This document shows positions 1-64,000 of a stretch of DNA of 64,000 nucleotides, piece by piece. The stretch lies in contig NC_061782.1 in assembly GCF_022458985.1 (NCBI RefSeq), positions 20,659,672 through 20,723,671 on the forward strand, given 5' to 3'. The first letter of the stretch is position 1; every line of letters begins with the position of its first letter. This DNA comes from Mugil cephalus. Lineage: Eukaryota > Chordata > Actinopteri > Mugiliformes > Mugilidae. Made by a program: the position numbers and the translations under genes. Below the pieces are notes generated by a model. The model saw only the letters and a list, made by a program, of their open reading frames with translations, was not told where the DNA came from and searched no databases.

Positions 1-3000
1 AACAGGCCCGACAGTTACAGAAGTTACCAGTAGCCATTCCCACACACAAGCTGCCTGATAAAATGATTCCCAGGTAACAGGAAGTCAATGCTGTCAATTA
101 TTTACCAACTCTTAATTCCTTTTATTAAAGGTACTTTAAAAATCGGTAGAGTTTCAAAGATCCTCTAATCATTTACTCAACTCTGTTAAGTCGCTGAGAA
201 TTAAATAACTTACCACTGAAAAGGAAAACAGTCTTTATCTATGTCTGAATCATCTGTGTACACCAGCCTCAACACAGAAAGCCTTTTTAAGTGACATGTT
301 TTCGTTTTTGTCTGTTTACAGGAAGTTTGCTGTGTCCAATAAAATTCCAGACACTAAAGGGTGCCAAAAGTGCTGCGTAGGTGAGTTTTGTCAAAGATGA
401 CGTCCTATTTCCATGACTACTCATTTCTTGATTATGCAATACTTCATGTTTTCGCCTGACTTTATCGGACCTTACTGAGATCGTTCCTGTTACTGTAAGC
501 TACATAGGAGGCATAGCCAAGTAGAACATTACACTTAGTATTTAAAATGACAATGTTATTTCACACTATATAACAAGACAAAGCATCAGGTAACTAATTT
601 CTCAGGAATATAATAGTTAAATGCACACAAAGGACCAAATATGTCTTACTTTAGTTACTGATAACTTGTTGTGTCCATGTAGTTCGTAACCCGTACACAG
701 GCCATAAGTACCTGTGTGGAGCCTTCCAGTCCAGTGTCATGCTGCTGGAGTGGGTGGAGTCCATGCAGAAGTTCATGCTCATCAAGGTCAGTTTAACTCT
801 ACAAAAAACTCATTTCTATCTTCTCACCTCCTTTTTTTTTTTTGGATAAGTCACAATGAAACGCATGGGCACATTTTTCAGAACACTGGCTAATAAAAAC
901 TTTACATATCACTTTAAGGTATTACATCTGCTCTATTCCCTAGTTTGATTTTAGATGAATTTGGAGTTTAAGCTACATTATTAGTAATTATTAGTTCTCC
1001 ATTTACATTCTGTAGCATAACATACTACTGGGGGACAGCAATAGACAAACGCATGTAATACTTCTGATTCTCATCTGCCTTCATCTCCACAGAACATTGA
1101 TTTCCCGTTGCCCTGTCCGATGGAGGTCTTTGAGATGTTGGTGGTCCCGGAGCAGACCTACCCTCTGATCTGCGTGGCGGTCAGTAAAGGAACCGAGCTC
1201 AACCAGGTGGTCCGATTCGGCACCGTCAACCCCAACTCTACCTCCTCCTGGTTCACAGAAACAGGTGAGCGCTTCTTCTCCTACGCTAAACCGACAGCGC
1301 TGAACGATGCAGGTGTGACCGAAATGTTAAACAAAAGACTCCCTCCTCTCTGCAGACACACCACAGTCTTGCGTGATTCACGTCACTCAGCTAGAGAGAG
1401 ACACCATCCTCGTCTGCCTCGACAGTGAGTGGCCCACTTTAGTCATGTGAACATTGTCTAGTTTCAGCTGTTTCAGGTCAGAATTCTCCTGTTTTACCTG
1501 AGTTTCTTATTGTTTGTCTCTTCTCCACCTCTTTCTGCAGGATGTATAAAGATAGTGAACCTCCAGGGCCGGTTGAAATCCAGCAGGAAGTTGTCAGCTG
1601 AGCTCACCTTCAACTTCCAGATCGAATCCATTGGTAAAGGACTTGAAACATTTCATAAACCACTTAAATAAAAACTTCTCATGACATGACTGCAGAGACT
1701 TGATAGCATAGGGCTACATGTTCAATGAAACCAAAAGGTCACCTCTTACACCTCTTACAATTTAGAGAACTAGAAGTGGCCTGTATGTCTCCTGTTGGAT
1801 TTGTACAGTATAAGGACTCCAGTTGTTCATTCATTCATTGGTTGTTTGATTACTTCCACACATTAATGCTCCTTAAACAACAATCTGCTTGTGTTTCTCA
1901 GTTTGTCTCCAAGACAGCGTCCTGGCCTTCTGGAGGCATGGCATGCAGGGGCGGAGTTTCAAGACCAACGAGGTGAGATATGGAGTTCTCTGTACATTAT
2001 TTAAAACCCTGAGGCAGCCCTGGTATCATGTTCACTGCCAGGCTCCACTACGATTAGATGTCATTAAATGTGAGACTATAATTAGATTTTAGCTACTCCT
2101 CCTGTTGCTGCAATATTAGTGAATTAAAGTCAGGTTAGATCTACCATGGATCCTAACTTGACCTTCACCTACATCGCACGCCTGTCCTACTCCACGTCTC
2201 TTTGCGTTCAGATAGACAAAGAACACACTACCTCCTTCTGCCTCCTATTCACTGTTCCACTCAGACGTCATCTCTCTGTTGTGCGTTGCAGTGATCTCAG
2301 CAAAAGTAACGCTTGTTCGACGCAGATTAGCTCCGACTCCACAAGAGCCCCTCAGTTCATGTCGCCATTGTCTGAGCACACAGAGAAACTCGACCCAGCT
2401 GGCTAGAGGCCAGGTGGCAGTTCAGTGACATCATTACAGAAAGATGGCGGCGCACAAGTATAAACGCTTCCAACGGTGGAGCTTGTTACAATGAAGGCTC
2501 TGTTGCAAGAGCATATACAAAGTCAATTAGATGTAGGTTGTGTAGACTTTCATCTTCTATCATGACAGTAATAACTGTGTAACTGCAGCCAGAATGTGTT
2601 GCAGCATCTTTGACACTGACCAATTAAATACATGGAGTTGATTCAAAACCAATTGATTGTGATATTACCATCTGAAATTGTGGATCTGGTTCTCTGCAGA
2701 TGTACGACAACTTGAGCAGTTTGTTTTACCTTTGTTCAAGACTGTTTGTTCTGACTGTGAAGCTTGTATGTGATCACAAATGTTGGTCAGGACGTCAGTG
2801 TTTCTAATAATTATCAGCGTTTTCACTGCCTTGACCTCTCTGTGTCTTTTCTCCTTGGTCAGATCACGCAGGAGATCTCTGACAGCACACGCATCTTCAG
2901 ACTACTGGGATCAGACAGGTGACAAACACAGCCCTCTCACTCCACACACACTCACACACACAGACACTCTTAGCTCTCCGTTAACACGCTCTCTGATGTC

Positions 3001-3805
3001 TTAGAGATCCAGAGGCCGAGGACAAAGGCCTCGCTCTACCCAGGTACACTCGCAGCTCACTGGCCGCACACGGCCCAAACCTCTGCCTCTTTCTGTCGGG
3101 TATCTCGAGGCCTGCTTCACGTTATCCATCAGGAGCATTTAGACCAAGGGGGAAGAGACAGTGTGCCTGAAGAAAGCCATGAGAATATAGACACCAGAAT
3201 AATCTGTCCCAGGCCTGGCCTTTAATCTCAATTTAATGTAAAATGTGGCAAGATTCGTATCAGGTTGGTAAAACCTGCGCAAAATATTAAATTACTTTAG
3301 AGCGGACTGGATCATTTTGGCGTCTATTGTCTCATGACCGAGAGGAGTCTCTTTAAGGTGTAATGTATGAGTCTTTGTAAGAGTATTAACACGTTTTCCT
3401 GAATTCTCCTCAGTGTAAACAGAGTACAGGGCAAAGTCAACTCTCTCTGCTCCCTTTTTCCCCAAATAACAGGGCTTTTACAGGCTTGAACCGTATCCTC
3501 TGTGGGTCCCTATGTGTGGCTGTCTTCACTCTTTATTTTATTAAGTAATGCATTTAACTCGGTCAGACTAAACTAATAACATGCTGAAAATCGGGCTGGG
3601 ATGTTCTTTTGTGTGGGATATAAAGGTGAAATGAAGTCTGAAGCTTTACCGTCTTCCCTTGAAACTGACCCGGACGTCGTTCTTGTGTTCTTTTCCGTTG
3701 ACGTGTTTGTGTTGCAGGGTGGTGGTGCTGGAGAGCAGGCCGACGGACAACCCTACGGCCCACAGCAACCTCTACATCCTGGCGGGCCACGAAAACAGCT
3801 ACTGA
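1..3805 (+). CDS. map4k3: MAP4K3 (GLK-type MAP4 kinase), 3' part: citron-homology domain and C-terminus
   Basis: This is the C-terminal 260 residues of a germinal-centre-kinase-family MAP4 kinase, a cytoplasmic Ser/Thr kinase acting upstream of JNK and in amino-acid/mTORC1 signalling. The kinase domain lies left of the window. Coding exons are <3-73, 322-380, 683-786, 1093-1264, 1356-1424, 1541-1633, 1902-1972, 2863-2918 and 3718-3805 (stop TGA 3803-3805), and all phases agree. The protein is the citron-homology (CNH) beta-propeller, with [39 protein letters not shown] and the family terminus [14 protein letters not shown]4K3 is preferred over the close paralogue MAP4K5 because of [15 protein letters not shown] and [18 protein letters not shown], which follow my memory of MAP4K3, and because arhgef33 lies next door. 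Where the first visible exon starts is uncertain, since only its end is seen. The gene faces arhgef33 tail to tail. Confidence 0.9.
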
Positions 3806-3955
3806 GACACTCTCACACAAACATACCCGCACATTGAGACACTCTGTTAAACGCCCTCATCACTAGAGCAGACGGCGGGGGCGAGCGAGCGCCGCGCCGC
3901 TGACCCCGTCTTCACCTTCTCACCTGGCTGTGCGACTGGGAGATGAGCAGTTCGT

Positions 3956-3985
3956 GGGGAGGGGGAGGGGGTGGGGGTGGCGGGG
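3956..3985 (+). other. G-rich tract with quadruplex potential in the map4k3 3'UTR
   Basis: Five runs of four or five Gs are separated by single A or T spacers, about 150 bases after the map4k3 stop codon and on the transcribed strand. The pattern meets the usual G-quadruplex rule (G3+ runs, loops of 1-7). It follows a CpG-rich stretch at 3868-3905. Confidence 0.6.
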
Positions 3986-4263
3986 CACAGGTGTGGATTT
4001 CCCAGTTACAGCCAGTTAAAATGCACCGCAGTGTTATATGTGTATCAGTGAAGTGTGTTGTATTGTAGCGGCGGGTTGTGGAGCTGCTTCACGCAGGGCG
4101 AGGGTTCAAACCGCTGAGGCCTGAGGTCAGCTTTGGGTTGAGATGGCCGGGGAATCTCATCACTGCAACTCTTTTCATCTCGCCTACCCCTGCATAATGT
4201 ACACTGGGAAAACGTCATCCAGCACGGAAATCTGAACACTACTTCTACTACTAGCTCTACACA

Positions 4264-4299
<36 letters not shown>

Positions 4300-4300
4300 A
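4264..4300 (+). repeat. (TAC)n microsatellite in the map4k3 3'UTR
   Basis: About twelve tandem TAC/CTA triplets. The imperfect flanks (ACTTCTACTACTAGC before, GCTACTGCTACTC after) suggest a longer decayed array. Confidence 0.9.
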
Positions 4301-7300
4301 GCTACTGCTACTCGCGCTAAAGCTTCACAAAGGGCCATCTTGCACAGAAAACCCACCTTTCTCTCTTTTATTGTTTTTCTTATCTCTCCCCCTGCCCTTT
4401 TTTTTCCTCCACTTTTTAAAAACTACCCCTTTATTTATTGTGGCATGTTGTAACTTTAACAACCGGGATGACTTTCCTGTTTTTATTCGTTCTAGTTTTT
4501 TTGTTTTTTTTTTATTATTTTCTTTGGTTTTTTTAAGGATAGAAAAGAGAAAGCCGACTAAAAAGCTTCGCCACTTTCGCTAGCGTCGAATTCCAATACC
4601 ACACCACACAAGTGCTTAATTGACCTCTATTTAATTGTTGTAAATATAAATGTAGTATTTTTTTGACAGAGACGAACACTAAAAAGACTGGTCATGTAGA
4701 TAGGCGTGTGTATAGTCGCTCTGTGCAACTGTGGAGACGAACAGAGACAAGCGGCCGCGGAGGATATGGCAGTAAATTCACTTTGGACTTCCTTGATCAT
4801 GTGACGTGGGTCAGGCAGACCCCCTGCAGTCTCCTCAGGTGGAGCTTTAGTAATCTGATATTACTCTTATAATGGTGTCGAGCTCAGGGTCGAACTGAGC
4901 CAACACGGGAGGTGACACAGATCGGTCATAATCACCCTGCATGCCAACGTAACTTCCTGCTTGTATGCACCATAGCAACTGTCGTCAGGGCAGCGGAGTT
5001 CTGTTCATTTAAGTTGGGTTTTTCGTTTTCCACATCATCCTTTTCGTTTTTTTTTTGTTTCGTTTTTTTATGCTGTTTTAATCAGAAATCTTTGTTCTCT
5101 CATGCTATTTTTTACTTTTATTGAACCACTGGTGTTAAGAATTTGCACAGAGAAAAATGTATTTCATAAACAAATGTGATGTCATTATAATATATGATGT
5201 TGTGTGTATGCACAGTGTGAGAGTGTATGCGTGTGTGTTTGGGTAGACGTGGAGTATGCACATACAAGTGCATCGTGTACAGACCTGGTCTTTAACAGGT
5301 GACAGATGTGTTGGCTGTCAAAGAGCATCAAGACATTTTAAAGGATGAGAAAAAAAGGCAGATTTACACAGAAATAACAAGAAATTAGATTTCTATGAAA
5401 GGCCTCCTATGACTGTTAGTCATAACTTAAAGCGGTAATTTTGTATAAATGAACTGATTTAAGGACTTCTGTCTAAACAGTTAGGTAAACCAATTGACGA
5501 TTCTATTTACTCCTGCAAGGACAAAAACAACACCATAGAATAATTTTTAGGTCATGCTTGTTTTTTTCCTTCCATTGTTTCACCTCACTAAATTTTATTT
5601 AAATTTTTCTCTCTTATATTTACGCCCCTTCCCACTTGTAGCTAAGCTGCGTTCCACAAGCCTCCATTAGAAAATGAGTCTTTTTCAAAGCATCTTGCTC
5701 GTAACAATTTAAAACAAAAAAAAGTAACCCCGGTTTCTCTGAGTGCAACTCGATTACGTATAATGAGCGGCATGTCCTACGGCGTTATGTGTTTATGTGA
5801 AGAGAAGTGGAGTCAGTGTTGCTCCTTATTGTGTTTCTGTGTGATTCCTCGTGTTTTAATCGTTTTAGTAATAATCTGAGAGAGGTTTTAATCTTCGGCC
5901 TTCACCGCTGTGGCTTTTTAAAGGCCGACGTCTGTATGAGATTTGACATACATGGCATGCATGTAGATGTGCACTGTGGTGTGTAGAGGAGTCTACATGT
6001 GGCAGGACACTACCAGACTTTACAAGCTGTGACACTCGAGGTTGCTTCTGAGGACATAGACATTAGTTTAGTTTAGTTTGAACCTAACTGAGATACTATC
6101 CTGTCATGCTGACATCCTACGGAGCTCTGGCTCTTGTTTTCATTGCTTTATTTATCTCTAAATATGAACAGGAGAAAGCTTAAGTCTGTTAGTCAACCAA
6201 AAATGGATCATTACAAACATGAATTACAGACAAAGACAAAACGCTTCTGAGCAAATTCTACACCGACAAGGAGCACACAATACTGGTATTGATATACAGC
6301 TGGTTATCAGTATGGCAACAGTGATACGTCTGGTTGTTGCAGACTTAAATTGCTCGTGGAGGAAATCTTGATTCTGTTTTTCTGCCATTTTGAGGTTTAT
6401 ACTACATATTTGTACATGTCAGCAGTGATTTATTTAGTTAAAAAAAGAATAATTTGAAAGCAGAGAAGCAATGACAGCATTGGTTTTTAAGGTTAGCTAT
6501 AGAGTAGATGGGATCATGCATCACCTGACGTGTCCATTAATGTTGTGAAGGTGGCTCTATAAGCGTTGCCATGTTGGGGAACTGAACGGCAACTGAAAAC
6601 GTAATGTACCACCCTTCAGTTTCTCCTCGACTTCATTTTTCTCTTTGCGTACAGTGAAACTGAATTTTATGGTTGATTGTGTCATGCATATTTTTGGTCT
6701 TCGTTCTGACATCACAGCATGTCCTCCTCCAACCATTGAGAGACACGAACTAAACTAAGCCCCTTCACACTTTTCGCTTTTTCCATTTTTATGGGATTTA
6801 TTTGTGGATCCTCTCACTGAGTCTAAGAGTTTGAATTGAAATTGTTATGTTTTTTTTTTTTGTTTGTTTTTTTAAATGATCTGTGCACGCTTTTATTAAA
6901 ATAAATTGTGCTCCATTGCACCTGGATCATGCAAAACTAAAGCCTTCACGTTACAGCCATAGAAAAGATCAAATCTGGTAGTTTGTCAACAAACACAACA
7001 TATTTTCACTATTTATATTTTTAAAATGATTTTTTTATCAGTAGCGAACGGTAAAATGCATTGTTGTTGCTTTGAATTGCCTACAAAGTGCATTAGTGCC
7101 CCAGACGAGCGAGTCAGCTTTGATCGTGCAAATACATGTGCTTCCTGCCAACGGATCCAGACTGGGCAAAATATATCAGGGCTGCAGCCGAGTGCGTCAT
7201 TTAAGCTAAAATCTGTTCATTATTGTCAAAAGATATAAGTAAACCATTAAGACAAATTAATATTGTCGACCCAGCACGACTTCATTGTAAATCTGGATAA

Positions 7301-8330
7301 AATAAAAAAAAAAAATGAAGCATTCCTTTACATTAGGGCTCGGTTTCTCATCAATGAAACGTTTATTTGACTTTTTTTTTCTTCCTCGCGTAATGCCAAA
7401 CTCCGTTGTCGAAACTTCTTATGGCCATATTTAGGTACAGTAGTCTACCTCGTGGTATGTGCTAGATTTAAAACTAAAACAGTATGTCTGGTTGTGAAGA
7501 AGACAGCCGATATAATGTTAGTGTTACACAAAACATGTTCTCTAAACTCTTAAATGTCTGTGTCCTCGCAGCGGATGTGTGTAAATGAACAAAAGATACT
7601 CAGATGTATCACACGAGTACAACGTACATGAGATATTCCACTTAAAAAGAGGGGAGATTTTTTTTTTTGATTATTTTTGAATCATTAGATTTTAAAAAAA
7701 CGATAATAATAAATAATAATAATCAATGCTCACATCTTTGTGGATGTTTTCATGTGGCTCAAACAACCTCCAAGCAGTTGTATGCCTGTCTTTTTCTGCA
7801 GGGTTCATGACTTAAAACATGTTGGGAAAACTGTCTGTTTAGCGTAATAATAACAAAGTTCACATGGGACTGAATGATGCCCTGTTTCCTAACTTCTAGC
7901 CACCAAACGTTCAAGCTTGATCTATAACCCTGAAAGTAGGTGCCAATGTGGCAACGCTCTGTGCTGAAATCTTAAAAATCTGAAATCTGTGTTTTCTAAA
8001 CTCATCTGAGCCTGGATCAAATCACACGGAGAATAAGTCACGGGCTCCGCTTGAAGACGCTTTGTGTACCACATGTGTACGTCTCCTCTACGATACACTT
8101 GCAGAAAAGCAAACTGAATTGGCGTTAACTTTCCTCCTTTACCTGTGAGTTATCTCCCAAAGCTGTTTGATCCAGATCTCCTCCCCGTCTTGAAACGCAG
8201 TAGGTCACGTCTGTTCTGTCGCTTTTACATCACCTTTGTCTTTTGCTTTCATAATGCGTATGTTATGAAATGTATATAGTGTAAAATAAAAATGGGTTTG
8301 TTTTACATACTGTATAATTGCCTATATTTT

Positions 8331-8920
8331 GTTTCAGAAGTGTAACAGATTTATGAGATGACAGGTTAACACATTAAAGAAGGAACTGAACTGTTTGGTG
8401 GCTTGTGGTCATTTCTGATGAGCAGCAGACGTGTCACAGGACGACAGGAAACTACACAATTGGAGGAAGAGGAAAGAATTAATTATGCTCGATCCCTGCT
8501 AGTGTATACCATCCAACACACTGTCAGGAAATGTAATTAGAGCATACCTGTTACTAACGCCTATGCCGTAGCTTCTGACTCGTTGGTAGGGATTATCTCA
8601 TCACGCTGCCTGTGAGTGGGAAGTACTGCTTAACTCAAGCTTTATATAAGGTTTAAAAAACCAGTCGATCAAGCTGCTGTACAGAAGAGGGTAAAAACAG
8701 GATATATACAAAGAAGTAAACAGATAATTAGATTACAATAGAATTAAACAGTCAAATCTACAGTATTTATGTAACCTTACACTAGGCAGTAAGGTACCAT
8801 TTTACACTACATGTTTATGGGCAAGTGGAAGGATTTGAGGATCTTTGACGAAGGACAAACTGTGATGCCTAGCAGACTGGGACAGGGAACCAGTGTAGTC
8901 TAATCCGGCAGATGAGCTAC
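8331..8920. other. Intergenic spacer between the map4k3 and arhgef33 3' ends
   Basis: No open frame with exon-like boundaries or recognisable family is seen on either strand. A distal map4k3 3'UTR isoform could extend into it. Confidence 0.5.
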
Positions 8921-8924
8921 TGTG

Positions 8925-9170
8925 GGTCAGACTGGTGAGAAGTCAATGCTGGTTCTGATGGAAAGGTTTCAGAACAGACAGTGCACCACAGTGGCTGGTG
9001 CAGGTAGTCCATGAAGCAGAGGGTTAGCAGGGTGCCCTGCACTGCTCCCAGGGTCTGCCACTGATGAGTTAATGTGTGAATGAATGCGTAGGTGTGTTGC
9101 TGTTGCAAAAATGCTTTGTGCACCAGTAGGTAGAAAAGTGTCATACAGAGGTCTAGTGGAGTCCATACCT
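8925..9170 (+). mobile_element. Degenerate SINE-like interspersed repeat
   Basis: The segment reads like an abundant teleost short repeat: a GGTTAGCAGGGTGCCCTGC-type middle, then TGTGTGAATGAATG, a 'GCAAAAATGCTTTG' block and 'GTAGGTAGAAAAG'. The same blocks recur at 46389-46496 inside the cGAS array (TGTGAGCGAATGGG, TAAAAAGTGCTTTGAG, AATAGGTAGAAAAGCGC). It carries no coding capacity, and divergence from the second example suggests an old insertion. The exact family name and ends are not certain. Confidence 0.55.
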
Positions 9171-9362
9171 CGACAGGTCAGGGCTGTTGTGGCAGCAAAA
9201 TAGGGATGTATATGATGTTGGCCAGGTGATCATATGTTCAGTTTTTAGAAACGTAATGCCTTTAAAATGTAACATACAACTTTAAAATGTTTCAGCAGCA
9301 GGTTCTTCTCAAACCAGGTCCAAACATCTGATTCACATCAATAACTTCCTGTTAAATGTGCA

Positions 9363-9654
9363 TATGTATGGAGGACCAACTCTGCCATAATTAAAACAAT
9401 AAACAAATACCTACAGATATATTCCATGAATAAATAATTAATTTAATACCTAAACTTATTTGCTGTAAATAATTAAATAAATAAAAAGCATTTATGGCAT
9501 ATATTTAGGTATTTATTTATTTAATTAATTATTTATGGAATATATTTTTAGGTATTAAGTGATTTATGTATTTATTTATGGCATATATCTGTAGATGTTT
9601 TTTATTTATTAATTTATTTATTTTAATTATGGCAGAGCTGGTCCTCCATACATA
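9363..9654. mobile_element. Palindromic foldback element (MITE-like)
   Basis: The ends are near-perfect inverted repeats of about 30 bases: TATGGAGGACCAACTCTGCC at the left, and its reverse complement with one change (CAGCTC) at the right. The AT-rich interior is also largely self-complementary (AATACCTACAGATATATTCC on the left answered by GGAATATATTTTTAGGTATT and GGCATATATCTGTAG on the right). There is no reading frame. It is a non-autonomous DNA-type element about 290 bases long, just beyond the arhgef33 poly(A) site. A related single end lies at 27881-27893. Confidence 0.75.
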
Positions 9655-9689
9655 CGATGCGTAGCTGAGTTTGTTCAACCATTTGATTG

Positions 9690-10736
9690 GGAAATACTCA
9701 GTGTAGAGCTTTATTGAACGTTGTGACATTGTTCTCTCTGAACAAAACAGTTCAGTGCATAATAATAATAGCCACCAAGAAAACAAACATTTCCTGTTCT
9801 CTTTAAAACCACACGTACACAAAATACAAAATAAAACAGCTTAATACGTTCTTCTCCTGAGTATATGCAACGATATGATTCTGGATATTGCAAGACGAAC
9901 TTTAAAAATGTCAGGTTTGAAAGTTAAAGGGAAAACAAAAACCTTCAACAATAAAGAGTAAAAAGCAAAAGAAAAATGTTAGTTACCTTGAAACTTAAGA
10001 AATTGAAGAGAGCAGCTTTATTTACATCGTTGGGGTATATGCGCCCTCTAGTGGTCATATTTGTCATATATTCGCATATTAATTGACAAAAAGTTACATT
10101 TGTTCTCTTACTGTACAATCAGTCTCAGTTGGCGATGTTACTTGTGTGATTTAAGGGCAAGTCAATCACAATATAACTGAGTTTGATAAAAAACTAAACA
10201 AATAAAAAAAAGACAAATCTACCAGCAGACTATGGTTCAAACATTGATCTTGTCGAATGCTTACCCTCAGTGTGAAGGCCAGGTGTAGGATAAATAAAAA
10301 TCACATTTAAACTGTGTTTAGCAGAGAAGTTGCATATTTAAATGGTGTATACCTGTACAGAATTTATACAAAGAAAAAAAAAATATATAAAAAAATGTCT
10401 CAGCTAAACATGCACATTCTACACTCCATATTCAGTCTGGTGTCCATGTGTCCGTTCATACAGCTGTGCCGCGGTTTATCTCCAGTGGGACCAGTTTGGA
10501 GTTCTTCCCCGGCGTCTCGTGTTCACTGTTGTTTTGATTTTCAGAGGTTTTCTCGCTTCCCTTCTCCTTCTTCTCATCACCTGACCTGACCAGAAGGAAA
10601 GAGCACAGGGCTAAATGTGAAGGTTTCATATCAGAGAGGTAGCTTTCTTTAGCAGATATTACTTTAAATTAATATTTTCTTCCTATCTTTTAGTTAAAGC
10701 AGCTGCTGTATTTCAGTCTCATCATCATCACTATCC
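9690..10736 (-). other. arhgef33: arhgef33 3' untranslated region
   Basis: The region lies downstream of the arhgef33 stop on the minus strand. A clean poly(A) signal, AATAAA (plus-strand TTTATT at 9710-9715), in the context CAATAAAGCTCTAC gives a likely end near 9690. An alternative TTTATT lies near 10018. No coding exon is visible. Confidence 0.6.
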
Positions 10737-12905
10737 TCACTTCTTCTTGAAGAGTTTCTTAAACGAGCTCCTGAATCCTCCTTTGTCCTTGCGACTCCTG
10801 TCACTGAAGGGGGTGTGGTTATTATCCTCTGCCCCGCCCCTCCACTTGGACTCATCCCCCCAAGTTTGGACTCCAGGTTCCTGGTGGGACTGAACACAAT
10901 ACTGCATTTAATTCAAATTAGGACTACAAACAGATTTCACGCACAAGTCACGTCTCAGCTGAAACCCACAATGTTGAGTAGTCCATGAAGATCCGGACTC
11001 TGTTTCCCAGCGTCCACTCGGTTGCCCGGGGAACTGTGGATTTTGCGGGACGGGGTAGAAGATCCTTTGCTGCCCCTACTGCCCTGGCGCTCCAGTTTGG
11101 CATGGCTGCCCAGTCCCGTCCTATGCAGGTGATCTGACATCGGTCCTCCATCCAGACCACTCACTGTGTTCTCCATCTGCAGGCCATTCAGGGACTACAG
11201 AGTAGCAACAATATTGTTTATTGCACATGCAGAAATGATTTGAGAATATTTTTCTAACATACCAACGAGCTCACCTTACTCTTACGCTGGCTGGCCTGAA
11301 GGGGACGATGCTGATTGCGACGCATCATCACAGCCTCATCGGGTGACACACAGGCCCGGTTGGGTAGTCTGTTGTGACCGTTCCTCTGACTTCCACTGCT
11401 GCCAAAGACATCGCGGGCCGTCAACACATTCGTAGCTGTTGCGTGGTGGGATCCAGAGGGGGCTTTGGGGCACTTCACGAAGGCAATGTCGATGGAGGAG
11501 TCAGAGGAGGCCGATGAGCAGCGGTCGAACATCGACGCATCGTGAAGGGAGCCTCCTTCCTCTTCATAGAGGCTCTCCATCCCTGGAGGGTCTGGAGGGA
11601 GGAGGAACTCCCCGAGGGCATCAGCCAGAGCGGAGCCCGGCTGGACCTGACGGAACTCGGTGGGTCTGGAGGGAAGATGGTGCCTATCGGACATCTCACT
11701 CTCCGGGATGCTGCCGAGACCTGAAGGCCAAAGGTTGGTTAATTGGTTGGTTGATGGCCCAGGTGCATTAAAGTGTTTATTTCAGCAAAGGTTTCTGAGA
11801 CACTAAAGGAAACTTCTTGTCATGTCTAACCAGACGTTGCTTCACTAGAGCTAGAGTCACCAGCCTTGTTACCTAATGAATAAATATAACTCATGCAAGC
11901 TCCATGTGTGCTACACCTGAGGTTCAATACACATAAAACAAATTCAAAAAAGTGTTGTTTAAACATGCGCTGAAGTGTTTATATCTGAGAGCTCAGACCT
12001 GGTGGTTTGTGGTTCCGTGAGTCCAGATCGGGGCTCAAGAACGGGAGCTGGGAGGACCACTCTGTATCATAGCAATGAGTTTCAGGATCCTGGTCCCGAT
12101 CCCAGTCGTGGAAACGGTGAGACTGGATCTGCTCCAGGAGACACTGCTTCCTTAGCTTTGCGTTGCTGGCGTGTTCCCTGCGTTGAATAAATTAGTCATT
12201 ATTCACAGCCGAAAAAAAACATCATGGATTTTAACACACAATGACCACTCTGCTTAACCGGCAACCAGTACATGTAAAGGCACACAGTATCCCACAGTAG
12301 TTAAAGAAAAAAGAAGAGAGGTAGAATAAAAGAATACTGGAGAACAAGTCTCCCACAGAAATGTGATTAGGAAGTAATGTAACTGAGTTATCAGCTGTGT
12401 CTGTTCAATTGTTTGGTTTTTTCTGCCCCCTAGTGGACGAATGAGAATCAAATCAGCTTTAATGGGAAACCCCATTGGTTAATTTCAAAGAATAAAATAA
12501 ATAAATGGAATAGAAAGCTGTTGGTTGACTGCAGAGTAAATACTCACAGCATTGTGCTGCTGCAAGGATACGGTGAGCCCATGTTGTTGGCTTGAATCCC
12601 CGTCTCCACTGTCTTTAACAGTTGTTTCATGGTAGACCTACACAGCAAAGTGAACACAAAGCTTCAATATACAGCATATCTCGGAATAAACGAAGGCCCA
12701 TTATGAACAACGTATAATCAGGCAGAGAAGCACGTTCAGTGATAGGCCGCTGTCCCTTCCCTTTTCAACTGTCCCTCAGGACATGCTGCTCTACACCGTC
12801 TCCCTGTGAGGACAGAACTGGACTGTGGCGAATATATATATATATATCCCATAACTTAAATATCTTATACTTTATATGTCTTTTTTTAGAATTGTAGAAT
12901 GTATA

Positions 12906-12965
<60 letters not shown>

Positions 12966-15900
12966 CATATAATGCATGCTATATATGTGTATATAACAGT
13001 TTTTATCAGACACAGTATATCTCATGACCAGCCCATATCTGATGTTCTTATGTATATTTACATTTATCTTGTTAACTGTATATGTTATACAGGTATGTAT
13101 AGGCCCTATATGTTATACATTTAATATTTTCATATACTTGTCTAATGTATATATACTTTTTTTTTTTTTTTTTAAATATGTTTCTACCTATCTACCTTTC
13201 TACCTATTATACTTATTCAATGTGAGCTGCAGTGTTGTCGCAGTGTGGTTCTGCTGACCTCTTCACCTCCTTGCGGTTGAGCAGCAGGAGCTCCTGGTTG
13301 TGCTGGAGGAGGTGGTGGTACTGCGCCGTGAAGGACCTGAACTGCTGGATGCTCACCAGCAGCAGGTAGTAGTCTGGGTGGTCGGCATCTGTCTGCCTGA
13401 GCAGTCCCTACGCACAGATACACAAAATATACATATTCATCATGCAACGTCTTATATTTTGGAAAATACAAACAATTTCATGACAAGATACAGTTCATCC
13501 ACTTATTACCTATTATTTATGCATTAAATAGGAAATAAAGACAGAAAATGTTAGGTTGGCTTTGCTCAATTTGAAGGTAACTACACATCTGAACAATTTG
13601 AGTTTTACAGTCAGACAGATTTCGTTACCTTCTGACATAACAAAACATGAAGAAGAATGAGTAGAATGTAAAGTTTGAAGTTGTGTGTAGCGTTTAAATG
13701 AAAATAGACTTGACTTTCTTAATATTCTGTAAAGTGTGTGTTGTGGGTGTTGATCGATCACCTGTAGCAGCAGCAGGTACTCCGGGATCCTTTGAACCGG
13801 CTGAAGGAGCAGAGTGTGGAGGGAGGGTTTGGACTCATCGCCCATTATGTCACACTGCAGGCAGCACCACACAGCCAACCGGAGCACAAGGCGGCACGGG
13901 ACGGACCAATCAGCATACAAGGACAAACGGATGTAAGAATTGGGACTTAATCAGCAAAACCAGTAAAACCATAAAATGAACCTGCTGGTTCCAGATTCAT
14001 CATTCAGTCATTCATTTATTCATTCATTCATTTAGTCATTCATAGGCCACCCTGTCTTATCATGCTCTGTCTCACTCTGCGTTACCTCCACAAAGGCAGA
14101 AGATTTCATGGAGCTGGAGGCCAGCATGGTGACGACGGACAGACAGTCTGGAAGCTCCTTCAGGTAGGACACATAAAAGTCCAAGAAATCGCTCTGGAGG
14201 GAGGCAGAGAGGGGACACTGTCTGGGTTTGTATGTACTGTCAAAAAATAAATATCCTGTGCAAACACTCATCACTTCCTCTCCTCCCTTCTCTGCATGAT
14301 TACTTAGAGATTGTAGCACACCATCATGCATGGAGTGATTACTGTGTCAGTCTATTTTATTCTTTTCATTTTTTACTTTCCAGACATCGGTAGGCGAGGT
14401 CCCATGCGGAACTCTTACTAGTTTTGGATATGAATCATCTTTTATCTGACTGGAAGTGAAGTGTTAGTTGTTGTCTTTGTGCTATATCTCTATTCCAGCT
14501 CTCGACATGACCCTGCTGGAATTTGACATTTCATTTAATACCCGTCACGGCTGCCATGGTGATTCCAATTCACTACAATGGATATGTCTGAGACTGAATC
14601 TTTGGGACAGATGAACTTGCCCTGAACTGCAATGCGTGTTGACGCATTCAAAGAATTTTGATTTAATAGCAGGAAAACTAGAACTTTTTTTAAAAAACAG
14701 TTTGTTTTTTCAATACAGTTTTTAGTTTCTATATTCACTGCCGCAAAGTAAGTAAGCAAACATAGTGTTTTAAGAGCGCAACGAAGCTAGCGTGACCGAG
14801 TAATTTGCCTTGTGGATCATCTATGTCCAAGCAAACATAGGACGTGCTGTTCTCCTCTTCACCAGTTTACGTGTCTGTTTCAAATTTGTTACAATAAATA
14901 AGTTGGTGGCGATGCGAGCCAGTAAAATAATTAGATAGCAATTTCAGTTTAATAGATGACTGCATCGGAGAACACTTAATCTGATTGGGCAGCATGATGC
15001 AGAAGTTCGGGGCGTAAAAGTTGAAGGCGGTCTGGCAAGGAGTCAAACTTGGTCATGGGTCACAAGCTATTGGTTTTTTTGACTTCCTCCAAGGACAAGA
15101 AGATTCATACATTTCCGTTGTTTCTTAAAATATTAAGTCAGGTTTTTACTGCAGTTGTTGTGGCTCTAGAAAATGAGATCATTGTCCAGGATTACAACAA
15201 AGTTTCTAGTCTGTGTAAAATAGACTTTGCAGCCAGCTGTGATTGGCAGATAATTGACAGTTATGATCATTTACAAGAGTTTTTGAAATGGCTGATTTCC
15301 AGTGTATAGACAGAGACGTCTGTAGCTGATCAGAGATCTCTGTTTGTTGGTGAAATAAATTAATAAAAAAAAAAAAAAAATGAGGCTGGTGTGAGATGTG
15401 TTAAGGTCCCTCTTCTGTGCTTTACCTCTTTGCTGGTGAGCCTCATGAACACATCCCCCATGATGCCTTGCCACTGGCACTTGAGCACACGCTCCTGCAG
15501 AGTGTGGAGGAGCTCGAGGTGCTGCTGGATCAGAAACCTCAAACAGCTGGGGAACGGACTGAGGACGGCGAGACGGAGAGAAGCACAGAAGAAGAATGAC
15601 ACGTTTGTCTCTCAGTCTCTCGGGAATTTTTACTGCATTCTACGTCCCTCTCATGGAAGGTTTATAGACAGTGATTCATACGCTATGAAAATGTTCACTC
15701 TGCCTGCCTCAGCACACATGGCTCTATCTCAGTACTTATTATTCTTAAGAATAACGTTACATAGAGACTACTCTTCGTGTTTTTTTTTTTCTCAATCTTT
15801 AGATAAAATATTTCCAAAAACATATACTAAGTCTCCGGAGAAGTAGTCTTCTGTCCTCTGAGCTCTCTGGTCGTCATTGGGAACTCGTGTGCTGAAGCAG

Positions 15901-18900
15901 AGCCCTGATTACATTAACAAGCTGTGTGGTGTCTGCTCTGTATCGCTGGTGTTTATAACCTGCCTTTATTTAATTTATTTATTTCCTGTTCTCCTCTCAC
16001 TGTAGGTCTCAAATTAGATCTGGAGCCGCTCCTAGAATATATTAAGTGTGGATCTTTGTATGTTGGCGTTGGCAGCGTCTGGGTTATTCTTACCCTGTAG
16101 GGTGTGTCCACGTCCTTGACTGTACAAATTGTTGAAGTGTGATCTTCCTACGGAGAGCTTTAAATGCCTCCTTCTTACTGTAATGTAAGGCTCTGCGATG
16201 TGTGCTGGTAGGCTCACCGTTTGTCTTTAGAGGTGAGAGTTTCTGATCCGTTGAAGGAGATGTTGGCCTTCAGCAGCAGAGACAGGTGAGACACGTAGAC
16301 TCTTTCTGACTCCAGCAGCTCCAGAGCTGCTCTCTGTCTCTTATCTGCACACAAAGGACAACATATTTAAAACTTAAACGCATTTCATTCACTCCGCTTC
16401 AGCCTGAATCAGCAAAGACACGTGTGTCCAGAGCTTGAGCTTTCTCAGCTTCAGCCTCCAAACTGTGGAAAGGTCTGCCTCTGCATATTAGGCAGACCCA
16501 GACACTGCCTGTTCTTTTTATTGTGACCTTTTATTGTTTTAATCTAGTACTTTTAATTTAGCTTTTCTTTTACCTCTTCCTCCTCATTGTCTTTGTTTTT
16601 TGCAGTTCACTGTGTTTTATATATTTTTACATGCTGCGGCTGCTCTGTGCAGCACTTTGGTCAACATTTTCTATTTTTAAGAAATAAATTGACATTGACA
16701 TCTCCTCACGAAGGGCAGAGTAGGTGGTTTCCTCCCAAAGGAAACCATTAAAACCTACCCTTTTTTATTTATTTATTTGTTTTATGAATTCAAATTGGTG
16801 GTTTTGCATTGCATTTAAGTCCAGCTCGGGTCTTTCTGGGTGGAGTTTGTGTGTTCTCCCTGTGTCTGTGTGGGTTTTTTGCCGAGTACTACGGTTTCCT
16901 CCCACCCTCCAAAGACATGCTGGTTAGCTTCATTGGTGATTCTAAATTGACTCGTGCGTGGGGTTTTTCCTTATGTTTACTCCAGTTGTCCAAAATACCT
17001 TTTGACAAGTTCAACTGTGATTGGTACAGGTGCTAGTAGGTGGATTTTGTTGCCTCTGTACAGAAACTATGGATCAGTTCTCGTTTGCTTCTACTCTCAG
17101 TTCTGAGCTAAATACATAGATATTTTTAAAATGAAGAAAATGCACAGTTTAATTAATGCTGGTGAGGAAACAACAAGTAGTGTTAGTGTCAGTAAGTATA
17201 TTTCTTACTGTTTTCATTCTGGCTGTTGTGGCTTTCTGCCTCATCTCTACTGTTTCTCCTCTCTCCCCACTCTGGACATTTGGAAGAACACCCTCTCTGC
17301 TGCTGCTGCTGCTGCTGCTGAGCCTCCTGCTCAGAGACAGACGCTGCAAACACACACACACACACACCAGTGTGATCAAGTGACTTCTACAGGTCTGCCA
17401 TTTGTTCATCTTCACCGACACAGCCGCGTTGTTCACCTACACCTGAACGTGGCACATGCAGACTCACTCTGCGTGGACGTGGTGCTCCTGTACGGCGACC
17501 CGCTTTGTGGCAGACTGGAAAAAAAGTGCTGAATGACACTGAGGTCTGACTGGCTGGGCATGCAGATGTGCTCGTCCACCGGCGCCACCGACACATCAGC
17601 CCTGGAGCTCTTCCTGCTGTTGGACACAGTCAGAGCAATCAACATGAGAACAGCATAAGAACACTACGAAAGTCACCCTTTTCATCACTGGCAGAGATCA
17701 TTTATTCAGGGACATGAATCAGTGAGGCATGGCTAATCGAATAAATGATGCTTCAGGCCTACCTTTGTGGAACGGAGATGATCTCTTTGTTTTCCTCTGA
17801 CTGCAGCAGCTCTATTCTCCTCTGCACGTCTCTCTGTCTGCTGGACACGTCCTTAATGTGAAACAACGCCACACTCAGCTCCTCCTGTGTGCAGATTTCA
17901 GCATTAGTTTCAGTGTTCTGAATGGTATCACGTCAGACTTGGAAGAGGGAAATCTGCTGGTTTGTTTTTTGGTACAAATCAAGAAGAGGGATAGAGGAGT
18001 GATGATACAAAAATCACCTGTTGCAAAGCTGCAAACAAAACCATTTATGGAGGAAACTTAAGATGCCATATATACTTTAAAGCTTTGGTCCACCGTCCAA
18101 GATTTGATGGTCATCGTAAAAATCATTAAATTTGTGCTGTAAACAGGCCTAAAATCCTGCAAAAGTTAAAAACTCCCTCAGCTTCAGTCTTTTTAAGAGC
18201 AGTGTGTCTGAAGGAGCTGTTCAGTAGATTCAATTAGTTTACATTCTTAATAAAGTTCCAGTCAGATGCTCTAAATTATGTTACAGGGGCCTCTTGACCT
18301 CCTCGCTCAGAATAGATTCTGTGTGTGCGTGCGCGTGCACGCGCGTGTGTTTTCTCTCTCCATCGTCTCCGGCACCTTGAAAGTGTTGAGCGAGTTCTTG
18401 AGGCCCATTATCTTATCATCCACATCAGTCTGATGCGCCCGGAGCCTCTCTTCCATGCCCTGGTCCCTCTGGCGCAGCTCGCACAGCTCCGCCAGAGCAG
18501 TCTGGAGCCCCTCGCGCAGCTCAGCCACCAGGCCCTGCAGCTGCATCACAAGGAGAGCATTTAATGCATGATGTTGAGGAAATGAAGAAATCAGATTTGA
18601 GAAGGATTTTTTTAAGAGTTTGTTCTTGGATTCTTCTATGTCAAAACTCTGACTTCTGTGAATTTGTCAAGGCTCTTTCAGTGATTTTAAAATTCCTGAC
18701 TGTCTGAAGGGAAAACACCTTCTACAAAGCATTACACTTTCCATTGGGTTGGAGTTGCTTATTATTATTATTACTTTATGTGCTCATTTAGATTTGTTCC
18801 CTCATCTTAATCGACGGATATAGATATAAATATACACATATAGATTTCTTTGACATCAGGAATTTATTTAAAGTCTCCTGCTGCCTTTTTTAAAATAAAA

Positions 18901-21900
18901 ATAAAAATAATTAAATATATATTTTTTGATCCTGTGGTTCCTGTTAGCGCTTTAGTTTCTCACTAGCCTACTTTGATTTCGATGCCTCTTCATAATAATA
19001 TTGCACAGACATCTTTAGTGCCATCTTTGAGTTCCAGAGACCATCCAGCTTCCATTTAAAATAATAACAATAATAATAATAATCTATACGCAGTGGATAC
19101 TTGATCCACTCTCTCCCTTTTTCTCTGCGTTCCATTCTTCGTTTTCTCATGCAGAGTTGATTGAATTCATTTAGTGGGGATAACTGAATCAGGTCTCGGG
19201 AACATTTCATGGGCTGAACCGCTCTCTCTCGCCCTATCTTTCCATCTCTCTCTCTCTCTCAGTCATGTGAAAGGCATCAGGCAGGAGACTCAATGGAGCA
19301 TCTGTCCTGCGTCTGCTCGTCCTCTTCTCTGATAGTTGACATTGCTGCAGACGCTCTGTGCACCTGGAGTCGTTACAGTTTGCCTCATAGAGCTCATTAT
19401 TTAGTTTTTACGTAATGCCGCGGTTGGTTCCTTTCAGTAAGTCAGACAGTGAGCCATTTGGTGGCTGACATGTTCGTAGGTTTGTGAGGAAATGACGTGC
19501 AAAAAGTGAACCTGAAGCTATGATATAGTGCTTTACCTAAGACAAAGACTTCCTGCTATTTAAACATCAAGTCACAGTCTGCCTCAGACAAGTAGACTTA
19601 GCTCTACTGCAATGTTGGATGAAGGTACAATGTGTTTACCATTTGGGCGCAGTGGCTAAACGTAGCTTCAAAATCCACTGGAACATTTACACTGTACAGC
19701 ATTTAAGGCAAATTCTAGAAACGTTTCATATTCATTTTAGATTTTTCCTGAAGTTTCCATAGTAAGGAATGAACTTCCAGCTTTGACGTCTACGTACAAA
19801 GACGACTTATTTAAAGCTACTGTGAGTAGAAACTAAATGAACTGGGACTCCCCAGATTTCCATCATTGGAAAATCAGAGAAATCTCACCAAGCTCATCCT
19901 AAAAGTATGTTAGGGATGCTCTGTGCATCAACAGCTGGAGCAGCGAAGACATATTGATTATTGGCACCTCTGTGTATTTAAGTTTCATTATAAAACTTGT
20001 ATGCACATTTCCAGCTTCAGTCTCTGGTCCACAGTGTTTGTTTGACCAAATAACAACATGTTATATGTTGTTATCAGCTGGTGTGAACCACATCTAACAT
20101 CGTTCCTCTCAACTTGCTGCACTTGCATTCAGTCACCTCATGTGTGACATCGTCCCCTGTGACTTCCAGCTCCTGTGGTAAATGGAACGCAGCCACTTCG
20201 TGCTTTCACTTCTGTAACAACTCAAGACGTCTTCCTTTCTGCAACAGTCTGAGCTTACAGTCTTTCTCATCATGTTTTTTTTTTTTTTCCGGGTTTCTTC
20301 TAAACTTTAACATTATTATTGTTTATTTTAAACCCTCTGTGCTGAACGACTTTTTGCAAGATGCAGCACTAGGACAGACATTAGGCTGGCTTTTGATTTA
20401 GGCTACAGAAATACTTTTTGGATAACTCATCTCTGTTGGAGGAATAAAAATCCACTACCGTCAGCAAATCTAAAATCTGAAGAAAATCCCTTCTGCTGTC
20501 CAAGAATATGACACTGACATTTGAGCTTTTTGTGACTTTACCGTCCAAAGATTTGCTTAAGATGGTGAGAGGAAGCATCCTTATGAAGATTTAAAAGGTC
20601 AAAATGAAGTGGGTTAATGGTAGCTCAGTGGGTTTAGTAAAAGTACACAATTTAAATGTAGTCTTTAGATTAGCATGGAAGGTATGATTGACAGGACTCA
20701 ACTGATTATTGATGTATTTTTTCTCCCGCTTTGAGTTGTAAACAAAATTGATCAACAACTCAAATAAATCGTTAACCGCACTGCTGATTACCTGAGCAAC
20801 CTCCAGGTTGGCTGAATCCACATTTTCTTCTGTATCTGGGGGAAAAAAATACAAATGGTGTTGAATTTAAACATGGGGGGAAAATGAACTGATTATGGTT
20901 GTTATTTGTTGAATTTCAATCATTTGTTTATTGACATTTTATTTATTCCTCAGATTCAGAAATTCCACTTTAGGGTTGACACCGCATATATGAATCTTTA
21001 ACAAAAATGATTTGTCATACTTGGGCATAAGTACATGAGATGAGTTGAAGCTTTTGATATGTTCTCCCTGTTTTATTTTATTTATTTTAATAAACTTTTA
21101 AGTAAATCTTTGTGGTATTTGTTGTGAAGTCTCTTCATTGTTCAGGGAGCAGCTCCAGAAAATTAAGCTACTGAAGTTTTCTGGACCTGATGATGATGCG
21201 TGCTAAATGAACTGACTGTTAGATGGATAGTGCTGCATGGGGAAATTCATATTTATAAATGATTTGTCTTTGAAATGCACTGCATTTGGTGACAGTTGAC
21301 CGGTTGTGTAGAGGCACAATGCTTCATTTTACTGGGGAAATGTCACAGGCCGAGGCCGCTGTCAAAACTGCAGGGGGTCGTCTGAAATGCGTCTTTAACA
21401 TACATTATCATGCATAATAGACGAGGCCTTCATGTACTCCATGAAAAATAAGGAAAATGTAACGTCTCACAACTGAGGCTTTCTGTCTGCAGGAGCACAC
21501 GCTGTGTCAAAATCCCTCTGGCACTTTGGGTTTTAAGCGTTTTGCCTTCAGTGGTTGCCGTCCGGAGATGGTTGAATGTCATGTGAAGCTGCGATCCAAG
21601 AGTGACCTCTCACTTCCAGATAAAAACCATGAAATCATCCAGGTAAACTGAAGGATGCAGTTCTGTAATCGGAGCATTGACAGGAAAACACGTGGTGTTT
21701 CCTGCTGTGACATGTGCGACCCCTCCATATCTATCCGGCACTACACTAAGGAGTCCAGTGGGCCGCTTTTTCTTTTCTTTTTTTCTTTTTTTTGCATTTA
21801 AAATGTTTTAAACATTTTTGGTAACGTACAGTGCACTTCTCCTGCAACATTTTGGGTGTTATATGAGACTGTTTCACAGCACACATTTTGACTCCTTCCT

Positions 21901-22773
21901 GGCCACAGGAGGCGAGTAATTGGTAACATCAGCTGCGTCCCATTTAGGTACGCCACTTCTAGAGTCCCGAGTCCTAGTCTTGTGCATGCTGACTTGCTGT
22001 CACGTCTTTCCGGAGACACGTCGTTGAACTTAGTGGAACGCAGCCATAGCTAACTCAATTTGTTTCACCTTTGGCTTCCCTGGGAGTCAAAATGTCAGCC
22101 ATTGAATAGTCCATTAGTCAGCACCCGAGAGCAGCTAGTTTTTAACCGTAAGATTTCCTGTTTAATACGTACAGTTAATATATAAATGTATCATCTGATA
22201 TCATCTGATATGTTTACATACATTGTATTGTATTCATTATCATTCATTATTCATTTATTGTATTTTCTTCAACACCAAGAACGATAATATCAATTTTATG
22301 CTCTTTCCAGAAGCTGATATTATGATGAATGATTTTTTTTTTATTGATTTTTTTTGGCAGAAAGACAGTTTTGTCTGTCCTCCAGACATGTTGATTTCAT
22401 GGATTTCTGCTGTTTCAAATTTAAAGCAACAGAACTTTTTCCTTTTTTTTTTTCCAAAGATGAACCTAATAGGGGTCACGTCTGAAATCATATGAACTGC
22501 ATTGTGATCAAGAGCACTTTAAGAGGAGAAGATCTGACTGAACACTATGTGATATCACTGAAGTGTAGGAGAATGCTCTCAGGTAGACTTTTTTGTTGCA
22601 AAAGTTGAAATAAGAAAAGCATTATAGCATTTTATACACTGTTAAGTGTTGCAGAACTTTAGTCCAAGAGCATCTCATCACTAGTCCATATCTTTCAACT
22701 CTTTTACTACAACTGTTTTACCTTCTGTCATGCCCTCTGTCTTGTCTTCTGCTTCTGGTTTTCCATTCTCCAT
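10737..22773 (-). CDS. arhgef33: ARHGEF33, Dbl-homology Rho guanine nucleotide exchange factor 33
   Basis: This is a predicted Rho-family GDP/GTP exchange factor. Fifteen coding exons in transcript order: 22773-22722, 20835-20792, 18540-18376, 17884-17763, 17616-17468, 16344-16218, 15546-15426, 14193-14086, 13854-13762, 13407-13259, 12637-12548, 12177-11999, 11720-11275, 11194-10970 and 10889-10737. They sum to 2223 bases (740 aa) with every phase agreeing. The start exon (MENGKPEAED) is placed because its one-base overhang completes the next codon and the donor is GTAAAA. Residues about 33-110 form a coiled coil (LQGLVAELREG). Residues about 181-376 are the DH domain, with the conserved helix LLLQPVQRIPEYLLLL. 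No PH domain follows, as in human ARHGEF33. The C-terminal half is low-complexity and holds the acidic segment ESLYEEEGGS, the block SSASSDSSIDIAF and the end GFRSSFKKLFKKK, all of which have counterparts in the human protein. Introns contain microsatellites but no other gene. Confidence 0.93.
12909..12960. repeat. (TG)n microsatellite
   Basis: About 26 uninterrupted GT units in an arhgef33 intron, flanked by (TA)n-type sequence (12833-12846 and 12961-12990). Confidence 0.95.
13995..14042. repeat. (ATTC)n-like tetranucleotide repeat
   Basis: Imperfect CATT/ATTC units sit in the arhgef33 intron just downstream (transcript sense) of the 14193-14086 exon. Confidence 0.75.
16815..16985 (+). mobile_element. 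Fragment of an abundant teleost interspersed repeat
   Basis: It contains the phrases GTGGAGTTTGTGTGTTCTCC, TGTCTGTGTGGGTTTTTT, TACGGTTTCCTCCCACC, TCCAAAGACATGCTGG and GGTGATTCTAAATTGAC in that order. I recognise this order from a repeat common in fish genomes. No coding frame survives. The class (LINE 3' end or SINE) cannot be decided by eye. It lies in the arhgef33 intron between the 17616-17468 and 16344-16218 exons. Confidence 0.6.
17297..17367. repeat. (CTG)n followed by (CA)n
   Basis: About seven CTG units near 17300-17321 and about nine CA units near 17350-17367, both in an arhgef33 intron. Confidence 0.85.
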
Positions 22774-25700
22774 GTTAAGGTAGTCCTGTTGATCCTGGTC
22801 CGGTGTGGTTCACGGTCGTCTGGTTGTGGAGTTCTCGTCCAGCTCTAAACGACCTCCTCTGCCTTGTTCTTCTCCTCAGAGCCAACCTATCTCTCGCTGT
22901 GATCACTCACTTCTCCCTTCCAAAGCATGTGAGTCCTATGATTTCCCTTTTGTACAAAAAGCTCCTTGTCTTCAGAGAGCAGAAGGACAGAGGGTAAAGA
23001 TCAGGAGGAGAGAGAGGGAGACGTTTGTGCATCGTACAGTCTCATACTGTAGCTCACTCATTAGATTTAAGGAGGCGTGACTGGCTGTTAATGGGGATGA
23101 TTTACGCAACTTATGAGAGAACGGCTGGCATGGACAAGCCAGATATTACAGTGGGAAGGAGGTGAGACTAGCTGATTGTAGTTCCCTGCAATGAAAACTA
23201 ACACAGTCAGTAAAAGGCAGTTTGTATAGCAGCGCTGTCAGCTCTAAATATGTGTCTGGGACATGTGAAGGGTTTGTAGCCTGGTTGTGTTTCCTTCTTC
23301 TGCTTCTCCAGCAGATGATTTATTTCACTTTGGGTTCATGGACATATTCACCCTGAAGCAGTAATCGTCTGGCCACTAGGGGAATGTGCCCAGCATTCTG
23401 AAAAGATGTCCAGCAAACTGTTTGGAAAGGGTAGGGACTTTCAAAGAAAATATTGAAAGGTTGATTGGACGGATAAAGTTATGTGTGTCACAGACTAAAC
23501 ACTTCAAGTCAGTAATCTGAGGCAAGCAGTCAGAGTAGATGGCTATGTAGTTAACATGTCAGTAGAAGGTTCTTGCTGTCTTCTAAAGATATACTTGTGC
23601 ATAAAAGGCAGTAACTGTCAACAAATACCTGGTAAGCATCAGCCACAATTACAAAGCTTGACGCCTGGGAAGATTTGAAGGTTGTTGCGTGATGAATCTT
23701 ACAGTCCAACTGCCTCACAAGGCAAACCTCAGCTCCTGAAGGTAATTTCCACAGACATCTATAATGTCCATAGATACCTACGGGTGATTCCTCACTCATG
23801 CTACCTATAGTTTTGAGGCCCATTGACGGGGGCTCTAGCCACCACCATCTTGGCCCAGCTCCCAACTAAATCCAACATGGGAAAAAGGTGGCGCGTGGTG
23901 GCGCTTACATCATCTGCCCATGTTAGCATGGAGCTAACGAGGGCAGATGAAGCCTAGGCAGATGTTACTCAAAGATTGATAACTTTAAGCTCGGACAAAT
24001 GTAAAAATATAAGTTATATGAAAACTCTCTTCTCTTAGAGTTGTCATGAATGTGGCAATTTACTATGTGGCCTATGTAGTCATAATCAAACTCTATGAGG
24101 TTTGAATGACTTGTAAAGTCTGCCTCAAGTGGACATTTTAGGAACTGCAGGTTTTGGCAATTCCAAGGAATTTTGTTTTTTAGAACCCGAGGACGCCACT
24201 TGGTTAAAGACTGTGATAAAACCAGGTAATACTCCAAGTATCAATTTAGATTTATATTTGCTTCTAGTGCTGACCTCATGATGAAAAACCAACGATAGTT
24301 GATACAATGTCCACATAAACTTTCCATACCACTTGCGTGGCTTAATGTCACTGTATCATGTGTTTCGTATTTCCAAAAACTTGACTTGAAGGAATCACAA
24401 TGACTCCTATTATAAAAGACTGCAACATTTTCTACAACAGTTCAGCTGAGGTAGCGTTCACGTGCGTGCACATGTGTTACTCTGAAACTCAGTGTGAGAG
24501 TGGCTTGAGGGACAAACACATCTTGACCACATGTTTGTCCCACTCCATGTCTTTAAGTCACTGTATGCAAGGGTGAGTCTTCTGTACGTGTACTCTACAT
24601 CTTCCTGTCTGCCTCTGATCATCTCCACAGTGTATGTCTCTTTGTGTCTCTGCGTCTCTGACTCTGCAGTGGAAACAATAAAGCCTGGAGACAAACAGCT
24701 CAGCTGCTCCTCATTTCAACAACAAATCTGTGTTTGAAGGTTACATCATTCCCACACATCATCTGATTCTGTGGTTACATGTGAGTGTGTGGATGGAGAA
24801 CGTACTGTTCATTGGGCTGACTGAAAAAAACAAACAAGCTTTTTTTCATTACTAATTGAGTTAAAAGAAAATGTTGTATTTACTATTTGTTTACCGGAAC
24901 TTGGAAATCAATTTACTTTCAGTGTCACGTATCTAAACCACAAGTTTAAAGTTTGAGTGTTATTAATCCCATGACTCAATTTTTATAAAGTAGTTTTAAG
25001 TGACTATAATGTCTCCTCTGTATAATAAGAACTGATAAAGGGCTTTGTTTCATATTTTTCAGTTATACTTATTACAAACACTTCACACTGAATATATGAG
25101 GATGGCTCAATGATTTATTTACTGCCGGGCTGCGGTGAAATCTTTTCGTGTTTCCACTTGAGGACACGATGCCTCAGTCCGTCCAACGTGTCGGCCGGGA
25201 AACTATTTCTTTGACTTTTTTTGTTTGCCCATAGTGCTCATATCAGCTTTTGTAGCACAGGGGTGAAAGCATAAAATTGGTGCAAGACGCAGTGACCTGG
25301 GTTTGAGTCCTAATACAATTACAGACTAGGGACAACGAGGATCACAAAGTACTCAAGGTCAGAACTGTCCTTCTGTTGTGATGGCTGACAAACAACCCTG
25401 TATTATCATCTGGGCGAAAGCACGGCACTCCAAAGGTATAGATTTGTTTCCTAAATTGCACGATCAGAGCACAGTGCAAAGTGACATGACAGGGATCCTG
25501 ACTTATTGCAGAATCTGGTAGTTGAGCAGTTGTTCCTATTTGACAGTAAATCTTTTACAAGTGATAGAAAATGCATGATGCAGCCAGTTTGTTTAACACA
25601 TAACCCTGAGCTTTATGCTTGGACAACGAGAGGAGATAGATCATTAATAGGAACACACCATTATTGATTTTTTCTGCAAGCAGGTTGAGTGTAGTTTGCT

Positions 25701-26260
25701 GTCCCTCCTACTTCCTTTTATATTCAATTTTCTGCTACTTATTGTTTTTGCTTCAATGTAGATATTGTAGAACTGAACTGAATAAAGATTTATGTCTTCT
25801 GAGTCAACTGTATGTTTTTGATGCTCGGTGTAGTGGTGGTTCTTGAAATTTTTCTGCTTTACTACATTTCAAAGGCAAAATGGATACTACTACTGTAAGG
25901 CATAAAGCTGACACCCTCACACACTTTTTAGAAAGCTCCTTAATTTGCATATTAAAACAGAAATGCACGAAGAAGGACAAAGATTAATAAGTTTATAGAA
26001 ATAAATAACAATACAGAAATAAATACCTAAACAAACATAAGTTAATACAGTTAATAAATAAAAATGCGCAATGAAATTGGAAACTTTTTTTATTTTTTTA
26101 TGAGTAAGTTTTGGAGAGCTTCTTCAGTAAGTTATTGTAACATAAATAATATTAAATGATTTGTTTCCTCTCGAACGTTTTGTTATTCGCCTGAAGGCTA
26201 AACCTCAGAGTAAATTACCATTGAGTGTATATACTAAAAATCACTGAGAGCATATTCACA
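22774..26260. other. Intergenic region between the divergent arhgef33 and slc17a5 5' ends
   Basis: About 3.5 kb without a supportable gene. It should hold the arhgef33 promoter and any non-coding first exon, but no clear TATA box or CpG island is seen near 22.8 kb. Frames in the region are short and resemble no family. A possible old tRNA-derived SINE remnant lies at about 25235-25330 (GACCTGGGTTTGAGTCC resembles a B box). AT-rich sequence at 25970-26080 resembles the interior of the foldback elements. Confidence 0.5.
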
Positions 26261-26264
26261 AACC

Positions 26265-26437
26265 TACTTCCTTCCGGTCCGCTGACTCGGTCACATGACG
26301 GGGGGGAGGGGCTAGCTTTATTGTGTTGTTGTCGACTCGAGCCGAGTGCAGCTGACGGAGGCTCCGGTGAAGTTAGCTTCCTCCTGCCGCTGTCGTTTGT
26401 CAGTCTGTGATGCAGTAAATCCCTGGCAGGCTGGAAA
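26265..26437 (+). promoter_or_regulatory. slc17a5: slc17a5 promoter/5'UTR with a CLEAR-like E-box and a minimal uORF
   Basis: GTCACATGAC at 26290-26299 differs by one base from the palindromic CLEAR element GTCACGTGAC, which TFEB-family factors use at lysosomal genes. This suits the lysosomal product of slc17a5. An ETS-type CTTCCGG lies at 26271-26277 and a G-rich stretch follows at 26300. An ATG-CAG-TAA minimal upstream frame lies at 26410-26418, twenty bases before the start codon. Motifs are seen directly; their function is inferred. Confidence 0.5.
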
Positions 26438-33097
<6,660 letters not shown>

Positions 33098-35010
33098 GGC
33101 AAGACTCGAGCAACAGACTTGTCCATTTTATGATTCAGATTTGGCAAATGGACATGTCTTAAGACCCGCAGACCCACTCAACAGATAATTTCACCAAGGT
33201 GCGAGTTCCAGCTGTGCACATTGTTCTCATGGCACAGCTGGCAAACACTGAGTAAGAGCCACGATACCTTCAAGGACGTTCTTTACCACGGTTCCTGAGT
33301 CCTTTTGACAGATAAACCTGCAGTCAGAGTGATGAAAAAGCAGTAGTAATCAGTAGTTAATCAAATACTTTATTTCTCAGAAGCAAAACAAGTATAATTG
33401 AGCCGGGCAGTAAAACAGACAGAATAACTTTTTAGAGGCATCAGTACGAAACCAACCAAAATCTGTGATGTAGCCAGTTACATTAAAAAAAAACCCTACA
33501 GGCTGTCATGTCTTCTTTCCACTGTAATGGTCAGATAGAGTAAGTTAGCTTTGATGTTTAGTGGTTGTCTAAGAGCTAGCTGACTGTCAGTTATCACCCA
33601 TATATCAGATATCACATGGTCAGTAAGTCTATTCCAGTGTAGATGCTTTTTGGTGTGCTTCTTGTTAGTCAACCTGCTAGGCAAGGCATTTCAGCCTCTA
33701 GAATACTTTTTTCTTTTCATCACGACATCCTCGAGTTTTATTACCAGTTCAAGTCCACGCTCTTCAGAAGGACGTCTTCTTGCACTTGTGTATAAACAGT
33801 TTAGGATGAAGTGAATTGTGCCACTTTGCAACCCATAAATGACCAAAGCCGTTAAGGTTTTCCTCCAGAGTTCCTTTCGGATAGAAAATGTTGCCACGTC
33901 ATAATTTTATGCTATTACACATTTGTCTGAGATCTTTGTCATGTTAGCTCATGAATTCTTGGTTCTGTGATTTCACATTGAGCCTCGAGCAAAATCCAAT
34001 TGGTTCATCCTTGAGCATTCCCTAGAGTAGGGTAAACAACAACGCACTGAAATCATAAGGCACAATAACAAACATGTCATCAAAAACCCAGACGCACACA
34101 TTTGACGATGTCTTTGTTGAGACAACATTGTGACGACACAGCAAGCTCAACCACTTGTCTGTGACAAATGCCTTACAGTACAGTGTCCTTAAATTTATTT
34201 TAAAGCCCTGTGTCTTTTATATGATTACAGTTGACAGGATTTTATGTGTACAGGTTCACCAGACACCTCTTATTTTAGCAGCACTCACCTAGTGCAAACG
34301 GGACACACGGGTTCTACTATTTCAAATGTGTAACACTAAAATGCTGAGGTTCTGGAAGCTTACTAATGAAGGGAAGCAAAACTGATTAGAAGAGGTGCCT
34401 GGTAGACACAGCCTTATCTAATTCACAGTATTTGCACTTTTTGTCAATTCTCAGGAATCTTACGTCATATAAGGATTGAAAAGGATGTTTGTTTACTTCT
34501 TATTGTTGATTGTATTATCTACCACACTGAGGCATGCGTCCTCAGTGTTTAAGTGTCAACTGAATTAGATCAAGTTTTAAAATGATTCCAGACAGCATGG
34601 TTAATAACCTTATATGTGTTAATTCTTAGTCTTAGTTTCTATCAATTGCTACATTTACATGCACATTATTTTCCTCTAATAACTAATAACAACAATAGCT
34701 CAATCACAATGCAAATGTGTCATGTAACCACCGGAAATATAGTCCCTATAAACACAGTAATCAGATCACATGTTTATTACGTCATGTATGTTGATGTGTA
34801 TCAAAACTAAGGTACAACTCTCGGTTGCAATTTCTGTCAACAAGTCGCACCATTGTCCCAATTTAAGATATAAAAGACTTGTGCCTTATTCATTTAAAGG
34901 GAATTAGAAAATTCAGCACCAATTTTTTTTATAAAGACTTCTTTGTTACTGATTGTTTTTATTTCGGTTTTTACTTTAGAGTCAATAAACTGGAAATGAA
35001 TTGACTTTTG
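33098..35010 (+). other. slc17a5: slc17a5 3' untranslated region
   Basis: Non-coding sequence runs from the stop to a canonical AATAAA at 34984-34989 followed by T-rich sequence. Earlier weak signals may give shorter forms. Confidence 0.5.
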
Positions 35011-35205
35011 TATGATGCACTTAATTAAGAGAGTATTCTCTGGAAACATTCTGTAAATGAGTCTCAAATGGATTGTAAATACATGGCTATGCGCAAATCT
35101 GATACTGTGTTTGTTTCATCTCATAACATTGTCACCGCTTTCAACAAACTAAAGGAACAATGTGCAGAGAAGATCGAATTGACTTACATTTCAACAACAT
35201 CTTAA

Positions 35206-35245
35206 ATATACACTCACTGGTCACTTTATTAGTGTACACTAGTGA
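35206..35245 (+). mobile_element. Terminus of a teleost DNA-transposon/MITE remnant
   Basis: ACACTCACTGGTCACTTTAT followed by TAGTGTACACTA matches the widespread fish repeat end 'CACTCACNGGCCACTTTATTAGGTACAC'. Only this end is clear; the rest has decayed. A cousin lies at 60765-60800. Confidence 0.5.
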
Positions 35246-35597
35246 ACACTAATGCTTTCAGATACAACAGTCCTGCTAGAAATCTGTTAATTCTTAAATT
35301 GGACTGAATCAAACGGTTTCCGTTTTTTAGCTTAGTCCACTGACTAAAATGGGGTTGTGAATAAAACACATTTCAACAATATAACAAACCACAGCCTCCG
35401 CTACAGTTGAATAATCAGCTCTCTTGGTTATTTTAAACAAATGCTGAATACTGTGATCTTCATTAAGCTAAGATTTAGTGCATTACCATTATATTAGATA
35501 TTTGTTCTCACTTGTGTTCGTAATGAAGTGTCCTCACGAAGTGGTGAACCTGCATAACATTATGACCAGGTGAAGTAAATGATTTTGACGGTCTTGT

Positions 35598-35642
<45 letters not shown>

Positions 35643-36180
35643 GTGGCCTACTACAGAAAAGAATCTCATTGTGATAAAGTTTGGATCGTTTTGTCTGAGG
35701 ATTACAACGGATTGACATGCTGTGACTCTTAACTGCTGTACGTTTACAGTGACATTTCTTTGAGGCCCTGCCAGTCCACTGGCAGACAGAAGCTTTGGAG
35801 AGAGGTTAAGAGTATCGTGGTTAATTTTAATCCAACTAAGCAGCGTCTGGGAAGGTGAGCGCTCCACCTGCTGCACCTGACTGACGGAAACGTTCTGGCC
35901 AAACACTCTCCTCGATGAACATCCAGGAGCCATTACACCATCACAGACTTAAAAAACCGAAGTATCACAGCAACTGCTCCGTTTATGTAATCTACCTGAA
36001 TTAACAATGCATGCGTAGTACCACGTTGTAAGTCCTGTTTCAACCATCGGGCGCAAACCCATAACAACCCAGAGACGCTGTTTATGTCCGTTTGTGTTTC
36101 TATATTGGCCACACTTAATTCACATGATGTCCTAACAAAATTGTGTGTTTACGCTGCTGCGTCCGATAATGGATGCGTCT
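35246..36180. other. Intergenic spacer between slc17a5 and eef1a1, with a (CA)n microsatellite
   Basis: No gene is seen. An (AC)n tract of about 19 units lies at 35599-35637. Minus-strand open frames across it are low-complexity artefacts. Confidence 0.6.
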
Positions 36181-36406
36181 CCGGTGGCTGTGCCCTGTGA
36201 TAAACTCGTGTACGGTAACTTGTCTCGGTCCTTCGTTGTGATGCTGTGCAGCGGCGAGTGCGCGCAATTACGCAACAGCCACCCCCCCCCCCCCCCCACC
36301 CCCCTCCCCCCCTCTCACCCGCCGCCTGTCCTGAGCCATAACCGGATCAGCGTCTCTCCTCAGCCTCTCCGGTCCTTCAGCCGACCTGACACCGGCCAGC
36401 TCTCAG
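36181..36406 (+). promoter_or_regulatory. eef1a1: Probable eef1a1 promoter and non-coding first exon, with a poly-C tract
   Basis: This is a CpG-rich segment with a long C tract at about 36281-36311 (one run of about 17 Cs). A C/T-rich stretch follows, ending in GCTCTCAG with a donor GTACGA at 36407. EEF1A genes typically have a short, pyrimidine-rich (TOP) non-coding exon 1 spliced to an exon that starts just before the ATG, and a plausible acceptor (CTTCAAG or CTCCAG) lies at about 37608-37618. The transcription start was not located, so this exon is an inference. Confidence 0.4.
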
Positions 36407-37604
36407 GTACGACGCAATACTGAAAAAAAATCTGCACGGAGTTTCATCTGTGAGTTAAGCGAGTTGCGCGTGTTCTCTTAGGCGCTCAGTCTCCAGGCGG
36501 TGCACTGGGAATATTGTTGTGATGCAGAAAACGGGCAAGCGGCTGGCACTTGATACGCATCCAGGCGGGCAGATGAGAGAACATGGCGGAGGGTTGACAT
36601 TTCCTTTAAATCCGTCAGACATTAGATTAACCGCGTTTCTGCGCCAATTTCCAGGCATTGGTGTGTTTATCATGTTTTGTTCAGTAAAGCGCACTGCGAC
36701 AACCGCTGTGACGTCCTGTGTTCGCGTGAGTTGAAGACGGGCATGCAAATTGCTCTTATAAGCACCGAGTTCACCTGAACTAGTCTGGCAGAGATCATGT
36801 GGGGATACATGCTGCAGTTGGATTAAGCTGCTGACCGGTCTATAGCTGCCGCAAACTACATAATCAGTCACTTTGGTCGTTTTAAACAAAACTTTGCAGT
36901 GCATGTTTGACAGTGTCCAGACAGGGTCATCACCATAACAACAGTCCTGCAGAGGTAACAACAGTGCCTACTCTCCCCTGCATTAACCTGTGTGCAATGC
37001 ACTGCAGTGTCTGAGAAATGGCTGCTACACTGTCAGTGGATTGGACCTGACAAAATGGTGGATTCTGGCTGGGAGGGAATCTGTACCAAGAAAAGAGGAC
37101 GGTGCTGTGAAATATCAGCCGTGCCGGCTAGACGTGTGCAAGGAGGACAGGAGAGCAGGCTGGCTGTGAAAGAGGAGAGCAGGGGTGTGGGTGGATGGAG
37201 GAACAGAGAGTAGGAAGTGTTAGGTGCTCAGTGCAGTTCAGTGGCCACTGATACCATCATTAAGCTCATTCAAACGCATGTAAACACTGAGCTTCCTAAA
37301 CAGCCGAGGGACTGCAGAAATTTTGTTCATGTCTCCTTGTCGAGGATTTCAGTGTGGGCTCGATTTCTTCCTGCGCCAGCCGCCTGGGCAAGCATCTCCT
37401 CTACGCTCGTGTTTTTATCCTTGTGCTGCAATATCTGTGCTGAATGTCTACCTGCTTATTAAATTACCAAATGCCAAAATGATCAAAAAATATTAAGCAC
37501 ACAAGACATTTATGTCAACTACGAGCAACCACTGATGGTGGCAGGTTTTGGTTTCACTCGTACTGACTGTAACTTAACCCTGGCTTTAGCAGACAGCCTT
37601 GTGA

Positions 37605-40412
<2,808 letters not shown>

Positions 40413-41100
40413 ATGTTGTGCTACTCTGCCGACCCCAAGGTCTTCCATGGCAGGACATCAGTCATCCACCTCCATCCTGCAATTGGCTGCTTCAACTTAA
40501 TAATCAAAGACTGGTTAATCATCACAATGCATCGCAAAAGCATTAGAAGGAAAAACAAACAAAAAAAAACTTTTCAATCTTAAGTCTTTGAGGCGGCACT
40601 CTTGACTCCATTTCAGTGGTTAGATTATCACTAAATACAATGTAATACCTAAAAGATAGTTTCAAATCTGATTTGGTTCGTGGCAGTACCTTTCTTTGAA
40701 ACTGAGATTTGAACAATTAGAGATATTGTGATTCATCACCTTTCTGGCTCTCTGGAGTGTGGTTCTCTTTGCATAGTACGTGTGGTCCTGCTTTTAGTGT
40801 TTGTTTGCAACAACATGGTGCTTGGTAGAAGCCCATGGCAAGAAGTTTAAAACTATGTTCTTCAGAGTAGTTGATGAGTAGAATATTTGTGTTTAAGCTT
40901 TAAAAACACTTGAAACTAAAGGTCTAATTTGTCCTTCTTTAGGGACTCAAAGTAGACCAATCGTTGATTGTTAAAGCACTTTGATTGGCTATTTGCTAAC
41001 TTCGCACTGGCACTGGAGAAGTTTAAATTGGCATAAGCTACTGCACCTTATTCTAAGATGGCATGAGCCTCTTTGCAACATTAAACATATTTCAACCAAA
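40413..41100 (+). other. eef1a1: eef1a1 3' untranslated region, partly inside tandem unit 1
   Basis: This is the 3' flank of eef1a1. No AATAAA follows closely. An ATTAAA at 41080-41085 is the first good signal, giving a 3'UTR of about 690 bases. From 40574 onward the sequence is repeated upstream of cGAS copies 2 and 3, but those copies lack about 45 bases near 40711-40755 and a block of about 30 bases that includes the ATTAAA. Confidence 0.5.
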
Positions 41101-41706
41101 ATGTGTTGTTGTCTTTGAATTTTATTGTGTGATTCACAGAAGTGACAAAGCATGAGATGCCTTCCATTACTAGCGGGCCTGACAAAAATCTTAGTCAGAG
41201 AATAACAATACACATTTAGTCCACCAGATGTAGCTATTAATGAAGAAATAAAACAAGCCATTAGTAATGACTTTCAAATAAACTGAATAAAGATCATATG
41301 GATTATTAAACTCCCGTGGGACTGAAAATGTGCAAAATGGTCGAAATATGACTAAATATAATTCTGAAACTTAATTCTGATTCTGGCTGTTTCCCAAATT
41401 TGCTAGCAACAACATGATTGGCTGATTGTGGTGGTGGCAAAAATCTAACCGGTTAAACCAGAGACACCCACAGTCAGCAGACCAATTGAAACAGAATGAG
41501 AGAGTGCAAGAGGGAACAGAGTGAACACGTTTTCAGGACTGTCTTCCAGACTGAACATTGGTTGAGTTTAATTTTCAACTACAAAGGCTGGAACAGCACA
41601 AAGGGCAGTCTGACTAATCGTGAAGAGGCGTGCTGTCCTACCACAACAGGAAATACTTTTTCTTTCATTTACGCCCGTGCAGCTTCATTCCTCTTAATGC
41701 ACCGCC

Positions 41707-44700
41707 ATGACTGGTAGAGGGAGACAACACAAAGCAAAGAGCCCGGAAGCTGAATGTACTACGAGCAAAAATAGAAATGGAGAAATTAAAGAAGTTTTAC
41801 TTCCCAGATGTACAGACTTCACAGAAGAAAAACGGAATGAAACTTCAAAGACGGCAAAACCAAAGAAAATGGAAAAGGAAAGCCGCACTGAAGATAATCC
41901 AAAAGCACGAAAGCTTGCTGCTAGGACACGGACACCAAAAGAAGAGACAACCAAGATGCAGCAAGAAACTGTTGAGGACGCTACAAAGGCTCCTGTCAAG
42001 ACCACTAAAGTAAGAGCAGGTGGTGGGAAGGCAAAGGTAGAAGAAGTATTGGATAAGGAGACAAAGATGCAGTCAGAAGTATTGATGGAGGGGAAAAAGA
42101 GACAGACACAGATGCCAAAGACTACCACAGCGCCTCCTGAAAAGACCACAAAAGCTAAAAAATCTGCTAGCATTTCACCAGAGGAATTGAAAGAGACAAC
42201 CAAGATACAGCCAGAGACAGCTGAGGACAATAAAAAAGCTCCTATAAAATCCAATAAAACAAGAGCAAGTTGTAACATGCCAAAAGGCAAAGTACAACCT
42301 GAGATAAAGACACAGTCAGATGATACCACAAACGCTCCTGAAAAGACTGTGAAAGCTGAAGCATCTGCTGAGAAACCAGAGGATACTACAAAAGGGATGG
42401 TGGAAGACAGACATGCAGTACACAATACCCTTCGCACTACTTTGGAAAAACTGAAGATTAAGAGCAATGACAAAGTAAATACATCAAAAGTCATCAATGA
42501 AATAAGAAAAATTATAGTCGAACATTTAAAAAAACATTCACAACACTTTAAAGAAGTTGAAACACCACTGAATACTGGAAGTTACTACGAAAATGTAAAG
42601 GTAAGTTATTTTAGTCCAAGTATGTTGAAGAAAACCTTAGTGGTCAATAAATGGTGCATAGAACTCTGATTGAAACATAAAGCCTGTCTTACTATGACTT
42701 ACTATCATATATGCAGATTCAACAGTGATGTTTTTGTGCCAACAGATTTCCAATCCTGATGAATTCGATGTTATGTTTCCTATGCCGGTCGAACGAGTGG
42801 ACATTCAACCATTTGGAGATGAAGGCGCCTTTTACAAAGTGGCATTGAAACGTGGCAACAACCCTCTGAACGATTTTCAAGAGAACGACACTTTGTCTGC
42901 TAGTAAAATGCTTGAGGAGTTCAGGGAAGAAGTGAAGAAATCCGTCAAGGAATCTAAAGGTAAGCACCAAAAATTACCAGGGGGTAGAGTCATAAAAGAC
43001 ATAAAAGAAACTCGCATGATTACTGTCTGTTACTTACTTTGTTTACTTTTACTTTTTTACTTCGTTGGAGAAGACTGTTTTACCACAACCTCTTGTCCAC
43101 AACACATGAGTGGCAAAACGTCTTCAAGAAGCTCTCCAAATCCAGTTGCCCTTTCTTCAGTGTGTTTGGGTATACGATAATTCATTGTTTCATTTTTCCT
43201 TTCAGAATGGCAGGTGACAAAGAAGGAAAGAGGCTGTCCTGCAGTGACTCTGACCACACAAGTACAATCAGTCCCATTTCGCTTGATGTTGTTCTCTGTC
43301 TCATGGTTAAATCAAGCTGGCCAAGTTTCACAAATGACGGCTTTCAAATAGAGCACTGGCTCGGAAGGAAAGTAAAGGATGAATACAAAAGGAAGCCATA
43401 TTATTTTGTACCAAAATATAAAGGAAGGGGTACAGAGGAAAAGGATGGGGTCCTTGCTAAAGGTAAGTCTTTTTCCTTCAACAAGTCAGACTGTGGTTAC
43501 CAGCCCTCAAGTCATTTTTATTTTGCCATGAACTGCACTTGCAATTGCAAAACACACCACATAAACGAGAAATTCAACACTTGCTTGATACTATTACATT
43601 TCTGGAGTTGATCATTTTATGACAAGATCAAGCTCAGAGTTGTTGAATTTAAAATCATTTTAACCTTCCACTGACTAAAGACTGCTATGTCTAACTTCCA
43701 GATGCCTGGCGGATTTCATTTTCTCACATTGAGAAAGACATTCTGAGGAATCACGGATCAGAGAAGACGTGCTGTGAGAAAGATGGTGCATCTTGCTGCA
43801 GGTTAGGTTTAAACGAACTTAGTGAAACTAAGTCCAAGGTTTCTGAAGGGACCACCAAGTAAAGACCACATTCATACCAAATTACTCAACATGACAGAAA
43901 ACCTTAACGGCAACATGGCTTTTTTTTCTTCGAATACTTCCCAAGTATTTAACAATGTTCTTAGGCCTGGACTCAGACTAGTGAAATAACGGGTTGGGTT
44001 TATTAACCTGGAAAATGATTAATGCATTTAGTTAACATGCATTAGGGGGAATAAAATGAAGAAATATTTAGAAAAAATAGGGAAACATGACAAAAATATA
44101 AAAAACATATGTAGACTTTATAGCCACTGTAAGTTTGTTGTGAGATGAAGAGCTTCAAGGCCAACGCAGGCTCATGCCCACAGTACTTGCTGCCAGTGCA
44201 TGAACCACTGATGAACTTTTAGTTCAAATATCTCACAATCGGACATAAAAATCTAGTATTACCTACTACAGCAGGCAAGACAAGCCTGGCTTCTTAATGT
44301 CTAAGGCTTTTTGGGTAAACTGAATTCATCATCTCTATGACTTTACAAACCGAGAATAATCTTATTTCTGCTCATGATTGCAAACTGCTCTGTTCCTTTG
44401 TCTTTACATACAGGAAAGACTGTTTGAAGCTCCTAAAGCACCTCCTCCATCTGCTGAAGGAAAAGAACTCTTCATTTGACAAGTTCTACTCCTATCATGC
44501 CAAGACTGCACTCTTCCACGCCTGCTCTTCAAGGACTAAAGACAGCGACTGGAGTGCCTCGAATCTAAGCCACTGTTTTCAGCAGCTCCTGAAGGACTTT
44601 GAAAACTACCTGCTAAATGGTCGACTCTCCAATTTCTTCATCCCAAGTCAGAACCTGCTCTCTGGTTGTAGCCAGAAAAATGTGCAAGAGTCTGGCCGAC

Positions 44701-44741
44701 AGTATCAAGGAGCAACGCGAAAAGGGTTTTCCTATTTTTAA
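41707..44741 (+). pseudogene. cgas: cGAS copy 1 (cyclic GMP-AMP synthase), frame-damaged
   Basis: cGAS binds cytosolic DNA and makes 2'3'-cGAMP to trigger STING. Exons: 41707-42600, 42746-42959, 43206-43462, 43702-43801 and 44414-44741; splice sites are intact. Seen: a Lys/Thr/Glu-rich N-terminus, [11 protein letters not shown], the DEFDVMF catalytic acids and, further on, the zinc-thumb pattern H-x5-CC-x6-C. Exon 3 has CCC at 43272-43274 where copies 2 and 3 have CCCC. That shifts the frame just before the third catalytic Asp and reaches a stop at 43349-43351, leaving about 417 aa. Exon 5 has five As where copies 2 and 3 have four, changing the last 20 or so residues. Both changes lie in homopolymers, so assembly error is possible; if real, this is a recent pseudogene. 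Its 5' leader differs from those of copies 2 and 3. A short upstream ATG frame (41697-41717) overlaps the start codon. Confidence 0.8.
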
Positions 44742-44888
44742 GTAACAACTTGACAACGCACACCAAATGTTTGTCATGTACAATCACCATTGTCTTTGAA
44801 ACGCCTCTTAAGTAGATACTGAACTACATATATGAAAATAGGATATATGTCATTTATGTTATTTGTAACAACTGAATTGCTTTGTTTT

Positions 44889-45012
44889 GATATACTATAT
44901 TGATCCCTGAGAGGAAATTCTGTCCTGCTGTTTGAGCCATCCATTTGTTCACACAGTAATGTGTACAGTTGGAGCAGTGGGCTGCAGCCCCTCTAGTGGG
45001 TGCGCCCGGGGA
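44889..45012 (+). mobile_element. Interspersed-repeat fragment in the 3' flank of cGAS copy 1
   Basis: About 124 bases are present in units 1 and 2 but replaced by five bases (ACCAA) in unit 3. It carries ATTGATCCCTGAGAGGAAAT and TTGGAGCAGTGGGCTGCAG...GCGCCCGGGGA, phrases of a common teleost repeat. It lies just upstream of the likely poly(A) signal ATTAAA (45023-45028). Confidence 0.6.
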
Positions 45013-45028
45013 ATGAAGCCTTATTAAA

Positions 45029-46388
45029 ACCCATTGATACTGTCATTGCTCACATTTTGGATTTTGTCTGTTTGTTGAATTCTTTGTAATGACATGAAAT
45101 ACTAAAACTGCTAAGCTAGAGAATATCAAAAAAGATAATTTGCCACTAATAACTACAAGTTAATGTTACAGTTGAACCTCAATCTTAATTATATTTAGTT
45201 TAATACTTATAGTTACTAATACAAAGTTTAATGCTGCTACATGGGATTATTTGGCAAATATAATTATGTTTTTTTTTTTTGTTTTTTTTTTTAATTTTCA
45301 GTTAATGGATACTTTGATGCAAATATTCCACACTAATAAATCAATAAATATCCCTGTGGCACAACAGAGACTGCATGGTAAGGCTCTAAAAATACAACCA
45401 TATGTAAGTTTTAAACAAGCTATGATTTAAATAAATTCTAAAGCCAATGGTTATTGTAGAGAACTAGTTTAAAAGGCATTTTGACAAGCACATGAAGTTT
45501 TCAACATGCAGACTTTGCACTGAATGATGGGACAGAATAGGATCTGATAATGAATGTTGTTGTTAAAATAATGGAAAATAGTGCTTGTAGCAGTAAGTCA
45601 ATAAACATATATTCCTACTGATATTATTGGTTAGAAGCTTAGACACGTCAGACATCAAGAAACACAGATTAGGGCAGCGTAATGGCAAGCTCACATATGG
45701 CTTCATTAACGATTCTATGGAAGAACTGAAGAAGTAACTCAGATGAGAAGGGCATCCTTTTGAAAGCCGCACAAGTATTTGAAGAAAAAAAAATCAATCT
45801 TAAGCTCTTGAGGCAGCGCTCTTGACTCCATTGCTGTGGTTAGATTATCACTAAATACAATGTCATCTAAAAGATAAATTGAAATATGATTTGGTTCATA
45901 GCAGTATCTTTCTGTGAAACTGAGACTTTGAAGTGTGGTTCTCTTAGGATAGTACGTGTGGTCCTGCTTGTAGTGTTTGTCTGCAACTACATGGTCCTTG
46001 GTAGACGCTCATGGTAAAAAGTTTAAAACTATGTTCTTCAGAGTAGTTGATGAGTAGAATATTTGTGTTTAAGCTTTAAAAACACTTGAAACTAAAGGTC
46101 TAATTTGTCCTTCTTTAGGGACTCAAAGTAGACCAATCATTGATTGTTAAAGAACTTTGATTGGCTATTTGCTAACTTGGCACTTGCACTGGAGAAGTTT
46201 ATACTGGCATAAGCTACTGCACCTTATTCTAAGATGGCATGAGCCTCTTTGCTGTTGTCTTTGAATTTTATTGTGTGATTCACAGAAGTGACAAAGCATG
46301 AGATGCCTTCCATTACTAGCGGGCCTGACAAAAATCTTAGTCAGAGAATAACAATACACATTTAGTCCACCAGATGTAGCTATTAATG
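45029..46388. other. Spacer between cGAS copies 1 and 2
   Basis: No gene is seen. It comprises the AT-rich 3' flank of copy 1, the 78-base unit junction (45716-45793) and the eef1a1 3'-flank-derived start of unit 2. A CCAAT/ATTGG pair (about 46130-46165) is shared by all units. Confidence 0.7.
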
Positions 46389-46496
46389 AGCTTGTGTGAG
46401 CGAATGGGTGGATGTGTCTCTGACTGTAAAAAGTGCTTTGAGTACCTTTGAATAGGTAGAAAAGCGCTATATAAAGGCAAGACCATTTACCATTTA
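46389..46496 (+). mobile_element. SINE-like 3' tail replacing 5'-flank sequence in unit 2
   Basis: It reads GTGTGAGCGAATGGGTGGAT, TAAAAAGTGCTTTGAG, AATAGGTAGAAAAGCGC and ATATAAAGGCAAGACCATTT ACCATTT, the characteristic 3' end of a teleost short repeat also seen in older form at 8925-9170. Units 1 and 3 have about 70 bases of different AT-rich sequence at this place, although unit 3 keeps a similar CTATATAAAGTCAAGA. Confidence 0.6.
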
Positions 46497-46872
46497 AACT
46501 CCTGTGGGACTGAAAATGTGCAAAATGGTGAAATATGACTAAATATAATTCTGAAACTAAAACTGATTCTGGTTGTTTCCCAAATTTGCTAGCAACAACA
46601 TGATTGGCTGATTGTGGTGGTGGCAAAAATCTAACTGGTTAAACCAGAGACATCCACAGTCAGCAGACCAATTGAAACAGAATGAGAGAGTGCGAGAGGG
46701 AACTGAGTGAACACGTTTTCAGGACTGTCTTCCAGACTGAACATTAGTTGAGTTTAATTTTCATCTTCAAAGGCTGGAACAGCACAAAGGGAAGTCTGAC
46801 TAATCGTGAAGAGGCGCGCTGTCCCACCACAACAGGAAATACTTCTGGGTGTATTAATGCCCGTGTACCGCC

Positions 46873-49800
46873 ATGACTGGTAGACGGAGACAACACAAAG
46901 CAAAGAGCCCGGAAGCTGAATGTACTACGAGCAAAAATAGAAATGGAGAAATTAAAGAAGTTTTACTTCCCAGATGTACAGACTTCACAGAAGAAAAACG
47001 GAATGAAACTTCAAAGACGGCAAAACCAAAGAAAATGGAAAAGGAAAGCCGCACTGAAGATAATCCAAAAGCACGAAAGCTTGCTGCTAGGACACGGACA
47101 CCAAAAGAAGAGACAACCAAGATGCAGCAAGAAACTGTTGAGGACGCTACAAAGGCTCCTGTCAAGACCACTAAAGTAAGAGCAGGTGGTGGCAAGGCAA
47201 AGGTAGAAGTAGTATTGGATAAGGAGACAAAGATGCAGTCAGAAGTATTGATGGAGGGGAAAAAGAGACAGACACAGATGCCAAAGACTACCACAGCGCC
47301 TCCTGAAAAGACCACAAAAGCTAAAAAATCTGCTAGCATTTCACCAGAGGAATTGAAAGAGACAACCAAGATACAGCCAGAGACAGCTGAGAACAATAAA
47401 AAAGCTCCTACAAAATCCAATAAAACAAGAGCACGTTGTGGCAAAGCGCAATTTGAGGAACAGACACAGTCAGATGATGCCACAAACGCTGCTGAAAAGA
47501 CCGCGAAAGCTGAAGCATCTGCTGAGAAACCAGAGGACACTACAAAAGGGATGGTGGAAGACAGACATGCAGTACACAATACCCTTCGCACTACTTTGGA
47601 AAAACTGAAGATTAAGAAGAATGACAAAGTAAATACATCAAAAGTCATCAATGAAATAAGAAAAATTATAGTCGAACATTTAAAAAAACATTCACAACAC
47701 TTTAAAGAAGTTGAAACACCACTGAATACTGGAAGTTACTACGAAAATGTAAAGGTAAGTTATTTTAGTCCAAGTATGTTGAAGAAAACCTTAGTGGTCA
47801 ATAAATGGGCATAGAACTCTGATTGAAACATAAAGCCTGTCTTACTATGACTTACTATCATATATGCAGATTCAACAGTGATGTTTTTGTGCCAACAGAT
47901 TTCCAATCCTGATGAATTCGATGTTATGTTTCCTATGCCGGTCGAACGAGTGGACATTCAACCATTTGGAGATGAAGGCGCTTTTTACAAAGTGGCAATG
48001 AAACGTGGCAACAACCCTCTGAACGATTTTCAAGAGAATGACACTTTGTCTGCTAGTAAAATGCTTGAGGAGTTCAGGAAAGAAGTGAAGAAATCCGTCA
48101 AGGAATCTAAAGGTAAGCACCAAAAATTACCAGGGGGTAGAGTCATAAAAGACATAAAAGAAACTCACATGATTACTGTCTGTTACTTACTTTTACTTTT
48201 ACTTTTTTACTTTGTTGGAGAAGACTGTTTTACCACAACTTCTTGTCCACAACACATGAGTGGCGAAAACGTCTTCAAGAAGCTCTCCAAATCCAGTTGC
48301 CCTTTCTTCAGTGTGTTTGGTATACGATAATTCATTGTTTCATTTTTCCTTTCAGAATGGCAGGTGACAAAGAAGGAAAGAGGCTGTCCTGCAGTGACTC
48401 TGACCACACAAGTACAATCAGTCCCCATTTCGCTTGATGTTGTTCTCTGTCTCATGGTTAAATCAAGCTGGCCAAATTTCACAAACGACGGCTTTCAAAT
48501 AGAGCGCTGGCTTGGAGGGAAAGTAAAGCAACAATACAAATGGAAGCCATATTATCTTGTACCAAAATATAAAGGAAGGGGTACAGAGGAAAAGGATGGG
48601 GTCCTTGCTAAAGGTAAGTCTTTTTCCTTCAACAAGTCAGACTGTGGTTACCAGCCCTCAAGTCATTTTTATTTTGCCATGAACTGCACTTGCAATTGCA
48701 AACACACCACATAAACGAGAAATTCAACACTTGCTTGATACTATTACATTTCTGGAGTTGATCATTTTATGACAAGATCAAGCTCAGAGTTGTTGAATTT
48801 AAAATCATTTTAACCTTCCACTGACTAAAGACTGCTATGTCTAACTTCCAGATGCCTGGCGGATTTCATTTTCTCACATTGAGAAAGACATTCTGAGGAA
48901 TCACGGATCAGAGAAGACGTGCTGTGAGAAAGATGGTGCATCTTGCTGCAGGTTAGGTTTAAACGAACTTAGTGAAACTAAGTCCAAGGTTTTTGAAGGG
49001 ACCACCAAGTAAAGACCACATTCATACCAAATTACTCAACATGACAGAAAACCTTAACGGCAACATGGCTTTTTTTTCTTCGAATACTTCCCAAGTTTAT
49101 TTAACAATGTTCTTAGGCCTGGACTCAGACTAGTGAAATAACGGGTTGGGTTTATTAACCTGGAAAATGATTAATGCATTTAGTTAACATGCATTAGGGG
49201 GAATAAAATGAAGAAATATTTAGAAAAAATAGGGAAACATGACAAAAATATAAAAAACATATGTAGACTTTATAGCCACTGTAAGTTTGTTGTGAGATGA
49301 AGAGCTTCAAGGCCAATGCAGGCTCATGCCCACAGTACTTGCTGCCAGTGCATGAACCACTGATGAACTTTTAGTTCAAATATCTCACAATCGGACATAA
49401 AAATCTAGTATTACCTACTACAGCAGGCAAGACAAGCCTGGCTTCTTAATGTCTAAGGCTTTTTGGGTAAACTGAATTCATCATCTCTATGACTTTACAA
49501 ACCGAGAATAATCTTATTTCTGCTCATGATTGCAAACTGCTCTGTTCCTTTGTCTATACATACAGGAAAGACTGTTTGAAGCTCCTAAAGCACCTCCTCC
49601 ATCTGCTGAAGGAAAAGAACTCTTCATTTGACAAGTTCTGCTCCTACCATGCCAAGACTGCACTCTTCCACGCCTGCTCTTCAAGGACTAAAGACAGCGA
49701 CTGGAGTGCCTCGAATCTAAGCCACTGTTTTCAGCAGCTCCTGAAGGACTTTGAAAACTACCTGCTAAATGGTCGACTCTTCAATTTCTTCATCCCAAGT

Positions 49801-49896
49801 CAGAACCTGCTTTCTGGTTGTAGCCAGAAAATGTGCAAGAGTCTGGCCGACAGTATCAAGGAGCAACGCGAAAAGGGTTTTCCTATTTTTAAGTAA
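46873..49896 (+). CDS. cgas: cGAS copy 2 (cyclic GMP-AMP synthase), intact
   Basis: This is the intact copy: five exons (46873-47754, 47899-48112, 48356-48613, 48852-48951, 49566-49896), 1785 bases, 594 aa, all phases agreeing. Residues 1-231 are a basic Lys/Thr/Glu-rich region with an imperfect repeat (79-112 and 163-196: xTKxQxET..KAPxK..K.RA..GKA). The Mab21/nucleotidyltransferase domain begins near 232. Catalytic features: G287-S288 in [11 protein letters not shown]300 and D302 in DEFDVMF, and D393 in ISLDVV, matching human G212-S213, E225, D227 and D319. LSASKML is intact. Zinc thumb: H469, C475, C476 and C483, matching human H390, C396, C397 and C404. The end is FPIFK (human FPVFDEF). 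The product should sense cytosolic or viral DNA and signal through STING. Residues 406-433 differ from the other copies. A short upstream ATG frame (46857-46883) overlaps the start. Confidence 0.95.
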
Positions 49897-50038
49897 CAAC
49901 TTGACAACGCACACCAAATGTTTGTCATGTACAATCACCATTGTCTTTGAAACGCCTCTTAAGTAGATACTGAACTACATATATGAAAATAGGATATATG
50001 TCATTTATGTTATTTGTAACAACTGAATTGCTTTGTTT

Positions 50039-50163
50039 TGATATACTATATTGATCCCTGAGAGGAAATTCTGTCCTGCTGTTTGAGCCATCCATTTGTT
50101 CACACAGTAATGTGTACAGTTGGAGCAGTGGGCTGCAGCCCCTCTAGTGGGTGCGCCCGGGGA
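50039..50163 (+). mobile_element. Interspersed-repeat fragment in the 3' flank of cGAS copy 2
   Basis: This is the same fragment as at 44889-45012, almost identical, inherited by duplication rather than by a second insertion. The poly(A) signal ATTAAA follows at 50174-50179. Confidence 0.6.
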
Positions 50164-50179
50164 ATGAAGCCTTATTAAA

Positions 50180-51979
50180 ACCCATTGATATTGTCATTGC
50201 TCACATTTTGGCTTTTGTCTGTTTGTTGAATTCTTTGTAATGACATGAAATACTAAAACTGCTAAGCTAGAGAATATCAAAAAAGATAAGTTGCCACTAA
50301 TAACTACAAGTTAATGTTACAGTTGAACCTCAATCTTAATTATATTTAGTTTAATACTTATAGTTACTAATACAAAGTTTAATGCTGCTACATGGGATAA
50401 TTTGGCAAATATAATTATGTTTTTTTTTTGTTTTTTTTTTAATTTTCAGTTAATGGACACTTTGATGCAAATATTCCACACTAATAAATCAATAAATATC
50501 CCTGTGGCACAACAGAGACTGCATGGTAAGGCTCTAAAAATACAACCATATGTAAGTTTTAAACAAGCTATGATTTAAATAAATTCTAAAGCCAATGGTT
50601 ATTGTAGAGAACTAGTTTAAAAGGCATTTTGACAAGCACATGAAGTTTTCAACATGCAGACTTTGCACTGAATGATGGGACAGAATAGGATCTGATAATG
50701 AATGTTGTTGTTAAAATAATGGAAAATAGTGCTTGTAGCAGTAAGTCAATAAACATATATTCCTACTGATATTATTGGTTAGAAGCTTAGACACGTCAGA
50801 CATCAAGAAACACAGATTAGGGCAGCGTAATGGCAAGCTCACATATGGCTTCATTAACGATTCTATGGAAAACTGAAGAAGTAACTCAGATGAGAAGGGC
50901 ATCCTTTTGAAAGCCGCACAAGTATTTGAAGAAAAAAAAATCAATCTTAAGCTCTTGAGGCAGCGCTCTTGACTCCATTGCTGTGGTTAGATTATCACTA
51001 AATACAATGTCATCTAAAAGATAAATTGAAATATGATTTGGTTCATAGCAGTATCTTTCTGTGAAACTGAGACTTTGAAGTGTGGTTCTCTTAGGATAGT
51101 ACGTGTGGTCCTGCTTGTAGTGTTTGTCTGCAACTACATGGTCCTTGGTAGACGCTCATGGTAAAAAGTTTAAAACTATGTTCTTCAGAGTAGTTGATGA
51201 GTAGAATATTTGTGTTTAAGCTTTAAAAACACTTGAAACTAAAGGTCTAATTTGTCCTTCTTTAGGGACTCAAAGTAGACCAATCATTGATTGTTAAAGA
51301 ACTTTGATTGGCTATTTGCTAACTTGGCACTTGCACTGGAGAAGTTTATACTGGCATAAGCTACTGCACCTTATTCTAAGATGGCATGAGCCTCTTTGCT
51401 GTTGTCTTTGAATTTTATTGTGTGATTCACAGAAGTGACAAAGCATGAGATGCCTTCCATTACTAGCGGGCCTGACAAAAATCTTAGTCAGAGAATAACA
51501 ATACACATTTAGTCCACCAGATGTAGCTATTAATGAAGAATAAAACCAGCCACTTTAGTAAGACTTTAATAAAAACTATATAAAGTCAAGATTGAAATTT
51601 TAAACTCCCGTGGGACTGAAAATGTGCAAAATGGTCGAAATATGACTAAATATAATTCTGAAACTTAATTCTGATTCTGGTTGTTTCCCAAGTTTGCTAG
51701 CAACAACATGATTGGCTGATTGTGGTGGTGGCAAAAATCTAACCGGTTAAACCAGAGACATCCACAGTCAGCAGACCAATTGAAACAGAATGAGAGAGTG
51801 CGAGAGGGAACTGAATGAACACATTTACAGGACTGTCTTCCAGACTGAACATTAGTTGAGTTAGTTTTTATCTTCAAAGGCTGGAACAGCATAAAGGGAA
51901 GTCTGACTAATCGTGAAGAGGCGCGCTGTCCTACCACAACAGGAAATACTTCTGGGTGTATTAATGCCCGTGTACCGCC
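50180..51979. other. Spacer between cGAS copies 2 and 3
   Basis: No gene is seen. Content: the AT-rich 3' flank of copy 2, the 77-base junction (50864-50940), then eef1a1 3'-flank-derived sequence and the copy 3 5' flank. CCAAT-type boxes lie at about 51282, 51711 and 51776. Confidence 0.7.
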
Positions 51980-54900
51980 ATGACTGGTAGAGGGAGACAA
52001 CGCAAAGCAAAGAGCCCGGAAGCTAAATGTACTACGAGCAAAAATAGAAATGGAGAAATTAAAGAAGTTTTACTTCCCAGATGTACAGACTTCACAGAAG
52101 AAAAACGGAATGAAACTTCAAAGACGGCAAAACCAAAGAAAATGGAAAAGGAAAGCCACACTGAAGAGAATCCAAAAGCACAAAAGCTTGCTGCTAGGAC
52201 ACGGACACCAAAAGAAGAGACAACCAAGATGCAGCAAGAAACTGTTGAGGACGCTACAAAGGCTCCTGTCAAGACCACTAAAGTAAGAGCAGGTGGTGGC
52301 AAGGCAAAGGTAGAAGTAGTATTGGATAAGGAGACAAAGATGCAGTCAGAAGTATTGATGGAGGGGAAAAAGAGACAGACACAGATGCCAAAGACTACCA
52401 CAGCGCCTCCTGAAAAGACCACAAAAGCTAAAAAATCTGCTAGCATTTCACCAGAGGAATTGAAAGAGACAACCAAGATGCAGCCAGAGACAGCTGAGGA
52501 CAATAAAAAAGCTCCTATAAAATCCAATAAAACAAGAGCACGTTGTGGCAAAGCAAGAGACAAAGTGCAATTTGAGGAACAGACGCAGTCAGATGATGCC
52601 ACAAAGGCTCCTGAAAAGACTGCGAAAGCTGAAGCATCTGCTGAGAAACCAGAGGACACTACAAAAGGGATGGTGGAAGACAGACATGCAGTACACAATA
52701 CCCTTCGCACTACTTTGGAAAAACTGAAGATTAAGAAGAATGACAAAGTAAATACATCAAAAGTCATCAATGAAATAAGAAAAATTATAATCGAACATTT
52801 AAAAAGACATTCACAACACTTTAAAGAAGTTGAAATACCACTGAATACTGGAAGTTACTACGAAAATGTAAAGGTAAGTTATTTTAGTCCAAGTATGTTG
52901 AAGAAAACCTTAGTGGTCAATAAATGGAGCATAGAACTCTGATTGAAACATAAAGCCTGTCTTACTATGACTTACTATCATATATGCAGATTCAACAGTG
53001 ATGTTTTTGTGCCAACAGATTTCCAATCCTGATGAATTCGATGTTATGTTTCCTATGCCGGTCGAACGAGTGGACATTCAACCATTTGGAGATGAAGGCG
53101 CCTTTTACAAAGTGGCATTGAAACGTGGCAACAACCCTCTGAACGATTTTCAAGAGAAGACACTTTGTCTGCTAGTAAAATGCTTGAGGAGTTCAGGGAA
53201 AGAAGTGAAGAAATCCGTCAAGGAATCTAAAGGTAAGCACCAAAAATTACCAGGGGGTAGAGTCATAAAAGACATAAAAGAAACTCACATGATTACTGTC
53301 TGTTACTTACTTTTACTTTTACTTTTTTACTTTGTTGGAGAAGACTGTTTTACCACAACTTCTTGACCACAACACATGAGTGGCGAAACGTCTTCAAGAA
53401 GCTCTCCAAATCCAGTTGCCCTTTCTTCAGTGTGTTTTGGTATACGATAATTCATTGTTTCATTTTTCCTTTCAGAATGGCAGGTGACAAAGAAGGAAAG
53501 AGGCTGTCCTGCAGTGACTCTGACCACACAAGTACAATCAGTCCCCATTTCGCTTGATGTTGTTCTCTGTCTCATGGTTAAATCAAGCTGGCCAAGTTTC
53601 ACAAATGACGGCTTTCAAATAGAGCACTGGCTCGGAAGGAAAGTAAAGGATGAATACAAAAGGAAGCCATATTATTTTGTACCAAAATATAAAGGAAGGG
53701 GTACAGAGGAAAAGGATGGGGTCCTTGCTAAAGGTAAGTCTTTTTCCTTCAACAAGTCAGACTGTGGTTACCAGCCCTCAAGTCATTTTTATTTTGCCAT
53801 GAACTGCACTTGCAATTGCAAACACACCACATAAACGAGAAATTCAACACTTGCTTGATACTATTACATTTCTGGAGTTGATCATTTTATGACAAGATCA
53901 AGCTCAGAGTTGTTGAATTTAAAATCATTTTAAACTTCCACTGACTAAAGACTGCTATGTCTAACTTCCAGATGCCTGGCGGATTTCATTTTCTCACATT
54001 GAGAAAGACATTCTGAGGAATCACGGATCAGAGAAGACGTGCTGTGAGAAAGATGGTGCATCTTGCTGCAGGTTAGGTTTAAACGAACTTAGTGAAACTA
54101 AGTCCAAGGTTTCTGAAGGGACCACCAAGTAAAGACCACATTCATACCAAATTACTCAACATGACAGAAAACCTTAACGGCAACATGGCTTTTTTTTCTT
54201 CGAATACTTCCCAAGTGTATTTAATAATGTTCTTAGGCCTGGACTCAGACTAGTGAAATAACGGGTTGGGTTTATTAACCTGGAAAATGATTAATGCATT
54301 TAGTTAACATGCATTAGGGGGAATAAAATGAAGAAATATTTAGAAAAAATAGGGAAACATGACAAAAATATAAAAAACATATGTAGACTTTATAGCCACT
54401 GTAAGTTTGTTGTGAGATGAAGAGCTTCAAGGCCAACGCAGGCTCAAGCCCACAGTACTTGCTGCCAGTGCATGAACCACTGATGAACTTTTAGTTCAAA
54501 TATCTCACAATCTGACATGAAAATCTAGTATTACCGACTACAGCAGGCAAGACAAGCCTGGCTTCTTAATGTCTAAGGCTTTTTGGGTAAACTGAATTCA
54601 TCATCTCTATGACTTTACAAACCGAGAATAATCTTATTTCTGCTCATGATTGCAAACTGCTCTGTTCCTTTGTCTTTACATACAGGAAAGACTGTTTGAA
54701 GCTCCTAAAGCACCTCCTCCATCTGCTGAAGGAAAAGAACTCTTCATTTGACAAGTTCTACTCCTATCATGCCAAGACTGCACTCTTCCACGCCTGCTCT
54801 TCAAGGACTAAAGACAGCGACTGGAGTGCCTCGAATCTAAGCCACTGTTTTCAGCAGCTCCTGAAGGACTTTGAAAACTACCTGCTAAATGGTCGACTCT

Positions 54901-55851
54901 TCAATTTCTTCATCCCAAGTCAGAACCTGCTCTCTGGTTGTAGCCAGAAAATGTGCAAGAGTCTGGCCGACAGTATCAAGGAGCAACGCGAAAAGGGTTT
55001 TCCTATTTTTAAGTAACAACTTGACAACGCACACCAAATGTTTGTCATGTACAATCACCATTGTCTTTGAAACGCCTCTTAAGTAGATACTGAACTACAT
55101 ATATGAAAATAGGAGATATGTCATTTATTTTATTTGTAACAACTGAATTGCTTTGTTTACCAAATGAAGCCTTATTAAAACCCATTGATATTGTCATTGC
55201 TCACATTTTGGCTTTTGTCTGTTTGTTGAATTCTTTGTAATGACATGAAATACTAAAACTGCTAAGCTAGAGAATATCAAAAAAGATAAGTTGCCACTAA
55301 TAACTACAAGTTAATGTTACAGTTGAACCTCAATCTTAATTATATTTAGTTTAATACTTATAGTTACTAATACAAAGTTTAATGCTGCTACATGGGATTA
55401 TTTGGCAAATATAAATGTTTTTGTTTGTTTTTTTTAATTTTCAGTTAACGGACATTTTGATGCAAATATTTCACACTAATAAATCAATAAATATCCTTGT
55501 TGCACACCAGAGACTCTAAAAATACAACCTCATGTAAGCTTTAAACAAGCCACAATCCAAAATGCATTTTAAAGCCAATGGTTATTGTAGAGAACTAGTT
55601 TAAAAGGCATTTTGACAAGCACATGAAGTTTTCAACATGCAGACTTTGCACTGAATGATGGGACAGAATAGGATCTGATAACGAATGTTATTAAAATGAT
55701 GCAAAATAATGGAAAAATAGTGCATGTAGCAGTAAGTCAAACACACATTCCTACTGATATTATTGGTTAGAATCTTAAACTCGTCAGAACAATCAAGAAA
55801 CAGATTAGGGCAGCGTAATGGCAAGCTCACATATGGCTTCATTACTGATTC
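50941..55851 (+). repeat. Tandem duplication unit 3 (cGAS copy 3)
   Basis: The last direct repeat. Similarity to units 1 and 2 ends at ACTGATTC (about 55844-55851), exactly where the junction segment begins in the other units. Its 3' flank (55400-55850) is the most diverged part of the array. Confidence 0.9.
51980..55016 (+). CDS. cgas: cGAS copy 3 (cyclic GMP-AMP synthase), open but with a rewritten core segment
   Basis: Five exons (51980-52873, 53019-53232, 53476-53733, 53972-54071, 54686-55016), 1797 bases, 598 aa, with a continuous frame. The catalytic GS, E/D pair, third Asp (ISLDVV) and zinc thumb are present. In exon 2 one base is missing near 53159 (GAGAAGAC for GAGAACGAC) and one A is gained near 53201. 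Fifteen residues therefore change from [15 protein letters not shown] to [15 protein letters not shown] before the frame is regained. SASKML is conserved from fish to human in the nucleotidyltransferase fold, so activity is doubtful. Alternatively two sequencing errors are present, one of them not in a homopolymer. The N-terminal region resembles copy 2 with four more residues. Exon 3 matches copy 1 over the stretch where copy 2 differs. An upstream ATG frame (51964-51990) overlaps the start. Confidence 0.88.
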
Positions 55852-56285
55852 AACCAAGTACTTCATTTGATAACGGTGATAACCAAATCACTGTAACTGA
55901 CACAGATTTGTATACTATACAGTCTTGTTTAAAGTGGTAGGGTATTTTCCCATATTACAGCACCTTATCCAAGGATAGACATTAACACGCATCACAGAAG
56001 CTGATGTAGCTGACATCCAATTAAACCTGTAAGGCAAACATGAAAAGCTACATGAATTCAACATGGTCTCCGTTCAGTCCAGCCGACAATGAAAAAACTA
56101 TTTGCAACGACTACTGCAGGAAGATTTCCATTATTTAAGCCTTAAAAGAATAGAAACGTGTCAGTTCCAAACAATACAATTTAATAGTGCAACAAACCAT
56201 ATCCTCCTCAATGAAAACACAGTTGAATCTACAGCTCTCTATTATTTGAAATTAATTAATATTTTAGCCTTCATGAAGATTTAGT
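55017..56285. other. cGAS copy 3 3' flank and intergenic spacer
   Basis: A possible poly(A) signal ATTAAA lies at 55174-55179. The spacer then leaves the tandem array at about 55851. No exon or gene is recognised between there and the solo LTR. Confidence 0.6.
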
Positions 56286-56290
56286 GCAGG

Positions 56291-56926
56291 TGTTACGTCC
56301 ACCTGGTAAAACCAGGTGTCAGACAACACGACAACCAGTAAACAAACAAGTCTTGTGGAAATGAGCAAGCGTGACTTATTGTAACAAAGGAAAACACGCT
56401 AAGGTGAGGGAGGATGGGACAAAGAGGTTGTGCCAAATAAAATGAAAGTAATATAACAAAAGACGGCCTATCTGAGCTACCTCTGGAAAAAGAAAATCAA
56501 CAAAAATGCCTAGTTGGCTTGTCTACCAAGAGACTTTCCCCAAAACAATACAGCGGTGGCACAACCCATAAACCTAGTGGAATAACAATAATCACCTACG
56601 TGAATGCACAAAATGTACCGGGTACCCCCTCTTACCTAGTCCCAAAAACCTCCCACACAAACCTGAACACACAAAAGTCGCTGCAAGAGCACTAAGAGAC
56701 AAAGACAGCAAAATCATGTGCAGCCAAATCAAGAGGCTGAAGGCCTGAGACGTCCTCCATCTTAAGGTTTCTCCTCTGTTGTGATTGGCCAACTGACGAG
56801 GTAATCATCCAATAGCCTGTCTACACAGGTGAGCAGCATCTCTGCAGCCATTACCTGAAGAAATAACACAGGAAAGGGGAGGGGAGACACAAACACACAG
56901 AGTACCTGGCTGCCTGGCACGTAACA
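56291..56926. mobile_element. Solo LTR fossil (Ty3/Gypsy-like)
   Basis: A 636-base element has short inverted termini TGTTACGT...ACGTAACA, with the TG...CA ends typical of LTRs. It is flanked by a perfect 5-bp target duplication, GCAGG (56286-56290 and 56927-56931). There is no coding interior, so it is a single LTR left after recombination between the two ends of a retroelement. Orientation is unclear because the termini are palindromic. An exact target duplication suggests it is not very old. The family is inferred from the terminal sequence only. Confidence 0.75.
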
Positions 56927-56931
56927 GCAGG

Positions 56932-57420
56932 ACTTTTATGAAAGACTTTTGAAACGACAAGGGAATGTAAACTTTAACTATTTATTTCCAATTTATCTAC
57001 AATGTATTTCAACAAATATCATCCTAAATATTTTCTATACTGTGCTGAAAACAAAATAAATAGCTACAAGGAGCCCAAGTCTAAAAACGACGCCATGCAA
57101 AGACCAATAAGAATGTTAATAAGGGATCGTAGAAAATTACCCAAAACACAAAAAATCTGGTACTTGATATGCTGTTCAGCCAACCTAGATCTTGCCCTGA
57201 TGTTTTTATCACAAGTTTTGACTTCAAGTTTTCAATTGTTTTCTGCATTCAGTTGTCAAAGCCAGGCATACAATATACATGGTCATCTAGCTAAAATTAA
57301 CTTCCTGTCCATGCACTTAGATTCGATACAAGGAATCAGTAGCTGCAGAAAAAATATCTATCTTTTCTAAAAGAAATGTATACATTAGCATTTTCCAATT
57401 TTTAAAATTATATTGAGAAC
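56932..57420. other. AT-rich intergenic sequence before the ddx43 3' end
   Basis: No gene is seen; the open frames are short and low-complexity. Confidence 0.5.
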
Positions 57421-57969
57421 AATATTTACCTTAGATGTCTTCTAGAAAAATTGTTCCCCAAAGGTAGAGGTGCAAAGCAAGTTTAATTGTTCCAGTGACA
57501 CAGTACACAGGGTGTCATGTCTTAAAATTACTATTTATTAGACTACTTTCTATTGAAATCAAAAAATTATACAACATTCAAAAAATTCTACAAGGTACTC
57601 AGATTCATAAACAAAAGTAGATTTGACAAGTTTCACACAGAAACAAAAAAAATCTCTATATATAACCAAATAATAATGGATAATATGCAGAAAAATAAGA
57701 AATTAACTAAAAAACAAACAACTGAAATCTGCATTTAAATGAAATGCAAATATCATTTCAGCTTCAGATTCAGTTCCACTCTGCTGGGAAAACAGAAAAA
57801 TTACATTACTACAAAATTATTCTTCAAACTAAAATACCAGAAAAATATAAATATTTTAAAAAATGTTTTATGTTGTCTAATGAACTTAGCACTCCATTTA
57901 TACGTAAATAAGTTGTTTTGTAAACCTGAGTAGAAAGCGAGTTTAACGTGTAGACTCACATAGACAAAA
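57421..57969 (-). other. ddx43: ddx43 3' untranslated region (end approximate)
   Basis: AT-rich sequence follows the ddx43 stop. A minus-strand AATAAA appears as TTTATT at about 57533-57538, and more such motifs lie beyond, so the end is not fixed. Confidence 0.4.

Positions 57970-64000
<6,031 letters not shown>

Follow-up and report, generated by a model that had tools for sequence, protein, structure and literature searches.

What is known of cGAS copy number that a fish locus with several copies can be set beside? In humans the gene is single-copy, has five exons and adjoins EEF1A1 and DDX43. The dosage of cGAS trades antiviral alarm against autoinflammation. Zebrafish and grass carp have two cGAS genes, cGASa and cGASb (PMC7582293, PMC11264591), and a paper on Larimichthys crocea places cGAS among expanded genes (PMC4383535). 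Tandem arrays of another sensor gene, pkr, in two or three copies, are described for pufferfish (PMC7582293), and an animal-wide survey of cGAS-like receptors counts genes in 381 species (PMC9980059). The remark of a first-pass annotation of the present locus, that cgas duplications are known in some fish, thus agrees with the published record (PMC7582293, PMC11264591, PMC4383535). Among the top-listed titles and abstract openings of openly licensed papers, neither a tandem cGAS triplicate nor a mullet cGAS is described, so that the absence of a prior report of a triplicate is weakly tested.

Here we analysed a stretch of 64,000 nucleotides from Mugil cephalus (the window), which does not contain any N and in which three cGAS units stand head to tail, spaced by 5,176 and 5,147 bp in a self-comparison. 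The features on which the argument draws are the following.

37623..40412, plus strand: eef1a, the left-hand neighbour, from start to stop codon
40558..45715, plus strand: unit 1 (U1), its left edge 146 bp past the eef1a stop codon
41707..44745, plus strand: cGAS copy 1, exons 41707-42600, 42746-42959, 43206-43462, 43702-43801, 44414-44745
45716..45781, no strand: filler of 66 bp at the U1/U2 junction, matched by neither outer flank in the search made
45782..50863, plus strand: unit 2 (U2), recombinant, with a U3-like left arm and a U1-like right arm
46387..46497, plus strand: copy of a high-copy repeat element in U2, near-consensus, 90-95% identical to 40 other listed places
46873..49896, plus strand: cGAS copy 2, exons 46873-47754, 47899-48112, 48356-48613, 48852-48951, 49566-49896
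48356..48613, plus strand: exon 3 of copy 2, with 10 private substitutions in 257 compared bases
about 50864-50928: near-identical filler at the U2/U3 junction
50929..55851, plus strand: unit 3 (U3)
51980..55016, plus strand: cGAS copy 3, exons 51980-52873, 53019-53232, 53476-53733, 53972-54071, 54686-55016
58000..64000, minus strand: DDX43/DDX53-type RNA helicase, convergent right neighbour, approximate extent from open frames

The array is 15.3 kb long; its right edge lies at 55851, as the first-pass annotation had it, and a more sensitive alignment puts the left edge at 40558, against 40574 in that annotation. In the self-comparison the gene-bearing unit bodies are pairwise 96.9-97.7% identical over 3.6-5.1 kb, and the stretch 40750-41076 matches both 45926-46252 and 51073-51399 at 94.5% identity. 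Self-comparison and exon structure together bear out the earlier description of three direct units of about 5.1 kb, each with a five-exon cGAS homologue, and, for the sequence as assembled, the local tandem amplification of cGAS that it implied; all units being direct, an inverted arrangement is ruled out. The flanks are likewise of the kinds expected at the syntenic place that had been proposed: on the left, besides eef1a, there is a sialin-type SLC17A5 exon (E 2.6e-30), and on the right the helicase has DDX53 as its single listed solved relative (E 8.2e-10 over 46 residues), with DEAD-box motifs further along the minus strand. DDX53 is a close relative of DDX43.

In all three copies the five exons follow one order and each internal splice site is AG/GT, and exon matches to the Pfam family PF03281 are present in each unit. 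A processed pseudogene is excluded by the four introns kept in all three. Only copy 2 is conventionally intact, with an open frame of 594 amino acids. As a whole protein it matches Mab-21 (PF03281, 121.6 bits) and Mab-21_C (PF20266, 85.6 bits), and residues 15-372 of its catalytic part (the last 373 residues) match solved cGAS with a best E of 1.4e-94, as against 1.6e-20 for cGAS-like receptor 1 and 2.3e-7 for MAB21L1. Judged from its sequence, copy 2 is a probable working sensor, its product most likely detecting DNA in the cytosol and supplying STING with 2'3'-cGAMP. STING matches in the genome consist of three exon-sized pieces at one locus, on contig C5.

The other two copies depart from this pattern in different ways. 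Compared with copies 2 and 3, copy 1 is one base shorter in a run of C in exon 3 and one base longer in a run of A in exon 5. Its frame closes after 417 codons and so does not reach the third catalytic Asp, the zinc thumb or the C-terminal domain; what it keeps, as assembled, is the basic half at the N terminus and the first catalytic motifs. As assembled, copy 1 would thus be a decaying pseudogene, subject to whether the frameshift is real. Copy 3 is open over 598 codons, and a -1/+1 pair of single-base indels in its exon 2 changes 14 residues. Since the changed residues align to a part of solved cGAS, around LSATKML, that is conserved, the alignment makes damage to the catalytic part likely, and the function of copy 3 is doubtful. 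Despite the out-of-frame patch, copy 3 holds the GS, E/D...D and zinc-thumb residues in frame.

How far, then, do the catalytic features extend across the array? The GS motif, the E-x-D and the third Asp stand in one frame in two of the three copies, 2 and 3, and not in copy 1; the zinc thumb H-x5-CC-x6-C is identical in sequence in all three, but only copies 2 and 3 have it in frame. The first-pass annotation had credited every copy with the catalytic and zinc-thumb residues, which is correct for the codons in the DNA but not for the product of copy 1, frameshifted before the third Asp. Its statement that the copies differ in integrity holds for the assembled sequence, in which copy 1 is truncated, copy 3 patched and copy 2 intact. 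Within 1.5 kb upstream of each of the three copies, the strict interferon-response element GAAANNGAAA is absent from both strands, and TTCNNNGAA sites number only two per copy.

Across the genome (634,849,253 bases in 24 contigs, the array lying on contig C13), a search for Mab-21 scored 13 candidates and listed 9 matches, of which the C13 array accounts for 5 and C2, C9 (two) and C14 for the rest. Among these 9 listed matches, from the best 13 candidates of the whole genome, there is no further near-identical copy outside C13. The match on C14 is a divergent, dispersed fourth cGAS with a zinc thumb of its own; its last exon continues for 60 residues past the point where the protein normally stops, and the final part is hydrophobic (mean hydropathy of 2.23 across 19 residues), so that a membrane-anchored tail is possible as a prediction. 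The C2 match and one of those on C9 look like MAB21L genes, and the other on C9 is more remote.

The history of the array can be read from the unequal divergence of its parts. The outer left ends differ at 35 of 458 sites (7.6%), with 0 of 458 at the inner counterpart, U2 versus U3; the outer right ends differ at 47 of 679 sites (6.9%), with 6 of 700 at the inner counterpart, U1 versus U2. Over 1,001 bp, the 66-bp filler included, the internal junctions agree with each other at 99.8% (one mismatch, one gap), so that both go back to one old duplication joint. The gene bodies, or core, differ pairwise at 63 of 3,421, 72 of 3,433 and 55 of 3,422 sites (1.6-2.1%) and the introns by 0.5-1.05%, well under the 7-8% of the outer ends, which argues that gene conversion has kept the copies alike. 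Finally, a middle unit with a U3-like left arm and a U1-like right arm is characteristic of an unequal crossover involving two copies. A recombinant middle copy, a common junction and outer ends more diverged than inner ones are thus all present, as unequal crossover combined with conversion would leave them. An assembler haplotype switch would give the same mosaic look.

These observations suggest a scenario in which a single ancestral cgas gene would have been duplicated in tandem together with its own upstream and downstream sequence. Gene conversion would have held the two gene bodies similar while the outer ends diverged, and a recent unequal crossover of the left with the right copy would have produced a recombinant middle copy that took its left arm from the right-hand copy and its right arm from the left-hand one. 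If neutral sites are assumed to change at 5e-9 per site and year, the first duplication would date back 7-8 million years or so, and the third copy about zero to one million years. At so low an age the third copy may still be polymorphic in the population, or it may reflect a switch of the assembly path between haplotypes. The earlier suggestion of an array in flux is therefore supported by the mosaic and the 99.8% identical junctions, whereas that of a recent expansion fits the step from two copies to three and not the first duplication, which is old by the 7-8% divergence of the outer ends. Overall, we regard this as probably a host innate-immunity locus shaped by an old duplication, conversion and a recent crossover, with copy 2 a working sensor, copy 1 decaying and copy 3 of doubtful function.

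Two patches of copy 2 would not follow from a simple crossover and call for extra conversion events, one in exon 3 and the other at the repeat element. Private substitutions of copy 2 number 10 in 257 bases of exon 3 and 16 in the remaining 3,162 core bases (Fisher p 8.8e-6, an optimistic value, as the exon 3 comparison was chosen after the cluster was seen), and copies 1 and 3 have 0 private substitutions in this exon. We read the cluster as the leftover of an older difference between the copies, after mutual conversion of copies 1 and 3, rather than as evidence that proves selection. The latter are identical in exon 3 apart from the copy-1 frameshift, and therefore the frameshift either postdates their last exchange or is an error. 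A protein alignment inspected by eye does not support the C14 cGAS as donor of the patch. The repeat element lies about 0.4 kb ahead of the copy 2 start codon, where U1 and U3 carry degenerate sequence; its 40 other places are among the matches listed, and first-look candidates number 1,405.

Is the third copy, then, part of the chromosome or of the assembly? The true haplotype could hold two cgas copies, the third arising from a haplotype switch by the assembler and the frameshifts being left by short-read polishing. Such a path switch yields exactly a middle copy with the left arm of one version and the right arm of the other, with allele-level arm differences (0/458, 6/700), and an inner-arm divergence of 0-0.9% is within the allelic range; copy 2's 10 private substitutions in exon 3 and its own repeat, however, exceed what is expected of alleles. 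The frameshift of copy 1, younger than the last exchange with copy 3 or an error, also speaks for this reading. Short reads place poorly in near-identical repeats, and four of the nine single-base indel sites in the core fall in coding exons, which make up 52% of it, as if there were no selection against frameshifts, although this share fits decay without selection as well as it fits consensus error. Nor are single-base indels in excess, with 6 against 55-72 substitutions in each copy pair, so that no indel excess can be cited to prove consensus error; the frameshifts could be genuine or could stem from errors in the consensus. In a control too small to be decisive, the eef1a exons are unbroken by eye and three other Mab-21 matches are open, at 379, 404 and 427 codons. 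The source appears to be a wtdbg2 assembly of PacBio subreads with Illumina polishing, 634.85 Mb in 24 pseudo-chromosomes, and the subreads, which are longer than 30 kb, would span the array (PMC9247318). The window being free of N gaps as well, we consider an artefact unlikely, if worth keeping in mind; the array is present in the assembly, most likely real and accounted for by known processes.

Other readings concern the function of the copies. A live, copy-number-variable cgas array, in which conversion shuffles exon 3 variants and damaged copies act as dosage modifiers or dominant-negative regulators, seems to us improbable; were it true, individual grey mullets would differ in cGAS copy number and interferon response. 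It is very unlikely that each of the three copies works and that pathogen pressure drives their diversification, with a changed exon 3 helix in copy 2. In its favour, 8 of the 10 clustered exon 3 differences are nonsynonymous, and the exon 1 nonsynonymous/synonymous ratios of 1.08, 1.47 and 2.16 (18-26 differences per pair) can be cited, though the counts are small and one copy is frameshifted downstream. Yet the exon 3 ratio is about 1.1 and thus neutral-like, the cluster is equally well explained by conversion between U1 and U3, in exons 2 and 5 those ratios that can be computed are 0.12-0.25 (no more than 4 differences in each), and the active site is lost in copy 1 as assembled, with a scrambled stretch in copy 3. 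With whole-gene ratios of 0.73, 1.57 and 0.97 for the copy pairs (small counts) and two of three copies looking damaged, the pathogen pressure invoked by the first-pass annotation finds no support; neither three functional sensors nor a pathogen-driven expansion is supported by the array data. We would hardly expect, finally, the damaged copies to be kept as regulators, a truncated copy 1 or an altered copy 3 binding DNA or STING and so damping copy 2. A stop upstream of introns exposes an mRNA to nonsense-mediated decay, as should be the case for the exon 3 stop of copy 1, with two introns downstream, even though this copy keeps the N-terminal, basic half of the protein and its first catalytic motifs. 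A precedent comes from grass carp, in which cGASb is reported to compete with cGASa for STING (PMC11264591).

With the duplication, conversion and crossover scenario as our preferred reading, an array caught between two and three copies would let the tolerance or benefit of extra cGAS in fish be tested, along with the ways in which conversion and decay shape a DNA sensor. It also carries a warning: where a long-read assembly has near-identical repeats, a frameshift should be checked in the reads before a pseudogene is called.

In comparison with known systems, the mullet locus resembles that of vertebrate cGAS (CGAS / MB21D1) in the near full-length catalytic match, the catalytic residues and zinc thumb, the five exons, and the eef1a and DDX43-type neighbours; it differs in its three tandem copies, two of them damaged as assembled, and in the long lysine-rich N-terminal half of the mullet protein. 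With teleost cGASa and cGASb it shares the presence of more than one cGAS per fish, the mullet also having the divergent C14 copy, while the extra copies of the array are near-identical tandem repeats. Larimichthys crocea offers a cGAS expansion in another percomorph, in a section that states neither copy number nor arrangement (PMC4383535). The pufferfish pkr arrays are likewise tandem copies, two or three in number, of an interferon-pathway nucleic-acid sensor in fish, but belong to a different gene family. The mullet array thus looks like one of a known kind: cGAS duplication and expansion in fish have already been published, and to these it adds an example rather than a new type of sensor.

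The filler that separates units 1 and 2 of the tandem cGAS array was compared with its flanks and matches neither, which suggests that the original duplication joint was formed by end joining with inserted sequence.

Features of the array and of the cGAS gene on contig C14

41678-41697: 20 bp segment directly upstream of the copy 1 start codon
41707-42400: lysine-rich N-terminal segment of copy 1, with corresponding regions in copies 2 and 3
45716-45781: 66 bp filler at the original duplication joint
46387-46497: near-consensus high-copy repeat, among the three units in unit 2 only
2758-7233 of L009 (G000:C14:19756000-19765900, Mugil cephalus): divergent single cGAS gene

The repeat in unit 2 could stem from ectopic conversion or from a new insertion; at the matching position, units 1 and 3 carry degenerate, apparently related sequence. 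Neither copy 2 nor copy 3 has the 20 bp segment, so copy 1 differs from them in its 5' leader or core promoter. The N-terminal half of the array proteins is a long, imperfectly repetitive lysine-rich segment (TTKMQ.E, AEDxxKAP), within which a 12-bp in-frame indel distinguishes the copies.

Compared piece by piece with the intact copy 2, the cGAS on C14 shows 29-60% identity and possesses the zinc thumb. Its last part is split by one additional intron, and its C-terminus carries an extension of 60 residues that closes with a hydrophobic stretch, which could be a membrane anchor.
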